A DNA stretch of 64,000 nucleotides from Klebsiella sp. RHBSTW-00484 (lineage in GTDB: Bacteria > Pseudomonadota > Gammaproteobacteria > Enterobacterales > Enterobacteriaceae), in contig NZ_CP055481.1 in NCBI RefSeq assembly GCF_013705725.1, forward strand, positions 5,208,001 to 5,272,000, in the 5' to 3' direction. Under the pieces are notes generated by a model that saw nothing but the letters and a program-made list of their open reading frames with translations, did no database searches and was not told the origin of the DNA. Made by a program: the position numbers and the translations under genes. Positions 1 through 64,000 of this stretch are shown here, one piece after another (position 1 is the stretch's first letter; the number at the start of each line of letters is the position of its first letter).

Positions 1-93
1 CGCAGGCCTGTGCAAGCGAAACGCAGCCAGGCAATTCCTGAAGAGCGCACTTTGTTAGTAGTTTGACATCTCCCTGATGTTTATTTTTTTCTG

Positions 94-1008
94 TTAAGGT
101 GCCAGCGCAATAACCTCTGCCGCCCAGCGCTGGAATCCTTCGACATCCAACCCCAGCGCCACCTGCGCGTTTGCTGGTTGGCCCAGCTTGCCTTCAATAT
201 CGACCACCGTGGTGCCGGAGGTCCATGTCCCCTGGGTTTCCACCGTCACAAAACACGGCTCGAGGGTAAAGAGCTGCGGGCGAACCAGCCACGCAATCGC
301 GCACAGGTCGTGCATGCGCAGGCCGCTGCTCATGCTACCGCTGCGATAGTGGCTAAACAGCGCATGCAGCATTTTCCCGGTCTGATTAAGCGTCGGTAAC
401 GTTGCAAGGTAATCCGGGGACAGCATCGCCTGATTGGTGACGTCCAGTCCGCACATCACGATCTCCAGCCCGCTGTTGAATACTTTGGCTGCCGCTTCCG
501 GGTCGATGGCGATGTTAAATTCCGCATTCGGCGTAAAGTTACCGCGCCCGGCGGAGCCGCCCATGATCACCAGACGGCGGATATTAAAGCGGCATTCGGG
601 GAATTGGGTCAGCAGTAGCGCGATATTGGTTAACGGGCCAATCGCTACCAGGGTCATCGGCTCCGGCGCGTGCATTAACGCATCACGGATGGCCTGAAAT
701 GCCGGTTTTGCCAGCGGCTGGCGGTTATGTTCAACGAAATCGTAGCCTTCCATCCCGGATTCGCCGTGCACGGAGGCGGCGTCGCGCAGCGGGCGAACCA
801 GCGGCATCGATGCGCCCTGTGCCAGCGGGACATCGGCGTTCCAGAAGTGCAGCAGTTGCAGAGCGTTGCGGGTGGTTTTCTCTACCGACACATTGCCCGC
901 CACCGTGGTCATCAGCTGCAGATCCAGCTCGGGTGCGAACAGCGCCGCGGCAATCGCCGCCGCATCATCAATGCCGGGATCGGTATCCAGAATGATCGGT
1001 AAGCGCAT
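94..1008 (-). CDS. rihC: Ribonucleoside hydrolase RihC
   Basis: Non-specific ribonucleoside hydrolase that cleaves the N-glycosidic bond of purine and pyrimidine nucleosides to base plus ribose in the cytoplasm (nucleoside salvage). The N-terminal DTDPGIDDA motif is the calcium-binding Asp cluster of the IU-nucleoside hydrolase family, and a VIMGGS segment and NAEFNI motif follow. I start at 1008 (MRLPIILDT), which gives 304 residues, the E. coli length. A GGAG ribosome-binding site lies just upstream; the frame stays open 13 codons further without family similarity. It follows ispH in the same direction but is separated from it by a terminator-like hairpin. Assignment is firm from whole-length similarity to E. 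coli RihC. Confidence 0.95.
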
Positions 1009-1019
1009 AGTTTCTCCAT

Positions 1020-1047
1020 AAAAAATGCCAGACGTTAAGTCTGGCAT
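1020..1047 (-). terminator. Intrinsic terminator downstream of ispH
   Basis: A perfect 9-bp inverted repeat (ATGCCAGAC / GTCTGGCAT, loop of 5) is followed on the minus strand by a run of T. It lies between the ispH stop and the rihC ribosome-binding site, so it should end or attenuate ispH-operon transcripts before rihC. Confidence 0.75.
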
Positions 1048-1073
1048 CTTCTCATACTGTGGCGGGAAAGAAC

Positions 1074-2024
1074 TTACTCTACTTCACGGACATCTACGCG
1101 CAGCTCTTTCGGCACTTCGAAAACAATATTCTCTTCGCGGCCTTCCAGCGGCACCGCTTCGCCACCGCCCAGTTCCTGCAAGCGGGAAATGACGTTCTGC
1201 ACCAGAATATCCGGCGCCGATGCGCCTGCAGTCACACCTACGCATTGCACTTCTTTTACCCATGCTTCCTGGATATCGGACGCGTCGTCAATCAGATACG
1301 CTGCTTTCCCCATCCGTTGGGCCAGTTCGGCCAGGCGGTTGGAGTTGGAGGAGTTTTTCGACCCTACTACCAGCACGACATCAGCCTGCCCGGCCAGCGC
1401 ACGAACCGCTTCCTGACGGTTGGTGGTGGCGTAGCAAATGTCGTCTTTACGCGGCCCAACGATTTTTGGGAAACGTTCGCGCAGGGCATCAATCACGTCA
1501 GAGGTATCGTCGACGGAGAGGGTTGTCTGGGTCATAAACGACAGTTTAGCGTCATTTTTCACATCCAGCGTCAAGACATCATCCGGTGACTCCACCAGGT
1601 ACATTCCCCCTTGCGGGTTGCTGTACTGGCCCATAGTGCCTTCGACTTCCGGGTGACCGGCGTGACCAATCAGAATCGACTCTTCACCACGACGGCTGGC
1701 GCGGGCGACTTCCATATGGACTTTAGTGACCAGCGGGCAGGTCGCGTCAAAGACAGTCAGATCGCGGCTTTTCGCCTCATTGCGCACCGCCTGAGAAACA
1801 CCATGAGCGGAGAAAATCAGGATCGCGCCATCCGGCACTTCGCTAATCTGCTCGATAAAAATCGCGCCGCGTTGACGCAGGCTATCGACAACATAGCGGT
1901 TGTGCACGACTTCATGACGCACGTAGATCGGCGCGCCGTAGAGCGTCAGCGCGTTTTCAACAATGCTGATAGCGCGGTCAACGCCTGCGCAAAAGCCGCG
2001 CGGGTTAGCCAACAGAATCTGCAT
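1074..2024 (-). CDS. ispH: 4-hydroxy-3-methylbut-2-enyl diphosphate reductase
   Basis: IspH is the last enzyme of the MEP isoprenoid pathway. It reduces HMBPP to IPP and DMAPP with an oxygen-sensitive iron-sulfur cluster. The N-terminal [13 protein letters not shown] motif carries cluster ligand Cys12; further conserved Cys occur in [11 protein letters not shown] and in [11 protein letters not shown]. Start at 2024 ([10 protein letters not shown]) gives 316 residues, equal to E. coli. The frame is open 28 codons further but only across fkpB coding sequence. The stop codon of fkpB lies 1 base before this ATG, so the two are probably translationally coupled. Part of the ribF-ileS-lspA-fkpB-ispH cluster. 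Confidence 0.97.
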
Positions 2025-2025
2025 T

Positions 2026-2475
2026 TTACCCCTCCAGCGCCGGATCGATCTCCAGCACTTCAACATCAAAATGAACGGTACGCCCGGCCAGCGGATGGTT
2101 GAAATCAACGGTGATCGAATCGCCGTTCACTTCGCGGATCACACCAGGCATTTCGCTGCCATCCATTGCGGTAAAGAGCATAATCGCGCCGATTTCAGGC
2201 TCGCCCGCATCGATAAATTCCCGGCGCGAGAAGTACTGGATCAGATCCGGACTCGGCACGCCAAACGCGGCATCTGGCTCCAGTGAAAATGTGGTTTTAT
2301 CCCCTTCTTTCAGCCCCAGCAGATGCTGCTCAAGACCTTCAGAAAGCGAGGTATCGCCCAAGCGGAAGAGCGCGGGTTTACCGTTATTGCGGGTTGACTC
2401 TGCGGTGGAGCCATCATCGAGCTTTAGGGTGAAATGCACCAGCACCGCACTGTTGCTCTGTATTGATTTAGACAT
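2026..2475 (-). CDS. fkpB: FKBP-type peptidyl-prolyl isomerase FkpB (SlpA)
   Basis: Small cytoplasmic FKBP-type prolyl isomerase and chaperone of the SlyD/SlpA group. The FKBP fold with an inserted flap is visible: [18 protein letters not shown], then [19 protein letters not shown], then the C-terminal [13 protein letters not shown]. Start at 2475 ([11 protein letters not shown]) gives 149 residues, the E. coli length; the longer open frame upstream runs through a REP-type repeat and is not coding. It lies immediately before ispH in the conserved order lspA-fkpB-ispH. Confidence 0.95.
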
Positions 2476-2508
2476 GCAGGTTTGCTCTTTTACATTGCCG
2501 CCGCTTGT

Positions 2509-2596
2509 TTGCCCGGTGGCGCTGCGCTTACCGGGCCGACAAAGGCCGATGTATACTGTAGGCCGGATAAGACGCTTTAGCGTCGCCATCCGGCAA
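2509..2596. repeat. REP/BIME palindromic repeats between lspA and fkpB
   Basis: Two imperfect palindromes: GCCCGGT...ACCGGGC at 2511-2536 and GCCGGAT...ATCCGGC at 2562-2594. The second has the classic enterobacterial REP (PU) core with the internal GACGC/GCGTC. Together they look like a BIME. It lies in the 125-bp gap between the lspA stop and the fkpB start and probably stabilises or partly terminates the upstream ribF-ileS-lspA message. Confidence 0.85.
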
Positions 2597-2600
2597 TTTT

Positions 2601-3098
2601 TTATGATGTTTTTTTATTACTGGAAGGCAAGAAACCTTCCAGCACAATCAGCGCCGCACCGACACAAATCGCGGTATCAGCAAGATTGAAGGTGGCGAAA
2701 TGCCAGTCCCCGACGTAGAAATCAATCATATCGACGACAAAACCATGCCACAGCCGGTCGAATAAATTACCCAATGCGCCGCCAATAATCAGCGCATAGG
2801 CAATGTTATTCAGCTTTTGCGTCGCCTTCGAGCGATACATCAGCACCGCGAGGATCACGCAGATACCAATAGCGATACCCGCGAAGAACCAGCGCTGCCA
2901 GCCGCCGCTGTCGGCGAGGAAGCTAAAAGCCGCGCCGTAGTTACGCGCATAATGCAGATTAAGCGACGGAAACAGCGACACCGTATCCCCCAGAGCAAAG
3001 TTCTGGAGGATCAGGTATTTGCTGCCTAAATCGATAATCAGCACGACTACCACCAGCCATAGCCAGCGTAGCCCTGTTGAACCAATCGGTTTACTCAT
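2601..3098 (-). CDS. lspA: Lipoprotein signal peptidase (SPase II)
   Basis: Inner-membrane aspartic protease that removes signal peptides from diacylglyceryl-prolipoproteins. 165 residues with four predicted membrane helices. The conserved blocks [26 protein letters not shown] and FNLADTAI are all present; the two catalytic Asp are the one in VVDMIDF and the one in FNLAD. Its ATG overlaps the ileS stop by one base (TGATG), so translation is coupled to ileS. Length and sequence are nearly those of E. coli. Confidence 0.97.
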
Positions 3099-5914
3099 CA
3101 GGCAAATTTACGTTTTTCGCCGTCACCGGCAATGTTGCTAACACAGCGTCCGCAGATTTCCGCATGTTCCGCCACCTTGCCGACATCCGTGGTGTAGTGC
3201 CAGCAGCGCGGGCACTTATCACCTTCAGCTTTGCTCAGCACAACTTTCAGTCCTTTCAGCAACTCGCTCTGCCATGCGTCGGCCGGAGCCTGCGCATAAT
3301 CGGCAACTTTCGCCCCGGAGGTCAACAGGACAAATCGCAATTCATCGTCCAGCGCATTCAGCTTCGCCGCGAGGTCAGCATCGGCATACAGCGTGACCGC
3401 GGCTTCCAGAGAACCACCCACTTGCTTATCCGCACGCGCCTGCTCGATAACCTTGTTGACTTCGCCGCGCACTTTCAGCAGCTCGTCCCAGAAACCGTCA
3501 TTCATCGCTTCGTCATCGGCCAGGCCGAACAGGCCTTCATACCACTCACCAGTAAAGACGTATTTCTCGCGGTCACCCGGCAGGTAACCCCAGATTTCGT
3601 CGGCAGTGAAGGACATGATCGGCGCCATCCAGCGCACCAGCGCCTCGGCAATATGGTACAGCGCGGTCTGGCAGCTACGACGTGCGACGCTGTCCGCCTT
3701 GGTGGTGTACTGGCGATCTTTGATGATATCGAGCCAGAACGAGCCCATTTCGATGGAACAGAAACGCATCAGGCGCTGCACCACTTCGTGGAAATCGTAA
3801 GACTCATAGGCTTTCAGGATATCTTCCTGCGCCGCTTGCGCGCAGCCTACAGCCCAACGATCCAGCACCACCATATCTTCCGGTTTCACCATGTCTTTTA
3901 CCGGATCGAAACCGTTGAGGTTCGCCAGCAGGAAGCGCGCGGTGTTACGGATACGACGATAGCTGTCGGCGGCGCGTTTGAGGATCTCGTCGGAGACCGC
4001 CATCTCGCCGGTGTAGTCGGTGGAAGCCACCCACAGACGCAGAATATCCGCGCCCAGCTTGTTCATCACGTCCTGCGGAGAGACGGTGTTACCGATGGAT
4101 TTGGACATCTTGCGACCCTGTCCATCAACGGTAAAGCCGTGGGTCAATACCTGACGATACGGCGCTTTGCCCTTCATCGCGGTAGAAATCATCAGCGAGG
4201 ACATAAACCAGCCGCGGTGCTGGTCAGAACCTTCCAGATACATGTCGGCGGCGTGGCCAGAGAACTCCGGACGCACGTCAACGACAGAAGAGTGAGTTGA
4301 ACCGGAGTCGAACCACACGTCGAGGGTATCCGGCACTTTCTCGTAGCTATCAGCATCAGCGCCCAGGATGTCGCGGGAATCAAGATCCCACCACGCCTGG
4401 ATACCGTCAACCTCCACGCGCTTAGCGACTTCTTCCATCAGTTCCAGCGTGCGCGGATGCAGCTCTTGCGTCTCTTTATGCACGAACAGAGACATCGGTA
4501 CGCCCCAGGTGCGCTGACGGGAGATACACCAGTCAGGGCGGTTGGCAACCATCGATTCGATACGCGCCTGGCCCCAATCCGGGATCCACTGCACGCCTTT
4601 GATCTCTTTAAGCGACTGCGCGCGCAGGCCTTTCTGATCCATGCTCACGAACCACTGCGGGGTGGCGCGGAAGATGATCGGCGACTTATGACGCCAGCAG
4701 CACGGGTAGCTGTGCTGCATTTTTTCAACGTGCAGCAGCGCACCTTTTTCCGCCAGCAAGGCAACAACGAGGTCGTTGGCTTTAAAGACGTTAACCCCGT
4801 CCAGCGTCGGGTAAGTACCCGGCAGGTAAGCGCCGTCCGGACCGACCGGGTTAGCTACTTCCAGACCATATTTTTGACCGATAACATAGTCATCAGGGCC
4901 ATGGCCTGGTGCGGTATGTACCGCACCAGTACCCGCGTCCAGGGTGACGTGATCGCCAAGGATCGCCGGGACATCGAAATCAAGGAACGGGTGCTTAAAG
5001 CGCATCAGCTCCAGTTCGGCACCGTTCACCACCGCGAGGATAGTGTAATCAGCGATGCCAGCACGTTGCATTACGCTATCGACCAGGTCTTTGGCAAGGA
5101 TCAGCGCCTGACCGTCAACCTGCACCAGCGCATAGTCAAATTCCGGCGACAGGGAGATCGCGCGGTTAGCTGGCAGGGTCCACGGAGTGGTAGTCCAAAT
5201 AACCAGAGAGACCGGGCCGTTAACGTCGGCTACGCCAAATTTCGCCAGCACCGCCGCTTTATCCGTCGCGTGGAACGCCACGTCGATGGACGGGGAGGTT
5301 TTGTCGTAATACTCAACTTCCGCTTCCGCCAGCGCAGAACGGCAGTCTACGCACCAGTGCACTGGCTTCGCGCCTTTGTGCAGGTGACCGTTGCCGATGA
5401 TTTTACCCAGCGCGCGGATGATATTGGCTTCAGTTTTGAAGTCCATGGTCAGGTACGGGTGCGACCAGTCGCCGAGCACGCCCAGACGGATAAAGTCTTC
5501 ACGCTGGCCGTCAATCTGCAACGCTGCGTATTCGCGGCACTTAGCGCGGAATTCGGCGGCGGTGAATTTCTCGCCCGGCTTGCCGTATTCCTGCTCCACT
5601 TTCAGCTCAATCGGCAGACCGTGGCAGTCCCAACCCGGAACGTACGGAGAGTCATAGCCCGTCAGCCCTTTGGACTTAACGATAATGTCTTTCAGAATCT
5701 TGTTAACCGAGTGACCAATATGAATGCTGCCATTCGCATAAGGAGGGCCATCATGCAGAATGAAGGTTTTTTTGCCTTTTTTGGCTGCACGAATGATGCC
5801 GTACAGGTCATCATCGGTCCAACGCGCCAGCATTCCCGGTTCACGCTTGGCGAGGTCGCCGCGCATCGGGAACCCTGTTTCCGGCAAATTCAGGGTCGAT
5901 TTATAGTCACTCAT
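3098..5914 (-). CDS. ileS: Isoleucyl-tRNA synthetase
   Basis: Class I aminoacyl-tRNA synthetase that charges tRNA-Ile and edits valine. The HIGH signature ([10 protein letters not shown]), the editing domain (around [14 protein letters not shown]), the KMSKS signature ([10 protein letters not shown]), the anticodon-binding domain and a C-terminal zinc finger (CPRCWHY...CGRCV) occur in the usual order. Start at 5914 ([11 protein letters not shown]) gives 938 residues, the same as E. coli; the open frame extends 12 codons upstream without family support. Between ribF and lspA in a conserved operon. Confidence 0.98.
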
Positions 5915-5958
5915 CAGATTCTCGGTTCCGTATTTCGGTTTGATAAACACCGTCAGGG

Positions 5959-6897
5959 TTATGCCTGCCCGGTTAGCCCAAAGAAGTCGCGGGCCGTTAA
6001 CTCATCACGTGCGATTTGCGCTTTCAGTTCATCGAGCGACGCAAATCGCTGCTCGTTACGTATTTTTTTACGCAGTATTACATCTATATGGCGACCGTAG
6101 AGGTCCATTACAACATCCAACAGATGTACTTCCAGTTGCTGACGCACGCCGGATACCGTTGGACGAGTGCCAATGTTGGCAACGCCTACAAGAGGTTTGT
6201 CGCCAAGCCCTGTCACTTCAACCGCATAGACCCCTTTTACCGGGGAAACCTGACGACGCAGCGGTAAATTCGCCGTCGGGAAACCTATCGTGCGCCCCAG
6301 TTCATCGCCGTGGACAACGCGCCCGGAGATGGTAAACGGATGCCCCAGCAGGGTTTCCGCCAGCACCAGATCGTCATCCGCCAGCGCCTGGCGCACCGCC
6401 GTGCTGCTAATGCGCAAACCGCCTTCACAGAAGGTTTGGGTGCTGGTGATGTCAAAGCCGTATTCCACACCGGCCTTTTGTAATAACAAGAAATCCCCCT
6501 GGCGACCAGCGCCAAAGCGGAAATCATCGCCAACGGCAAGGAACTGCACACCTAAACGGCGGACCAGCAGTTCACTAATAAAATCCTGGGCGGTCAGTGC
6601 CGCAAAGCGCCGATCAAAACGCACGCATAGCACGTAGTCGACGCCGCTTTCAGCCAGATAGTTCAGTTTTTCACGCAGACGCGTTAAACGCGCCGGCGCT
6701 TTATCGGCAGCAAAAAGCTCAAGCGGCTGTGGCTCAAAAATCATCACCACCACCGGTAAACCGCGCTGGCGACCTTCTGCGCGCAAACGCTGCAATAATG
6801 CCTGGTGCCCGCGATGCACGCCGTCAAAATTTCCAATGGTCAGCACGCACCCGTGCGGGGCCTGACTGAGATTATGTATGCCGCGTATCAGCTTCAT
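5959..6897 (-). CDS. ribF: Bifunctional riboflavin kinase / FAD synthetase
   Basis: RibF phosphorylates riboflavin to FMN and adenylates FMN to FAD. The N-terminal nucleotidyltransferase domain shows [14 protein letters not shown] with the HxGH-type signature; the C-terminal riboflavin kinase domain shows [13 protein letters not shown]. Start at 6897 ([10 protein letters not shown]) gives 312 residues, one less than E. coli; an in-frame extension of 15 codons lacks support. First gene of the ribF-ileS-lspA-fkpB-ispH cluster, divergent from rpsT. Confidence 0.96.
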
Positions 6898-7491
<594 letters not shown>

Positions 7492-7514
7492 TCGCCTGCT
7501 TGTTGTCGCTTTGT

Positions 7515-7542
7515 GAAAAAACCCGCGAAAGCGGGTTTTTTT
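7515..7542 (+). terminator. rpsT intrinsic terminator
   Basis: ACCCGC-GAAA-GCGGGT hairpin followed by seven T on the plus strand, 24 bases after the rpsT stop. A textbook rho-independent terminator. Confidence 0.92.
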
Positions 7543-7931
7543 ATGCCTGTCGGTTGTCGACTTCGCTCATCTATCGCCATCGCCCCGCTTCTTTCGCCAT
7601 ACCAACCAGCACCCTCGCCAGGATCTCCAATAGCGCATATGAAAGATATTTTCTTTCATTGTAAAAATGATTTGATTTCATTTCTGATGAAAATGTGACC
7701 AGCATGGCAAATAGCAGAATAACTCATAGAAAAACGAATAAACGCAATCCTGATGTAAGATTTGATAATTGATCGCACCGCTGTGGTTAACTATTTTTTA
7801 TGCACAATTTAATGACTCCATTTAACCCTAAGGTCACTATTCATAAAGATTAAAAAATAAAAAACACCCTACTGCTTAGAAAATAAAAGCTGTTTTTCTG
7901 GGCGTATCGTTCCAATACAGGAGTTATCACC
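7543..7931. promoter_or_regulatory. Leader and promoter region of the GPH-GH31 operon
   Basis: 389 AT-rich bases with no gene seen. They should hold the promoter of the rightward sugar operon. A strong AGGAG ribosome-binding site lies at 7919-7923 before the symporter ATG. A TGTGA half-site at 7694-7698 resembles half a CRP box, but its partner half is poor, so catabolite control is only a guess. Confidence 0.4.
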
Positions 7932-9305
7932 ATGAGTTCTGTTATTGAGGATACCCAGACTTCCGGGTCAACATCATTATCTTTGCTACAGCGCATCAGC
8001 TACGGTTCTTTAGATGTCGCTGGCAACCTGCTGTACTGTTTCGGTTCAACGTATATATTATATTTCTACACCGACGTTGCTGGTATTAGCCTTGCTGTAG
8101 CAGGCGTGATCCTTCTTCTGGCGCGTATTGTAGACGGTATCGACGCCCCTATCTGGGGGATTATCATCGATAAAACACGCTCTCGCTACGGAAAATGTCG
8201 CCCCTGGTTTCTGTGGCTACCGCTGCCATTTGGTGTATTTAGCGCGCTGTCTTTTTGGTCTCCCGATATCAGCATGACCGGAAAAGCCATATATGCAGCA
8301 ATATCCTACATGATTGCCAGTATTTTATTTACCGGACTCAATACGCCGCTCAGCGCAATATTACCGCTAATGACTTTATCTCCTAAAGAGCGCTTGGTAT
8401 TAAACTCATGGAGAATGACCGGCGGACAAATTGGGGTCCTGTTAATGAACGCCACCGCGCTGCCGTTAGTGGCTTTTTTAGGTAAAGGTAATGACCATGC
8501 CGGGTTTATTTACACCGCGATTCTGTTCGCCATTATATCCTGTTCGCTAACCCTTTTTGCGTTTAAAAATATTCGCGAAATGGATGCGGATAAAATACAG
8601 AAAGAACCCAAACTGCCGATGAAAAAGAGCTTCGCGGCAATGAAAGGCAACTGGCCGTGGATACTGATGGTGCTGGCAAATCTGATCTTCTGGATAGCCC
8701 TTCAGCAACGTTCAACGACCATCGTCTATTATCTGACCTACAACCTCGATCGCAAAGATCTGGTGCCGCTGATTAACAGTCTGGCCACTATTCAGATCCT
8801 GTTTATCATCGCCATCCCTTTCTTCAGCAAATATATCGCCAAGACCTGGATTTGGATTAGCGGCCTGCTGGTCGCCACGCTGGGTGGCGTGATGATGTGG
8901 CTGGCTGCAGATAACATAACCTTACTGATCGCCGCTTGGGTTATCGGCAATATCGGCAGCGGCATCGCCTGCTCGATGCCCTTTGCCATGCTGGGATTCG
9001 CCGTCGACTTCGGCGCCTGGAAAACGGGCATTAAGGCAACCGGTATTCTTATCGCCTTCGGCAGCACCTTCTGCATCAAAATGGGCAGCGGCATTGGTAC
9101 CGCCTTCGCCGCCTGGATAATGAACAGCTTTGGCTACGTCCCCAACCACGCCCAAAGCACAGCCGGGCTGGAGGGGATAACCTGGGCCTTCATCTGGGCA
9201 CCCGCCCTGCTCTTCGCACTCGCCGCGATCCCGCTACTGTTCTTCCGCAAATACGAAGCCATGGAAGACAGGGTTCGCCACGATCTGGAAACAACCAACC
9301 ACTAA
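7932..9305 (+). CDS. GPH-family sugar:cation symporter (YicJ/MelB type)
   Basis: 457-residue inner-membrane transporter with about 12 predicted helices. The cytoplasmic motif SRYGKCRPWFLW and LNTPLSAILPLMT are diagnostic of the glycoside-pentoside-hexuronide (GPH) family, whose members import glycosides with Na+ or H+. It is followed 40 bases later by a GH31 alpha-glycosidase, the same pairing as yicJ-yicI in E. coli, so the two probably import and split an alpha-xyloside or alpha-glucoside. Substrate cannot be read from sequence. E. coli K-12 has no counterpart at this site; from memory Salmonella does. Confidence 0.88.
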   Translation: MSSVIEDTQTSGSTSLSLLQRISYGSLDVAGNLLYCFGSTYILYFYTDVAGISLAVAGVILLLARIVDGIDAPIWGIIIDKTRSRYGKCRPWFLWLPLPFGVFSALSFWSPDISMTGKAIYAAISYMIASILFTGLNTPLSAILPLMTLSPKERLVLNSWRMTGGQIGVLLMNATALPLVAFLGKGNDHAGFIYTAILFAIISCSLTLFAFKNIREMDADKIQKEPKLPMKKSFAAMKGNWPWILMVLANLIFWIALQQRSTTIVYYLTYNLDRKDLVPLINSLATIQILFIIAIPFFSKYIAKTWIWISGLLVATLGGVMMWLAADNITLLIAAWVIGNIGSGIACSMPFAMLGFAVDFGAWKTGIKATGILIAFGSTFCIKMGSGIGTAFAAWIMNSFGYVPNHAQSTAGLEGITWAFIWAPALLFALAAIPLLFFRKYEAMEDRVRHDLETTNH

Positions 9306-9345
9306 CGCTCTTTACCTTCACCATCTGAATATGGGAGGAACCACC

Positions 9346-11385
9346 ATGCCATTTTTGCAACAAGACCCGCGCCGTCTGGTCTGGCAGCAAAACGATCGCT
9401 ATCTATGGATAGAACCCTGGGGTGAGAACAGCCTGCGCGTACGCAGCGGCCGTCATCTACCGGTTATGCGAAATGAAGATTGGGCGCTGACGGAGCCGGT
9501 CGCTGAAAGCGCCTGCCACATCGTTTATGACCAAAAGCAGGCCACGCTGACCAACGGAAAGATTATCGCTATCGTCAATCAAAAGGGGCAAATAGCCTTT
9601 TATCGCCATCCGCATAAGTGCCTGTTGCAGGAGTTCTGGCGTCAGCGGGGGGAAATTGGCGAAGATGAATCCTCTCACGGCCAGTACGTCAGCGCCCTTA
9701 ATCTTGAGGGCCGCGAGTTCCGCCCGATTCAGGGTGGGAAATATGCGGTCAAAGCCCGCTTCGAAGCCGCCGAAGGGGAAAAAATTTACGGCATGGGCCA
9801 ATATCAGCAGGCGAATCTTGATCTCAAAGGATGCGTACTTGAGCTGGCCCAGCGCAACTCTCAGGCTTCGGTACCTTTTATGCTCTCCAGCCTGGGCTAC
9901 GGATTTTTGTGGAACAACCCGGCTATCGGTCGGGCGACGTTTGCGCAAAACGTGACGGAATGGGAAGCACACGTCAGCGAACAGCTGGACTACTGGATCA
10001 CCGCCGGAGATACCCCGGCAGAAATTAGCCAGGCTTATGCGCTCGCTACCGGCACGCCGCCGATGATGCCGGATTACGCCATGGGTTTCTGGCAGTGCAA
10101 ACTACGCTATCGCACGCAGGAAGAGCTGCTCGCGGTCGCCCGCGAATATAAACAGCGAAACTTGCCCATCTCGGTGATCGTTATCGATTTCTTTCACTGG
10201 CCAAATCAGGGTGACTGGATGTTCGATCCGCGCGACTGGCCCGACCCCGACGCGATGATTGCCGAGCTGAAATCATTGGGTATCGAGCTGATGGTCTCCG
10301 TCTGGCCAACGGTTGATAGCCGTACCGAGAGCTATCGGGAGATGCGCGAAAACGGCTGGCTGGTACAAACGGAACGCGGATTGCCGATTAACATGGACTT
10401 TCTCGGCAATACTACCTTCTTTGATGCCACCCATCCCGGCGCCCGCGACTACGTTTGGGGCAAGGCAAAGCGCAATTATTACGACAAGGGCGTGAAGCTC
10501 TTCTGGTTAGATGAAGCCGAGCCGGAGTTTAGCGTCTACGACTACGATAACTATCGCTATCACGCCGGGCCGGTGCTGGAAGTCGGCAATATCTACCCGC
10601 GAATGTACGCCAAAACCTTCTTTGACGGCATGAAAGCGGATGGCGAAGATCAGGTCATCAATCTGCTGCGCTGCGCGTGGGCAGGCAGCCAACGCTACGG
10701 CGCGCTGGTTTGGTCAGGCGACATTCACTCTTCGTTTCGATCGCTGCGCAACCAGTTTGCCGCCGGCCTGAATATGGGGATCGCGGGCATTCCGTGGTGG
10801 ACGACGGATATTGGCGGCTTTCATGGCGGGAATATTCACGACCCGCGCTTTCATGAACTGCTGATTCGTTGGTTCCAGTGGGGAGTCTTTAGCCCGGTGA
10901 TGCGCCTGCACGGCAATCGCGATCCGCAGATTTTGCCGGATCAGCCTTATCGGGACGGGATTGCCCAGTGCCCAACCGGCGCGCCAAATGAAGTCTGGAG
11001 CTATGGCGAGGACGTGTGTGACGTGCTGACGGGCTGTCTGACCTTGCGAGAGAAGCTCAAGCCGTATATTAAAGCGCTGATGGCAGAAACCCATAAACGC
11101 AATACACCGGTCATGCGGACTCTGTTTTTTGAATTCCCCGATCAGGTAAAAAGCTGGGAAATTACCGACCAGTACTGTTTCGGCCCCGATCTGCTGGTTG
11201 CACCCGTTATGCATGAAGGCATGCGCGAGCGCGACGTCTGGCTGCCGGAAGGTGAGAAATGGACCGATCTTGCCAGTGGCGAGAGCTATCAGGGAGGGCA
11301 GACGCTACGCTACGGTACGCCGCTAAGCCGCATCCCGGTATTTATCCGCGAAGGCGGGCAATATCGTAGCTTGCTGGCGCTGTAG
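9346..11385 (+). CDS. Glycoside hydrolase family 31 (alpha-xylosidase/alpha-glucosidase)
   Basis: Cytoplasmic retaining alpha-glycosidase. The GH31 nucleophile motif FWLDEAEPE places the catalytic Asp at residue 389, and VWSGDIHSSF places the acid/base Asp at about 459. The spacing of 70 is close to that of YicI. An N-terminal beta-sandwich, the TIM barrel (WQCKLRYRTQEEL onward) and a C-terminal beta domain are discernible. I start at 9346 (MPFLQQDP, 679 residues), because the in-frame ATG at 9331 lies on the GGGAGG ribosome-binding site itself. About 90 residues shorter than YicI. Probably acts on the substrate of the adjacent GPH symporter. Xylosidase versus glucosidase specificity is undecided. 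Confidence 0.88.
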   Translation: MPFLQQDPRRLVWQQNDRYLWIEPWGENSLRVRSGRHLPVMRNEDWALTEPVAESACHIVYDQKQATLTNGKIIAIVNQKGQIAFYRHPHKCLLQEFWRQRGEIGEDESSHGQYVSALNLEGREFRPIQGGKYAVKARFEAAEGEKIYGMGQYQQANLDLKGCVLELAQRNSQASVPFMLSSLGYGFLWNNPAIGRATFAQNVTEWEAHVSEQLDYWITAGDTPAEISQAYALATGTPPMMPDYAMGFWQCKLRYRTQEELLAVAREYKQRNLPISVIVIDFFHWPNQGDWMFDPRDWPDPDAMIAELKSLGIELMVSVWPTVDSRTESYREMRENGWLVQTERGLPINMDFLGNTTFFDATHPGARDYVWGKAKRNYYDKGVKLFWLDEAEPEFSVYDYDNYRYHAGPVLEVGNIYPRMYAKTFFDGMKADGEDQVINLLRCAWAGSQRYGALVWSGDIHSSFRSLRNQFAAGLNMGIAGIPWWTTDIGGFHGGNIHDPRFHELLIRWFQWGVFSPVMRLHGNRDPQILPDQPYRDGIAQCPTGAPNEVWSYGEDVCDVLTGCLTLREKLKPYIKALMAETHKRNTPVMRTLFFEFPDQVKSWEITDQYCFGPDLLVAPVMHEGMRERDVWLPEGEKWTDLASGESYQGGQTLRYGTPLSRIPVFIREGGQYRSLLAL

Positions 11386-11391
11386 TTTACC

Positions 11392-11420
11392 CCGGCTGCG
11401 GCACTCATCACCGCAGCCGG
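11392..11420. terminator. Hairpin between convergent GH31 gene and nhaR
   Basis: A perfect 10-bp inverted repeat (CCGGCTGCGG / CCGCAGCCGG, loop of 9) fills the 49-bp gap between the two converging stop codons. It lacks a clear T run on either strand, so termination may be inefficient or rho-assisted. Confidence 0.55.
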
Positions 11421-11434
11421 AAATAGTGCGTGCT

Positions 11435-12334
11435 TTATGCCTGCGGTGGCGTGAAAAGCGCCGAATAATCTCGGTTACAGATACGCTGTACTGCCGGATG
11501 TTGAATCATCCTTTCCGCGAAGATAGCGTGATACTCTTCCATCACGTTGTCCATCCGTCCGATCTCAACTATCGATTTATCACTATAAAAGTCATGAACA
11601 TATAGCGTTGGCGCAACGAAAATAGCGTTATGAGCCGCGCCGAAGGCTTTCATCAGCGCCGCATCATCAAACTCTCCCAGAATTTCTACCTTTAATCCCT
11701 GCGAGTTAAACCAGTTGAGCAGCTTACGCCCCAGCATCGAGCGGCGTCCGGGGATCAGTAATCGACGTTCTTCCAGGCAGGCCGGGAACGGCTTTTTCGG
11801 CGGCGGATTCATACACCAGAAGCTAACGCTACATTCGCCGATTTTCACCGAAAACAGCCCTTCCTGCTGAGTGGAGTCGATAGGGCAATCGGAGATGATC
11901 ATGTCGAGTTTATGCTGGCTTAGCTGCTCAAGCAGCATTTCGTGGGTCGATTCAAAACAGCGTAAATGGATCTGTTCGTTGCCGACGACCGCGGCATCAA
12001 GGACGCCGCTAACCAGCCTTTTCGACAGCGCATCCGCGACGCCGACATCAAACAGCAGATTGGACTCTTTGCGATAGTTAACGATATCCAGCATTTCCTG
12101 GCTCAGCGTAAACATGCGGTCAGCATAGCGGAAGACCAGCTCCCCGAGTTCACTGGGCTCCAGCCCTCTTCCTTTACGTTTGAACAACTTCCCCTGCAGG
12201 CGTCCTTCCAGCGCTTTAATCTGCCCGGTGATGGTTTGCGGCGTCAGAAACAACGCCTCTGCCGCGCCGACGACAGAGCCTTCCTTGTAAACATGCCAGA
12301 AGTAGTACAGATGGTTGTAGTTGATATGCGACAT
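11435..12334 (-). CDS. nhaR: LysR-type activator NhaR
   Basis: Sodium-responsive LysR-family activator of nhaA. The N-terminal winged helix-turn-helix ([26 protein letters not shown]...) and the effector domain are collinear with E. coli NhaR over the full 299 residues (301 in E. coli). It lies 52 bases downstream of nhaA in the same direction, as in the known nhaAR operon. A GGAGAGCC/GGCTCTCC hairpin sits in the gap and may lower nhaR expression relative to nhaA. Confidence 0.96.
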
Positions 12335-12357
12335 GCTTCTCTCCCTGATAATGTCCA

Positions 12358-12378
12358 GGAGAGCCGTAACGGCTCTCC
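12358..12378 (-). other. Hairpin in the nhaA-nhaR gap
   Basis: An 8-bp perfect inverted repeat (GGAGAGCC / GGCTCTCC, loop of 5) lies between the nhaA stop and the nhaR start. There is no T run, so it looks like an mRNA-processing or partial attenuation element rather than a full terminator. Confidence 0.5.
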
Positions 12379-12386
12379 GTGAGTTG

Positions 12387-13562
12387 TTAAGCAGCGTAGC
12401 CCGACTCCGTTACGCGCTTACGCAGTATGATGTATCCCGTGACTGCCGATAATATCGATCCAATCAGGATGCCAAGCTTGGCCCAGTTGATCAATCCCGG
12501 GTCAACGGTACTGAAAGCCAGTGTGGCGATAAAGATCGACATGGTGAAGCCAATCCCGCACAGAATGCCGACCGCCATAACCTGCTTACAGGTTGTGCCT
12601 TCCGGCAGCGAGGCCCATTTCATCTTCAGCGCCAACCAGCAAAATGCACTGATCCCAAGCGGCTTACCAATAAACAGCCCGGCGATGATACCCAGCGGCA
12701 GCAGAGAGGTTAGCCCTTCAATCGTCACGCCCTGCAGCGAGACCCCCGCATTGGCAAAGGCGAACAGCGGCAGGATTAAGAATGCCACCCATGGATGCAG
12801 AACGTGCTCAAGCTGCTTCGCCGGAGATTTACCGTTCTGCTCTTTTAGCGGGATCATAAAGCCAACAATAACCCCGGCCAGCGTCGCATGAACGCCTGAT
12901 TTTAATACCGCAGTCCAAAGCACCGCACCGACCAGAATGTAGATTCCGGTGCGCCGCACGCCGCTCAGATTTAACGCCGCCAGAACAACGATTGCCCCCG
13001 CAGCAACGATCAATGACAGCACTGAAAGATCGTTGGTATAGAACAGGGCAATAATAATAATCGCCCCAAGGTCATCAATGATGGCCAGCGCCATCAGGAA
13101 GATCTTCAGCGCGGCGGGAACCCGATTGCCCAACAGCGCCAGGACGCCCAACGCAAAAGCGATATCGGTCGCTGCCGGAATCGCCCATCCTTCTCTGGCA
13201 ATCGGATCCTGGGCATTAAACGCCAGGTAGACTAATGCCGGAACTACCATGCCACCTAATGCCGCTACGACCGGGAATACGGCCTGACGACGGCTGGCTA
13301 ACGCCCCCTGGTTCATCTCACGCTTAACTTCCAGTCCAATCAGCAGGAAAAAAACCGCCATCAGCGCGTCGTTAATCCACAACAGCATGTTTTTGTTGAT
13401 CTCTAACGCGCCCACGCGCAGCTGAACCGGCGTTTCCAGAAAAGTGTGATAAAAACCACTGGTCACGCCAGTATTTGCCAATAACATCGCCAACACGGCG
13501 GCGAAGATTAAGATAATGCCCCCGGAAGCATCGCTACTAAAAAAACGCTGCAGATGTTTCAC
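12387..13562 (-). CDS. nhaA: Na+/H+ antiporter NhaA
   Basis: Electrogenic inner-membrane antiporter that exports Na+ (or Li+) in exchange for H+. The conserved ion-site segment [13 protein letters not shown] with the two adjacent Asp is present, as are [19 protein letters not shown] and [14 protein letters not shown] choose a GTG start at 13562 (reading [14 protein letters not shown] next), giving 391 residues against 388 in E. coli. An AAGGTGAGAG ribosome-binding site precedes it. The frame stays open another 65 codons, but that stretch is AT-rich and has no family similarity. Downstream in the operon is its activator nhaR. Confidence 0.95.
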
Positions 13563-13763
13563 TTTTACTCTCACCTTGCTGGTCAACAATTCGATAAAAG
13601 TATAATACAGGCGGCAAAACATCGAAAAAATAAGTTTTAAATTGCCTTTATGATCGGTTTTTACGAATAAATGAATGTCGAGAATTTGCCTTATCAATGA
13701 TATGGGCAAGCTTAAACCAATCCTAACAATCCAATGGCAAGCGGTACTGACGGGCAATTCCCG

Positions 13764-14063
13764 TCAATCATAAACCACCCGAAGTAATGTCAGTTGCTTA
13801 TCCTCATCCAGATAGTTTTTCTCAATCGTGGCATGGGGGGAAGTCGTGGGGACAACGAGATTTTCCACCGTGATATGGCGCTCAACGCGATCCTCTCGGT
13901 GGCATAAAATATCGGAGGTTCCCGTTTCATTCCAGCAACCCGCAGTGATCACGCTACCAGAGAATCTGAGCTGTCCGCCGGAAGCGGCAAGCGCGCAGCC
14001 AATAAAAAAAAGCGGCATGATCACGGTCGGAACCACATAACGGACGAGAGGCGTTTTATCCAT
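13764..14063 (-). CDS. Short pilin-like exported protein
   Basis: 99-residue secreted protein at the distal end of the fimbrial operon. A hydrophobic signal peptide (PTVIMPLFFIGCALAAS) is followed by GGQLRFSGSVITAGCW, which is like the N-terminal strand and first Cys of fimbrial subunits; a second Cys lies in DILCHRED. It ends with VYD and is far shorter than a pilin (about 150 mature residues), so it lacks much of the Ig-like fold. CAGGAG ribosome-binding site. Possibly a fimbrial terminator or regulator of assembly, or a decayed subunit; the first seems likelier because frame, signal and RBS are intact. Confidence 0.6.
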   Translation of the reverse strand: MDKTPLVRYVVPTVIMPLFFIGCALAASGGQLRFSGSVITAGCWNETGTSDILCHREDRVERHITVENLVVPTTSPHATIEKNYLDEDKQLTLLRVVYD

Positions 14064-14125
14064 AATTCGGCACTCCTGTATTTGATCTCACCGGGGCGCG
14101 ACCGCCCCGGTGCATAGCGCCGACC

Positions 14126-14971
14126 TTAGCCTTTTGCTTTCTGAATCGCCATTTGCAGGGCGTCCTGCGATGAACTTCCTGGCATCACCGAAACGCGGTT
14201 GGCCTCCGCCGTTTTTGACTGCGGCATCACCACGAACGCAGGCGTACCGGAGAAATTCATATGCTGAGCCAGCGCCTGATTTGTCAGCAGCGCATCATGT
14301 ATCGCACCGCTATCCTGCGCCTGTTTAACCTCCGCAATCTTTTCCTTCGTCAGATAATGCTGCGCAAGGCCGTAGACATCTTGTTCCGCTAGCGCACCCT
14401 CGACTTTACCTGTGGCATATAACGCATTGTGCCAGTCGAGATATTTCGCACCACCATCAGTTAACCACACCTGCTCACCAACTCGTGCCGCCAGCCCGGA
14501 AACCGGCCAGCGCGAAGAGAAGATAGGGAACTCTTTGAAAATAAAGCGTGTATCCGGGTTGGCTTTGATCAGGTTCTCAACGACCGGCGCCATCTTGCTG
14601 CACCAGGAACACTGGTAATCAAAAAACATGACCACCGCTGATTTCGCATCAGCCGGGCCGACTGATGGGCTGGCGCTACTCAGCAATCCTGACTGGTACT
14701 GTAGCGCCAGCTGCGTATAGGCTTGCTGTTGGGCAATTTGCTGACGTTGATGCAGGGTTTCGCTGGCAGCAATCAAGAATTCAGGGTGGTTCGCCAGATA
14801 CGTCGCCACCGCTTCGCCGACTTTATCCGGGTGGCTGGCGATATACGCTTCGGCCGCAGGGCCAATCTGCGATGCCGGGTCGCTGTCAGTTGCCAGCGCA
14901 GGTAATGAAATCGCGCCGCTCGCCAGCGCCAGGACCGCCAGTCGGGTCAGTTTTAAAGATGAAAAATGCAT
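14126..14971 (-). CDS. Fimbria-associated DsbA-like thiol oxidoreductase (BcfH-like)
   Basis: Periplasmic thioredoxin-fold protein. An N-terminal signal peptide (LAVLALASGAISLPALA) precedes a helical region (likely oligomerisation, as in ScsC/BcfH) and a DsbA-type domain with the CxxC motif CSWC (Cys121/Cys124 for this start) and a cis-Pro loop in SGTPAFVV. I prefer the ATG at 14971 because GAGAG lies 8 bases upstream; the ATG at 14986 is also possible (286 residues). It follows the second chaperone gene, as bcfH follows bcfG in Salmonella, and probably oxidises or isomerises disulfides of pilins, usher or adhesin. Confidence 0.85.
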   Translation of the reverse strand: MHFSSLKLTRLAVLALASGAISLPALATDSDPASQIGPAAEAYIASHPDKVGEAVATYLANHPEFLIAASETLHQRQQIAQQQAYTQLALQYQSGLLSSASPSVGPADAKSAVVMFFDYQCSWCSKMAPVVENLIKANPDTRFIFKEFPIFSSRWPVSGLAARVGEQVWLTDGGAKYLDWHNALYATGKVEGALAEQDVYGLAQHYLTKEKIAEVKQAQDSGAIHDALLTNQALAQHMNFSGTPAFVVMPQSKTAEANRVSVMPGSSSQDALQMAIQKAKG

Positions 14972-15003
14972 AGAATAAACTCTCATTCCAGGGGGTAAAC
15001 AGG

Positions 15004-15708
15004 TCAGCGTGCAAGCGACGTATTCGCCGTTATCGGCAGCAGCACCCGACCATAATCATTGATGCTTTGCCAGCGCACAGCGCAGGTATGCACCTGCTGG
15101 CACCATGGGGTTTTGCGCGTTGAAAAAGGGGCAACGACGCCCGCCGTATCGACAGGCTTGCCGTTAGTATTGAGCAGGAAAAGCGTGACGTAATAAGGAC
15201 TGGGGTTCTGCACCTCCAATCCCTCCCGGGTCAGAGTCCAGCGCAATTGCCGGTACGCCTGCTGCGGCTCACCCGCCAGGCCGGAAGGGCGATAGATAAG
15301 CTTCAGCGCGGAACGAAACGCCATCTGTAAGCTGTTGACGCCAGGTTTTCCGGAGGGGATCGCGGCAATACTTAAGGTAAACAAACTTTCCCGATCGACG
15401 GGCAAACTGTCGCCAGTCCAGGTCACGCGCAGCGTATTCTCCTGCCCCGCCGCAAGGCGAAACAGCGGCGGCGTGATGACAAACGGAGGCTGACCTCCAG
15501 GGGTAACAACCCCGCCGGGCCAACGTTGTGCCGATTGAATATGGCTATCAATAAGCCAGCTTTCAGAGGTGGTATTGCTCACCGGGACGCTTAGCGTCGT
15601 CATCTTTGCGTTATAGATAAAACGCGTCCCGCCAATCACCACCCCCGCCTGCACCTGCGAAACCGGCAACAGCAGGACCATCAGGATAAAAAGAAGAAAC
15701 TTACTCAT
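15004..15708 (-). CDS. Second periplasmic fimbrial chaperone (BcfG-like)
   Basis: PapD-family chaperone that donates a beta strand to pilins in the periplasm. A signal peptide (FLLFILMVLLLPVSQVQA) is followed by GGTRFIYNAKMTTLSVPVSN, the conserved FVITPPLFRL, NTLRV and SLPVDRESLF motifs, and the C-terminal NPSPYYVTL. Start at 15708 (MSKFLL) gives 234 residues and overlaps the upstream minor-pilin gene by 8 bases; the longer frame is not supported. It is the second chaperone of the operon and may be dedicated to the adhesin or the minor subunits. Confidence 0.9.
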   Translation of the reverse strand: MSKFLLFILMVLLLPVSQVQAGVVIGGTRFIYNAKMTTLSVPVSNTTSESWLIDSHIQSAQRWPGGVVTPGGQPPFVITPPLFRLAAGQENTLRVTWTGDSLPVDRESLFTLSIAAIPSGKPGVNSLQMAFRSALKLIYRPSGLAGEPQQAYRQLRWTLTREGLEVQNPSPYYVTLFLLNTNGKPVDTAGVVAPFSTRKTPWCQQVHTCAVRWQSINDYGRVLLPITANTSLAR

Positions 15709-16225
15709 AGGCGAGAATAAACGTTGCTGAAGCATTAGCCGTTCCGGCGATAACCGCGCTGCCGTCAGCAATATAGCGGGCATAAAATTGTAAGTGAGCG
15801 GAAGCCTGCCCCGAGGAGAGCGCCATCACTTCACTCTCTTGCCCTAACGGAATCAGGTTTTTATCTTTGTCATAGAGGCCAATCCCAACGCCAGTGGCAT
15901 CGTCAGCCCCTTCGACCAGCGCCAGCAGGTCCGCATTTCGCCCGTTTGCCGTGCCGCTGAAGCTCACCGTAACGCCGCTGACGGTGCTACCGCAGTTCTG
16001 CAAATCAATGGCAAAAGGCTGCCAGGCAGAGCCATCGCCAGCCTGGTAAAACTGGCGGTTCGACACGGTTCCCATATCCACATCAATATTTTCTGAATCC
16101 GGCGACAACGTACAGGTGTTATCGGTAATCGTACCGGTAACATAGACCCGCCCGTCATGGGCCTCTGTTTTCCCCAGCGCCAGAACGAAATAAGCCATGC
16201 AGGCCAAATAAAAATGCTTGTTCAT
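15701..16225 (-). CDS. Minor fimbrial subunit (BcfF-like)
   Basis: 174-residue exported type-1-like pilin. Signal peptide ends near GKTEA; the mature part has VTGTITDNTCTLSP (first Cys) and LQNCGSTVSGVTVSF (second Cys), and ends ATFILAYE with the penultimate Tyr of the beta-zipper motif. I use the ATG at 16225, since AGGTGG lies 5 bases before it and overlaps the stop of the preceding gene; a GTG three codons earlier is less likely. Tandem with a similar subunit gene. Confidence 0.88.
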   Translation of the reverse strand: MNKHFYLACMAYFVLALGKTEAHDGRVYVTGTITDNTCTLSPDSENIDVDMGTVSNRQFYQAGDGSAWQPFAIDLQNCGSTVSGVTVSFSGTANGRNADLLALVEGADDATGVGIGLYDKDKNLIPLGQESEVMALSSGQASAHLQFYARYIADGSAVIAGTANASATFILAYE

Positions 16226-16234
16226 CGCCGCCAC

Positions 16235-16771
16235 CTATTCGTATTGCAAGTCAAAATACATCACCGCCGTGGCGTTACCGGAGGTAACCGTCGGTTGCGT
16301 GGATTTGTAACGAATATAGAAAGAGAGCGTGTTGCGTCCGGCCTTCAGCGGATAAACCACCGAGTCGCTGTTATTCATGCTGACGTCATCCTGGTCTTCA
16401 TCGAGAAGCTCTACGCCAACGCCGCTGGCCAGCATATTCTCGCTGCCCATACCGGTATCGGTCAGTGCCAGTAGAGACGGGTCATTGCTATCCGCCGTAC
16501 CGGTAAACCAGATTTTGGTTCCCGTGATCCCACGCGAACAGTTCTTCAGGTTGATGTTAAACGGCTTAAACTTCGTCGTCGTTCCGGTCGAGGGGAAATC
16601 TTCAACCGAAAACTGCCCTAAATCGATGCTCTGACTGAGGCTGGAAAGCTCCACATCGCAGGTTTGCGCCACAATCGTGCCGGTGAACTCCAAATTGTTG
16701 CCGGTATCATCGGCCTGGCAAAATGAGCACCAGCACAGAGGAACTAAAAATAATCCACGTTTTAAATTCAT
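16235..16771 (-). CDS. Minor fimbrial subunit (BcfE-like)
   Basis: 178-residue exported pilin. Signal peptide ends near CWCSFCQA; the mature part has EFTGTIVAQTCDVEL and NLKNCSRGITGTKIWFTG, giving the conserved Cys pair, and ends VMYFDLQYE. The gene abuts the adhesin gene directly (its ATG follows the adhesin stop), so translation is likely coupled. Probably a tip fibrillum or adaptor subunit linking adhesin and shaft. Confidence 0.88.
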   Translation of the reverse strand: MNLKRGLFLVPLCWCSFCQADDTGNNLEFTGTIVAQTCDVELSSLSQSIDLGQFSVEDFPSTGTTTKFKPFNINLKNCSRGITGTKIWFTGTADSNDPSLLALTDTGMGSENMLASGVGVELLDEDQDDVSMNNSDSVVYPLKAGRNTLSFYIRYKSTQPTVTSGNATAVMYFDLQYE

Positions 16772-17779
16772 TTAGTCGAAGTCCACCCGTAGATTAGCCA
16801 GGGCAGTAAATACGCCCTCGACAGGGGTTTCTCCGGTTGTGCTGACGGGGTATGCCTGTAGCGAAATATTGGCCTTGCCCGCATCGTCGGTCACAAAAGG
16901 TTCCACGCTGCTGGTATCGTTTGGCGTCAATACCGCGCCCTCGTTGGTTTCAACCACCACACCTACATCCGGATTATCGGACGCAATGGCCTGGCTAACG
17001 TTGCTGTCCGCCGTCGCGATGAGTCTCAGGCTTAAATTGACCTGCGAATCCACTCCGCTGCATTTCACCGGCACATTGAATTTTTTAATTTTGACGCCCG
17101 TTGGTTTCTTTCCTGCGTGGGTAAAGCCCCCGCTATAGAGCGAACCGAAATCCACCAAAATGGTCTGCCCGGCGTTGATCTCGCAGCTTTGCGGGACGGT
17201 CACCGTGCCGCTGTAACTAATGTTGTAAACCACGTCGCTGAGTGGGTCGTTTGCCGCCGTGGTCACATAAACGCTGAACATCGTTTTTGGCGCGATAGTG
17301 ACGGTGCCGACAAAAGGTTTAACGATCTTGAGCTGAAAAGTCAGATTTGAGTCATGAATGGCAAAACTTTCGCCCGAGGTCGCATTAGCGCGACTTCCCA
17401 TGTAAACGTAGTTAGCTGGAGGATAGATTTTTTCTCCTGATGCGCCATCTATGCGGATAGCACCTTCCAGATAAGTCGAATCCAGTGCCATATACTGCCA
17501 GCCGCTGCGGGTTTCCACGATCGGCGATGAAGCGACGTAGGAGCGGTAACTTCGCCCCGACGAAGATAAATCCGTAGGACAAACCGCCTGCACGCTCGTA
17601 TCCTGGCGCTTCACCAACGATATCGTATTCCCGGCCTGGTTTTGCGCTGCCGTCAGCGTCTTACTCAGGTCATAATCGACGCTGGAGGGCGAACCATTGG
17701 TATTCTGGCACACCTCAGCCAGCCCAATACGGCTCAGCAGCAGTCCCACCAGCAGGATAAATAGCAGGCGTATCTTCAT
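16772..17779 (-). CDS. FimH-like two-domain fimbrial adhesin (BcfD-like)
   Basis: 335-residue exported protein, about twice the size of a pilin. Signal peptide (LLFILLVGLLLSRIGLA) is followed by an N-terminal receptor-binding domain (about 22-190) and a C-terminal pilin domain (from about GTVTVPQSCEINAGQTI to the end NLRVDFD). This is the two-domain tip-adhesin layout. It directly abuts the usher gene upstream. The binding domain is not recognisable by motif, so its receptor is unknown. Confidence 0.88.
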   Translation of the reverse strand: MKIRLLFILLVGLLLSRIGLAEVCQNTNGSPSSVDYDLSKTLTAAQNQAGNTISLVKRQDTSVQAVCPTDLSSSGRSYRSYVASSPIVETRSGWQYMALDSTYLEGAIRIDGASGEKIYPPANYVYMGSRANATSGESFAIHDSNLTFQLKIVKPFVGTVTIAPKTMFSVYVTTAANDPLSDVVYNISYSGTVTVPQSCEINAGQTILVDFGSLYSGGFTHAGKKPTGVKIKKFNVPVKCSGVDSQVNLSLRLIATADSNVSQAIASDNPDVGVVVETNEGAVLTPNDTSSVEPFVTDDAGKANISLQAYPVSTTGETPVEGVFTALANLRVDFD

Positions 17780-20389
17780 TTAGCGGCATTCCACATGTTG
17801 TCGCACCAGGGTCTGCCGGGTTGCGGGAAGTTGATAATGCACGAGGCATTGTTGTGAAGCCTCGCGGCCCCACTGCACTTTTAGCGTTCCCTGCGGGCTC
17901 AGTCCGGATAGGTAGACCTCGCCATCATCGCCAACAATAGCCTCTTGCGCAGGGGCATCGGTCGAGGCGGTCGCGCCAAACGGTATCGGCTGCCCGCCAT
18001 GTAGAAGTGTCAGGAGCGCACGTTCGCCGACCCGCGCTTTAAAGTTGGCCAGCACCAGCGCGCCCTGGGTAGGCACGACGTTGACGACGGCGTCATCGAT
18101 ATCAACATCATCCGCCATGGAGTTCACATCCAGGGCCATGCGGTTTTGTCGATAGGTCGTGGCATAAGGCACCACGGCATAGCCCCGGCTATCGGTATGA
18201 ATGCCCGGTTGGTCATCAATATTGACGTTTTCTGCTCCCGGCGCGGCGATCAACACGTTGGTATCCCCAAGCGGCTGGCTCAACGTCACACCATGCGCGT
18301 GCGCCACAATGCCGCCGCTCAGGCCGTAGTTAACCTGCTGGTAATCGCCGTTATCGCTAGTGTTGTAACCCGCATTAACATTGCCCTCGGCACCATCATA
18401 TTCGAGACTAGCCGAACTGCTTTCACCAACACCCTGGTTCTGATAGCCCTGCTGCACGCTGTAGCTGAGGTTATTTTGATCCAGCAAAGTGCCGCTGAGT
18501 CCGGCGTTTTGCGTGACGCCGCCGTGCTGATCCGTGCTGGTACTGAAGGTGGCGTAGATATTGTGGTTTTTATGCGTAATGTCGTCGTTGTGGTGTAGCC
18601 ACTGCCCCAGCGGCAGCGAGATGTTCAGGGCAAAAAGCTGGTCGCTTTTATCCTCGCCCGGCGCACGGCTTTGGTTGTAGGAAAGGCTCCATGATACGCC
18701 CGCCAGGGTATCGCTATACCCTACCTGCAGCAGCGTGTTTTTCTCATCGGTGTGCCAATAGCTCTGCTGGCTGCCGGTAACATACAGAGAGCCCAAATGG
18801 CCCAGTTGCTGAGAGATATTCAACTGAATTTTGCCGCGTTTGGTGTAATACAGATTGTAATAATCGTTCCAGTTACGCTGATCCTCATCCTCGTCGGTCG
18901 GCCCGTTGTAGCCCGACATCCGTTTCCAGGCCGTATCATCGAGAGTATAAAAACCCGATGTCGAATAACGATAACCGAGCAACTGGAAATTAGTCCCCAG
19001 GCTATTCAGCGATTTAGCGTACAGAAAACGCATCGATTGCCCCTGATGTTCGCTATCGTCCGCCAGGGTGCTGTATGCCTGAGTGACGTCGATGGATACC
19101 GCGCCCCAGTCGCCCAAATTGGCCCCCGTTCCTAACGCTAGCGCGCGATAGTGGTCAGAAAACTGCGTCCCACCATAGACGGTAAAACCGTGCGGCAGGC
19201 CCCACATCAACGTCGCCTGAGCAAACTTCACATCCTCTTTTTGGCTACTGTCGCCGCGATAGCTCGCCACCGTGGCCGCATATTTCAGCCGCCCTTCGCG
19301 TTGCAAAACCGGTACCGCGGAATACGGCACGCTATAGCGGGTGACGCTGCCATCGGCTTCTTTAACCTCAACGCTCAAATCCCCGCTGGAGGCTGTGGAA
19401 TAAAGGTCATTAATGGTAAATGCGCCGGGTGAAACGTAGCGCTGGTCGATGATGTAGCCATTCTGGCGGATCGTTATCTGAGCATTGCTTTTGGCGATAC
19501 CGTGAATGGTCGGCGCAAAACCTTTCATGCTGTCGGGCAGCATATTGTCATCAGAGGCGAGCTGCAGGCCGCGAAAGGGCAAGCTATCAAATACCGCCGA
19601 GGGCGTGTAGCTATCCCCCGCCGTCAGCTCACTTTTCAGCGCCGCCAGATCGCGCTCCACGTAGGTGCTGATATGCTGCCAGTCGCTTTTGTTGTTCTCG
19701 CTGCCGCTGTTGTAGTTCCAGGTGGAATAGTTACGCAAACGCCAGGCGCCCAGATTCAGGCCGCCGTTCAAACCAAGAAACAAGGTGTTATCGTTAACGC
19801 CACCTTCACTACGATCCCGGCTATTCGCACCGGTAAACGTATAATTGAGCAATAGCGCGTTGATGCCTTCATCCCAATATTGCGGCGAAATATAGCCTCT
19901 GGCGCTATTCTTCATCGCCGCCTGAGGAATGCTGATATTCAGACGTTGCTGGGTAAAATCAAACCGGGTATAGGCTGCCGGAATGGCTGCTGCGATATCC
20001 GCACATCCCTTCGCTCCCGATGTCAGTAATGTTGGAAAAGCCTCAACATTGACCTTCATGGCATTGAGCATATCGGGCGTCAGGCAGGCGCTGAGCCCAG
20101 AGTCATCGGCTGAGGCTTGCGTCACCGTAGCAGTATTCGCTTTCGCGGCCTGGAAAGTAATATCACGGGTCGCCAGAAAGACGCCGTTCAGATAGACATC
20201 AACCCGATAGACGCCAGGGGCCTGGCCGTTGCCTTCAAAGCGCGAAAGATCGGCGATCTTCGACGGATCGTCGGATAAGAACGCGGGATTGAAATAGTTA
20301 TCCGCCCAGCTCTTCGGCAACGTCAACACGCACACCAGGGTCAGAGTCATCAGCAGCGGTTTACTGACGGACGGTGAATGACGCGTCAT
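17780..20389 (-). CDS. Fimbrial outer-membrane usher (BcfC-like)
   Basis: 869-residue FimD/PapC-family usher that forms the outer-membrane pore and assembly platform. Signal peptide (LLMTLTLVCVLTLPKSWA), N-terminal periplasmic domain with the FNPAFLSDD start and a Cys pair (SACLTPD...GAKGCADI), a 24-strand barrel with plug, and C-terminal domains ending with a Cys pair (QQCLVHY...HVECR). I start at 20389 (MTRHSPSVSKP); the longer frame to 20458 would run into the chaperone gene and puts 23 polar residues before the signal peptide. Confidence 0.95.
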   Translation of the reverse strand: MTRHSPSVSKPLLMTLTLVCVLTLPKSWADNYFNPAFLSDDPSKIADLSRFEGNGQAPGVYRVDVYLNGVFLATRDITFQAAKANTATVTQASADDSGLSACLTPDMLNAMKVNVEAFPTLLTSGAKGCADIAAAIPAAYTRFDFTQQRLNISIPQAAMKNSARGYISPQYWDEGINALLLNYTFTGANSRDRSEGGVNDNTLFLGLNGGLNLGAWRLRNYSTWNYNSGSENNKSDWQHISTYVERDLAALKSELTAGDSYTPSAVFDSLPFRGLQLASDDNMLPDSMKGFAPTIHGIAKSNAQITIRQNGYIIDQRYVSPGAFTINDLYSTASSGDLSVEVKEADGSVTRYSVPYSAVPVLQREGRLKYAATVASYRGDSSQKEDVKFAQATLMWGLPHGFTVYGGTQFSDHYRALALGTGANLGDWGAVSIDVTQAYSTLADDSEHQGQSMRFLYAKSLNSLGTNFQLLGYRYSTSGFYTLDDTAWKRMSGYNGPTDEDEDQRNWNDYYNLYYTKRGKIQLNISQQLGHLGSLYVTGSQQSYWHTDEKNTLLQVGYSDTLAGVSWSLSYNQSRAPGEDKSDQLFALNISLPLGQWLHHNDDITHKNHNIYATFSTSTDQHGGVTQNAGLSGTLLDQNNLSYSVQQGYQNQGVGESSSASLEYDGAEGNVNAGYNTSDNGDYQQVNYGLSGGIVAHAHGVTLSQPLGDTNVLIAAPGAENVNIDDQPGIHTDSRGYAVVPYATTYRQNRMALDVNSMADDVDIDDAVVNVVPTQGALVLANFKARVGERALLTLLHGGQPIPFGATASTDAPAQEAIVGDDGEVYLSGLSPQGTLKVQWGREASQQCLVHYQLPATRQTLVRQHVECR

Positions 20390-20411
20390 GGCATCAATTT
20401 CCAGCACAATG

Positions 20412-21092
20412 TTAGTGGCTCTGGCAAGTTTGCACTGGCGTGGTTGCGCCAAAGTCATTTACGGTTTGGAAAGTCGCCCGGCTTTCAGTGCTTTTTAACG
20501 TCAGTTCACTTTTCGGTGCAACCATCGTATTAGGCAGTTTTTGGTTTCCAGCGTGTATTTCTACCAAAGAAACGTAGTAAGGCGACGGATTGGCGACGGT
20601 TAATCGACCATTTTGACTATGGCAGCGCAGCATAGCGGGCGCATTCGAAGAAGGACCAGGTAAATCCTTAGGACGAATGAAAAGTTTAATTACGCTTTGG
20701 GTTGCGATTTGCAACGAATTTTTCGCCAGCGTTGTTTTATCGACTGAAGGAATGGCCTTGCTATTCAAATAGAAAACGCTTTCTCGATCGGTTGGCAAAG
20801 AGGGACCGACATACATAATCCGCAGCGTGTTCTCTTTTTTCGGCTGAATCACGAAGAGCGGCGGCGTGATAATAAAATCAGATGTCCGGCTGCCATCGGC
20901 ATTTGCGACCCAGGACTGAATTAAAAAGACGTTGCTATCAGAGGAGTTAATCACCGGAAGAGAGACTTGTTTACTCCCCTGCGGATAAATAACCCGGGTT
21001 GATCCCAGAGCGATACCGCCTGCGTGCGCCAGATTTATCATTCCTGTCATGGTCAGCAGCAGCGATATAATTTGAAGAGTTTTTTTAATCAT
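20412..21092 (-). CDS. Periplasmic fimbrial chaperone (BcfB-like)
   Basis: 226-residue PapD-like chaperone. Signal peptide ends at INLAHA; the mature protein begins GGIALGSTRVIYPQGSKQVS, the conserved N-terminal strand with the anchoring Arg. IITPPLFVIQ, NTLRIMYVG and SLPTDRESVFYLN are the subunit-binding and hinge motifs. Second gene of the operon, between the major pilin and the usher, as in most chaperone-usher operons. Confidence 0.95.
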   Translation of the reverse strand: MIKKTLQIISLLLTMTGMINLAHAGGIALGSTRVIYPQGSKQVSLPVINSSDSNVFLIQSWVANADGSRTSDFIITPPLFVIQPKKENTLRIMYVGPSLPTDRESVFYLNSKAIPSVDKTTLAKNSLQIATQSVIKLFIRPKDLPGPSSNAPAMLRCHSQNGRLTVANPSPYYVSLVEIHAGNQKLPNTMVAPKSELTLKSTESRATFQTVNDFGATTPVQTCQSH

Positions 21093-21136
21093 TTTTAAAT
21101 ATTCAGAAGGTTTTGTTCACAACATCGATAACGCCC

Positions 21137-21180
21137 CCTCCGCGCAACATGCACGGAGGAGAGCCTGATAACAAATCAGG
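21137..21180 (-). other. Tandem stem-loops after the major pilin gene
   Basis: Two short hairpins: CCTCCG/CGGAGG at 21137-21159 (loop of 11) and CCTGAT/ATCAGG at 21164-21180 (loop of 5), the second overlapping the pilin stop codon. Neither has a T run. In fimbrial operons such structures let the major-subunit mRNA accumulate above the usher mRNA; that role is inferred here. Confidence 0.55.
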
Positions 21181-21718
21181 AATACACCATACTAAAAGTA
21201 GCTGTCGCTGAGACGTTGCCTGCGACGACTGCGCCAGTGGCAACGTAATCCACACTCAGAGGAACAACGTTTTCGCCGTCGATTAAGGTTACAGTGCTGG
21301 ACGTTTCGCCAATATTCAGCGCCTGACCATCCGGACCGTACAGTTGCAGCGCAACATTGCTTGCCGCGCCCGCACCGGCGGTATTAGCCAGAGATCCTTC
21401 AAGTGTACCGTCCTGCTGACCATTAAAAATAACCGCAGCTTCCTGGCTTACCGTGGTGTCGCAATCTTCCAGCTTGATGGAGAAATCTTCTTTCTGATTC
21501 GCAGTCATCCCAGCAGCCGTTAATTTACTGGCACGAACCTGGCTCAAGGTTACCGTTTGATCAACGGAATCAGCAGAAACTGAGCAGGCGGCATTAACAA
21601 CCTGACCAACGAAATTCACGGTGCCACCGGAAACAGTTGCCGTATCCGCAAAGGCAGAGGACATCATGCTGCCCGCAGCAATAGCAGTCACCATCATGGC
21701 TAATACATGCTTTTTCAT
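21176..21718 (-). CDS. Major fimbrial subunit (BcfA-like)
   Basis: 180-residue type-1-like major pilin. Signal peptide with cleavage after SSAFA; mature protein starts DTATVSGGTVNFVGQVVNAACSV. The subunit Cys pair is Cys45 and Cys86, and the C terminus ATFSMVYS has the penultimate Tyr. First gene of a leftward operon; AAGGG ribosome-binding site. Its Ala/Val/Thr-rich composition is typical of shaft subunits. Confidence 0.94.
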   Translation of the reverse strand: MKKHVLAMMVTAIAAGSMMSSAFADTATVSGGTVNFVGQVVNAACSVSADSVDQTVTLSQVRASKLTAAGMTANQKEDFSIKLEDCDTTVSQEAAVIFNGQQDGTLEGSLANTAGAGAASNVALQLYGPDGQALNIGETSSTVTLIDGENVVPLSVDYVATGAVVAGNVSATATFSMVYS

Positions 21719-22146
21719 AAAAACCCTTTTAAATTTAATAAATGATAATCAGTTTTATAATTTCATAAATATCAGACGTTGCCAGACGGGAGTTACCCCT
21801 GGCTCTCTAAGCGTTTTTGGTTGCTTATACATAGAGAAAAACCACAACAATGAATGATGAAGCGTTCTACTAACCAAAAAGCAATAACGGAGTAATAGGG
21901 CTCTGACATTAATTAATTATTATGAAAGGGATAAACAGTTGCAATCATCATAGGCCGCTTTTAAAGGACTTGATGTAACCTCATGCTTTTAATGCATATT
22001 TCATTTAATCCGGCACCTATGCCATATGGACTATTGACCTATCACTCAACATATGAAAGCATCAAAAATAAATTAACATCGATAACAACAATTCGTCAAA
22101 ATGTTTAATTAATGTAAATCATCAACCAATCATTTTCACATAAAAA
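21719..22146. promoter_or_regulatory. Fimbrial promoter region
   Basis: 428 AT-rich bases without a gene. This must contain the promoter of the leftward fimbrial operon and the 3' end region of the IprA-like regulator gene. I see no pair of perfect inverted repeats flanking a promoter, so nothing points to fimS-type inversion. AT-richness suggests H-NS silencing (inference). Confidence 0.4.
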
Positions 22147-22839
22147 CTAATAGGCCGTAGGGAGTTTTTTCATATCTAACAAACGCCCACCATCGATATT
22201 GATATATCCCCCCTTTTTCAACTCAGAAAGGAGCTTCATGGTGCGGCTACGGGATATTCCTGTGCGTCGCTGAATAAAGTTGAGTACATTGATACTCTGT
22301 CGGTACTCACTCGCATAAGCCCAAAGTTCTATTAATAACGACCTGACTTTCAGGTAAGAATCCACTCCCACCAACTCGCGATCGCGCACACTCATCACCA
22401 TCAAGCGATAGGCCAAAATCCGCGCGACATCGTGCCAAAGATCGCACTCATCGGCGACTTTGATAAAATCAGGCAGGGACACAGCACGCCCACGGCATTC
22501 TGTTTCTGCAATAAGATAATGCTCAGGCCGGGTTGGAACGCCATAGGTTTCACCATAGCTATCAACCAGGCCGACAATGGAGGGAGAAAATGCTGATAAG
22601 ACATGAAGACCACTACCACAACGGCAAAATGAAAATATCCCGGACTCCAGTAATACGATTCTATTTTCGCCTTCAGAACTCAGGGAGAATTCATCCCCGA
22701 CCTGTAGGTGGAAAGGCTGACCGAATGACCATAATGCAGAGAATAGTGCATCAAGTGCGGCATGTGGTTTAGCTTGTTGAGAGAAAAAATATGAATTTAA
22801 GGTATTCTCATTATCATTTTCGACGATGTCTAATTTCAT
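22147..22839 (-). CDS. IprA-like winged-helix regulator
   Basis: 230-residue probable DNA-binding protein. The N-terminal part (about 30-130) resembles a cyclic-nucleotide-binding-type beta barrel (FHLQVGDEFSL...IVLLESGIFSFCRC), and the C-terminal part has a winged helix-turn-helix (FIQRRTGISRSRTMKLLSELKKGG). This is the layout of the IprA/YaiV-type CRP-like regulators commonly found beside fimbrial operons. No cAMP-binding signature is evident. Located just upstream of the fimbrial promoter in the same direction; it may control the fimbriae, the chitin cassette, or both. Confidence 0.75.
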   Translation of the reverse strand: MKLDIVENDNENTLNSYFFSQQAKPHAALDALFSALWSFGQPFHLQVGDEFSLSSEGENRIVLLESGIFSFCRCGSGLHVLSAFSPSIVGLVDSYGETYGVPTRPEHYLIAETECRGRAVSLPDFIKVADECDLWHDVARILAYRLMVMSVRDRELVGVDSYLKVRSLLIELWAYASEYRQSINVLNFIQRRTGISRSRTMKLLSELKKGGYINIDGGRLLDMKKLPTAY

Positions 22840-23175
22840 TATTTTCTTTAAAAACCATAATCATAAGTCAATCCACGATATACGTACAAATGTTTAGCTT
22901 CAATTAATAATAAGTAAATACTCATTGTAGTATATCTATGTTATTCAAGCACAAAAACGCAATACTTAGCATAATAAGTAGATTCTCAATCAAAATAATA
23001 ACAAAGAATTTAAAAACATAATGACAGGCATTAACACAACAACAAAGTTACGGATGTTACTATTACCATAGAAATAAAAACATATGAAAAAACAGTGATT
23101 CAGAATATTAAACCTTCTGAACCACCGTGAGTTAAGTGGTGCCATCCACGCTGCATGGAAGAACACGATACGATA
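22840..23175. promoter_or_regulatory. Gap between the IprA-like gene and the 1041-residue gene
   Basis: 336 very AT-rich bases, no gene seen. It holds the promoter of the regulator gene and the 3' untranslated end of the 1041-residue gene. A weak hairpin (ACCAC/GTGGT at 23121-23140) without a T run is the only structure near that stop codon. Confidence 0.4.
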
Positions 23176-26100
23176 TTATTTAAAATATTTTGGCGCCGCG
23201 TAATACTCGACCATTTTTTCCGCCAGCCAGCCGCCATCTTCGCCATTGGAGTGAATAGTCGTAATACTGACCGTCGAACCTCCGCCCCAAAGCACAGAGA
23301 AAACGTTATAGTCAGGCAGATTCAGCGCCTGCATTTGCCCCCAGTCATAACCGTCATCCTGACGTAAAAAATCGCCTACCGTCGCAACACCATAAGTTGT
23401 GCTATTCACCACCGTATTTAACAACTCTGATGTGATGGTATTGAGGTCGCAACCAATCCGCGAGTCCCCCATAAAGAAAGAACCGCCAGAGGCAAAATGC
23501 GCTGTTGCAATTTTGCTGGTTCCCTCTTCCACTGTTGGCATATGCCCACCGGGAATTTGCCATAACATCGCCGGTTTATGCAGGTCTTTCGCCGCCTGTT
23601 TTACCATCCCCAAGTAGTTAAACCAGCAGGTTGCATTCCAACCATAGTGCGCCAATGCATCAGGACTGAAACAATCACGTTCAAATTTATCGAAAGCGAT
23701 AAAATCTGGCGCATACTCGCCGCTATATACTCCCAGCTCATTGATAAATTTAGCGATTTCCGCCCCCTGAGCGACAGGGTCAGCGTTTGTACGGAGCACC
23801 CAATCGGCAGTTCCCGTTGCCCAAACGTTAGTCTGCCAGCCAAACGCCACATCCGGAGCAAATTGTCGAACAAGGTAGTTAATTGCCTGAACATAACCGT
23901 ACAGATCGTTACTGAACTCCGGTAATATCGGCGCGCTAAAACCTGGGAGGGATGGCAAAGCATTTACCGCAGCCGCCAGTTGAACATTGACCGGCACGCT
24001 ATTCGCTTTACGAACTGCGGTATAGCCGTACGGCTCTTGCTGCATAGCCCCCAGGAAATCAGGATTAAGCACGAAGGTTGCCGGAACCGCGTGGTCGCAG
24101 TCTTTGTAAGATTGCGCCGCCAGGCATTGGGTAATGAAGTTGCCAAAGTGATTACGTAACCGCTGACCATCCTGGAGATCCGACAGCGCACTACCGCCGC
24201 TGGCATTGGCGGTATAAACGACCATCACTGGCATCACTGAACGATCGGCCTCTTTTTCAATCTCACGCACCAGCGGAACCGTTTTATGAATAGGTAAGGA
24301 ATCATAATCGAGGAAACCGTCACCATTGACATCAACTTCCGCCGCTGGAATCGGATCGCCGCCGCCATCAAAACCATCATATTTAAACAGGGCGCTAAAA
24401 GGCACGTCGCGATACAGCGTGACGGCTTCTTTGGCGTTAACTGTCACCCCACCATGGGCGAGATAATCTGGCCAACCTTTGACCTGCAACGGAACGCCCT
24501 GAATGAACTCCAGTGTGATGTTATTCACACTTTTCAGCAGTCGCAGCGGCGCATCCAGTTCACAACGCCATGGCGTACCTTCAACAAAAATATCCGCTAC
24601 TTCAACGCTGTATTGGCCGGGTGCCAGGCGTATCGCCAGCGATTGTTGACGCGTATCGCTCTCCAACATGAGGGTATATTGATATTGTCCACTGCTGAAC
24701 AAGTAGCGCTGAGGGACCACGCCCTTCGGCAAACCCAGTATCGTGGCCTGCACATCAACAAAGTCGTGACTATCAATCCCGGTTTTCTGGAAACCCACGC
24801 TGACTTCTTTCACTTGCCCTTGCATCGGCGTGAAAATAGTCGGCTGAGCAAGCGTGGTGATCATCTGGTTGTTGATAACGGTGTGTTGCAAGCAAATCGC
24901 ATAGCTGTGACCCGCCATAAGTTGAGTCACGAGCTGAATTTGCCCAACAGGCAGCGTCAGCGTTCTTTCGCATACGCCCGCTTCTGACCACAGCTCAACC
25001 ACCATGTTCGCACCGATGAATTCAGGAGCATCGATATTAAGGCGCACCGAGGCAAACTGTACCGGCGACTGATATGCCACCAGGCATGTCCGGGCATCAT
25101 CACCGGAAATAAGTTTGAGCGTCACTGCTGATTCCGCAGGCGTAATCCTCATTTCATCATTGCACAGTTCCAGCACAGTGATGCCGTACTCTCCAGCGCT
25201 AAGATCGCCAATAATTAATGATTGCCCCCACTCTCCAGCAAAGCGCTGTGTAGTGGCGCCGGGATAAAGCAGGTCAATCATCGGCTTAAGCGTTGTGCTT
25301 TCCGCCAGCGATGGAAACTGAATCACTATTTTCCCCTGACGTCCCGGATCGTGTGCCAGCGTGGCCGTTAAGTCGCTCATGGCGACCGGGGTCTGGGTCG
25401 CGGAGAGATAAAACTGCAGCTCGGCGCTTGCGCTTGCCGCCAGCAGAAGTTCCCCATCATTGTTAATGGTAATAACGTTTTTCTCGATGGGCCAACCGCC
25501 ATCACTGCCCAGCGTCACTGGCTTGTTACCTAATAAAGAGCCGCTAAAAGGGCTGTAGGGATCGGGGTGTGCGCTGGCAGTGAACTCCAGCTTGAGTTGA
25601 TTAAGATCGAGAGATTGTGAATAGAGATTGGTCACCGTGAAAGTCACCCGCTGATACCAGCTGGTTGTATTCACCGAGCTTGCAGTAATAGCGAGTATTT
25701 CGCCCTCGATAACAACATCATCGCTAGATTCTTCAGGTTCTGGTTCAACCTCATCCGCCGCATCATCGGCAGGAGCTTCAGGTTCCGGATCAACCTCATC
25801 TGCCGTTTCGTCGGCAGGAGCTTCAGGTTCCGGATCAACCTCATCTGCCGTTTCGTCGGCAGGTACTTCAGGTTCTGGTTCAACTTCATCTGCCGTATCG
25901 TCAGCAGGAACTTCAGGCTCTGGTTCATCTGCTGCTTCATCTTGTGCCGATGAGGCCAGCGTTAATGTAAAGGTAGATATTTTTACCGGTACCTGAGTCG
26001 CGGCAAAACTGAAAAATAACGTACCGCTTTCGCCCGGCTGCAATAACAGTTCACCGCTGTTATTGATAATGATTTCATTAATATCAAGCGTCCCTTGCGC

Positions 26101-26301
26101 CATACCGCTCAACGTCAGTGGCATATCCCCTTTGAGAGTGCCGCCAAAATTTCCCCATGGGTCCTGGTGACCCGCACCAGTAAAACCGATTGCCGCATGA
26201 TTCATATCCACGGCACGACTATTTTCATTGGTGATAGTTAAAGTGACTTTTTGATACCAGCTATTTACATCAATCTGACTGCTTTTAATCAAGACGGACA
26301 T
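23176..26301 (-). CDS. Large modular carbohydrate-active-like protein of the chitin cassette
   Basis: 1041 residues, no signal peptide (starts MSVLIKSSQIDVNSWYQ). Layout: beta-rich module 1 (about 1-118), acidic Pro/Glu repeat linker (about 120-196), module 2 (about 205-325) clearly homologous to module 1, several further beta-rich segments (about 330-640), and a C-terminal domain (about 640-1041). The two modules share the W-Y-Q-(K/R)-V-T, H-x-D-P, I-N-N-x-G-E-L-L-L and A-T-Q-x-P-V positions and resemble carbohydrate-binding modules. The C-terminal region has TIM-barrel-like strands and acidic candidates (FDKFERD, Asp871/Glu874; MLWQIPGGH; FFMGDSRIG) but fits no glycoside hydrolase family I can name. 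GAGGA ribosome-binding site. Lies after chiA, behind a terminator; probably co-exported with the chitinase. Confidence 0.7.
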   Translation of the reverse strand: MSVLIKSSQIDVNSWYQKVTLTITNENSRAVDMNHAAIGFTGAGHQDPWGNFGGTLKGDMPLTLSGMAQGTLDINEIIINNSGELLLQPGESGTLFFSFAATQVPVKISTFTLTLASSAQDEAADEPEPEVPADDTADEVEPEPEVPADETADEVDPEPEAPADETADEVDPEPEAPADDAADEVEPEPEESSDDVVIEGEILAITASSVNTTSWYQRVTFTVTNLYSQSLDLNQLKLEFTASAHPDPYSPFSGSLLGNKPVTLGSDGGWPIEKNVITINNDGELLLAASASAELQFYLSATQTPVAMSDLTATLAHDPGRQGKIVIQFPSLAESTTLKPMIDLLYPGATTQRFAGEWGQSLIIGDLSAGEYGITVLELCNDEMRITPAESAVTLKLISGDDARTCLVAYQSPVQFASVRLNIDAPEFIGANMVVELWSEAGVCERTLTLPVGQIQLVTQLMAGHSYAICLQHTVINNQMITTLAQPTIFTPMQGQVKEVSVGFQKTGIDSHDFVDVQATILGLPKGVVPQRYLFSSGQYQYTLMLESDTRQQSLAIRLAPGQYSVEVADIFVEGTPWRCELDAPLRLLKSVNNITLEFIQGVPLQVKGWPDYLAHGGVTVNAKEAVTLYRDVPFSALFKYDGFDGGGDPIPAAEVDVNGDGFLDYDSLPIHKTVPLVREIEKEADRSVMPVMVVYTANASGGSALSDLQDGQRLRNHFGNFITQCLAAQSYKDCDHAVPATFVLNPDFLGAMQQEPYGYTAVRKANSVPVNVQLAAAVNALPSLPGFSAPILPEFSNDLYGYVQAINYLVRQFAPDVAFGWQTNVWATGTADWVLRTNADPVAQGAEIAKFINELGVYSGEYAPDFIAFDKFERDCFSPDALAHYGWNATCWFNYLGMVKQAAKDLHKPAMLWQIPGGHMPTVEEGTSKIATAHFASGGSFFMGDSRIGCDLNTITSELLNTVVNSTTYGVATVGDFLRQDDGYDWGQMQALNLPDYNVFSVLWGGGSTVSITTIHSNGEDGGWLAEKMVEYYAAPKYFK
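25732..25923 (-). repeat. 45-bp tandem repeat encoding an acidic Pro-Glu linker
   Basis: Four full 45-bp units (25744-25923) plus a partial fifth. Each encodes a 15-residue unit of the form PEPE(V/A)PAD(D/E)(T/A)ADEV(E/D). The stretches 25771-25815 and 25816-25860 are identical base for base, which indicates recent duplication. It separates the two homologous modules of the 1041-residue protein and is likely to vary in copy number between strains. Confidence 0.92.
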
Positions 26302-26327
26302 TGACAGAATTCCTCGTTCCCTGGTGG

Positions 26328-26354
26328 AAAAAAGCCCCGGAAAACCGGGGCCTT
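26328..26354 (-). terminator. Terminator between chiA and the 1041-residue gene
   Basis: CCCCGG-TTTT-CCGGGG hairpin extended by G-C and A-T pairs and followed by a T run on the minus strand. A smaller ATTTTCG/CGAAAAT hairpin (26371-26389) sits right after the chiA stop. The downstream gene therefore depends on readthrough or on its own promoter, giving it lower or separate expression. Confidence 0.85.
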
Positions 26355-26391
26355 AGTTATGGAGCCCAATATTTTCGATTAACGAAAATGA

Positions 26392-28500
26392 TTAGTAAGC
26401 ACCAAGGTCAGTCCATGCCTGGCCCGCAGCACAGTTCAGATCCGGCTGGTTGCCCTGAGACCACCATTTCACCTGGTAGTTGTGGCCTTTCCAGCTAACG
26501 ATTTCGAAAGTACCCCAGATTCCGCCATAAACGGTATTGGCATCCCACAGCGCGTAAGGCGTTGTTTCAGTATCTGCCGGAGTCTCTTCATCGGCCGGAG
26601 TGGTATCTTCTTCCGGCTCTACTGGAACGACGATTTCTTCCTCTTCTTCCTCTTCCGGCTCAGGTTGAACCTGAGATGCAGCCGGAACAGCAATCAGCAC
26701 AAAACGCTGTTGAGTAGAAGGCTCGCCCCAGGTATCACGAACAAACAGGGTGAACTGGAAGGTAGTTTTAACGGAAACTTCCGGTACGACAAACTCGATC
26801 ACTGCGACAGTTTTGTCAGCAACGGTGATTTCTGAAGGCACGCCCCAGCTAAAGGTCATATCGTCTTCATCTTCATCAGAAGAACCTTCGCCAGACAGCT
26901 GTACAGTAGAGCCACCGACAACGCGCAGTTCAATTGCCGCTTTCGGCGCATGGTTTACGTCAGTAGTCTTATCTTCTTCCTCTGCTTCGTCAGCGGCTTC
27001 TACGTTGATACCCTCAAAGTAGAACGGTTCCATATCGACAACTTCAGAAGAAATTTCGTAGCCCAGGCCTTCACGAGCGGCGTTAACCAGCACGCCGTTG
27101 TCCTGATCGATAGTCCAGGTGAACATCCCGCCCAGACCCAGTTTCGCTGCGTATTCGCCCTTCGCTTTCACTGAACGCGGAGTATCCAGAGACATAAACA
27201 GCTTGCTTTCCGGGTTGTACAGGTAGTCAGCATCGGCAACCTGGTCGGTGTAGACGTTGAAGCCGTTACGGCCTTTCTGGTTTTCCAGATCCAGGTAGTT
27301 ATAAATCACGTCGTACCATTCGTTGGTACCGGATTCAAACGTACCGGTAGTGGTACCAGTACCTGCATTGTAGGAGCCTTTCAGCGGAGACAGGGATTCC
27401 AGCTCAGCGCCGTGACCGTTACGGGTGTAGCCTGCATAACCGATATTGATGCGATCCGACGGGAAACCTTCAGACAACAGGTGGTCAACGATGGTATTTA
27501 CCGCCCAGCCGCCTTCAGTCACTGCCTTCAGGTTTGTATGGTGAGTCAGAGTCTCTGCCCACGGAGTACCAAAGAAGTCATAGGTCATCAGGTTGATGCC
27601 GTACAGACCGGCGTTCAGCAGCGCTTTGACGTTGGAGTAGTCGAAAGTCGCGACTACAGCAGAGCTGGCGATGGAGATTTTGACATTGCTCAGGCCTGCG
27701 GAATCCAACTGCTTACGCAGCTCGCCAATCAGCAGGGCATAGTTTTCGCCATCTTCCGGACCGCATGGGTTGCCTGCGCCTTCCGCGTTCGGGTACTCCC
27801 AGTCAATATCCACTTCGCTGAACATCGGGAACTGTTTGAACAGTTTCACCACGCCTTTGGCGAAAGTTTTACGGGCGGAATCAGAAGCAGAGGTTTCGTG
27901 GAAACCATTACTCATGGTCCAACCGCCGATGCTCATAGACAGCGCCAGTTCGTGGCCCTGAGCTTTCGCTTTGGCCTGCAGGTCACGCAGGCCGCCGAGC
28001 AGACCTTTGGTGTTCGCCTGAGTGACGGTCTTCGGCTCAACATCCCAACCGCTGACATCGTGGCCGACGTTAACGTAGGACTGGAAATCGCCCCACGGGT
28101 CGAGGAAAGTCGGTTCGTACTGCACTTTACCGCACAGCTCTGCGCCTTCAGCAACCACATCGCGATACAAGCCATCAACTTTGTGGAAGCCTGTCACGCC
28201 GACGAAACCGACAATGATTTTGTCGTAGGCGGTAGGGGATACATTGGTCAGATCGTAACCACGACCACGGTTATCTTTCGAATCATCTCCCTGCAGGCGT
28301 CCATCATACTGAGACCAGTCAGTGTAGTAGCCGAATACCTTAGGTTTAGTCGTGGAAGACTTATATTGGTTATAAACCGGCTTAGCGACACGTGCAGAAG
28401 TATAGCTATATGCGCTGACTTCTTTTGCTGGGTTAAAACCATCAGCTGCGTTGCTGGTTTCAGTAAGAGTATCGCCTTTAATCAGTTTGCTTGTAGCCAT
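26392..28500 (-). CDS. chiA: GH18 chitinase without signal peptide
   Basis: 702-residue chitinase. The GH18 barrel (about 50-500) begins KVFGYYTDWSQYDGR; the catalytic motif VDIDWEYP puts the general acid at Glu235 with Asp231 and Asp233. The first Asp of the DxxDxDxE signature is Ser here. An acidic stretch, a PKD/Ig-like domain (about 514-602), a Glu-rich linker (603-643) and a C-terminal CBM5/12-type chitin-binding domain (about 644-702, with the WW motif QVKWWSQG) follow. Start at 28500 (MATSKLIKGD) has an AAGGA site; the 29-codon extension upstream is unsupported. No Sec/Tat signal: export presumably by the adjacent holin/endolysin. From memory, close to Salmonella ChiA at the same locus. 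Confidence 0.93.
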   Translation of the reverse strand: MATSKLIKGDTLTETSNAADGFNPAKEVSAYSYTSARVAKPVYNQYKSSTTKPKVFGYYTDWSQYDGRLQGDDSKDNRGRGYDLTNVSPTAYDKIIVGFVGVTGFHKVDGLYRDVVAEGAELCGKVQYEPTFLDPWGDFQSYVNVGHDVSGWDVEPKTVTQANTKGLLGGLRDLQAKAKAQGHELALSMSIGGWTMSNGFHETSASDSARKTFAKGVVKLFKQFPMFSEVDIDWEYPNAEGAGNPCGPEDGENYALLIGELRKQLDSAGLSNVKISIASSAVVATFDYSNVKALLNAGLYGINLMTYDFFGTPWAETLTHHTNLKAVTEGGWAVNTIVDHLLSEGFPSDRINIGYAGYTRNGHGAELESLSPLKGSYNAGTGTTTGTFESGTNEWYDVIYNYLDLENQKGRNGFNVYTDQVADADYLYNPESKLFMSLDTPRSVKAKGEYAAKLGLGGMFTWTIDQDNGVLVNAAREGLGYEISSEVVDMEPFYFEGINVEAADEAEEEDKTTDVNHAPKAAIELRVVGGSTVQLSGEGSSDEDEDDMTFSWGVPSEITVADKTVAVIEFVVPEVSVKTTFQFTLFVRDTWGEPSTQQRFVLIAVPAASQVQPEPEEEEEEEIVVPVEPEEDTTPADEETPADTETTPYALWDANTVYGGIWGTFEIVSWKGHNYQVKWWSQGNQPDLNCAAGQAWTDLGAY

Positions 28501-28892
28501 TTTTAATTTCCTTTTAAGTTTGAAAAATTGTCGCAGTTCGTTCTGCGGGACCAATAATCCAGTGCTCAAGGAAAAATGGCTAATCATTAAACATCACATT
28601 TTCAACATCTCCCCATATACATACCAATGATGCTTATCTGATGTACCTAAGCACAACGTCCTCTGCCTGGTTACGTATATCAAAACCATGATATGAGCAA
28701 TAAACAATCACCATATTAAATATCATTTATCAAGCCATTAAATGTCATTTAACTTCCATGAGATAATGTGATTCAGGTCTCTCACACCAATGACAATACA
28801 ATTAAAAAGATGAGTATTAATAGCTTAAGACAATTCTTGCACCATATATTCAGCACAGGCAATCATGATGTATATAACTAAAGGACGACGTT
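28501..28892. promoter_or_regulatory. Divergent chiA / export-regulator promoter region
   Basis: 392 bases, strongly AT-rich, no gene. It separates chiA (leftward) from the membrane-tethered regulator and endolysin (rightward), so one regulator binding here could switch cargo and export genes together. Ribosome-binding sites: AAGGA before chiA and AAAGGACG before the rightward gene. I could not define operators by eye. Confidence 0.55.
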
Positions 28893-29336
28893 ATGAAAAC
28901 TTATCTCATTAATGACAACTACATTTACAACGAAGGAAAGTATGAACTAAGGACCATTTCAAACTCGCAGGTCATTAAGATGACAGCTATGAGAGCAAAA
29001 TGTCTTAGCTTCATTATCGAAAACGCACATCTGGACATCATTGAAAGGCAAAAAATAACCACAGAGTTATGGGGTAGCCGCAGTCATTTCGTTAACGATG
29101 CTAACCTCACGCAGATACTCTACTTGATCAGGCGAGATCTGAAGTCTCTTGGCATTAATGATCTCTTTATTACCATTCCACGGCAGGGGATTCAGGTTAA
29201 CAAAGAGATTGCGATTAAAATGATAGATAGTGAAAAGAAAGAAACCAAAAGACAAGTTATCAGGAAAACGCTGGCAGCATTAACCACCGTATTTTCAGTC
29301 ACGCTGGGTACAGTGATGTACATGCATATTCATTAA
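28893..29336 (+). CDS. Membrane-tethered winged-helix regulator (ToxR/CadC-like)
   Basis: 147 residues. The N-terminal about 105 residues look like an OmpR/ToxR-type winged helix (ELRTISNSQVIKMTAMRAKCLSFI..., TELWGSRSHFVNDANLTQILYLIRRDLKSLGI, ITIPRQGIQV). A single hydrophobic helix (about 120-143, LAALTTVFSVTLGTVMYM) ends almost at the C terminus (HIH), so there is no periplasmic sensor domain. AAGGA ribosome-binding site. The endolysin gene starts 15 bases after its stop, so the two form an operon. The pairing with an endolysin and chitinase resembles the regulator linked to type 10 secretion in Yersinia; the effector is unknown. Confidence 0.82.
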   Translation: MKTYLINDNYIYNEGKYELRTISNSQVIKMTAMRAKCLSFIIENAHLDIIERQKITTELWGSRSHFVNDANLTQILYLIRRDLKSLGINDLFITIPRQGIQVNKEIAIKMIDSEKKETKRQVIRKTLAALTTVFSVTLGTVMYMHIH

Positions 29337-29351
29337 TTCAAGGAAAAGAAA

Positions 29352-29885
29352 ATGAACCCAATTATCGATGGTATTTTAGTAATGGAAGGCGGCTATACCC
29401 TCAATGCAAAAGATAGAGGTAATGCCACCAACTGGGGTATCACTGAAGTAACTGCACGCGCTCATGGTTATACTGGAGACATGTGCGATCTCACACGCAT
29501 TGAAGCATACGCTATTCTGGAAAATGATTACTGGATTAAGCCCGGATTTGAGTTAATTGCCCAGATATCGTATCCCATCTCCTTCGAGCTTTGCGATGCA
29601 GCAGTCAATATCGGAACACACTACCCTTGCGTATGGCTGCAGCGCTGGCTGAATGTTTTGAATCGGGAAGGAAAAAACTATCAAGATATCAATGCAGATG
29701 GTCATATTGGCCCTGTCACACTGGCCGCATTGAACCATTACTTGTCATGGAGAGGAAAGGAAGGTGAAGAGACTTTAGTTAAAGCATTAAATTGTAGCCA
29801 GGGCTCATACTATTTAGACATTGCAGAAAAAAACAAACAGAACGAAGAGTTTATTTACGGTTGGATAAAAAACAGAGTTACATGA
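29352..29885 (+). CDS. GH108 N-acetylmuramidase (endolysin)
   Basis: 177-residue peptidoglycan hydrolase. The N-terminal MEGGYTLNAKDRGNATNWGIT motif is the GH108 active-site region with catalytic Glu12; a C-terminal peptidoglycan-binding region includes NADGHIGPVTLAALNHY. No signal peptide, so it needs the holin or another route to reach the wall. The family includes phage endolysins and TtsA, which S. Typhi uses to release typhoid toxin. With no other phage genes nearby and direct linkage to chiA, its role is most likely protein export rather than phage lysis. AAGGA ribosome-binding site. Confidence 0.92.
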   Translation: MNPIIDGILVMEGGYTLNAKDRGNATNWGITEVTARAHGYTGDMCDLTRIEAYAILENDYWIKPGFELIAQISYPISFELCDAAVNIGTHYPCVWLQRWLNVLNREGKNYQDINADGHIGPVTLAALNHYLSWRGKEGEETLVKALNCSQGSYYLDIAEKNKQNEEFIYGWIKNRVT

Positions 29886-29900
29886 CTTTACATCAAAAAT

Positions 29901-29924
29901 AAAAGACTCACGGATGAGCCTTTT
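29901..29924. terminator. Bidirectional terminator between endolysin and holin genes
   Basis: AAAAGACTCA / TGAGCCTTTT, a 10-bp stem with one mismatch and a 4-base loop. Its A/T ends give T runs on both strands. It sits in the 56-bp gap between the two convergent stop codons and keeps the two transcripts apart. Confidence 0.8.
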
Positions 29925-29941
29925 ATATTAATTAAAACCTG

Positions 29942-30286
29942 TTAGTTAAGCTTAACATCCTCAATGATTTTTTTAACTTTCTCACCGATAATTTTTAATA
30001 TCGGCGCGGCGAAAACGCCGCCTAAACCAGCGGCCAATAGCACCATATTAAAACTAAGACCCTGTTCGATGGCAAACGCACTGAGTAAAAAACTGGTAAA
30101 GCATGATATAACAATCTGAGTTAAACAATGCATAATACCTTTATAAGATTCATCATCCGACTGTTTGTCTTTGCGGAGAAGATAGCTTACAAAACCGCCC
30201 CATGCACCAATCGATATAATGGTTAATAAAATCTCGACTTCCAGTAAGACCACTTCCGTTGTCGCTAAATGGTTAGATATAGACAT
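29942..30286 (-). CDS. Phage-type holin
   Basis: 114-residue small membrane protein with about three hydrophobic helices (VEILLTIISIGAWGGFVSYLL; IVISCFTSFLLSAFAI; MVLLAAGLGGVFAAPIL) and a charged Lys-rich C-terminal tail (KVKKIIEDVK). This is holin topology, similar to LydA-type holins. Start at 30286 (MSISNHLATT) has a CAGGAG site 8 bases upstream; the 12-codon extension is within the leader. It should form inner-membrane lesions that let the muramidase and cargo cross. Convergent with the endolysin; an ERIC element lies 24 bases before its ATG. Confidence 0.85.
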   Translation of the reverse strand: MSISNHLATTEVVLLEVEILLTIISIGAWGGFVSYLLRKDKQSDDESYKGIMHCLTQIVISCFTSFLLSAFAIEQGLSFNMVLLAAGLGGVFAAPILKIIGEKVKKIIEDVKLN

Positions 30287-30310
30287 ATTAAACTCCTGTA
30301 GTAATATGGT

Positions 30311-30437
30311 TATACCCGTCATACTTCAAGTTGCTTGTGCGTTGGCTTTCCTCGCTCCCCCAGTCACTTACTGGAGTAAGCTCCTGGGGATTCACTGCGT
30401 CGCCGCCTTCCTGCAACTCGAAATATTTAGGGTATAG
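30311..30437 (-). repeat. Complete ERIC element (127 bp)
   Basis: Contains both hallmark ERIC cores: AGTAAGCTCCTGGGGATTCA at about 30385-30404 and, on the other strand, AAGTGACTGGGGGAGCG. The ends are the inverted TATACCC/GGGTATA, and the length is exactly the canonical 127 bp. It lies in the leader of the holin gene, between LysR gene and holin start, and would fold into a long hairpin in the holin mRNA. Confidence 0.93.
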
Positions 30438-30536
30438 ATAAGTTATCTAAGGAGTGTATGCAATATCAGGTACAGATAATAATCAATGAGTATCATCCGC
30501 CCCCATTTTACATCTCTCCCCCCAGGGGGAGAGTTC

Positions 30537-31484
30537 TCAGCGGCGAAAAGAGGAAAGCGTATGTAGCATGGCGATAATTTCATTAATCACTGATAAATTT
30601 TTGCTATTCTTTTTCCATGACGCATAAACCTGTATCGACCTAAACGTTAGCTCAGGTGGTGGCTGAATAAATTTGATATCATATTTACGCTGATTTTTAT
30701 AGAAAAGAGCCAATTTTAACGGCATTAAGGCAATCAATGATGTGCGTTCGATGATACTCATCAAGCCATTGATTGAATCACTACGATAACCCACTGTGCG
30801 AGTTCCTTTATAATAAGGATCATCTTTAAATAACCCACTATCATTGATAATCATTGGGAAGTTCATTCCAGATTGATAGGTGGCATGGCGTGAAGAATAG
30901 AAATGATGCAACGAGAGTTGGGATAGTTGGCTTAGCATGTGGTTACCCGCGCAGATACAGACAAAGCTCTTAAAACTATCAATCATTTGATTATCAATAC
31001 CGGGTACTGTCACTGGCTCGATACTCATCACTAAATCACACTCTGCGGTGAATAATTGTTCAATCATTCGCTCGCGGCTGATATTTCTGGATGAGAAGTG
31101 ATTTATTAACACCCGATCAAAAACATCACTATCATACAGTTGTGAAAGGTAATAGTTCTCAATGATATCGCTTCCCAGAACAGTGATTTTAGCTTCATCA
31201 TCCTTTTGATGACCAGTCTGAAACGTGTCGCTAACCAGTTCCATGACTTGACGAAAATTCTGATGGATTTCGATAGCTTTAGCGGTAGGTAGTAATCCCT
31301 CCTTTCCGCGAACGAACAGTTCTTCCGGATAATAGCCCTGCAAGCGTCTGAGTGCCAGCGAGACCGCTGCGGGAGTAATTCCGAGTTTCTTGGCTGCTTT
31401 AGCCGCATTTCCAGCCGAAATAACAGCGTCAAGGATTTTGATTAAATTATAATCAAAATCCTTGTTGGCACCTTTCGATCCCAT
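30537..31484 (-). CDS. LysR-type regulator of the chitin cassette (ChiR-like)
   Basis: 315-residue LysR-family protein. The winged helix-turn-helix (DYNLIKILDAVISAGNAAKAAKKLGITPAAVSLALRRLQ) is followed by the effector domain (ITVLGSDIIENYYL onward). Its position next to holin and chitinase matches the LysR regulator ChiR of Serratia chitinase genes and, from memory, a LysR gene at the Salmonella locus. It may activate chiA and the export genes; the inducer is unknown (chito-oligosaccharide would be a guess). AGAGG ribosome-binding site. Confidence 0.82.
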   Translation of the reverse strand: MGSKGANKDFDYNLIKILDAVISAGNAAKAAKKLGITPAAVSLALRRLQGYYPEELFVRGKEGLLPTAKAIEIHQNFRQVMELVSDTFQTGHQKDDEAKITVLGSDIIENYYLSQLYDSDVFDRVLINHFSSRNISRERMIEQLFTAECDLVMSIEPVTVPGIDNQMIDSFKSFVCICAGNHMLSQLSQLSLHHFYSSRHATYQSGMNFPMIINDSGLFKDDPYYKGTRTVGYRSDSINGLMSIIERTSLIALMPLKLALFYKNQRKYDIKFIQPPPELTFRSIQVYASWKKNSKNLSVINEIIAMLHTLSSFRR

Positions 31485-31596
31485 CCGCTGTTAGCCTCTA
31501 AATACGAAAAAAAGCAATATAGATAATACTCAAAATAAATCAATTCTTAGCCCTTATAAATAATAGGATAATTCAAGAAAAGCAGTGGCTAAGATA

Positions 31597-31627
31597 GAAA
31601 AAAGCCTGAGCACAAAGGCCCAGGCTT
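31597..31627 (-). terminator. dnaKJ operon terminator
   Basis: AAGCCTG...CAGGCTT stem with T run on the minus strand, 27 bases after the dnaJ stop. It separates the dnaKJ operon from the accessory chitin cassette. Confidence 0.82.
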
Positions 31628-31653
31628 AAGATAAGACAGGAAGTGAGCAGCAA

Positions 31654-32790
31654 TCAGCGGGTCAAATCATCAAAGAACTTCTTCACGCCGTCGAAGAAAC
31701 TTTTGGAGCGTGGACTATTTTTCTCGCCCGTTGGCCCGCCAAAACTTTCCTGAAGATCTTTCAGTAGCTGCTTTTGCTTGTCATTGAGGCCAACCGGCGT
31801 TTCGACCACTACCCGGCACAGCAGATCGCCCTGCGCACCACCGCGCACGGACTTCACGCCTTTACCACGCATGCGGAATAGCTTACCGGTCTGCGTCTCA
31901 CCAGGCACTTTCAGGTTCACACGACCATCCAGCGTCGGAACTTCAATCTCGCCGCCAAGCGCAGCCATAGTGAAGTTAATCGGAACTTCACAGTACAGGT
32001 TGTTCCCTTCACGCTCGAAGATTGCATGCTGCTTAACCTGAACCTGAACATACAGATCGCCCGCTGGCGCGCCATGCTCGCCCGCTTCGCCTTCACCCGC
32101 CAGGCGAATACGGTCGCCGGTATCTACGCCTGCCGGGATCTTAACCGACAGGGTTTTGGTCTTCTCAACGCGACCGTGACCGTGGCATTTGTTGCACGGA
32201 TCTTTAATCAACGTCCCGCGACCCTGACAGTGTGGACAGGTCTGCTGTACGGCGAAAAAGCCCTGGCGCATCTGAACCTGGCCTGCTCCATGACAGGTCG
32301 GGCAGGTTTGCGGTTGGCTACCCGCCTTAGCGCCGCTGCCATGGCAAACGTCGCACTCTTCCAGCGTTGGGATACGGATCTCTTTGGTCACGCCACGAAC
32401 GGCTTCTTCCAGAGTCAGATCCATGTTGTAGCGCAGATCGGCACCGCGCGAAGCGCGCTGACGGCCACGACCACCACCGAAAATATCGCCAAATACGTCG
32501 CCAAAGATATCGCCGAAGTCAGCACCACCGCCACCAAAACCACCGCCGCCGCCCATGCCGCCTTGTTCAAAGGCCGCATGACCATACTGATCGTAGGCCG
32601 CGCGCTTCTGGGCATCGGTCAGGATTTCATACGCTTCTTTGATTTCTTTGAATTTTGCTTCGGCCTCTTTATCGCCCTGGTTACGGTCCGGGTGATATTT
32701 CATGGCCAGGCGCTTGTACGCCTTTTTGATTTCACGCTCTTCCGCTGTTCTGGAAACGCCTAAAATCTCGTAATAATCTTGCTTTGCCAT
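31654..32790 (-). CDS. dnaJ: Chaperone protein DnaJ (Hsp40)
   Basis: Co-chaperone that delivers substrates to DnaK and stimulates its ATPase. 378 residues. J domain (1-70) with the HPD motif in KYHPDRNQG, Gly/Phe-rich region ([14 protein letters not shown]), four CxxCxGxG zinc repeats ([32 protein letters not shown]) and the C-terminal substrate-binding domains. Immediately downstream of dnaK, with a long hairpin in the gap. Confidence 0.98.
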
Positions 32791-32818
32791 TGGTGTTTTT
32801 CAGCCCCTTAACATGCGT

Positions 32819-32851
32819 GCACGGGCGGAGAGGAAACCTCTTCGCCCGTGC
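32819..32851 (-). other. Hairpin in the dnaK-dnaJ gap
   Basis: A 15-bp stem with one G-T pair (GCACGGGCGGAGAGG against its complement, loop AAA). No T run, so it probably modulates processing or limits dnaJ expression below dnaK rather than ending transcription. Confidence 0.65.
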
Positions 32852-32877
32852 CAGTGTTTTACCCGTTCAAAGGGCGA

Positions 32878-34794
32878 TTATTTTTTGTCTTTCACTTCTT
32901 CGAACTCAGCGTCAACAACATCGTCGTCCTTCGCGTTGCTCTCTTGAGCGTCAGCGCCGCCAGCCTGCTGCTGTGCGTGCTGCTGCTGAGCGATTTCCAT
33001 CAGCTTCTGAGAAACCTGGGCCAGCGCCTGCATTTTCGCTTCGATGTCCGCTTTATCTTCACCTTTCAGCGAAGTTTCCAGCGCGGTCAATGCAGACTCG
33101 ATGGCAGTTTTATCGTCAGCCGGCAGTTTGTCGCCTGCTTCTTCAACCTGCTTACGAGTGCTGTGCAGCAGATGGTCACCCTGGTTACGGGTCTGAACCA
33201 GCTCTTCAAACTTACGGTCAGATTCTGCGTTCGCTTCTGCTTCGCGAACCATTTTCTGAATTTCTTCTTCGTTCAGACCAGAAGAAGCCTTGATGGTGAT
33301 CTTCTGCTCTTTACCGCTGTTTTTGTCTTTCGCGGAAACGTGCAGGATACCGTCAGCATCGATGTCGAAGGTCACTTCGATCTGTGGCATACCACGTGGT
33401 GCCGGGCTGATACCGTCCAGGTTGAACTGGCCGAGATCTTTGTTATCCGCAGCACGTTTACGCTCACCCTGCAGCACATGGATGGTTACCGCAGACTGGT
33501 TGTCTTCAGCGGTAGAGAACACCTGGCTGTGCTTAGTCGGGATGGTGGTATTTTTGTTGATGAGCGCAGTCATCACGCCGCCCATGGTTTCGATACCCAG
33601 AGACAGCGGGGTAACGTCCAGCAGCAGTACGTCTTTCACTTCACCCGTCAGTACACCACCCTGGACAGCTGCACCGATAGCAACGGCTTCGTCCGGGTTA
33701 ACGTCTTTACGCGGCTCTTTACCAAAGAATTCAGCCACTTTCTTCTGAACCATTGGCATACGTGTCTGCCCACCGACCAGGATAACGTCCTGGATATCAG
33801 ATACGGACAGGCCAGCATCCTGCAGAGCGACTTTCAGCGGCTCGATTGAACGGTTCACCAGGTCTTCAACCAGGCTTTCCAGTTTCGCACGGGTCACTTT
33901 AATGTTCATGTGTTTCGGACCAGACGCATCTGCGGTGATGTACGGCAGGTTCACGTCGGTCTGTTGCGCAGAAGACAGCTCAATTTTCGCTTTTTCTGCG
34001 GCTTCTTTCAGGCGCTGCATGGCCAGCGGATCATTACGCAGGTCAATGCCCTGATCTTTCTTAAACTCATCAACGAGGTAGTTGATCATTCGGCTATCGA
34101 AGTCTTCACCACCGAGGTGGGTGTCACCGTTGGTCGCCAGAACTTCAAAGGTTTTTTCGCCGTCAACTTCGTCGATTTCGATAACGGAGATATCGAAAGT
34201 ACCACCACCCAGGTCATAAACCGCGATAGTACGGTTGCCGACTTCTTTATCCAGACCGTAAGCCAGCGCAGCTGCGGTTGGTTCGTTGATGATACGTTTG
34301 ACTTCCAGACCCGCGATACGACCGGCATCTTTAGTAGCCTGACGCTGAGCATCGTTGAAGTATGCAGGTACGGTGATAACCGCTTCAGTTACCGGTTCGC
34401 CCAGGTAATCTTCAGCCGTTTTCTTCATTTTTTTCAGCACTTCAGCAGAGATCTGCGGCGGTGCCATTTTCTGGCCCTTAACATCAATCCATGCATCACC
34501 GTTGTCAGCACCGATGATTTTGTACGGCATGATGGCTTCATCACGCTGTACTTCTTCGTCCTGGAAGCGGCGACCGATCAGGCGTTTAATCGCAAACAGG
34601 GTATTTTGCGGGTTTGTCACTGCCTGACGTTTAGCCGGCTGACCAACCAGAGTTTCACCATCCTGGGTATAGGCAATGATAGAAGGTGTGGTGCGATCGC
34701 CTTCGGCGTTCTCCAGCACACGTGCAGTAGTGCCATCCATAATCGCTACACAAGAGTTGGTAGTACCCAGGTCGATACCAATAATTTTACCCAT
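32878..34794 (-). CDS. dnaK: Chaperone protein DnaK (Hsp70)
   Basis: ATP-dependent Hsp70 chaperone. 638 residues, starting [17 protein letters not shown]. The nucleotide-binding domain has [15 protein letters not shown] and the autophosphorylation Thr in [16 protein letters not shown]; the substrate-binding domain includes [14 protein letters not shown]; the C-terminal tail ends EFEEVKDKK. Transcribed from a heat-shock promoter at 34917-34948 together with dnaJ. The same length as E. coli. Confidence 0.99.
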
Positions 34795-35176
34795 CTAAAC
34801 GTCTCCACTAAAATTTCATTCAACATGTGGTTGTGAACCTGTAATAAGGGCGAAACGTGCGGTTTCAACTGCCCAGACATCATTTTTTTCAGGTTCATTC
34901 ACTGCGGTTGACTACAAGATGGGGTCACCCACCGCTTCATCAAGGGGGGACGACAAAAAAAATTTGCCTTCGCAGCCCTACGGGATGGGATGAACCGGGG
35001 TCAAAAGTCGAACATGGGGGTAAAAACACGCCAACACATAAATAATTAAAATGATTACGGATAATATATTCATGAAATTATTGACATAATCCGCAATAAT
35101 TACCGACTAAAAGCAATAAAGCTCCGGTGATAAAGTATTTTCCAGGTGTAATAAATTAAATAATTGGAAAATTCTC
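34795..35176. promoter_or_regulatory. dnaK-yaaI divergent intergenic region
   Basis: 382 bases without a protein gene. The left half is the dnaK leader and heat-shock promoter, closely similar to E. coli. The right half (about 35000-35176) is AT-rich and should hold the yaaI promoter. A small RNA is known near here in E. coli, but I cannot confirm one. Confidence 0.55.
34917..34948 (-). promoter_or_regulatory. dnaK sigma-32 heat-shock promoter
   Basis: On the minus strand, CCCCCTTGAT (34939-34948) and GACCCCATCT (34917-34926) match the sigma-32 -35 (CTTGAA) and -10 (CCCCATNT) consensus with a 14-base spacer. Position relative to dnaK agrees with the E. coli dnaK P1 promoter. Confidence 0.92.
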
Positions 35177-35581
35177 ATGAAATCACTCATTCATATATCA
35201 ACGGGATTGCTTTTAAGCACTGCATTAGTGGCTTCAGTATCTGCTAACGATCATAAAATTTTAGGCGTAGTCGCCATGCCAAGAAATGAGACTAACGACC
35301 TGACTCTGAAGCTGCCTGTTTGTCGGGTAATCAAACGCATCCAGCTCACGACTGACCGAGGCGATGTCCAACTCTCCGGCGCAACGGTGTACTTTAAAGC
35401 CAGCAATAGCGCCAGCCAGAGCCTCAATGTACCGTCAACGATAAAGCAAGGTACAACCACTAACTGGATTAACATTAATAGCGATAACGATAATAAACGT
35501 TGCGTGAAGAAAATTGCTTTTTCCGGCCACACGATCAACTCCTCTGACATGGCCTCGCTAAAAATTATCGGCGATGATTAA
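35177..35581 (+). CDS. yaaI: YaaI family periplasmic protein
   Basis: 134 residues, the same as E. coli YaaI (UPF0412). Signal peptide ([13 protein letters not shown]) then [19 protein letters not shown] and a Cys pair (PVCRVIKRI...NKRCVKKI). Predicted periplasmic, function unknown. Followed by yaaW 27 bases later in the same direction. Confidence 0.92.
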
Positions 35582-35608
35582 TATCACTGACTACGTATAC
35601 AAGCCCCT

Positions 35609-36325
35609 ATGAAAATTAATTATCTGGATGATGAAGATCTCTCTTTTCTCCATCAATGTAGTGAAGAACACCTGGCAACATTTACGCGTATTCTGACCCA
35701 CAACGAGAATGGCAAGCCACGTCTCTCAAGCACACTATTACGTAATGAAACTTTTCAGGCGATGGAAGGACATCCTGAACGCTATCGTCGTAACTGGCAG
35801 TTGATCGCCGGTGAGCTCCAGCACTTTGGCGGCGATAGCATCGCCAATACGCTTCGCCGTCACGGCAAATTCTATCGAGCAATCCTGCTGGATGTTTGCA
35901 AACGATTGAAAGTCAAAGCGGATAAACAAATGTCCACACCTGAAATTGAGCAACATCTGTTGGAACACTTCCTGGAACATAGCTGGAAGAAGATGGATGA
36001 CCAACAGAAAGCCGATTTCTTCACTGCCGTGGAGTGTCGAGTCAAAAAGCAAAAAGAGCTACTTCCCCATCTGATCCAGACACATAAGCTGGCACAAGGG
36101 GTCTCGCATATTCTTGAAGCACGCTTGACGAAGATTCTCCGCACCCACGCTGCGGTCAGCGTTATCGGCCATGGTTTAGTCCGCGGTGCAGGGCTTGGCG
36201 GCCCCCTCGGCGCAGCGGTTAATGGTGTAAAAGCCGTTAGCGGTAGCGCTTATCGAGTCACCATCCCGGCAGTGCTCCACGTCGCTTGTTTAAGGCGAAT
36301 GGCCAGGCTTCATCAGGCAGAATGA
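35609..36325 (+). CDS. yaaW: YaaW (UPF0174) protein
   Basis: 238 residues, aligned end to end with E. coli YaaW. Conserved blocks include HPERYRRNWQLIAGELQHFGGDS and GHGLVRGAGLGGPLGAA; the latter Gly-rich hydrophobic segment could associate with membrane. Biochemical function is not established. Sits between yaaI and satP, as in E. coli. Confidence 0.92.
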   Translation: MKINYLDDEDLSFLHQCSEEHLATFTRILTHNENGKPRLSSTLLRNETFQAMEGHPERYRRNWQLIAGELQHFGGDSIANTLRRHGKFYRAILLDVCKRLKVKADKQMSTPEIEQHLLEHFLEHSWKKMDDQQKADFFTAVECRVKKQKELLPHLIQTHKLAQGVSHILEARLTKILRTHAAVSVIGHGLVRGAGLGGPLGAAVNGVKAVSGSAYRVTIPAVLHVACLRRMARLHQAE

Positions 36326-36340
36326 TAAATTGGTGAAAAA

Positions 36341-36413
36341 TACCCCGCCAGATCATAGACAGTGCAGCAACTCCTCATTATTATGCCGCGCCCTGTCGCT
36401 AAGTGGCGGGGTA
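36341..36413 (+). other. Long-range inverted repeat before satP
   Basis: Perfect 10-bp arms TACCCCGCCA (36341-36350) and TGGCGGGGTA (36404-36413) with 53 bases between. Part of the intervening sequence (GCCGC...GTGGC) could form a competing hairpin. It lies between yaaW and satP and could be a yaaW terminator stem or a structured satP leader. Confidence 0.45.
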
Positions 36414-36447
36414 ATGCTTCCCTTTCTAATCAATATTTTGAGGAATT

Positions 36448-37014
36448 ATGGGCAACACTAAGTTGGCTAATCCGGCACCGCTGGGCCTGATGGGCTTCGG
36501 CATGACCACCATTCTGCTTAACCTGCACAATGCGGGTTTCTTTGCTTTTGACGGTATTATTCTCGCCATGGGAATTTTCTACGGCGGTATTGCGCAGATT
36601 TTTGCAGGCCTGCTGGAATACAAAAAAGGCAATACATTCGGTCTGACGGCATTCACCTCTTACGGCTCCTTCTGGCTGACTCTGGTCGCCATTCTGCTGC
36701 TGCCGAAGATGGGTCTGTCCGACGCACCTAACGCCCAGTTCCTCGGCGTTTACCTGGGCCTGTGGGGCGTGTTCACGCTGTTCATGTTCATCGGCACGCT
36801 GAAAGCCGCCCGCATGCTGCAGTTCGTGTTCCTGAGCCTGACCGTGCTGTTTGCCCTGCTGTGTATCGGCAACATCAACGGCAACGAAGCGATTATCCAC
36901 ATTGCCGGCTGGGTGGGTCTGGTTTGCGGTGCTAGCGCCATCTATCTGGCGATGGGTGAAGTGTTGAACGAGCAGTTTGGCCGCACCATTCTGCCAATCG
37001 GCGAAAAACATTAA
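36448..37014 (+). CDS. satP: Succinate-acetate/proton symporter SatP (YaaH)
   Basis: 188-residue inner-membrane protein of the AceTr (GPR1/FUN34/YaaH) family with six predicted helices. The family signature [14 protein letters not shown] is at residues 8-21. In E. coli it takes up acetate and succinate. GAGGAA ribosome-binding site. Convergent with an MHS-type transporter gene. Confidence 0.95.
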
Positions 37015-37016
37015 TT

Positions 37017-37048
37017 CACTTCGCCGCCCGATAGCGAGCGGCAAAGTG
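37017..37048. terminator. Hairpin between convergent satP and MHS transporter genes
   Basis: CACTT-C-GCCGC / GCGGC-A-AAGTG stem with one internal mismatch, filling most of the 46-bp gap between the convergent stop codons. No strong T run, so probably a weak bidirectional terminator. Confidence 0.5.
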
Positions 37049-37060
37049 GGTCACATTGAT

Positions 37061-38371
37061 TTAAGGCAGGCGCTGCAGCTCACCTTGTGGTGCAGCGACC
37101 TGTTTATCCAGCCCCTGGCGTAGCCAAATCCCCAGCCCCAATCCCATAAACGACAGCGCCAGCACATACCAGGCAGGAGCCATCGGCGACACGCCCATCA
37201 GCATGGTCACCGCAATCGGCGTCAGGCCACCGAAGATGGCGTAGGACACGTTATAAGAGAATGAAATACCGGTAAATCGCACCTCTGCCGGGAAAGCGCG
37301 TACCATCACATACGGTACCGCCCCCACCACGCCGACACACAACCCGACCGTGCCATAAAGCAGGAACAAGTGCTGCGGGCTATCGCCGGAAAGATGATAG
37401 AAAGCCCAGCTAGAGGCGGCCAGGAATAAACTTCCGACAATAAACGTACGGCTGGCACCAAACTTATCGGCCGCCAGACCTGCCAGCAGACAGCCGATGC
37501 ATAACATGATAGTGGCGATGCTGTTAGCTTGCAGGGTGATTGCAGGGGCAAAACCATAGTGCTTTTGCAGCCAGACTGGCGACATCAGAATCACCACCAC
37601 CACCCCGGCGGATAAGAGCCAGGTCAGCAGCATAGAAACGACTACCGCTTTTTGATGCTTCAGCGCCACCGCCTTAACCGGCAGCTCCTGCGCTAACGCT
37701 TTGCGCTGCTGCATCTCGAGGAAAATAGGCGTCTCCTGCAACCAACGACGCAAGTACATGGCGACAAGACCAAACGCGCCGCCTAACAGGAAAGGAATAC
37801 GCCAGCCGCCATCGTGGATACCCTGCGGGGTCATATTGGTATTAATCAGCGTTGCCACTACCGATCCCAGTAAGATACCCACCGTCAGACCCGCAGTCAG
37901 CGTACCGCATGCGATACCAATCCTCTTCTCTGGCACATGTTCTGCGACGAAGACCCAGGCCCCGGGAACCTCACCACCAATGGCAGCCCCCTGAAGAATA
38001 CGCATAAACAACAGTAGCAGCGGCGCCAGCAGCCCCATTGATTCATAAGTTGGCAGCAGACCAATCGCCAGCGTCGGCAGCGCCATCAGCAAAATACTCA
38101 GGGTAAACATTTTCTTACGCCCGACCAGATCGCCGAAGTGGGCCATAATGATGCCGCCGAGAGGACGTGCTAAATAGCCCGCAGCAAAAATACCGAAGGT
38201 CTGTACCTGGCGCAGCCACTCAGGGATATCTGCCGGGAAGAACAGCTCGCCGACGACGGCAGCGAAGAAGACAAAGATAATGAAATCATAAAACTCCAGC
38301 GCTCCACCGAGAGCGGCCAGCGTCAGAGTTTTATAATCCTGTCGATTCAGAGGTCGGGTGTTTTGTGACAT
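37061..38371 (-). CDS. MHS-family major facilitator transporter
   Basis: 436 residues with about 12 helices. The motifs EFYDFIIFVFFAA near the N terminus, GYLARPLGGIIMAHFGDLVGRKK and RILQGAAIGGEVPGAWVFVAEH are typical of the metabolite:H+ symporter (MHS) subfamily, including ProP, KgtP and ShiA. The substrate, perhaps an organic acid or osmolyte, cannot be assigned. ATG at 38371 is preferred; an in-frame TTG three codons upstream is weaker. E. coli K-12 lacks a gene between satP and mog, so this is an accessory insertion. Confidence 0.85.
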   Translation of the reverse strand: MSQNTRPLNRQDYKTLTLAALGGALEFYDFIIFVFFAAVVGELFFPADIPEWLRQVQTFGIFAAGYLARPLGGIIMAHFGDLVGRKKMFTLSILLMALPTLAIGLLPTYESMGLLAPLLLLFMRILQGAAIGGEVPGAWVFVAEHVPEKRIGIACGTLTAGLTVGILLGSVVATLINTNMTPQGIHDGGWRIPFLLGGAFGLVAMYLRRWLQETPIFLEMQQRKALAQELPVKAVALKHQKAVVVSMLLTWLLSAGVVVVILMSPVWLQKHYGFAPAITLQANSIATIMLCIGCLLAGLAADKFGASRTFIVGSLFLAASSWAFYHLSGDSPQHLFLLYGTVGLCVGVVGAVPYVMVRAFPAEVRFTGISFSYNVSYAIFGGLTPIAVTMLMGVSPMAPAWYVLALSFMGLGLGIWLRQGLDKQVAAPQGELQRLP

Positions 38372-38491
38372 AACGGACAATCATCCAGAAGTATGAAGGT
38401 GCTTTACGCAACGTGTAAAGTAAAAAACACTATATCGTAAATAAAACAACACACCACAGACGATGCAGGTTATGTCAGGAATGCATCAAAT

Positions 38492-39079
38492 TCAGGATAA
38501 AGTTTCACGCCTTGCGCTTTTAGGGCGAAAAGCTGCTACCACATCGGGATTGGTTTCAACATAGGGCCCCTCAAGTAACTGTACACAATACGGTACACTT
38601 GCAAACACACCGTGCACTAACACCTTGCCTTCAGCATCTTTAACACCTTCCAGCGTTTCTTCGATGGCTTTTGGCTGGCCAGGGAGATTGAGGATCAGCG
38701 CCTGCTTGCGGATAACGCCCACCTGACGAGAAAGAATAGCCGTCGGCACAAAGTGCAGGCTGACCTGGCGCATTTGCTCGCCAAAACCAGGCATAACCCG
38801 ATCGGCAATCGCTAGCGTCGCATCCGGGGTCACATCGCGTCGCGCTGGACCAGTACCGCCGGTAGTCAGCACCAGATGACAACCCATTTCATCAACCAGT
38901 TCACACAGCGTTTGCTCGATAATAACCTGCTCATCCGGGATTAAACGGGTCTGTAATTCGAAAGGCGTGGTCAGCGCACGCGCTAGCCACTCTTCAAGCG
39001 CCGGAATGCCTTTATCCTGATAGACGCCACTGGAGGCGCGATCGGAAATGGAAACTAAGCCGATTCGTAAGGTGTTCAT
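38492..39079 (-). CDS. mog: Molybdopterin adenylyltransferase
   Basis: Mog adenylates molybdopterin before molybdenum insertion (molybdenum cofactor pathway). 195 residues with VLTTGGTGPARRDVTPDAT and NLPGQPKAI, the MPT-binding motifs of the MogA family. Start at 39079 (MNTLRIGLVSIS) matches E. coli; five extra codons upstream are not supported. Downstream of talB on the same strand. Confidence 0.96.
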   Translation of the reverse strand: MNTLRIGLVSISDRASSGVYQDKGIPALEEWLARALTTPFELQTRLIPDEQVIIEQTLCELVDEMGCHLVLTTGGTGPARRDVTPDATLAIADRVMPGFGEQMRQVSLHFVPTAILSRQVGVIRKQALILNLPGQPKAIEETLEGVKDAEGKVLVHGVFASVPYCVQLLEGPYVETNPDVVAAFRPKSARRETLS

Positions 39080-39178
39080 GATTATTCCGTTCAAACAGTA
39101 TTAATAGACCGAATAATACACCGAGGGGGACAAGGCAAACAGTTTAATGTGGCCGACGGGCGTCGGCCACATGCGGGA

Positions 39179-40132
39179 TTACAGCAGATCGCCGATCATT
39201 TTTTCCAGTTTTTCCTGGTCAATCGCAAACTTACGGATACCATCCGCCAGTTTGTCTACCGCCATCGGATCCTGGTTATGCTGCCACAGGAACTGGGATT
39301 CGGTAATGCGAGCCGGACGCGCTTTAACTTCGCCGCTGAACGCCAGTTTGCGTTCGATTGCACCTTCGCTTTCCGCCAGCTCTTTCAGCAGGGTCGGAGC
39401 GATGGTCAGGCGGTCACAGCCAGCCAGTTCCAGAATTTCGCCGAGATTACGGAAGCTCGCGCCCATAACCACCGTTTCATAACCGTGCTGTTTGTAGTAT
39501 TCGTAGATTTCTCTTACGGAAACCACGCCTGGATCTTCTGCCGGTGCATATTCTTTCTTATCGGTGTTCGCTTTGTACCAGTCGAGAATACGGCCAACAA
39601 ACGGAGAAATCAGGAACACACCAGCTTCCGCACAAGCACGCGCCTGAGCGAAGGAGAACAGCAGAGTCAGGTTACAGTTGATGCCTTCTTTTTCCAGCTG
39701 CTCAGCAGCACGGATGCCCTGCCAGGTAGAAGCCAGTTTGATCAGAATGCGATCGTTACCGATGCCAGCATCGTTATACAATTTGATGATGCGCTTAGCT
39801 TTGGCAATCGACGCCTCGGTGTCGTAGGACAGACGAGCGTCAACTTCGGTGGAAATACGGCCAGGGATCAGCTTGAGGATTTCGAGACCGATGTTCACCG
39901 CCAGCTTATCGGAAGCATCGATAATCTGCTGTGCGCGATCGCTGCTCTGGCCACGGGCCCAGGCAACAGCATCATCAATCAGCTTACGGTACTCAGGAAT
40001 CTGAGCCGCGCCGAGAATCAAAGAAGGGTTGGTCGTGGCATCCTGAGGCTGATACAGCTTCATTGCCGCGATATCTCCGGTATCAGCTACGACAGTGGTG
40101 TACTGACGCAGAGAAGTCAATTTATCCGTCAT
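39179..40132 (-). CDS. talB: Transaldolase B
   Basis: Pentose phosphate pathway enzyme that moves a dihydroxyacetone unit from sedoheptulose-7-phosphate to glyceraldehyde-3-phosphate. 317 residues, as in E. coli. The Schiff-base Lys is in [13 protein letters not shown]; the N-terminal [10 protein letters not shown] and TLLFSFAQA motifs are present. Divergent from yaaJ. Confidence 0.98.
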
Positions 40133-40335
40133 GATAGTGTTTCTCTTAAACAGCAGTTAAGGGGATGTAACCGGTCTGCCAAGATGATAACACGCTGCCG
40201 GGTCAGCGCAACCGCCGACAATGTAAGAGCGCAGAGTGTGATAAACTCAACCAATTAATTATCTGAACACTAAAGGATTGTCACTGAATTGGTAGCGCTT
40301 ACACTCGCGCGCCGGCATGGACAAGAGGATGTTTA

Positions 40336-41766
40336 ATGCCTGATTTTCTGTCTTTTATCAATGAAGTACTCTGGGGCTCGGTAATGATTTACCTATTACT
40401 GGGCGCTGGCGTCTGGTTTACCTGGCGAACAAAGTATATTCAGTTTCGTTATGTTCGCCAGTTTGGCAAAAGTCTGAAAAAAAGTCTTCAGCCGCAGCCA
40501 GGAGGATTAACATCCTTTCAGGCATTGTGTACCAGTCTGGCTGCGCGCGTCGGTAGCGGTAATTTGGCCGGAGTCGCACTCGCCATTACCGCTGGTGGAC
40601 CCGGAGCTGTTTTTTGGATGTGGGTCTCCGCCCTACTCGGTATGGCCAGCAGCTTCGCTGAGTGCTCCCTCGCACAGCTCTATAAAGAACGCGACTCTCG
40701 CGGGCAATTTCGCGGCGGACCCGCTTGGTACATGGCTAGAGGATTAGGCATGCGCTGGATGGGAGTCCTGTTTTCCATTTTACTGCTGATAGCCTACGGC
40801 GTCATTTTCAACACCGTGCAGGCCAACTCTGTTGCGCATGCGATGGAGTACGCATTTCATTTACCCGAGATGATTACCGGCAGCGTACTCGCGATTCTTA
40901 CTCTGTTGGTTATCGTTCGCGGCATTCGCGGCGTAGCGCGATTAATGCAGTGGCTCGTGCCGGGAATGGCTCTACTCTGGGTGATAACCAGTCTGGTCAT
41001 CGGTCTGTGGAATTTCACCGCACTGCCAACGATTTTTGAAACTATCTTTCGCTGCGCTTTTGGCTGGCAAGAGGCCGCAGCAGGAGCCGTCGGCTATACC
41101 ATTAGCCAGGCACTCACCAGCGGTTTTCAGCGCGGTATGTTCTCCAACGAAGCTGGCATGGGTTCGACACCGAATGCCGCAGCGGCGGCGGCTTCCTGGC
41201 CCCCACATCCTGCCGCTCAGGGGATCGTGCAGATGATAGGCGTGTTCATTGATACGATAGTGGTCTGCACCGCCAGCGCGGTGATCATCATGCTAGCCCC
41301 GAGAGGCGGCGAAGGCGAAGCAGTGAACGGCATTCAGGCCATTCAGCATGCCATGAGCAACCTCGTTGGCGGTTGGGGCTCCAGTTTTGTCGCCTTTATC
41401 GTGCTGCTTTTCGCATTCAGCTCCATTGTTGCAAACTACATCTATGCCGAAAATAATCTGATCTTTCTGCGTCTGGATAGCACACGGAACATCTGGGTGC
41501 TACGACTTCTCACGCTGAGCATGGTTGTCACCGGAGCGATGGTCAGTTTACCGGTTGTCTGGCAGATGGCGGATATCATCATGGCACTCATGGCGATTAC
41601 TAACCTGACGGCAATCCTGCTGCTGTCGCCAACGGTACGGATCATTGCCAGTGATTACCTACGCCAGCGCCGGCTGGGCCAGCGACCGGAGTTTGATGTC
41701 ACCCGCTATCCCGAGATTCATCAGCAGTTGGAGCCGGGGACCTGGGATAATCTGCCGCGTGAATAG
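40336..41766 (+). CDS. yaaJ: AGCS-family alanine/glycine:cation symporter YaaJ
   Basis: 476-residue inner-membrane transporter, the same length as E. coli YaaJ. Family motifs: [38 protein letters not shown], and [16 protein letters not shown]. It probably imports alanine or glycine with Na+ or H+. A 203-bp gap to talB carries its promoter. Confidence 0.94.
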
Positions 41767-41843
41767 CGCGGCAATCGCAGCTATCGATCCTCCCAGGACT
41801 TTTTTTTGATAAAGTCATAACAAATTTCCCGCAAGGACTGGAT

Positions 41844-42617
41844 ATGCTGATTCTGATTTCACCTGCAAAAACGCTTGATTATCAAAGCCCGCTGGCGACC
41901 GCACGCTATACCCAGCCTGAACTATTAGAGTATTCTCAGGAGCTTATTGGTATCGCCCGTCAGCTATCAGCGCCGCAAATAGGTAAGCTGATGAGCATCA
42001 GCGATAAACTGGCAGACCTCAACGCGACCCGTTTTCATGATTGGCACCCGGATTTCACACCGGATAACGCCCGTCAGGCCATTCTGGCGTTTAAGGGCGA
42101 TGTCTACACCGGCCTACGGGCAGAAACCTTTAGCGAAGCTGACTTTGATTTTGCCCAGCAGCATCTGCGTATGCTCTCCGGCCTTTATGGCGTACTACGT
42201 CCGCTGGATCTCATGCAGCCTTATCGCCTGGAAATGGGCATTAAGCTTGAAAACGCGAAGGGCAAAGACCTGTATCAGTACTGGGGAGAAGTGATTACCG
42301 ATAAGCTGAATCAGGCGCTGAAAGCGCAGGGTGACGATGTCGTGATTAACCTGGCCTCTGATGAATACTTCAGATCGGTCAAAACCAAACAGCTTGAGGG
42401 TCAGTTGATTAAGCCGGTTTTCCTTGATGAGAAAAACGGTAAGTTCAAGGTGATCAGCTTCTACGCTAAAAAAGCGCGCGGCTTAATGAGCCGTTACATT
42501 ATTGAAAATCGCTTAACCAAACCCGAACAGCTAACCGACTTCGATAGCGAAGGTTATTTCTTTGATGCTGATGCTTCTGATAAAAGCGAGATGGTCTTTA
42601 AGCGTCACGAACAGTAA
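41844..42617 (+). CDS. yaaA: Peroxide stress protein YaaA
   Basis: 257-residue YaaA (UPF0246/DUF328) protein. In E. coli it is OxyR-induced, limits free iron during peroxide stress and binds DNA. Conserved start [17 protein letters not shown] and the Lys/Arg-rich C-terminal segment [14 protein letters not shown] are present. Short gap after yaaJ; convergent with the thr operon. Confidence 0.96.
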
Positions 42618-42623
42618 AACAAA

Positions 42624-42655
42624 CTCCCCTTTCGCAGAACGGCGCGTCAGGGGAG
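42624..42655. terminator. Terminator hairpin between yaaA and thrC
   Basis: CTCCCCT / AGGGGAG, 7-bp stem with an 18-base loop, in the 50-bp gap between convergent stop codons. It probably serves the thrABC transcript. The loop is long and T runs are poor, so confidence is moderate. Confidence 0.5.
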
Positions 42656-42667
42656 CCTGATTCAGGC

Positions 42668-43948
42668 TTAACCCATCATCAGCTTACGCAGTGCGGCATA
42701 ATCTGCTGGCAAGTTATGTGACAGCAGCGGCAGGTCAGCACGATCGGCCAGCTCTTTCGGCAGCGGCAGCGTCTCTTGCAGAATATCTTCCACGCTCTCT
42801 TTAAATTTCGCCGGATGCGCCGTGCCGAGGAACAGGCCATACTCGCCAGGCTGCAGCTGGTCACGCAGCGCGCGATAAGCAATCGCCGCATGCGGTTCTG
42901 AGGTATAGCCAATGGCTTTCAGTTCACGCATGGTGTCTTTGGTGGTTTCATCATCCACCGCAGCGTAGCCCAGCTCGTTCAAACGCCAGGTCTTACGGCG
43001 GAACAGTTCTTCCACGCGCGGCCAGTTATTCGGCTGGCTGACGTCCATGGCGTTAGACAAGGTAGCCTGTGTCGCTTTCGGCGACCAGTTACCGTCCTGC
43101 AGGAAACGCGGCACGGTATCGTTGGCATTGGTTGCCGCGATAAAACGTTTGATCGGCAGGCCCAGAGACTTCGCCAGCAGTCCCGCGGTCAGGTCGCCAA
43201 AGTTGCCGCTTGGCACAGAGATAACCAGCTGATTACGGGCTTCCTGCGGCAGTTGTGCTACCGCTTCAAAGTAGTAGCAAATCTGCGCCAACAGACGGCT
43301 AATATTAATTGAGTTTGCCGAATTCAGACCTAGCGCAACCTTCAGCTCTTCATCGTCAAAAGCCTGCTTAACCAGCGCCTGACAAGCATCAAAATCACCA
43401 TCGATGGCGACGGTCTCTATGTTTCCGCCGAGGGTACAGAACAGTTTTTCCTGCAGCGGACTGATTTTACCGCGTGGATAGAGGATGACGACCTTGACGT
43501 TTGGCAGGCCATAAAACGCGTGTGCCACTGCCGCACCAGTATCACCCGACGTTGCCGTCAGAATGGTCACCGGTTTGTCGCCCGCGATATGGGTCAGCAT
43601 TTGCGCCATAAAGCGACCGCCGAAATCTTTAAATGCCAGCGTCGGGCCGTGGAATAGCTCCAGGCAGCCCACGTCGTCCTGCACTTTGCTGACCGGTGCC
43701 GGGAAGGCGAAGGCTGCGCCGATACGCTCTTGCAGGACCGCCTGCGGGATCTCATCGCCAATCATTGCCGATAAAATTTTCGCGCTACGCGAGACAAAAT
43801 CCAGCGCCAGCATGTCATCGATTTCGCTCAGGTTGAATTCCGGCAGATCGTGCGGAAAGAACAGTCCCTGATGCTTGCCAAGCCCCTGCGTCACGGCCTG
43901 CGCAAAGCTGACCTGTTCGTTATGATCTTTTAAGTTATAGAGTTTCAT
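42668..43948 (-). CDS. thrC: Threonine synthase
   Basis: PLP enzyme that converts O-phosphohomoserine to threonine. 426 residues (428 in E. coli). The PLP Lys is Lys107 in GPTLAFKDFGG; TSGDTGAAVAHAF is the phosphate-binding loop and SVPSGNFGDLTAG is conserved. Third structural gene of thrLABC, 3 bases after thrB. Confidence 0.98.
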   Translation of the reverse strand: MKLYNLKDHNEQVSFAQAVTQGLGKHQGLFFPHDLPEFNLSEIDDMLALDFVSRSAKILSAMIGDEIPQAVLQERIGAAFAFPAPVSKVQDDVGCLELFHGPTLAFKDFGGRFMAQMLTHIAGDKPVTILTATSGDTGAAVAHAFYGLPNVKVVILYPRGKISPLQEKLFCTLGGNIETVAIDGDFDACQALVKQAFDDEELKVALGLNSANSINISRLLAQICYYFEAVAQLPQEARNQLVISVPSGNFGDLTAGLLAKSLGLPIKRFIAATNANDTVPRFLQDGNWSPKATQATLSNAMDVSQPNNWPRVEELFRRKTWRLNELGYAAVDDETTKDTMRELKAIGYTSEPHAAIAYRALRDQLQPGEYGLFLGTAHPAKFKESVEDILQETLPLPKELADRADLPLLSHNLPADYAALRKLMMG

Positions 43949-43951
43949 TGG

Positions 43952-44881
43952 TTATCCCACTACTCGAGCGCCCGCCGTGTCCAGCCGGCAAATATGAACG
44001 AAGCCTTCCTGATTTTGCAGATAGTGCGTAGCCAGCCAGTCGGCGACGCGCTGCGCGGTTTCCGGTTTATCGCATAATGCGAACAACGTTGGACCGGAAC
44101 CGGAAATGCCGCACGCCTGCGCGCCAATTTCCATTGCTGCCTGACGCGCTTCGCTGAAGCCCGGCAGTAGTTTGGTACGATAGGGTTCGGCAATCACATC
44201 TTTCATCAATTTCGCCGCCAACTGAGGCTGACGGGTATAGCAGGCGTGAATGAAGCCCGCCAGATGGCGACCGTGCGCGATACAGTCCTGGCGGCGATAC
44301 TGCGCCGGGAGAATCGCCCGCGCTTCCGCCGTTGAGACTTTAATCCCCGGATAAGCCAGCACCCATAGCCACTCGTCAAACCCTGGAATCTGCTGACTGA
44401 TGATGCCGTTTTCCTCAAGCATCAACTGGATACCGCCAAGGTAGCACGGCGCGACGTTATCGTAATGGATACTGCCGGAAATCCGCCCTTCCATTTCACC
44501 CATCAGCGCCAGCATCCGGGTCTCATTGAGCGGTTTACCGCAGAATTCATTCATTGCCACCAGCGCGGCGACGACGGAACAGGCGCTGGAACCCAGGCCG
44601 GAACCGATCGGCATATTTTTTTCCAGCGTCATCGCCACCGGGATCTTTTTGCCAATTTCCTGACAGAAACGCTCCCAGCATTGATAGACGATATTTTCCT
44701 GCGGAACTGTCGGCAGCTTGCTGGCGAAACGACCAACGTTTTGCAGGCTGAAGCTCTCAGCGGCTTCCACCGTCACATTGTCTCCCAGCAGCGTACCGTC
44801 GACCGGCGTCACCGCAGCCCCCAGCACATCAAACCCGACGCTCATATTGGCACTGGAAGCCGGGGCATATACTTTGACCAT
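43952..44881 (-). CDS. thrB: Homoserine kinase
   Basis: GHMP-family kinase that phosphorylates homoserine. 309 residues. The ATP-binding motif [13 protein letters not shown] and the C-terminal GSGPTLFAL are the GHMP signatures; the N terminus is [21 protein letters not shown]. Only one base separates its ATG from the thrA stop, so it is coupled to thrA. Confidence 0.98.
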
Positions 44882-44882
44882 C

Positions 44883-47345
44883 TTAAACTCCTAACTTCCA
44901 TGACAGGGTACGCAGCAGGTCAGCGAATACGCCCGCCGCCGTTACATCGTTACCCGCGCCATAGCCGCGCAGCACCAGCGGCAGCGGCTGATAATAGTGG
45001 CTGTAAAAGGCCAGCGCGTTCTCGCCGTTTTTCACTTTGAACAGCGGATCGTTGCCGTCAACCGCGGCAATTTTCACGCGGCAGGTGCCATCCTCTTCGA
45101 TGTTACCAACATAACGCAAGACTTTACCTTCATCGCGCGCTTTAGCGACCCGAGAGGCAAACTCATCATCGAGAGAAGGCAGGCGTGCCATAAAGCTTTC
45201 AACATCGCCGCTGGCGTCAAAACCTGCCGACAGCGCCGGCTCAACGATAATGTCAGACAGCTCCAGCTCACGCCCGGTTTCACGCGCCAGGATCAGCAGC
45301 TTGCGCGCAACATCAACGCCGGAAAGATCGTCACGCGGATCCGGTTCGGTATAGCCCATCTCACGCGCCAGCTTCGTTGCATCAGAGAAACTCATGCCTT
45401 CATCCAGCTTACCGAAGATAAACGACAGCGAGCCGGACAGAATACCGGAGAAGTGCAGCAGCTCATCGCCAGCATTCAGCAGATTTTGCAGGTTTTCAAT
45501 AACCGGTAGGCCCGCGCCGACGTTGGTATCGTATAAGAACTTACGCCGAGAGCTGCTCGCGGCATGACGCAGTTGGTGATAGTAATCCAGTGATGAGGTA
45601 TTGGCCTTTTTGTTCGGCGTGACCACATGGAAACCTTCGCGCAGGAAATCCGCGTACTGATCGGCGACGGCCTGGCTTGAGGTACAGTCGACAATAACCG
45701 GGTTCAACAGGTGATACTCTTTTACCAAACGAATAAGTCGACCCAAATTAAATCCATCTTTGGCCTCCACCAGCTCATCGCGCCAGTGTTCAAGATTGAG
45801 ACCGTGTACGTTGGTCAGCAAAGCGTGAGAATTGGCGACGCCGCAAACGCGCAGGTCGATATGTTTACTCTTCAGCCAGCTTTGCTGGCGCTTGATCTGT
45901 TCGATCAGCGCACCGCCGACACCGCCGACACCGATAACAAACACTTCAATGACCTGATCGGTATTGAACAGCATCTGGTGAGTCACGCGCACGCCAGTTG
46001 TTGCGTCATCATTGCTGACAACAACAGAGATAGAACGCTCGGAAGAGCCCTGAGCAATCGCGACAATATTGATGTTGGCGCGCGCCAGCGCGGCAAAGAA
46101 CTTGGCGGAGATACCGCGCAAAGTCCGCATCCCATCGCCGACAACAGAGATGATCGCCAGACGGTCCATAATAGAAAGCGGTTCCAGTTGGCCCTCTTTC
46201 AGTTCCAGATAGAACTCTTCTTCCATCACCCGCTTCGCCCGCGCGCAGTCGCTCTGCGGTACGCAGAAGCTGATGCTGTATTCCGAAGAGGATTGGGTGA
46301 TCAAAACGACAGAAATTCCGGCGCGAGACATGGTGGCAAACACGCGTGCCGCCATTCCTACCATGCCTTTCATTCCCGGGCCGGATACGTTGAACATCGC
46401 CATATTATTGAGGTTGGAGATCCCCTTCACCGGCAGACCATCTTCATCAAGACTCGCACCGATAAGCGTGCCTGGTGCCTGCGGGTTACCCGTATTTTTG
46501 ATTAAACAGGGGATCTGGAACTGAGCGATTGGCGCAATGGTCCGCGGGTGCAAAACTTTGGCACCAAAATAAGAAAGCTCCATCGCTTCCTGATAGGACA
46601 TCGACTTCAGCAGGCGCGCATCTGGCACCTGACGAGGGTCGCAGGTATAAACACCATCGACGTCAGTCCAGATTTCACAACAGTCGGCGCGCAGGCAGGC
46701 AGCCAGTACCGCGGCGGAGTAGTCAGAACCATTACGACCCAGAACCACCAGTTCACCCTTTTCATTGCCCGCAGTGAAACCGGCCATCAGCACCATATGG
46801 TCTGATGGGATCTGACTGGCGACAATGCGGCGAGTCGATTCAGCGATATCAACGGTGGACTCGAGGTAGTGACCCACTGCCAGCAGTTTTTCGACTGGGT
46901 TAATGACCGTGACGTGATGACCACGCGCTTCCAGCAGGCCGGCCATAATCGCGATAGAAAGCTTTTCACCCCGGCAGATTAGCGAAGCGTTGACGCTATC
47001 CGGGCACTGCCCAAGCAGGCTGATGCCGTGCAACACATGCTTGATTTGCGCAAATTCTTGCTCAACAAAAATTTTCAGCTGAGCAAGCGGGAAACCAGGT
47101 TGGGCCTCAGCGAGCCCCTGCAGAAGTTCGGCAAAAATGCGTTCGGCATCGGCGATATTGGTAAGTGCATCCTGACCACCGATCGTTTTCTCAATCATCG
47201 CAACCAGGTGGTTAGTAATCTTCGCAGGGGCAGAAAGTACGGTGGCTACCTGCCCCTGCCTGGCATTGCTCTCCAGAATATCGGCAACTCGCAGAAAACG
47301 TTCTGCATTTGCCACTGATGTACCGCCGAACTTCAACACACGCAT
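44883..47345 (-). CDS. thrA: Aspartokinase I / homoserine dehydrogenase I
   Basis: Bifunctional threonine-inhibited enzyme that starts and continues the branch from aspartate to threonine. 820 residues, as in E. coli. Aspartokinase domain ([30 protein letters not shown]), central ACT domains ([21 protein letters not shown]) and homoserine dehydrogenase domain ([14 protein letters not shown], the NAD(P) site). Expression is governed by the thrL attenuator directly upstream. Confidence 0.99.
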
Positions 47346-47371
47346 GGTTGTAACCCCTTAATCTTTTATCG

Positions 47372-47408
47372 AAAAAAAAGCCCGCACTGTTCAGGTGCGG
47401 GCTTTTTT
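47372..47408 (-). terminator. thr operon attenuator
   Basis: AGCCCGCAC ... GTGCGGGCT stem followed by a run of eight T on the minus strand, between thrL and thrA. When threonyl- or isoleucyl-tRNA is plentiful, the leader is translated quickly and this terminator forms, as known for E. coli thr. Confidence 0.95.
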
Positions 47409-47426
47409 CTGTGTTTCCTGTACGCG

Positions 47427-47495
47427 TCAGCCCGCACCGTTACCTGTGGTAATAGTGGTGGTGATAATCGTGGTAATCATGCCGATGCGATTCAT
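47427..47495 (-). CDS. thrL: thr operon leader peptide
   Basis: 22-residue leader (begins [10 protein letters not shown], ends TTGNGAG) with seven Thr and five Ile codons, the sensor for charged tRNA-Thr and tRNA-Ile. The DNA before the ATG (GAGTACACAACATCC) is the same as in E. coli. N-terminal residues differ from E. coli MKRIST, which is one of the hints that the host is another genus. An internal Met at residue 6 could also start translation. Confidence 0.95.
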
Positions 47496-47545
47496 GGATG
47501 TTGTGTACTCTGTAATTTTTATCTGTCTGTGTCCTGTGCCTATAT

Positions 47546-47574
47546 TGGTTAAAGTATCTGTCGACTTAAGTCAA
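47546..47574 (-). promoter_or_regulatory. thr operon promoter
   Basis: TTGACT -35 at 47569-47574 and TAACCA -10 at 47546-47551 (17-base spacer) on the minus strand, in the same relative place as the E. coli thr promoter. The -10 is weak. Confidence 0.6.
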
Positions 47575-47707
47575 CGAATTTCTACTTTTAGCCATTTTTT
47601 GCGCACCCGGTCAATGCGCCATAATTACCTGACAATCCCCCCGAGTTTACGCATAAGGACATATCAAATCAGAATATAAAACCATATAAAAATAATATGG
47701 CAGCACT

Positions 47708-48394
47708 TTACTCTGATAGGTTTTTTTCAATATCATGCAATAAACGATGCAGCATCGCGGTATCGCGCTGTTGTAAAAGGCCGATTCGCTGCTGTAGCCA
47801 ATCGGTAAGTTTTATATCATCCCCGACACCCAGTCGGGTGAGCAAGTCGAGCGTTCTTAGACGTAATGCCTGCAGTTGATTATCATCCACGCCGGTAAAT
47901 GTCGCCGGGGTTTGCTGTAACAAAGAGGTCAGTTGATAGCAATACACCATCACCGACTGTCCTAAGTTCAGCGAAGGATAGTCCGCCACCATCGGTACAC
48001 CAGTCAACACATCGGCAAGGGCCAATTCTTCGTTAGTTAGCCCGGAATCTTCACGACCAAACACCAGCGCGGCATGATTCATCCACTGCGCTTTCTCCTC
48101 CAGCAGCGGCAACAGCTGCTGCGGCGTCGCGTAGTAATGGAAACGCGCCCGACTACGGGCTGTGGTGGCAACAGTAAAATCGACATCATGTAGCGCCTGC
48201 TCCAGGGTGGGATAAGTGCTGATATTATCGAGAATATCCCCAGAGCCGTGCGCGACCCAGCGCGCCGCAGGCTGCAAATGAGCATCGCTATCAACGATAC
48301 GCATGTCGCTGAACCCCATTGTTTTCATTGCTCGTGCTGCAGCACCTACGTTCTCAGCCCGAGCGGGGGACACTAATACAATTGATAAACGCAT
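47708..48394 (-). CDS. yjtD: TrmJ/LasT-like RNA methyltransferase YjtD
   Basis: 228-residue SPOUT-class methyltransferase (TrmH/LasT family), the same length as E. coli YjtD. Motifs: VSPARAENVGAAARAMKTMGF near the N terminus, LVFGREDSGLTNEEL, and the knot signature YPSLNLGQSVMVYCYQL. Target RNA is not established. Between thrL and arcA, as in E. coli. Confidence 0.92.
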   Translation of the reverse strand: MRLSIVLVSPARAENVGAAARAMKTMGFSDMRIVDSDAHLQPAARWVAHGSGDILDNISTYPTLEQALHDVDFTVATTARSRARFHYYATPQQLLPLLEEKAQWMNHAALVFGREDSGLTNEELALADVLTGVPMVADYPSLNLGQSVMVYCYQLTSLLQQTPATFTGVDDNQLQALRLRTLDLLTRLGVGDDIKLTDWLQQRIGLLQQRDTAMLHRLLHDIEKNLSE

Positions 48395-48793
48395 TCGGTT
48401 TCTCTTTTACCTTTTTACGCAGCAGAAATATCACTCCACGCGTTCATTTTACGCGTTGAGAATTTACAAATTTGCAACAAAAATCACTAAATTTGAGTTT
48501 GATCACCCATAAAAAAAACTAAACTATTCCCAAGGCACCACGACACGGAGTATGTTAACAGAACGTCTTTATCCATATGTTTGGCAATGAAATTTATGTC
48601 AGAGTACGTTTCAAGGCGTTGGATTCATCATATTTATTATTTTCTTAGCGCAACTAATTGAGCCGTGTATGAATTGTGACTATGAATCGCATATCGATGC
48701 AATGATTTCACAAGACTGTTAACGTGCTACAATTGAACTTGATATATGTCAACGAAGCGTAGTTTTATTGGGTGTCAGGACTCTCTTAGCCTG
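48395..48793. promoter_or_regulatory. yjtD-yjjY intergenic region
   Basis: 399 AT-rich bases with no gene or clear repeat. It contains the yjtD promoter. The arcA gene and its nearby leader lie to the right of yjjY; distal arcA promoters may extend into this stretch (inference from E. coli, where arcA has several promoters and a long leader). Confidence 0.4.
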
Positions 48794-48934
48794 TTATGTT
48801 GCTGTTAAAATGGTTAGGATGACAGCCGTTTTTGACACCGTCGGGTCCAGAGGGAAAGTACCCACGACCGAGCTAATGTTGTTGTTGACGTTGATGGAAA
48901 GTGCATCAAGAACGCAATTACGTACTTTAGTCAT
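48794..48934 (-). CDS. yjjY: Small conserved protein YjjY
   Basis: 46 residues, starting MTKVRNCVLDALSINVN and ending AVILTILTAT. It aligns without gaps with my recollection of E. coli YjjY and has the same position, divergent from arcA. Strong conservation of a short frame supports real translation, though the DNA also serves as the arcA upstream region. Function unknown; a hydrophobic C-terminal stretch is present. Confidence 0.75.
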   Translation of the reverse strand: MTKVRNCVLDALSINVNNNISSVVGTFPLDPTVSKTAVILTILTAT

Positions 48935-49029
48935 GTTACGCCGGGCATGTTAATTTGCGACATGTACCAGGCAGGTCAGGGACTTTGGTACTTCCTGTTT
49001 CGATTTAGTTGGCAATTTAGGTAGCAAAC

Positions 49030-49746
49030 ATGCAGACCCCGCACATTCTTATCGTTGAAGACGAGTTGGTAACACGCAACACGTTAAAAAGTATTTTCGA
49101 AGCAGAAGGTTACGATGTATTCGAAGCGACCGATGGCGCGGAAATGCATCAGATCCTGTCTGAAAATGATATCAACCTGGTGATCATGGATATTAACCTA
49201 CCAGGTAAAAATGGTCTCCTGTTAGCACGCGAATTGCGTGAACAGGCGGACGTCGCGCTAATGTTCCTTACCGGCCGCGATAACGAAGTGGATAAGATTC
49301 TTGGCCTCGAAATCGGTGCCGATGACTATATCACTAAACCATTTAACCCTCGTGAACTGACGATTCGCGCACGCAACCTGCTCTCCCGTACCATGAATCT
49401 GGGTACGCCGAGTGAAGAACGCCGCAGCGTAGAAAGTTATAAATTCAACGGTTGGGAACTGGATATCAACAGTCGTTCACTGGTAAGCCCGAATGGTGAG
49501 CAGTACAAGCTGCCGCGCAGTGAATTCCGCGCCATGCTGCACTTCTGCGAAAACCCAGGCAAAATCCAATCTCGCGCAGAACTGCTGAAGAAAATGACCG
49601 GTCGTGAGCTTAAGCCACACGATCGTACCGTAGACGTGACCATCCGTCGCATTCGTAAACATTTTGAGTCCACTCCGGATACCCCGGAAATCATCGCCAC
49701 CATTCATGGCGAAGGGTACCGCTTCTGTGGCGACCTGCAGGAATAA
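49030..49746 (+). CDS. arcA: Two-component response regulator ArcA
   Basis: Anoxic redox regulator that, when phosphorylated by ArcB, represses aerobic respiratory genes and activates some fermentative ones. 238 residues: receiver domain with phospho-acceptor Asp54 in [13 protein letters not shown], and OmpR-type winged helix ([22 protein letters not shown]). Nearly identical to E. coli ArcA. The long upstream region is typical of its multi-promoter control. Confidence 0.99.
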
Positions 49747-49772
49747 CTCTGGTTCTCTTGCGGTAATAACGT

Positions 49773-49802
49773 AAAAACGGCGCTATTCGCGCCGTTTTTT
49801 TT
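49773..49802 (+). terminator. arcA terminator
   Basis: ACGGCGC-TATTC-GCGCCGT stem followed by eight T on the plus strand. AAAA on its left side also gives a T run on the minus strand, so it could serve creD too. It overlaps the creD stop codon. Confidence 0.9.
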
Positions 49803-51180
49803 ATTTCCAGATTCTGAGTTTGTCGTCGCTACCACTATCACCACCGTCATTACCATCGCCGCCTGGCTGTTCTTCCTTCGGCTTCGGGAGAGATAAAGCG
49901 TACCAGTCGACATGGCGCGTCAGGAACATCAGCGCACTCAACGCCAATAGCAGCACTCCAGTCCCCAACAACAAGGCACTATCTTCCGAACGCAAGAGCA
50001 TCCACATCACACCATCCAGCAGTAATAACGCACAGACGAAAAGCAAACTATTACGCCACCCTTTCATGACGGCATGCAGATACACTCCGTTGATTAATGC
50101 CCCTATCAGGCTGGCGACAATCCAGGATGGCGTAAAGCCGATATGCTCAGAAAGTGCCAGCAATACCAGGTAGAACATCACTAACGACAGCCCCACCAGC
50201 AGATACTGCATCGGGTGCAAACGGCGCTGGGTTAAACTTTCGAATACGAAAAATGCCATGAAGGTTAGTGAAATCAACAGAATGGCATACTTCGTCGCCC
50301 GATCGGTCAGTTGGTACTGATCGGCAGGAGTCGTAACATTGACGTTGAAAGCAGGCAGCTGTCGCCATTCAACCTCCCGATCGTCAACAAAGAACTTCGC
50401 CATGTTGTTGGCAAACCAGCTACTTTGCCAGTGAGCGCTGTAGCCTGAAGCGCTGACCTCACGGTTAACGGGAAGAAAATCGCCGAGAAAACCAGGGTGT
50501 GCCCAGTTGCTGGCCAGTTGTAGTTCACTGTTGCGCCCGATCGGCACCACAGAGAAGCTCCCGGTTCCGTTCAGGTTAAGTGTGAATTCAACATCCAGCG
50601 CTTTTTGTTCAGATGATAACAACGGCATCGGCATATGAATTCCCTCTCCGCTACCGCTAAGACCGAGCCCGGGTTCTACGGGCAACGACTCACCATTAAT
50701 CTGCGGCGCGACAATAGCGCCAATCCCGCGCGCATCGCTAACACCTACCACCATAAAAGGCTGGCCCAACGCAATATTGTCTTTTTTGAGCTCAGCCAGA
50801 CGGGAGACATCGAAATGCGCTTTAATGCCAAGATCGTTGTGCCAGATTTGACCTTCATAAATACCGATTTTCCGCGATTCAACATTCTGCTTTCCGGTTA
50901 TCGCCAGCGTTTCTGGCAACCAGTAATGCAGCCAACTACGCTGATATTCGACCTCTTTTTTATCCTCAATACGGGTCAGCGTCTCAGTAACGGGAATAAC
51001 AATCAGCGGCCCGGTCAGCTTTTGCGGCCCGCTAGTACTGCTCTGTAGAGCATCGACAACATCGCTACGATAATCCGCACGTTCAACGATCAGTTGCCTG
51101 ACGATCATCAGCGGGATCGACAACAGTAAAATGCATCCCAGCAGGGTGCTCATTTTCCAGAATAGTGGTGATTTCAACAT
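49801..51180 (-). CDS. creD: Inner membrane protein CreD
   Basis: 459-residue membrane protein of the CreD (inner membrane CreD-like) family, with an N-terminal helix, a large periplasmic region and a C-terminal cluster of helices. It is the main target of CreBC and affects envelope integrity and beta-lactam/colicin response in several enterics. Start at 51180 (MLKSPLFWKMS) follows AAGGAGAGG; E. coli CreD is 450 residues. A CreB box lies 62 bases upstream, inside creC. The C-terminal tail has an odd Gly/Asp-rich stretch (GGDGNDGGDSGSDD). Confidence 0.93.
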   Translation of the reverse strand: MLKSPLFWKMSTLLGCILLLSIPLMIVRQLIVERADYRSDVVDALQSSTSGPQKLTGPLIVIPVTETLTRIEDKKEVEYQRSWLHYWLPETLAITGKQNVESRKIGIYEGQIWHNDLGIKAHFDVSRLAELKKDNIALGQPFMVVGVSDARGIGAIVAPQINGESLPVEPGLGLSGSGEGIHMPMPLLSSEQKALDVEFTLNLNGTGSFSVVPIGRNSELQLASNWAHPGFLGDFLPVNREVSASGYSAHWQSSWFANNMAKFFVDDREVEWRQLPAFNVNVTTPADQYQLTDRATKYAILLISLTFMAFFVFESLTQRRLHPMQYLLVGLSLVMFYLVLLALSEHIGFTPSWIVASLIGALINGVYLHAVMKGWRNSLLFVCALLLLDGVMWMLLRSEDSALLLGTGVLLLALSALMFLTRHVDWYALSLPKPKEEQPGGDGNDGGDSGSDDKLRIWK

Positions 51181-51237
51181 AGCCCTCTCCTTAGTGATAG
51201 GCACACCTTAGATGGGCTATGTGGGGGGAGTTTGAAG

Positions 51238-52662
51238 CTATGTGAAGTGAGCGTGAAGTCTCAACAAAGCGCACGCCCCACCTTCAGGGCGATTAATCAG
51301 TTGGATATCCCCCAGATGCAGGCGCGCGACTTCACGGACAAATGCCAGACCCAGGCCACTGCTTTTATGGCCATTTTCACGCGGTAAAGAATAGAAGCGC
51401 TCAAAGATGCGTCCCAGGGCATAATCTGGAATACCGCTGCCCGTATCACTCACCGTTAACAGCACGCCGCCATCGCTTTCTTCCGCACCAAGAAGGATCT
51501 CTCCTTCAACAGGCGTAAAATCAATAGCGTTATCCAGCAAATTACCTAACGCCTGCGCCAGGAGTTCGCTATCGCCCTCAACTGACAGATTGGTTTCCTG
51601 CCAGCGAAGAGTGAGATTTTTCGCCGCCAGCGCTATTTCGCGCTCCTCAGCCAGTCGGCTAAAAAGAGCAGAGACAGAGACACGGCGCCGCGCAATCTCC
51701 AGCCTGTTTTCAAGACGCGCCTGCTGGAGCAAATTCTCCACCAGAGACTGCATCCGCGCATTTTGCGCGAGGATATTGCCAGTAAAGCGCGCGGCTATCT
51801 CAGGTGGAGGACCTTCATGGAGAATTTCCGCCGCGCCGCGAATTGCCGCCAGCGGACTCTTCAGCTCATGAGTCAGCGCATAAACATAGTTCTCAATCGC
51901 GTTTTTACCCTCCAGCTTGAGACGCATACTCTCCAGCGCCTGCGCCAGTTTACGCAGTTCGCTGCTGCCCACATCCGGCAGCGGAACCGGCCGGTCGGCA
52001 GTCACCGAATCAGCATAACGAACCAGCTTACCGATGGAGAAATTAATCCACCACACCATCCCGGCGCCAATCAGTAGTGCAATTCCCAGCAGTGCGCCGC
52101 TCGCCCACAGAATACGCCGCTCGCTACGTTTGATAACCGGCACCATGGCCAGGTTCGGTTTGCCGACGCTCAGCACGCCAATAATTCGGCCATTATCAGT
52201 GACCGGTGCGGCGATATACATAATCGAACTATTATCATCGTTCGGGTCACTGCGCGTGCTGCGCGCACCGTACTGGCCGCGCAATGTAAGCCAGACATCG
52301 TTCCAGCGAGAGTAGTCTTGTCCCAGCGCTTTACCCGTGGAATCAAACACCACCTTCCCTTGCGCATCAGTCATGTAGACGTGATATTCATTGCGAACTT
52401 TGTTAATACCGGCGATGTTGGCGTTGATCGGCTGACGATGAAGCGTCTGAAAGGCCTGGGCCAGGCGTCCATGCTGCGGATCGGCGGAAAGCAGGTCCTC
52501 ACGAGCCAGTTCTGCGAGCAAGGTCGCGGTATCGATCAGCGTGCCTTCCGTTGCCCGCCGCACGCCCGGCTTAATCTCCTGGACGAAAATGGAGAGAACA
52601 AACCACGCCGCAATCGCCACAATAAGAAAGTAGCCGAGTAGCAATCGCATCCCAATGCGCAT
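51238..52662 (-). CDS. creC: Sensor histidine kinase CreC
   Basis: 474-residue membrane sensor kinase, partner of CreB. Two N-terminal helices flank a periplasmic sensor region (about 30-180); a HAMP segment, the HisKA box YALTHELKSPLAAIRGAAE with the phospho-His, and HATPase motifs (LDNAIDF, DTGSGIP, GLGLAFVREVARLH) follow. Its ATG overlaps the creB stop by one base. The last codons contain the CreB box for creD. Confidence 0.96.
   Translation of the reverse strand: MRIGMRLLLGYFLIVAIAAWFVLSIFVQEIKPGVRRATEGTLIDTATLLAELAREDLLSADPQHGRLAQAFQTLHRQPINANIAGINKVRNEYHVYMTDAQGKVVFDSTGKALGQDYSRWNDVWLTLRGQYGARSTRSDPNDDNSSIMYIAAPVTDNGRIIGVLSVGKPNLAMVPVIKRSERRILWASGALLGIALLIGAGMVWWINFSIGKLVRYADSVTADRPVPLPDVGSSELRKLAQALESMRLKLEGKNAIENYVYALTHELKSPLAAIRGAAEILHEGPPPEIAARFTGNILAQNARMQSLVENLLQQARLENRLEIARRRVSVSALFSRLAEEREIALAAKNLTLRWQETNLSVEGDSELLAQALGNLLDNAIDFTPVEGEILLGAEESDGGVLLTVSDTGSGIPDYALGRIFERFYSLPRENGHKSSGLGLAFVREVARLHLGDIQLINRPEGGACALLRLHAHFT
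51242..51257 (-). promoter_or_regulatory. CreB-binding box (cre tag) for creD
   Basis: On the minus strand TTCAC-GCTCAC-TTCAC matches the cre tag TTCACnnnnnnTTCAC exactly. It lies in the last codons of creC, 62 bases before the creD start, so CreB can drive creD separately from creABC. Confidence 0.9.
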
Positions 52663-53351
52663 CAGAAGCCTCCGAGGCTATAGCCCATGCCGCGATGCGT
52701 ATTGATGGGGGAGATGTTGGGATTCACTTCGCGCAGCTTAGCGCGCAGGGTTTTGATATGGGTATCAACGGTGCGATCGAAGCTCTCGTTCGCATCGCCC
52801 CATACCTGCTCCATAAGCTGCTGGCGGGAAAATATGCGACCAGGGGCGTGCAGTAGCGTTTTTAACAGCAGAAACTCATAGCGGGTCAGATTCAACGATT
52901 GACCGCACCACATCACCTGAGCCGCGGCATCATTTAGCGTAAACTCTCCCACGCATAATAGCGGTGAAGGAGCCGCGAATTTCTGCAGCCGCCGCAGAAC
53001 AGTGCGCACTCTGGCACAGACTTCACGAGGGGAAAAAGGCTTGGCGATATAATCATCAGCACCGATTTCCAGGCCAAGTAACTTATCCACCTCTTCACTG
53101 CGGGCCGTCAGAAACAGCACCGGTAGCGCCGGGTGGCGGGCCAGCAGTCGACGGCATAGTTCAAAGCCGCTGATATCAGGCAGCCCAACATCCAGAATCG
53201 CCAGGTCGGGTACCTGAAGGTGGGCTGCATCAAGTGCAGGCAGTCCACGTTCAAACGCCGTAACGATAAAACCTTCCTGTTGCAGCATGTAGACCAGCGT
53301 ATCCGCAATGCTCAACTCATCTTCCACCAACCAGATCCGCGGTTGTTGCAT
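52662..53351 (-). CDS. creB: Response regulator CreB
   Basis: 229-residue OmpR-family regulator. Receiver domain with phospho-acceptor Asp in LAILDVGLPDISG and conserved Lys in DDYIAKPF; C-terminal winged helix (DRTVDTHIKTLRAKLREV). Controls creD and other genes through direct TTCAC repeats. Coupled to creC by a TGATG overlap and 12 bases after creA. Confidence 0.96.
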   Translation of the reverse strand: MQQPRIWLVEDELSIADTLVYMLQQEGFIVTAFERGLPALDAAHLQVPDLAILDVGLPDISGFELCRRLLARHPALPVLFLTARSEEVDKLLGLEIGADDYIAKPFSPREVCARVRTVLRRLQKFAAPSPLLCVGEFTLNDAAAQVMWCGQSLNLTRYEFLLLKTLLHAPGRIFSRQQLMEQVWGDANESFDRTVDTHIKTLRAKLREVNPNISPINTHRGMGYSLGGF

Positions 53352-53363
53352 CGTCGTTCCCTG

Positions 53364-53837
53364 TTATTTATTCCATGGCATAATTGGCACGGCGCTAATG
53401 GCATTCTTCGGCGAGCCGTCAACGATTTTATCCGAATAGGTCAGATAGACCAGCGCGTTACGTTTGGCATCGTAAAAGCGCACGACCTGCAGCTTTTTAA
53501 ATACCAGCGAGGTACGTTTCTGGAAGACCACATCGCCCTGGGTTTTGCCTTTTTTGATTTTATCCGTCAACTCAATGGGCCCTACCTGTTGGCAGGATAT
53601 CGCGGCATCAGAGGTATCTTCCGCCAGACCCAACCCGCCTTTAATTCCCCCTGTTTTCGCCCGGCTGATATAGCACGTCACGTTCTGGACATCCGGGTCA
53701 TCAAAAGCCTCAACGACTATCTTATGGTCCGGTCCGAGAAACTTAAACACGGTATCCACCGAGCCGATTTGCTCCGCCTGCGCCATCTGACAGCCGGCCA
53801 GTAAAAACATACTCGCAACTAACTTCTTGTATTTCAT
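53364..53837 (-). CDS. creA: CreA protein
   Basis: 157-residue exported protein; signal peptide [16 protein letters not shown] (a Cys lies near its end, but the lipobox is not perfect). Conserved CreA domain with [22 protein letters not shown] and [30 protein letters not shown]. Function unknown. First gene of creABCD. Confidence 0.94.
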
Positions 53838-54046
53838 ATTGTTACCATTCTTAAAAATTTAGCTGAGTGATTATCACACATTAAGAAGAAAAGTTTTATA
53901 GATCACAGCTTTACAAAATTACCACCATAACATCTGGAATAATCGCATTTAAAAGCAAAAAAAACACTGAATGCTAAAACATCAAAAAATGCTATTATCC
54001 GCTACCTTTAGTATCAGGCACCTGAGTTTAAGGATGGGGATATTTT

Positions 54047-54916
54047 ATGGATCAAGCAGGGATTATTCGCGATCTCCTTAGCTGGCTGGAAGGTCACCTG
54101 GATCAACCACTCTCACTGGACAATGTGGCAGCGAAGGCAGGCTATTCCAAGTGGCATTTACAAAGAATGTTCAAGGACGTAACCGGCCACGCCATCGGTG
54201 CCTATATTCGCGCCCGTCGCTTATCCAAGTCGGCGGTAGCCCTACGCCTGACCGCGCGTCCGATTCTGGATATTGCGTTGCAATATCGCTTTGATTCGCA
54301 GCAGACCTTTACGCGCGCGTTCAAAAAGCAATTTTCACTAACGCCAGCTCTTTATCGTCGTTCTCCAGACTGGAGCTCTTACGGTATGCGTCCCCCACTG
54401 CGTCTGGGCGAGTTCGCGATGCCTAAACACGAGTTTGTCACCCTTAACACGACTCAACTGGTTGGCGTGACCCAGAGCTACACCTGCAAGCTGGAGGAAA
54501 TCTCCGATTTCCGTAACCAGATGCGCGTCCAATTCTGGCGAGAATTCCTTGCCAATACGCCGACGATTCCCCCAACCTTGTACGGGCTGCATGAGCCGCG
54601 TCCAAGCCAGGATAAAGACGATGAGCAAGAGGTGTTCTACACCACCGCGCTGACGCCAGAACTGGCTAACGGTCACCTGCACAATTCCCATCCCGTTATT
54701 CTGGAAGGTGGCGAGTACGTGATGTTTACCTACGAAGGTTTAGGTACGGGTTTACAGGAATTTATCCTGACGGTTTACGGCACCTGTATGCCGATGCTCA
54801 ACCTCACCCGCCGTAAAGGTCTGGATATTGAGCGTTTCTTCCCGGAAGATGAAAGTCGGAATCAGGAACCACCTATTCAGCTGCGCTGCGAGTACCTGAT
54901 CCCGATTCGTCGTTAA
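54047..54916 (+). CDS. rob: AraC-family regulator Rob
   Basis: 289-residue regulator of the MarA/SoxS/Rob group. N-terminal double helix-turn-helix (LSLDNVAAKAGYSKWHLQRMFKDVTGH, DIALQYRFDSQQTFTRAFKKQF) and a C-terminal GyrI-like effector domain (about 120-289). It activates antibiotic-efflux, solvent and superoxide-resistance genes. The stop overlaps the gpmB stop by four bases in convergent orientation. Confidence 0.98.
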   Translation: MDQAGIIRDLLSWLEGHLDQPLSLDNVAAKAGYSKWHLQRMFKDVTGHAIGAYIRARRLSKSAVALRLTARPILDIALQYRFDSQQTFTRAFKKQFSLTPALYRRSPDWSSYGMRPPLRLGEFAMPKHEFVTLNTTQLVGVTQSYTCKLEEISDFRNQMRVQFWREFLANTPTIPPTLYGLHEPRPSQDKDDEQEVFYTTALTPELANGHLHNSHPVILEGGEYVMFTYEGLGTGLQEFILTVYGTCMPMLNLTRRKGLDIERFFPEDESRNQEPPIQLRCEYLIPIRR

Positions 54917-55560
54917 CGCTGTAGTTCATCCATCGCGGGGGCATCAAGATGCGAAACATCCCCCGCGGTTTCTACAACCCAGCCAGATGCCAGCCAGGGG
55001 CTTTGCTGATAATCAACGCGGGAAATGGAGCAGTTGCGCAAGCGCAAGCGACGCTCAGCATACGCCGGCAAGCCAAGAATCGTACTTACCAGACAGCCCA
55101 GCGCCATCCCATGACTCACCAGCAGCGGCCGACTTCCCGCAGGCAGTTCCAGGCAAGACGCCAGCGCCGCATGCATACGATCGCTCAGCTCTTGCATTGA
55201 CTCCCCTTGCGGAATACGACCGTCTGGCGTGCCGTTAACCAGTTGCCGACGCCAACCCTCTTCTTCCTCGCTCAACGAGTCGATATGGCGTTTCTCAAGC
55301 ACGCCCATATCCAGCTCACGCAAGCGGGGATCAGGAATGATGTTGCAACCGCAGGCTTCAGCAATGATTTCCGCTGTGCGCCGCGTACGGCCTAAATCGC
55401 TGGCGATAATATGCGTGATGCCCAACGTTCTGGCACGCTCGCCGACTTGCCAAGCCTGACGCTCACCGTGGGCGGTAAGTGGACTGTCCGACTGGCCCTG
55501 AATACGTCGCTCGGCGTTCCACTGCGTTTCGCCGTGGCGAACAAGGTATACCTCTAACAT
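54913..55560 (-). CDS. gpmB: Histidine phosphatase GpmB (phosphoglycerate mutase-like)
   Basis: 215 residues of the histidine phosphatase superfamily. Catalytic His in YLVRHGETQWNAERR, second His in PLLVSHGMALG. Named for similarity to cofactor-dependent phosphoglycerate mutase (YtjC); mutase activity is doubtful and phosphatase activity is likely. Convergent with rob. Confidence 0.95.
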   Translation of the reverse strand: MLEVYLVRHGETQWNAERRIQGQSDSPLTAHGERQAWQVGERARTLGITHIIASDLGRTRRTAEIIAEACGCNIIPDPRLRELDMGVLEKRHIDSLSEEEEGWRRQLVNGTPDGRIPQGESMQELSDRMHAALASCLELPAGSRPLLVSHGMALGCLVSTILGLPAYAERRLRLRNCSISRVDYQQSPWLASGWVVETAGDVSHLDAPAMDELQR

Positions 55561-55674
55561 GCTTTATTATCCGTTCTGAGCTCTTAACCATTGAGTGACA
55601 AGCATAGCCGCCAGCAACAACAATGATTTGGAGTATACTGCGATGATGTTAAGTAATTCTGAGTTGTTTTGATT

Positions 55675-56190
55675 ATGCACCATGTTGTCTCAGCTACCAC
55701 TAATCCCGCCAAAATTCAGGCAATTCTGCAGGCTTTTAACGAGATCTTCGGTGAAGGATCCTGCCATATTGAGTCCGTCTCCGTCGAGAGCGGCGTGCCA
55801 GAACAGCCGTTCGGTAGCGACGAAACGCGCGCTGGCGCACGAAACCGCGTGACGAATGCGCGCCGCGCGCAGCCGAATGCCGACTTCTGGGTAGCCATTG
55901 AAGCCGGGATCGACGAAGGCAGCACTTTTAGCTGGGTAGTGATTGATGATGGGAATCTGCGCGGCGAAGCGCGCTCAGCGACCCTGCCGCTCCCACACGT
56001 TATTCTTGAAAAAGTTCGCGCTGGCGAAGCCCTGGGGCCGGTGATGTCGCAGTATACCGGCATCGATGAGATTGGTCGCAAAGAGGGAGCCATTGGCGTG
56101 TTTACCGCCGGGAAGCTTACGCGCAGCAGCGTTTATCATCAGGCGGTCGTGCTGGCGCTAAGCCCGTTTCATAACGCTATTTATCGTTAA
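55675..56190 (+). CDS. yjjX: Non-canonical purine NTP phosphatase YjjX
   Basis: 171-residue ITP/XTP phosphatase (UPF0244) that clears damaged or non-canonical purine nucleotides. Motifs: [36 protein letters not shown] and [21 protein letters not shown] at 55675 matches E. coli (MHQVV); a TTG two codons earlier is possible. Its last 14 bases overlap the end of trpR on the other strand. Confidence 0.93.
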
Positions 56191-56509
56191 CTTTCAGCAG
56201 CGATTGTTCCAGCCACTGGCGAAGCTCCGCCGGGGCTGACTTCAGGCTATTTGAGCCACGGGTGATAGTCGCAATCCCGGCGCCAAGCTCGTTTTTCAGC
56301 TCGCGCTGGCTCATCTCGCCGCGCAGCAGCTCTTCAATAATACGCACTCGCGTCCCCAGCGCCTCTCGCTCGTCGGGAGTCAGCATGAGTTGTAAAAGCG
56401 GCAGATGCAAATCGTCGGCGTATGCCTGCTGCAAAAGCGCCACGAAGCGCAGCCACTCCTGATGACGCTGTTCGGCTACGGCTGCTGAATAAGGGGATTG
56501 TTGGGTCAT
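56177..56509 (-). CDS. trpR: Trp repressor
   Basis: 110-residue aporepressor that binds operators with L-tryptophan. Helix-turn-helix in [25 protein letters not shown]; the [26 protein letters not shown] block is conserved. Start at 56509 ([11 protein letters not shown]); the 28-codon extension would run across its own operator. Autoregulated by the operator at 56529-56546. Confidence 0.97.
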
Positions 56510-56528
56510 GTTACGCCACCTGTCGTGT

Positions 56529-56546
56529 GTACTCACTAACGAGTAC
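56529..56546 (-). promoter_or_regulatory. trpR operator
   Basis: GTACTC-ACTAAC-GAGTAC, a perfect 6-bp half-site palindrome, 20 bases upstream of the trpR ATG. It matches the known operator half-sites of trpR in E. coli. Confidence 0.88.
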
Positions 56547-56580
56547 AAAGCATAACATACTTCTGTCCGTACTCTATGGA

Positions 56581-56617
56581 TTTCGGGCAACATAGCAAAA
56601 TGCTATGTTGCCCGAAA
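56581..56617. other. Perfect 17-bp inverted repeat between slt and trpR
   Basis: Arms 56581-56597 and 56601-56617 are exact complements separated by AAA. It lies 9 bases after the slt stop and upstream of the trpR promoter. No T run follows on either side, so it is not a canonical intrinsic terminator. Confidence 0.85.
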
Positions 56618-56626
56618 GTGATGGTA

Positions 56627-58564
56627 TTAGTAGCGCAGCTTCCACTCCGCATCGCTCATCAGCGTATCTTTTTGTCCCATGAAGTAGCGATAGTAGGCAT
56701 CATAAGACAGGACATTTTTCACGTAGCCACGGGTTTCCGAGAACGGAATACTCTCGATAAACGCCACTGCATCGATACGCCCCCCGCTGTTGCCGCGCCA
56801 GGTGCGAACTCGCCCTGGACCCGCATTATAGGCCGCAGAGGCGAAGATACGATTATTGCCAAACTGCTGATAAACATATTGCAGGTAGCTGGTACCGATG
56901 TTGATATTCATTTCCGGATCCAGCAGCTGCGACGTTCCGCTGTAACCCGGAATATTAAACATCTTCACCGTATGCGTAGCCGTACCCGGCATAATCTGCA
57001 TCAGGCCGCGGGCACCCACCGGTGAACCGGCTTTCGGGTTCCAGGCGCTCTCCTGACGCGCAATCGCCATCGCGTAGCTTTGCGGAATATCTTTACCGCT
57101 GATATAGCGGGTAAAGATGTCGTTATAAGCCAGCGGAAAACGCTCTTCCAACTGATCCCATAATTTCCCGGCGATCGTGGCCTGGACGCTGAGATCCCAC
57201 CAGTTCTGATTAAACGCATACCGCGCCAGCTGCGCCTGCTGATCTTTAGTCTTGCTGGTCACCAGGTTCGCCCACTCACTACGCGCGGTATTATCCATAT
57301 TCCAGTACATCAGCTCGCGAACCCGCGCCATTTCCGGCACGGAGGTTAACGCCGGATCGAGATTAGCCGGCGCTTTATCGATGCGGAAAGTGTACTCTTC
57401 GCCAAGACGCTGGGCAGCGACCATCGGGTAGAAGCCGCGTTGTTGCATCAAAGAATGCAGAATGTCTTTGGCTTCATCATCGCGCCCGCGTTCCAGCAGT
57501 AGATCGGCCTGCCAGTAGCGCCACTCATCCTTCTCTTTCGCCTCCATCGGCAAACGCGCCAGCCAGGTGTTCAAACCGCGTCGATCTGCAGCGCCAAGCG
57601 CCATCCGCACCCGGCGTTCCACCAGCGAGGTGGATTGCGAACGCATAATGGCATCATCGCGCCAGATAGCCTGCTCTTCAGTCACATCGCTGCCCATCAG
57701 ACGCCAGGCGACAATATCCCGCAGCTCCTGGGTTTGGTCTTCATTCAACTGCTGTGCCTGCACTAACGATGGGATCATCAGGCGCGCATTTTCCACATCC
57801 TGACGCGCAACGCTGGCAAAAGCGACCGCCGCCATCTGGCGCGTAAAGTCCGTCGCCCCGGTAGTGCGTGCGAAAGTCATGACGCTATTGGGATCGTTAG
57901 CCAGCGCGACAACCGCCGTCGAAATTGTTTGATAATCAGACGGCATCTGCTGGGCCAGAACCCGTACCAGACTGGTATTCCCCGCCTTCATCGCCAGACG
58001 GATCCGCTCAAGGTAAGCCAGCGGATCCTGCTGGCCGGAGGCGCGCCAGGCACCAAACAGCTGGTCGCAGGCATTTGGCTGGCTTTTGCCACTCAGCCAC
58101 AGCTCTTTCGCCCCATCCCAGGCTTCCTGCGTTTGGCCCACACTCCATTTTGCATAGTAGTAATTACACTGTGCTTCGGTGCTGGCTGGTTTATCCGGGC
58201 TGAAGGACAACAGGCCACGCCAGTCGCTACGACGCGCCAGCTCGTTGACGAAACGTGATTTCAGCGATCGCGCCGGGGGCAGCGTCGGGTTGGAGGCGAT
58301 AAAATTGGTCACCACCAGAGCGGGTTGGTTCATCAAATCATCGGTTATCTGCCGGTACTGGAGATAAGGATAGAGCGGGTAAGTCGTCAGCGTCGGCATC
58401 AACTGGTTAACGACATCCATTTGTCGATTGTCCCACGCCTGTTTAATTTGAGCATAGCGGCTGCGTTGTTCATCCAGTGAATCCGCATGCGCCAGTTGGC
58501 TTAGCGTCAGCAGACATACGCTGGCCGCCAGCAGGCGCCAGGTAACGTGTTTGGCTTTGTCCAC
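56627..58564 (-). CDS. slt: Soluble lytic murein transglycosylase Slt70
   Basis: Periplasmic exo-acting lytic transglycosylase that cleaves the glycan strand with formation of 1,6-anhydromuropeptides. 645 residues as in E. coli. Signal peptide (LLAASVCLLTLSQLAHA), helical U and L domains, and the C-terminal lysozyme-like domain with catalytic Glu in AMAIARQESAWNP, GLMQIMPGTA and NIGTSYLQYV. Divergent from ettA. Confidence 0.97.
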   Translation of the reverse strand: MDKAKHVTWRLLAASVCLLTLSQLAHADSLDEQRSRYAQIKQAWDNRQMDVVNQLMPTLTTYPLYPYLQYRQITDDLMNQPALVVTNFIASNPTLPPARSLKSRFVNELARRSDWRGLLSFSPDKPASTEAQCNYYYAKWSVGQTQEAWDGAKELWLSGKSQPNACDQLFGAWRASGQQDPLAYLERIRLAMKAGNTSLVRVLAQQMPSDYQTISTAVVALANDPNSVMTFARTTGATDFTRQMAAVAFASVARQDVENARLMIPSLVQAQQLNEDQTQELRDIVAWRLMGSDVTEEQAIWRDDAIMRSQSTSLVERRVRMALGAADRRGLNTWLARLPMEAKEKDEWRYWQADLLLERGRDDEAKDILHSLMQQRGFYPMVAAQRLGEEYTFRIDKAPANLDPALTSVPEMARVRELMYWNMDNTARSEWANLVTSKTKDQQAQLARYAFNQNWWDLSVQATIAGKLWDQLEERFPLAYNDIFTRYISGKDIPQSYAMAIARQESAWNPKAGSPVGARGLMQIMPGTATHTVKMFNIPGYSGTSQLLDPEMNINIGTSYLQYVYQQFGNNRIFASAAYNAGPGRVRTWRGNSGGRIDAVAFIESIPFSETRGYVKNVLSYDAYYRYFMGQKDTLMSDAEWKLRY

Positions 58565-58895
58565 AAGCTCTTCCTCTTATCGTGTTACGTCTGTGCAGCA
58601 TCATGCCGCTTAATAGATTCATGCTAATCAGACATTGCAGAAAGTGCCACGTTCCGGACACTTTTTTACTTTTGTTGCGAGTGAGCTCTGCTGGCTGGGA
58701 TTAGAACGTGAAAAAGGCTACACTTCGCCTTTGATAACTATTCACTACCCTACTCAAAATCATTCTGGCTGCATCAAGGCGGCAAGAGAGAAAATCCCTG
58801 CGAGCATAGATGGCTATGTGACCAGGGTTTTCGAATGCAGCCAACACAGAGGCAGCCTGAAGGATGAAGAGTATATAAAAGAGGCGAAGTCCAAC
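58565..58895. promoter_or_regulatory. slt-ettA divergent intergenic region
   Basis: 331 bases. The left half should hold the slt and ettA promoters; the right half is occupied by a diverged ERIC-like element that ends 20 bases before the ettA start. The open reading frame of ettA extends through this region by 87 codons, but that part is repeat DNA, not conserved protein. Confidence 0.6.
58746..58875 (+). repeat. Diverged ERIC-like element upstream of ettA
   Basis: 130 bp that follow the ERIC frame: TACCCT at the start, CAAGGCGGCAAG, AATCCC, then GCAGCCAACACAGAGGCAGC, CTGAAG-ATGA and a GTATA end. The central region has diverged from the canonical ERIC cores. Orientation is the same, relative to the downstream gene, as for the ERIC before the holin. 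Confidence 0.7.
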
Positions 58896-60563
58896 GTGGC
58901 TCAATTCGTTTATACCATGCATCGTGTCGGCAAAGTGGTTCCGCCGAAACGTCATATTCTGAAAAATATCTCCCTGAGCTTCTTCCCTGGCGCAAAAATC
59001 GGCGTTCTCGGTCTGAACGGCGCCGGTAAGTCTACCCTGCTACGCATTATGGCCGGCATTGATACCGATATCGAAGGCGAAGCTCGCCCGCAGCCCGGTC
59101 TGAAAATCGGCTACCTGCCGCAGGAACCAAAGCTGAATCCAGAGCAAACCGTTCGTGAATCAGTCGAAGAAGCCGTGGCCGAAGTGGTCAACGCGCTGAA
59201 GGGTCTGGACGAGGTGTACGCTAAGTACGCTGAACCGGATGCCGATTTCGACAAACTCGCCGCTCAACAGGGCAAGTTTGAAGAGATCATTCAGGCGCAT
59301 GATGGCCATAACCTGAACGTGCAGCTTGAGCGCGCCGCGGATGCCCTGCGTCTGCCGGATTGGGATGCCAAAATCGCCAACCTGTCCGGTGGTGAACGTC
59401 GCCGCGTGGCGCTGTGCCGTCTGCTGCTCGAAAAACCAGACATGCTGCTGCTCGACGAACCGACTAACCACCTGGATGCCGAATCCGTGGCGTGGCTGGA
59501 ACGCTTCCTGCACGACTTCGAAGGTACGGTCGTGGCGATTACCCACGACCGTTACTTCCTCGATAACGTTGCCGGTTGGATCCTCGAGCTTGACCGTGGC
59601 GAAGGTATTCCGTGGGAAGGTAACTACTCCTCCTGGCTGGAGCAGAAAGATCAGCGTCTGGCGCAGGAAGCTTCTCAGGAAGCGGCCCGTCGTAAATCTA
59701 TCGAGAAGGAGCTGGAATGGGTTCGTCAGGGCGCGAAAGGCCGTCAGTCTAAGGGTAAAGCCCGTCTGGCACGCTTTGAAGAGCTGAACAGCGCTGAATA
59801 CCAGAAACGTAACGAAACTAACGAACTGTTTATCCCACCAGGAGCTCGTCTGGGCGATAAAGTGCTTGAAGTCAGTAACCTGCGTAAATCTTACGGCGAT
59901 CGCGTCCTGATTGACGACCTGAGCTTCTCGGTACCGAAAGGGGCTATTGTCGGCATCATCGGTCCAAACGGTGCGGGTAAATCCACCCTGTTCCGCATGA
60001 TGTCCGGTCAGGAAGCGCCTGATAGCGGCACCATTACCCTGGGCGACACCGTGAAGCTGGCCTCCGTTGATCAGTTCCGTGACGCGATGGATAACAGCAA
60101 AACCGTGTGGGAAGAAGTTTCCGGCGGGCAAGATATTATGCGTATTGGCAACACCGAAATGCCAAGCCGTGCCTACGTGGGCCGCTTTAACTTTAAGGGT
60201 GTCGATCAGGGTAAACGCGTCGGCGAACTGTCCGGCGGTGAGCGCGGTCGTCTGCATCTGGCGAAGCTGCTGCAGGTTGGCGGTAACGTACTGCTGCTCG
60301 ATGAACCAACCAACGACCTGGACATCGAAACCCTGCGCGCGCTGGAAAACGCCCTGTTGGAATTCCCGGGCTGCGCAATGGTTATCTCGCACGACCGTTG
60401 GTTCCTTGACCGCGTAGCAACCCACATTCTGGATTATCAGGATGAAGGTAAAGTCGAGTTCTTTGAAGGTAACTTCACCGAATACGAAGAGTACAAGAAA
60501 CGCACCCTCGGCGCAGACGCGCTGGAGCCGAAGCGTATCAAGTACAAGCGTATCTCGAAATAA
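58896..60563 (+). CDS. ettA: Energy-dependent translational throttle protein EttA
   Basis: ABC-F protein that binds the ribosomal E site and gates entry into elongation in response to ATP/ADP ratio. 555 residues from a GTG start at 58896 (AQFVYTMHRVGK follows), the E. coli length. Two ABC domains: Walker A GLNGAGKST and GPNGAGKST, signatures LSGGERRRVAL and LSGGERGRLHL, Walker B LLLDEPTNHLD and LLLDEPTNDLD, with the linker (arm/PtIM) between. Start chosen by homology, since the open frame continues through an ERIC-like repeat. Confidence 0.96.
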   Translation: MAQFVYTMHRVGKVVPPKRHILKNISLSFFPGAKIGVLGLNGAGKSTLLRIMAGIDTDIEGEARPQPGLKIGYLPQEPKLNPEQTVRESVEEAVAEVVNALKGLDEVYAKYAEPDADFDKLAAQQGKFEEIIQAHDGHNLNVQLERAADALRLPDWDAKIANLSGGERRRVALCRLLLEKPDMLLLDEPTNHLDAESVAWLERFLHDFEGTVVAITHDRYFLDNVAGWILELDRGEGIPWEGNYSSWLEQKDQRLAQEASQEAARRKSIEKELEWVRQGAKGRQSKGKARLARFEELNSAEYQKRNETNELFIPPGARLGDKVLEVSNLRKSYGDRVLIDDLSFSVPKGAIVGIIGPNGAGKSTLFRMMSGQEAPDSGTITLGDTVKLASVDQFRDAMDNSKTVWEEVSGGQDIMRIGNTEMPSRAYVGRFNFKGVDQGKRVGELSGGERGRLHLAKLLQVGGNVLLLDEPTNDLDIETLRALENALLEFPGCAMVISHDRWFLDRVATHILDYQDEGKVEFFEGNFTEYEEYKKRTLGADALEPKRIKYKRISK

Positions 60564-60567
60564 AAGC

Positions 60568-60594
60568 AAAAGGGCAACGCAAGTTGCCCTTTTT
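60568..60594. terminator. ettA/nadR bidirectional terminator
   Basis: AAAGGGCAAC-GCAA-GTTGCCCTTT stem followed by T on the plus strand, and A-rich on its left so that it also works on the minus strand. It is 5 bases after the ettA stop. Confidence 0.88.
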
Positions 60595-60600
60595 AATGTC

Positions 60601-60706
60601 TGCTCCCTCTCCCCAAAGGGGCGAGGGATCGGCCCTCTGCACCGGGCTGGTCGGTTTTCTCCCTCTCCCCGTGGGAGAGGGTCGGGGTGAGGGCATCAGA
60701 CCGCAG
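60601..60706. repeat. CCCTCTCCCC-type intergenic repeat
   Basis: Two copies of a C-rich motif (CTCCCTCTCCCC at about 60602-60613 and 60659-60670), each paired with a G-rich complement (GGGGCGAGGG; GTGGGAGAGGG, then GGGGTGAGGGCATC). Such hairpin repeats are scattered in many enterobacterial genomes between genes. It lies between the terminator and the nadR stop. Confidence 0.65.
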
Positions 60707-60716
60707 AGGAACTGAA

Positions 60717-61949
60717 CTACCCCTGCTCACCCATCATCTCTTTGACCAGCTCGACGCAGCGCAGGAAGCGGGCATCGTAATCCGCCTCTTTTACATGCAC
60801 GAAGTCGATCTCATTCTCTCTGAGCAGCGACACCAGTAGCGTCTGGAACTCCTTGCGATCCACTGAACTACCAAGGCTACGCAGACCATCGGCCACCCAA
60901 GGCGTATTGTTTTCCAGCAGGATAACCAGATCAAAGCGATACTCATCGATAAGCGCCTGAACGAAAGGATGTTCCCGACCTTCATACTTCAGACAAAACG
61001 CCTGGGTGCTGACGAAATCGGTATCGATAAACGCCACCTTATTGGCGTATTTCACCGCAAAATCAATATACTGCGCATGGCCGAGAGCAATCTTGTCATA
61101 GTCGGAATATTGCAAAGCCATCTCATCGCCACCGAGATGCGAAAAGACATAATCACGGCCATATTCCCAGGCGCTGGTGGTGTTAAAGATATTGGATAGC
61201 TTATTTACCAGGGTCGACTTACCGCTCGACTCACCGCCGAGAATCGCTACCGTGCGCACGAAAAACGGCTTCACCTCGGTAGGAATATATTCCCAATAGC
61301 GGAACGGGTTTTCACGAATCTGCCCACCGCTGATGCTCATAAAGGTGCGTTTCGGATCGACAAGTACGGTTTCGATACCAAGATGCTCCAGATACTGCGA
61401 CGCATCGGCCTCTTCCGAGGTGTAGATCCAGTTTGGCTCGATACCCTTCTCGCTCATAAAGGCGCGGATCCCACGGCTCCAGACATCCCAGCCGTGCGGA
61501 TAAGGCTCCATGCCCTCTTCATTAAAGGCATGGATGCGAATATTTTTCTGATACTTAAAGGTTTGCAGCAGCCAGCGCAGGCGATCGGGGACGGTCGGCT
61601 GCTGCGACATCGCGCTCTTTTCAAACAGTTCACGATCGCGAGGATCGTCGTAACCCATAATGATATGCAGCTCATCGACCTGGCTACAGGCGCGCTGAAT
61701 CAAATAGATATGCCCGGTATGCAGCGGATAAAATTTACCAAAAACCACGCCCACGCTTTTTTGCCGACGTGGAAACTCCAGCCCCAGGAACCGGTGCAGC
61801 GCTTCCAGCTTCTGCGCGCTCGGGCTTTTAATTTTGGCATTCAGCAGCTGGCTCAAATAGCCTTTTGTCATCCCGCTGGCGTCCGCCACCTGCTGTAGCG
61901 TACAACCCTTCTGCTTAATGGCGCTTTTTAAATAGTCAAATGACGACAT
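60717..61949 (-). CDS. nadR: NadR: NAD biosynthesis repressor, NMN adenylyltransferase, nicotinamide riboside kinase
   Basis: 410 residues, as in E. coli. N-terminal helix-turn-helix (TLQQVADASGMTKGYLSQLLNA), central nucleotidyltransferase (VVFGKFYPLHTGHIYLI) and C-terminal ribosylnicotinamide kinase with the P-loop GGESSGKST. It represses NAD synthesis genes and salvages NMN and nicotinamide riboside. Downstream of radA in the serB-radA-nadR cluster. Confidence 0.97.
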   Translation of the reverse strand: MSSFDYLKSAIKQKGCTLQQVADASGMTKGYLSQLLNAKIKSPSAQKLEALHRFLGLEFPRRQKSVGVVFGKFYPLHTGHIYLIQRACSQVDELHIIMGYDDPRDRELFEKSAMSQQPTVPDRLRWLLQTFKYQKNIRIHAFNEEGMEPYPHGWDVWSRGIRAFMSEKGIEPNWIYTSEEADASQYLEHLGIETVLVDPKRTFMSISGGQIRENPFRYWEYIPTEVKPFFVRTVAILGGESSGKSTLVNKLSNIFNTTSAWEYGRDYVFSHLGGDEMALQYSDYDKIALGHAQYIDFAVKYANKVAFIDTDFVSTQAFCLKYEGREHPFVQALIDEYRFDLVILLENNTPWVADGLRSLGSSVDRKEFQTLLVSLLRENEIDFVHVKEADYDARFLRCVELVKEMMGEQG

Positions 61950-61978
61950 AGCGAGTCTCCTTTTAACTTATTATATGT

Positions 61979-63361
61979 CTATAAGTCGTCAAAAACGCTT
62001 AATGCGTCCGCAAGCTTCTTAACGCCAAAGATTTGCATCCCTTCAGGCGCTTTTTTCGGCACGTTGGCCGCCGGAACAATAGCCCGACGGAAACCATGTT
62101 TAGCCGCTTCTGAAATACGCTCCTGTCCGCTCGGCACCGGACGGATTTCGCCTGCCAACCCCACTTCGCCGAAGACCACCAGATCCTGCGGTAGCGGTCG
62201 GTCGCGCAAGCTGGAAACCATCGCCAGCAGCAGCGCCAGATCGGCGCTGGTCTCGGTGACCTTCACCCCGCCGACAACGTTAACGAACACATCCTGATCG
62301 GCCATCTGCAGGCCGCCGTGACGGTGCAGCACCGCCAGCAGGATCGCCAAACGGTTTTGCTCCAGCCCCACCGCCACGCGGCGCGGGTTAGACATCATCG
62401 AGTGATCGACCAGCGCCTGGATTTCCACCAACAGCGGGCGCGTACCTTCCCAGACCACCATCACCGAACTACCGGAGGTCACTTCATCCCCGCGACTCAG
62501 GAAGATGGCCGATGGGTTACTAATCTCACGCAGGCCCTGCTCGGTCATGGCGAATACGCCCAGCTCATTGACTGCGCCGAAGCGGTTTTTATGGCTGCGC
62601 AGAGTACGGAAACGGGAGTCAGCATCACCATCAAGCAGAACAGAGCAATCGATACAGTGCTCCAGCACTTTTGGCCCGGCCAGCGAACCATCTTTGGTGA
62701 CGTGGCCGACCATAATAATCGCCACACCGCGAGTTTTAGCAAAGCGCGTTAAATAGGCTGCCGTTTCACGTACCTGGGCCACGCTGCCCGGCGACGACTG
62801 CACGTCGGCCATATGCATCACCTGGATGGAGTCGATAACCATCAGCTGCGGCTTTTCTTCGTCAGCAATCTGGCAGATTTGCTCAATGCTGGTTTCAGAC
62901 AACATATTGAGATTAGCAGTCGGCAGCGCTAAACGATGAGCGCGCATCGCCACCTGCTGGAGCGACTCTTCCCCGGTGACGTACAACGTTTTCATGCCTT
63001 CTGACAGCTTGCACAGGGTTTGCAGCAGCAGCGTCGATTTACCCGCGCCAGGGCTGCCGCCAATCAGAATCGCGCTGCCTGGCACCACGCCGCCACCGAG
63101 CACGCGGTCGAACTCTTTAAAGCCGGTCGAAAAACGCGGCAGCGCTTCCAGGCTGATCTCAGAGAGTTTCTGCACTTTCGAGACGCCAGCATTACCGGCG
63201 TACCCTGACAGACGCTCATTTCTTGCCACCTGCGGCGAAGCGGCAATGCGCATCTCGGTGATGGTATTCCAGGCATGACAGGCGCTGCACTGCCCCTGCC
63301 AGCGCGGATAATCCGCACCACATTCATTACAGACAAATGCGCGTTTTGGAGCTTTCGCCAC
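61979..63361 (-). CDS. radA: DNA repair protein RadA
   Basis: RecA-related branch-migration factor in homologous recombination. 460 residues: N-terminal C4 zinc finger (FVCNECGADYPRWQGQCSACHAW), Walker A GGSPGAGKST, the KNRFG motif (SHKNRFGAVNE) and a C-terminal Lon-protease-like domain lacking the catalytic site. Between serB and nadR. Confidence 0.97.
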   Translation of the reverse strand: MAKAPKRAFVCNECGADYPRWQGQCSACHAWNTITEMRIAASPQVARNERLSGYAGNAGVSKVQKLSEISLEALPRFSTGFKEFDRVLGGGVVPGSAILIGGSPGAGKSTLLLQTLCKLSEGMKTLYVTGEESLQQVAMRAHRLALPTANLNMLSETSIEQICQIADEEKPQLMVIDSIQVMHMADVQSSPGSVAQVRETAAYLTRFAKTRGVAIIMVGHVTKDGSLAGPKVLEHCIDCSVLLDGDADSRFRTLRSHKNRFGAVNELGVFAMTEQGLREISNPSAIFLSRGDEVTSGSSVMVVWEGTRPLLVEIQALVDHSMMSNPRRVAVGLEQNRLAILLAVLHRHGGLQMADQDVFVNVVGGVKVTETSADLALLLAMVSSLRDRPLPQDLVVFGEVGLAGEIRPVPSGQERISEAAKHGFRRAIVPAANVPKKAPEGMQIFGVKKLADALSVFDDL

Positions 63362-63370
63362 GTTAACCTC

Positions 63371-64000
63371 TTACTTTTGATTCATGCTGCCGGAGAGAAT
63401 ACAGAATACCCCCATCAGGTCAGCATGGCGGATTGTCACTTCCGCCAGTTCATTCACTTTTGGTTTCGCATGATAGGCGATACCGAGGCCTGCCGCTTTA
63501 ATCATCGGCAAATCGTTGGCGCCATCGCCAATCGCCACGGTTTGCGCCGACGGGATCTCATACTTTTCCGCCAGTTTGCGCAGCGTATTGGCTTTATATT
63601 TGGCATCAACGATATCGCCAAGGACGTTGCCGGTCAGCTTCCCGTCCATGATCTCCAGCTCGTTGGCAAACACCGCGTCGAGATGCAGCTTGTCGCGCAG
63701 ATACTCGGCGAAGAAGGTGAAGCCGCCGGAGGCGATGGCCACTTTCCAGCCGAGACTTTCCAGCTTCAATACCAGCTGCGTCAGCCCAGGCATCAGCGGC
63801 AAAGTCTCACGTACCTGGAACAAAATATTGGCGTCGGCATCTTTCAGCGTCGCCACACGCTGGCGCAGGCTGGCGGTAAAATCAAGTTCGCCGCGCATGG
63901 CGCGTTCCGTCACTTCCGAAACCAGCTCGCCGGTTCCGGCCAGTTTGGCGATTTCGTCAATGCACTCAATCTGAATCGCCGTCGAGTCCATATCCATTAC
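63371..64000 (-). CDS. serB: Phosphoserine phosphatase (5' end outside the window)
   Basis: Last step of serine biosynthesis (phosphoserine to serine). Only the C-terminal about 209 residues are inside the window; the gene continues past 64000 (E. coli SerB is 322 residues). HAD motifs: VMDMDSTAIQIEC at the edge (nucleophile Asp), VAIASGGFTFF and AIGDGANDLPM. Nine bases before radA. Partial by window edge, not by mutation. Confidence 0.95.
   Translation of the reverse strand, partial: VMDMDSTAIQIECIDEIAKLAGTGELVSEVTERAMRGELDFTASLRQRVATLKDADANILFQVRETLPLMPGLTQLVLKLESLGWKVAIASGGFTFFAEYLRDKLHLDAVFANELEIMDGKLTGNVLGDIVDAKYKANTLRKLAEKYEIPSAQTVAIGDGANDLPMIKAAGLGIAYHAKPKVNELAEVTIRHADLMGVFCILSGSMNQK

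Follow-up and report, generated by a model that had tools for sequence, protein, structure and literature searches.

The locus occupies positions 23176..31484 of the window, the whole 64,000-nt stretch of DNA analysed here (Klebsiella sp. RHBSTW-00484, NZ_CP055481.1), with the wider gene set starting at 22147. Its genes and other features are as follows.

22147..22839, minus strand: STM0020-like HTH_46/IprA-related regulator (PF15977, E 7.5e-28), 73 % identical to the STM0020 orthologue; a syntenic neighbour
23176..26301, minus strand: STM0019-like large protein of 1041 aa, 66 % identical to the STM0019 orthologue; a candidate second cargo
26392..28500, minus strand: chiA, GH18 chitinase of 702 aa (PF00704, E 8.8e-56), 79 % identical to the STM0018 orthologue
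28716..28752, no strand: array of four TTAA-N7 units repeating every 11 bp in the chiA–chiR intergenic stretch; candidate operator for a regulator
28893..29336, plus strand: chiR, ToxR-like regulator of 147 aa with a C-terminal hydrophobic segment, 82 % identical to the STM0017 orthologue
29352..29885, plus strand: chiP, GH108 muramidase with an EGGY motif (PF05838/PF09374), 75 % identical to the STM0016 orthologue
29942..30286, minus strand: chiH, LydA-like holin of 114 aa (PF16083, E 1.6e-17), 75 % identical to the STM0015 orthologue
30310..30436, minus strand: ERIC-like repeat, about 127 bp long, within the chiH leader, with a hairpin and with copies in its own genome
30537..31484, minus strand: STM0014-like LysR-type regulator (PF00126), 74 % identical to the STM0014 orthologue

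Pfam matches and orthology confirmed the GH18 chitinase, large modular protein, GH108 muramidase, holin and LysR gene that a preliminary description had placed here. Two starts were moved inwards by comparison with orthologues, that of chiA to 28500 (the listed ORF begins at 28587) and that of chiH to 30286 (listed ORF, 30322). The flanks are ordinary-looking chromosome, namely dnaJ/dnaK and a chaperone-usher fimbrial operon (ORFs read by eye and the annotation of a syntenic Salmonella record), with thrA and ribF farther away. G+C content is 40.5 % from the regulator to the LysR gene versus 52.2 % across the window. As had been described, phage structural, replication and integrase genes are absent among the ORFs read, with three proteins covered by the phage-profile scan. 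Rfam at gathering scores gave no matches over 21700–31700, and ARAGORN predicted no tRNAs within the window.

The ERIC-like repeat ends about 24 bases ahead of the chiH ATG, and the chiH leader is about 125 bp longer than in the six compared loci; the repeat itself is absent from the compared relatives. At least 41 rows for this element were found in its own genome, the query included (40 of 189 candidates scored), and its hairpin has a z-score of −7.4.

Orthology to the Salmonella chi operon

Gene content, order and orientation are identical in the named Salmonella record carrying STM tags (STM0014–STM0021, between dnaJ and the fimbrial operon). Protein identity to Salmonella ranges from 66 to 82 % within the island, and is 95 % for dnaJ and 96 % for dnaK. 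K. oxytoca, K. spallanzanii, K. michiganensis and Salmonella share this gene order, and thus the arrangement is not a product of chance. GH108 matches in sampled genomes led to 37 loci; 22 of them match chiA, chiR, chiP, chiH and lysR, and 17 of these five-gene loci adjoin dnaJ/dnaK. All six named loci likewise adjoin dnaJ/dnaK, two of them being the same contigs as sampled loci. Wherever dS was computable, dN/dS of the chi genes (lysR left out) lies between 0.02 and 0.14; dS is saturated in all five window pairs for chiH and in three of five for chiP, such that the window's holin receives no dN/dS estimate. Additionally, two relatives (the K. michiganensis type strain and one further locus, L055) have a broken chiP and one, S. 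arizonae, has a broken chiA; some lineages can thus do without the system.

Very probably, the locus is the orthologous Klebsiella-type version of the chi operon known from Salmonella and encodes a Type 10 Secretion System (T10SS) that lacks spanins. The basis here is gene content, orthology, synteny, ORFs, a signal-less cargo and muramidase, and the lack of a recognised spanin. The S. Typhimurium operon was reported as a T10SS in 2023, with ChiA export requiring a holin, STM0015 (named ChiH afterwards), as well as a muramidase, STM0016 (ChiP), and with the system switched on by the ToxR-like ChiR (STM0017) (available text of PMC10109510). According to the same text, and also to that of PMC13284979, lysis went undetected, there was no release of RecA and no drop in CFU, and chiA was expressed in roughly half of the population. 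The LysR gene STM0014 is described as being without effect in Salmonella under the conditions tested (available text of PMC10109510). The need for holin and muramidase, control by ChiR and the lack of detectable lysis have thus been demonstrated by others in Salmonella, and we infer the same working mode for the host organism studied here. Within the literature searched (titles and abstract starts, with few subscription journals), no study of a Klebsiella chi operon or of STM0019 function was found; one Salmonella paper, PMC3662779, names STM0019 a single time. The Type 10-like chitinase export by holin and muramidase proposed in the preliminary description therefore stands in outline through Salmonella orthology; however, the nearest system is that of Salmonella, and the arrangement itself, being orthologous to a published operon, is not new.

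Predicted export components, cargo and regulators

ChiP matches GH108 (E 1.9e-20) and PG_binding_3 (E 3.1e-29), and hydropathy gives no signal-like N terminus. Its best solved relatives are 6v40 and 6v3z (Sen1395); Sen1395 is TtsA-like. The second glycine of a DxGGxT motif is N in the window ChiP and G in all 28 other ChiP rows that extend over this residue (27 distinct genes). Either this change or the repeat in the holin leader could weaken the system. ChiH has three hydrophobic zones which, together with the PF16083 match, bear out its earlier description as a three-helix holin. A second GH108 gene in the genome was considered as another T10SS and rejected; it looks different and lies in a prophage remnant, as judged from an adjoining S24 repressor, antitermination N peptide, Phage_holin_8 and Phage_holin_3_7.

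No ORF with a lipobox was found within 21800–31700, in agreement with the minimal version, lacking a spanin pair, that had been proposed. The script used detected Rz1 in three control loci (two of them share one gene); in three of five relatives it produced a single match, apparently by chance, within dnaJ or within the large gene. The suggested search for spanins elsewhere in the genome yielded no PF03245 matches at E<=0.01 and a single sub-cut-off match to an Rz1 profile (E 0.068); by these two profiles, none is recognised genome-wide. The endopeptidase reported missing is likewise not seen as PF13539 (Peptidase_M15_4), presumably the family of the ChiX L-Ala D-Glu endopeptidase, which has no matches in this genome and matches in 4 of the 25 genomes searched.

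In ChiA, CBM5/12 falls under its cut-off. By hydropathy, neither ChiA nor the STM0019-like protein has a signal-like N terminus, whereas two fimbrial controls show clear ones. The best solved relatives of ChiA are Chi2 and Chi1, described as parts of YenTc, which is released by a T10SS (available text of PMC10847048). A second ChiA gene, 84 % identical, is located elsewhere in the genome. The STM0019-like protein is probably a second cargo. It has no Pfam family at E<=0.01, a search of solved structures with its profile gave no matches at E<=1, and the full-length model has a mean pLDDT of 49.5; these low-confidence models suggest N-terminal beta modules, an acidic linker, more beta modules and a C-terminal alpha/beta barrel-like domain. 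Four STM0019-like genes are also present on other contigs, and the window's own genome encodes an 865-aa relative. A kinship of the protein with the E. coli type II-secreted chitinase was considered and rejected, since this 865-aa relative has neither adjoining secretion genes (by eye) nor a signal-like start. In one relative the chitinase slot holds an RHS-repeat protein.

ChiR has no Pfam match and was named from its identity to STM0017. The hydrophobic stretch at its C terminus reaches at most 1.48 (19-residue Kyte–Doolittle), under the 1.6 cut-off. The membrane-tethered winged-helix regulator described previously is upheld as an STM0017 orthologue, and its C-terminal transmembrane segment is predicted mainly from orthology. 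The TTAA-N7 array between chiA and chiR is a candidate operator. Upstream of chiH such an array is missing both from the window and from Salmonella, despite reported control of chiH by ChiR in Salmonella (available text of PMC13284979). Three of 29 stretches upstream of chiH (the window's included) score above all 200 shuffles, all three from one genus. The array was also not seen ahead of the second chiA (two loci examined) or ahead of two examined of the four STM0019-like genes on other contigs; because of these absences, the array as a proven operator of the whole regulon was rejected.

Proposed export mechanism and alternatives

An outside signal would raise ChiR, which would then activate both divergent sides, that of chiA and that of chiR-chiP. 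ChiA, and probably the STM0019-like protein, would be made without a signal peptide. The ChiH holin would give the signal-less ChiP muramidase access to the periplasm, where local opening of the wall may allow the cargo to leave via a further outer-membrane step.

In a lytic T10SS, as reported for Yersinia entomophaga and for induced S. marcescens, a minor fraction of the cells would produce cargo, holin and muramidase and then burst; this is unlikely here, though the best placed of the alternatives. ChiA resembles YenTc Chi2/Chi1, and release of YenTc and in S. marcescens is described as lytic (available text of PMC10847048). However, both of those systems carry Rz/Rz1-type spanins, none of which is recognised in the island or, by PF03245 and Rz1 profiles, genome-wide, and the direct Salmonella orthologue is reported to be non-lytic (available texts of PMC10109510 and PMC13284979). 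Release from a lytic subpopulation, as first suggested, is less likely given a Salmonella orthologue with neither RecA release nor a CFU fall and with chiA expressed in roughly half of cells.

Decayed prophage lysis genes might also lie beside the chitinase by accident, with no role in its export. The holin and GH108 are phage-type families, 515 phage records contain GH108 relatives, and the G+C content is low. However, the linkage is kept in the 22 five-gene loci with low dN/dS where computable, phage genes are not seen around it among the ORFs read, the GH108 of the genuine remnant looks different, and at E<=1e-5 the holin matches only three phage records, which resemble pieces of Salmonella chromosome; such an origin is highly improbable. 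Exit of ChiA through Sec plus a type II secretion system (T2SS), the holin/muramidase pair serving something else, would accord with the T2SS export of pullulanase known in Klebsiella of this group, but is the least credible reading given two candidate cargoes lacking the signal-like start of the fimbrial controls.

Beyond orthology to the Salmonella operon, a broader reading is tentatively raised, and is doubtful as a whole: the dnaJ-side locus may be a chassis for exchangeable cargo in Enterobacteriaceae, keeping ChiR, ChiP, ChiH and LysR while the cargo is ChiA, ChiA with the STM0019-like protein, or an RHS-repeat protein, with cargo genes elsewhere too (the second ChiA and the STM0019-like genes of other contigs), the TTAA array as a shared ChiR operator and the ERIC-like insertion imposing RNA-level control of the holin. 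The STM0019-like cargo, second ChiA, TTAA array, ERIC-like repeat and RHS swap are computational leads past the published system. The candidate operator, second cargo candidate and cargo swap make concrete predictions. The locus carries the spanin-less, reportedly non-lytic T10SS beyond Salmonella into Klebsiella and other members of the Enterobacteriaceae, allowing its study outside Salmonella virulence, and a genome without a PF03245-type spanin offers a useful setting for examining how secreted proteins pass the outer membrane when spanins are lacking.

Comparison with known systems

Serratia marcescens ChiWXYZ shares a chitinase cargo, a holin and a dedicated regulator; STM0014, the LysR gene of the Salmonella operon, is said to be homologous to Serratia ChiR (available text of PMC10109510) and has an orthologue in the window. 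It differs in its ChiX endopeptidase and ChiY/ChiZ spanins (available text of PMC10847048), for which the lipobox script and the profiles used gave no counterparts above cut-off here, and the Sec pathway takes its chitinases across the inner membrane (available text of PMC9527704), unlike the window ChiA with no signal-like start. Yersinia entomophaga YenLC/RoeA has an OmpR/PhoB-type regulator, as here, and its Chi2/Chi1 are the nearest solved relatives of the window ChiA, but it has PepB endolysin together with Rz/Rz1, and its release is described as lytic (available text of PMC10847048).

The typhoid-toxin T10SS of S. Typhi is likened by its muramidase and not by gene layout: TtsA is reported to resemble STM0016 (available text of PMC10109510), and top solved relatives of the window ChiP include Sen1395, whereas the cargo is other and control is by PhoP (available text of PMC13284979). 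The Salmonella chi T10SS shares every gene, their order and orientation, the dnaJ-side place, the GH108 muramidase, the ToxR-like ChiR and the lack of a recognised spanin. The window differs from it in the ERIC-like repeat of the holin leader, in the G-to-N change within DxGGxT of ChiP and in the second ChiA gene of its genome, where GH18 matches number three versus one in a Salmonella-like genome.

Island layout and export signals

The gene block noted in the preliminary description was correctly observed, its genes being found where that description placed them. They form an island of ~9 kb within a genome of 6.94 Mb (window at C1:5208001–5272000), with dnaJ/dnaK on one side and a chaperone-usher fimbrial operon on the other; thrA and ribF are more distant. 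From left to right the island carries:

HTH_46 regulator
23176–26301 (−), large STM0019-like protein, 1041 aa
orthologue-supported start at 28500, GH18 chitinase (chiA), 702 aa
divergent small ToxR-like regulator (chiR)
29352–29885, divergent, GH108 muramidase (chiP)
orthologue-supported start at 30286 (−), LydA-type holin (chiH), 114 aa
(−), STM0014-like LysR regulator (lysR)

The stretch from regulator to LysR has a G+C content of 40.5 % versus 52.2 % for the window. DnaJ and DnaK of K. oxytoca, K. spallanzanii and K. michiganensis are 97–99 % identical to those of the window, which suggests a host within the K. oxytoca group of Klebsiella.

Neither ChiA, read from its orthologue-supported start, nor the large protein begins with a signal-like segment: over 12 residues their hydropathy peaks at 0.30 and 0.82, respectively. 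ChiP reaches 1.16, and the two fimbrial proteins that served as controls 2.22 and 2.48, the usher being scored minus its first 20 listed residues. The nearest solved relatives of ChiA are Chi2 (E 6.6e-112) and Chi1 (E 1.7e-102), described as components of YenTc, which Y. entomophaga releases via a Type 10 Secretion System (T10SS; PMC10847048). Those of ChiP are 6v40 and 6v3z (Sen1395). The second G of DxGGxT is replaced by N only in the window's ChiP; the 28 other rows that extend over this site, from 27 distinct genes, all have G.

No spanin pair had been seen in the block, and outer-membrane steps borrowed from elsewhere were considered. A follow-up search covered lipobox ORFs and, among spanin families, PF03245 and Rz1. 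No lipobox ORF was found in 21800–31700; on controls the script recovered Rz1 in three loci, two with the same gene, and three of five relatives each gave one chance-looking match, within dnaJ or the large gene. Across the own genome PF03245 has no match (E≤0.01) and Rz1 a single sub-threshold one (E 0.068); nor is a ChiX-type Peptidase_M15_4 present. Of 25 genomes searched, 14 have a PF03245 match; where one shares a contig with a cassette, the smallest distance is ~51 kb (G070).

A second ChiA gene, 84 % identical and without a signal-like start, is present in the same genome (L083:9366–11555; C1:4352365–4354554) and also in G242 (L085). No holin or muramidase gene was seen beside the L083 copy, so it may use the window cassette in trans. 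By eye, its neighbours are siderophore-type genes and an IS110-like transposase. A third GH18 gene (431 aa; L084:7547–8842) encodes a signal-like N terminus, and its product is thus probably exported by another way. A prophage remnant in the genome (L009; C1:3339000–3358000) encodes a further GH108 endolysin and also contains two genes of holin families.

Distribution, integrity and candidate cargo

Of 295 genomes sampled from the family, 44 contain GH108 relatives (E≤1e-3, own genome counted). Around these matches 37 loci were fetched, leaving out places with E 3e-9 or worse, the window and the own-genome second copy in L009. All five of chiA, chiR, chiP, chiH and lysR are matched in 22 of the 37 (tblastn, E≤1e-3, broken copies counted), 17 of which adjoin dnaJ/dnaK; the GH108 gene alone is matched in 13. 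In L064, chiR, chiP and lysR lie at a contig end, which may simply have cut off chiA. With the stretch from the chiA start to LysR as query, no place reaching 80 % coverage was found in any of 5426 E. coli genomes.

Wherever dS was computable, dN/dS is 0.02–0.14 for chiA, chiR, chiP, chiH and the large gene, though dS is often >1 and window pairs are saturated for chiH (5/5), chiP (3/5) and chiR (1/5). Broken copies of chiP are found in the type strain of K. michiganensis (L008:10001–10534) and in L055, which hints that the system has been lost more than once. S. arizonae (L004) has a split chiA.

The large gene, a candidate second cargo, is matched in 23 of 295 genomes. Among the 17 dnaJ-linked loci it has at least 80 % coverage in 9, is a fragment in 2 and was not found in 6; in four of the 23 genomes (G103, G213, G286, G035) a full-length copy is on a contig other than the cassette's. 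The C-terminal third of its product is strongly conserved (16 aligned members), with alternating strands and helices, and a low-confidence model of it gives weak GH6-like fold matches, other barrel hydrolases following close behind. A distant relative on an S. marcescens plasmid (26 % identity) is annotated 'chitinase'. Another, of 865 aa (~27–29 %), is encoded in the own genome (L117:8991–11588) and by eye has no signal-like start.

Beside dnaJ in G009 (L059:142–10606) are ChiP, a ChiR-like regulator, a second such regulator (by eye) and LysR; chiA is not matched (tblastn, E≤1e-3). The holin lies ~9.5 kb from ChiP, past a 1613-aa RHS-repeat protein and further unknown genes. Occupying the chitinase slot, the RHS-repeat protein would represent a cargo swap, a computational lead.

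Repeats upstream of chiR and the holin

Four TTAA units spaced at 11 bp form a TTAA-N7 array at 28716–28752, 140 bp ahead of chiR. Averaged over 27 regions upstream of chiR, that of the window among them, the best array score is 14.2/16 at period 11 versus 10.5–11.0 at periods 8–10 and 12–14. The score was unreached by any of 200 single-base shuffles in 17 of the 27 and reached by at most 5 in 23; in four (L050, L062, L069, L071) the array is not significant. The pattern was noticed first and then tested on the same loci, which are related, so part of the signal is shared descent. OmpR/PhoB-type regulators commonly use an 11-bp direct-repeat period. Upstream of chiH no array is found in the window or Salmonella; one is present in three genomes of one genus.

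An interspersed repeat at ~30310–30436 lies between LysR and the holin, within the holin leader. Its computed hairpin is strong, at −57.3 kcal/mol (z −7.4). It is ERIC-like in length, copy number and sequence letters. At least 41 repeat rows occur in the own genome (query and one split piece counted; 40 of 189 candidates scored). With 28480–31500 as query, 5376 of 5426 E. coli genomes give matches, and in the 10 rows listed it is this repeat that is matched. From LysR stop to holin start the window is ~125 bp longer than five named relatives and L127, the locus carrying the Salmonella orthologues; the repeat is absent at the same place in these six loci. ERIC elements are described as 127-bp sequences with evidence of effects on mRNA stability (PMC2229807).

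Relationship to the Salmonella chi operon

Gene set, order and orientation are identical to the window in AFYI01000001.1 (S. enterica Infantis SARB27), a record stored in a phage collection yet described as a whole-genome contig. Its notes carry STM tags, with protein identities to the window of 74 % for STM0014 (LysR), 75 % for STM0015, 75 % for STM0016, 82 % for STM0017, 79 % for STM0018 (chitinase), 66 % for STM0019, 73 % for STM0020 and 82 % for STM0021 (bcfA); for comparison, DnaJ and DnaK are 95–96 % identical. Salmonella-like chi genes also occur in two further records of the phage collection, OR850988.1 and OR845638.1, which resemble chromosome pieces.

The S. Typhimurium orthologues are the T10SS described in PMC10109510: ChiA secretion is reported lost on deleting stm0015 or stm0016, RecA is retained inside cells with no CFU drop, chiA is driven by STM0017 (ChiR, ToxR-like), and STM0014 is described as without effect under the conditions tested. 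The holin/muramidase pair is named ChiH/ChiP in PMC13284979, which describes secretion as non-lytic at the single-cell level and both Salmonella T10SSs as without spanins. Chitinase export by holin and muramidase, as first proposed, is backed by orthology; the system itself has already been published in Salmonella. The computational leads (TTAA array, ERIC-like repeat, second ChiA, STM0019-like protein and cargo swap) are what stays worth testing, and sequence comparison supports reading the window island as a further member of the Salmonella-published T10SS.
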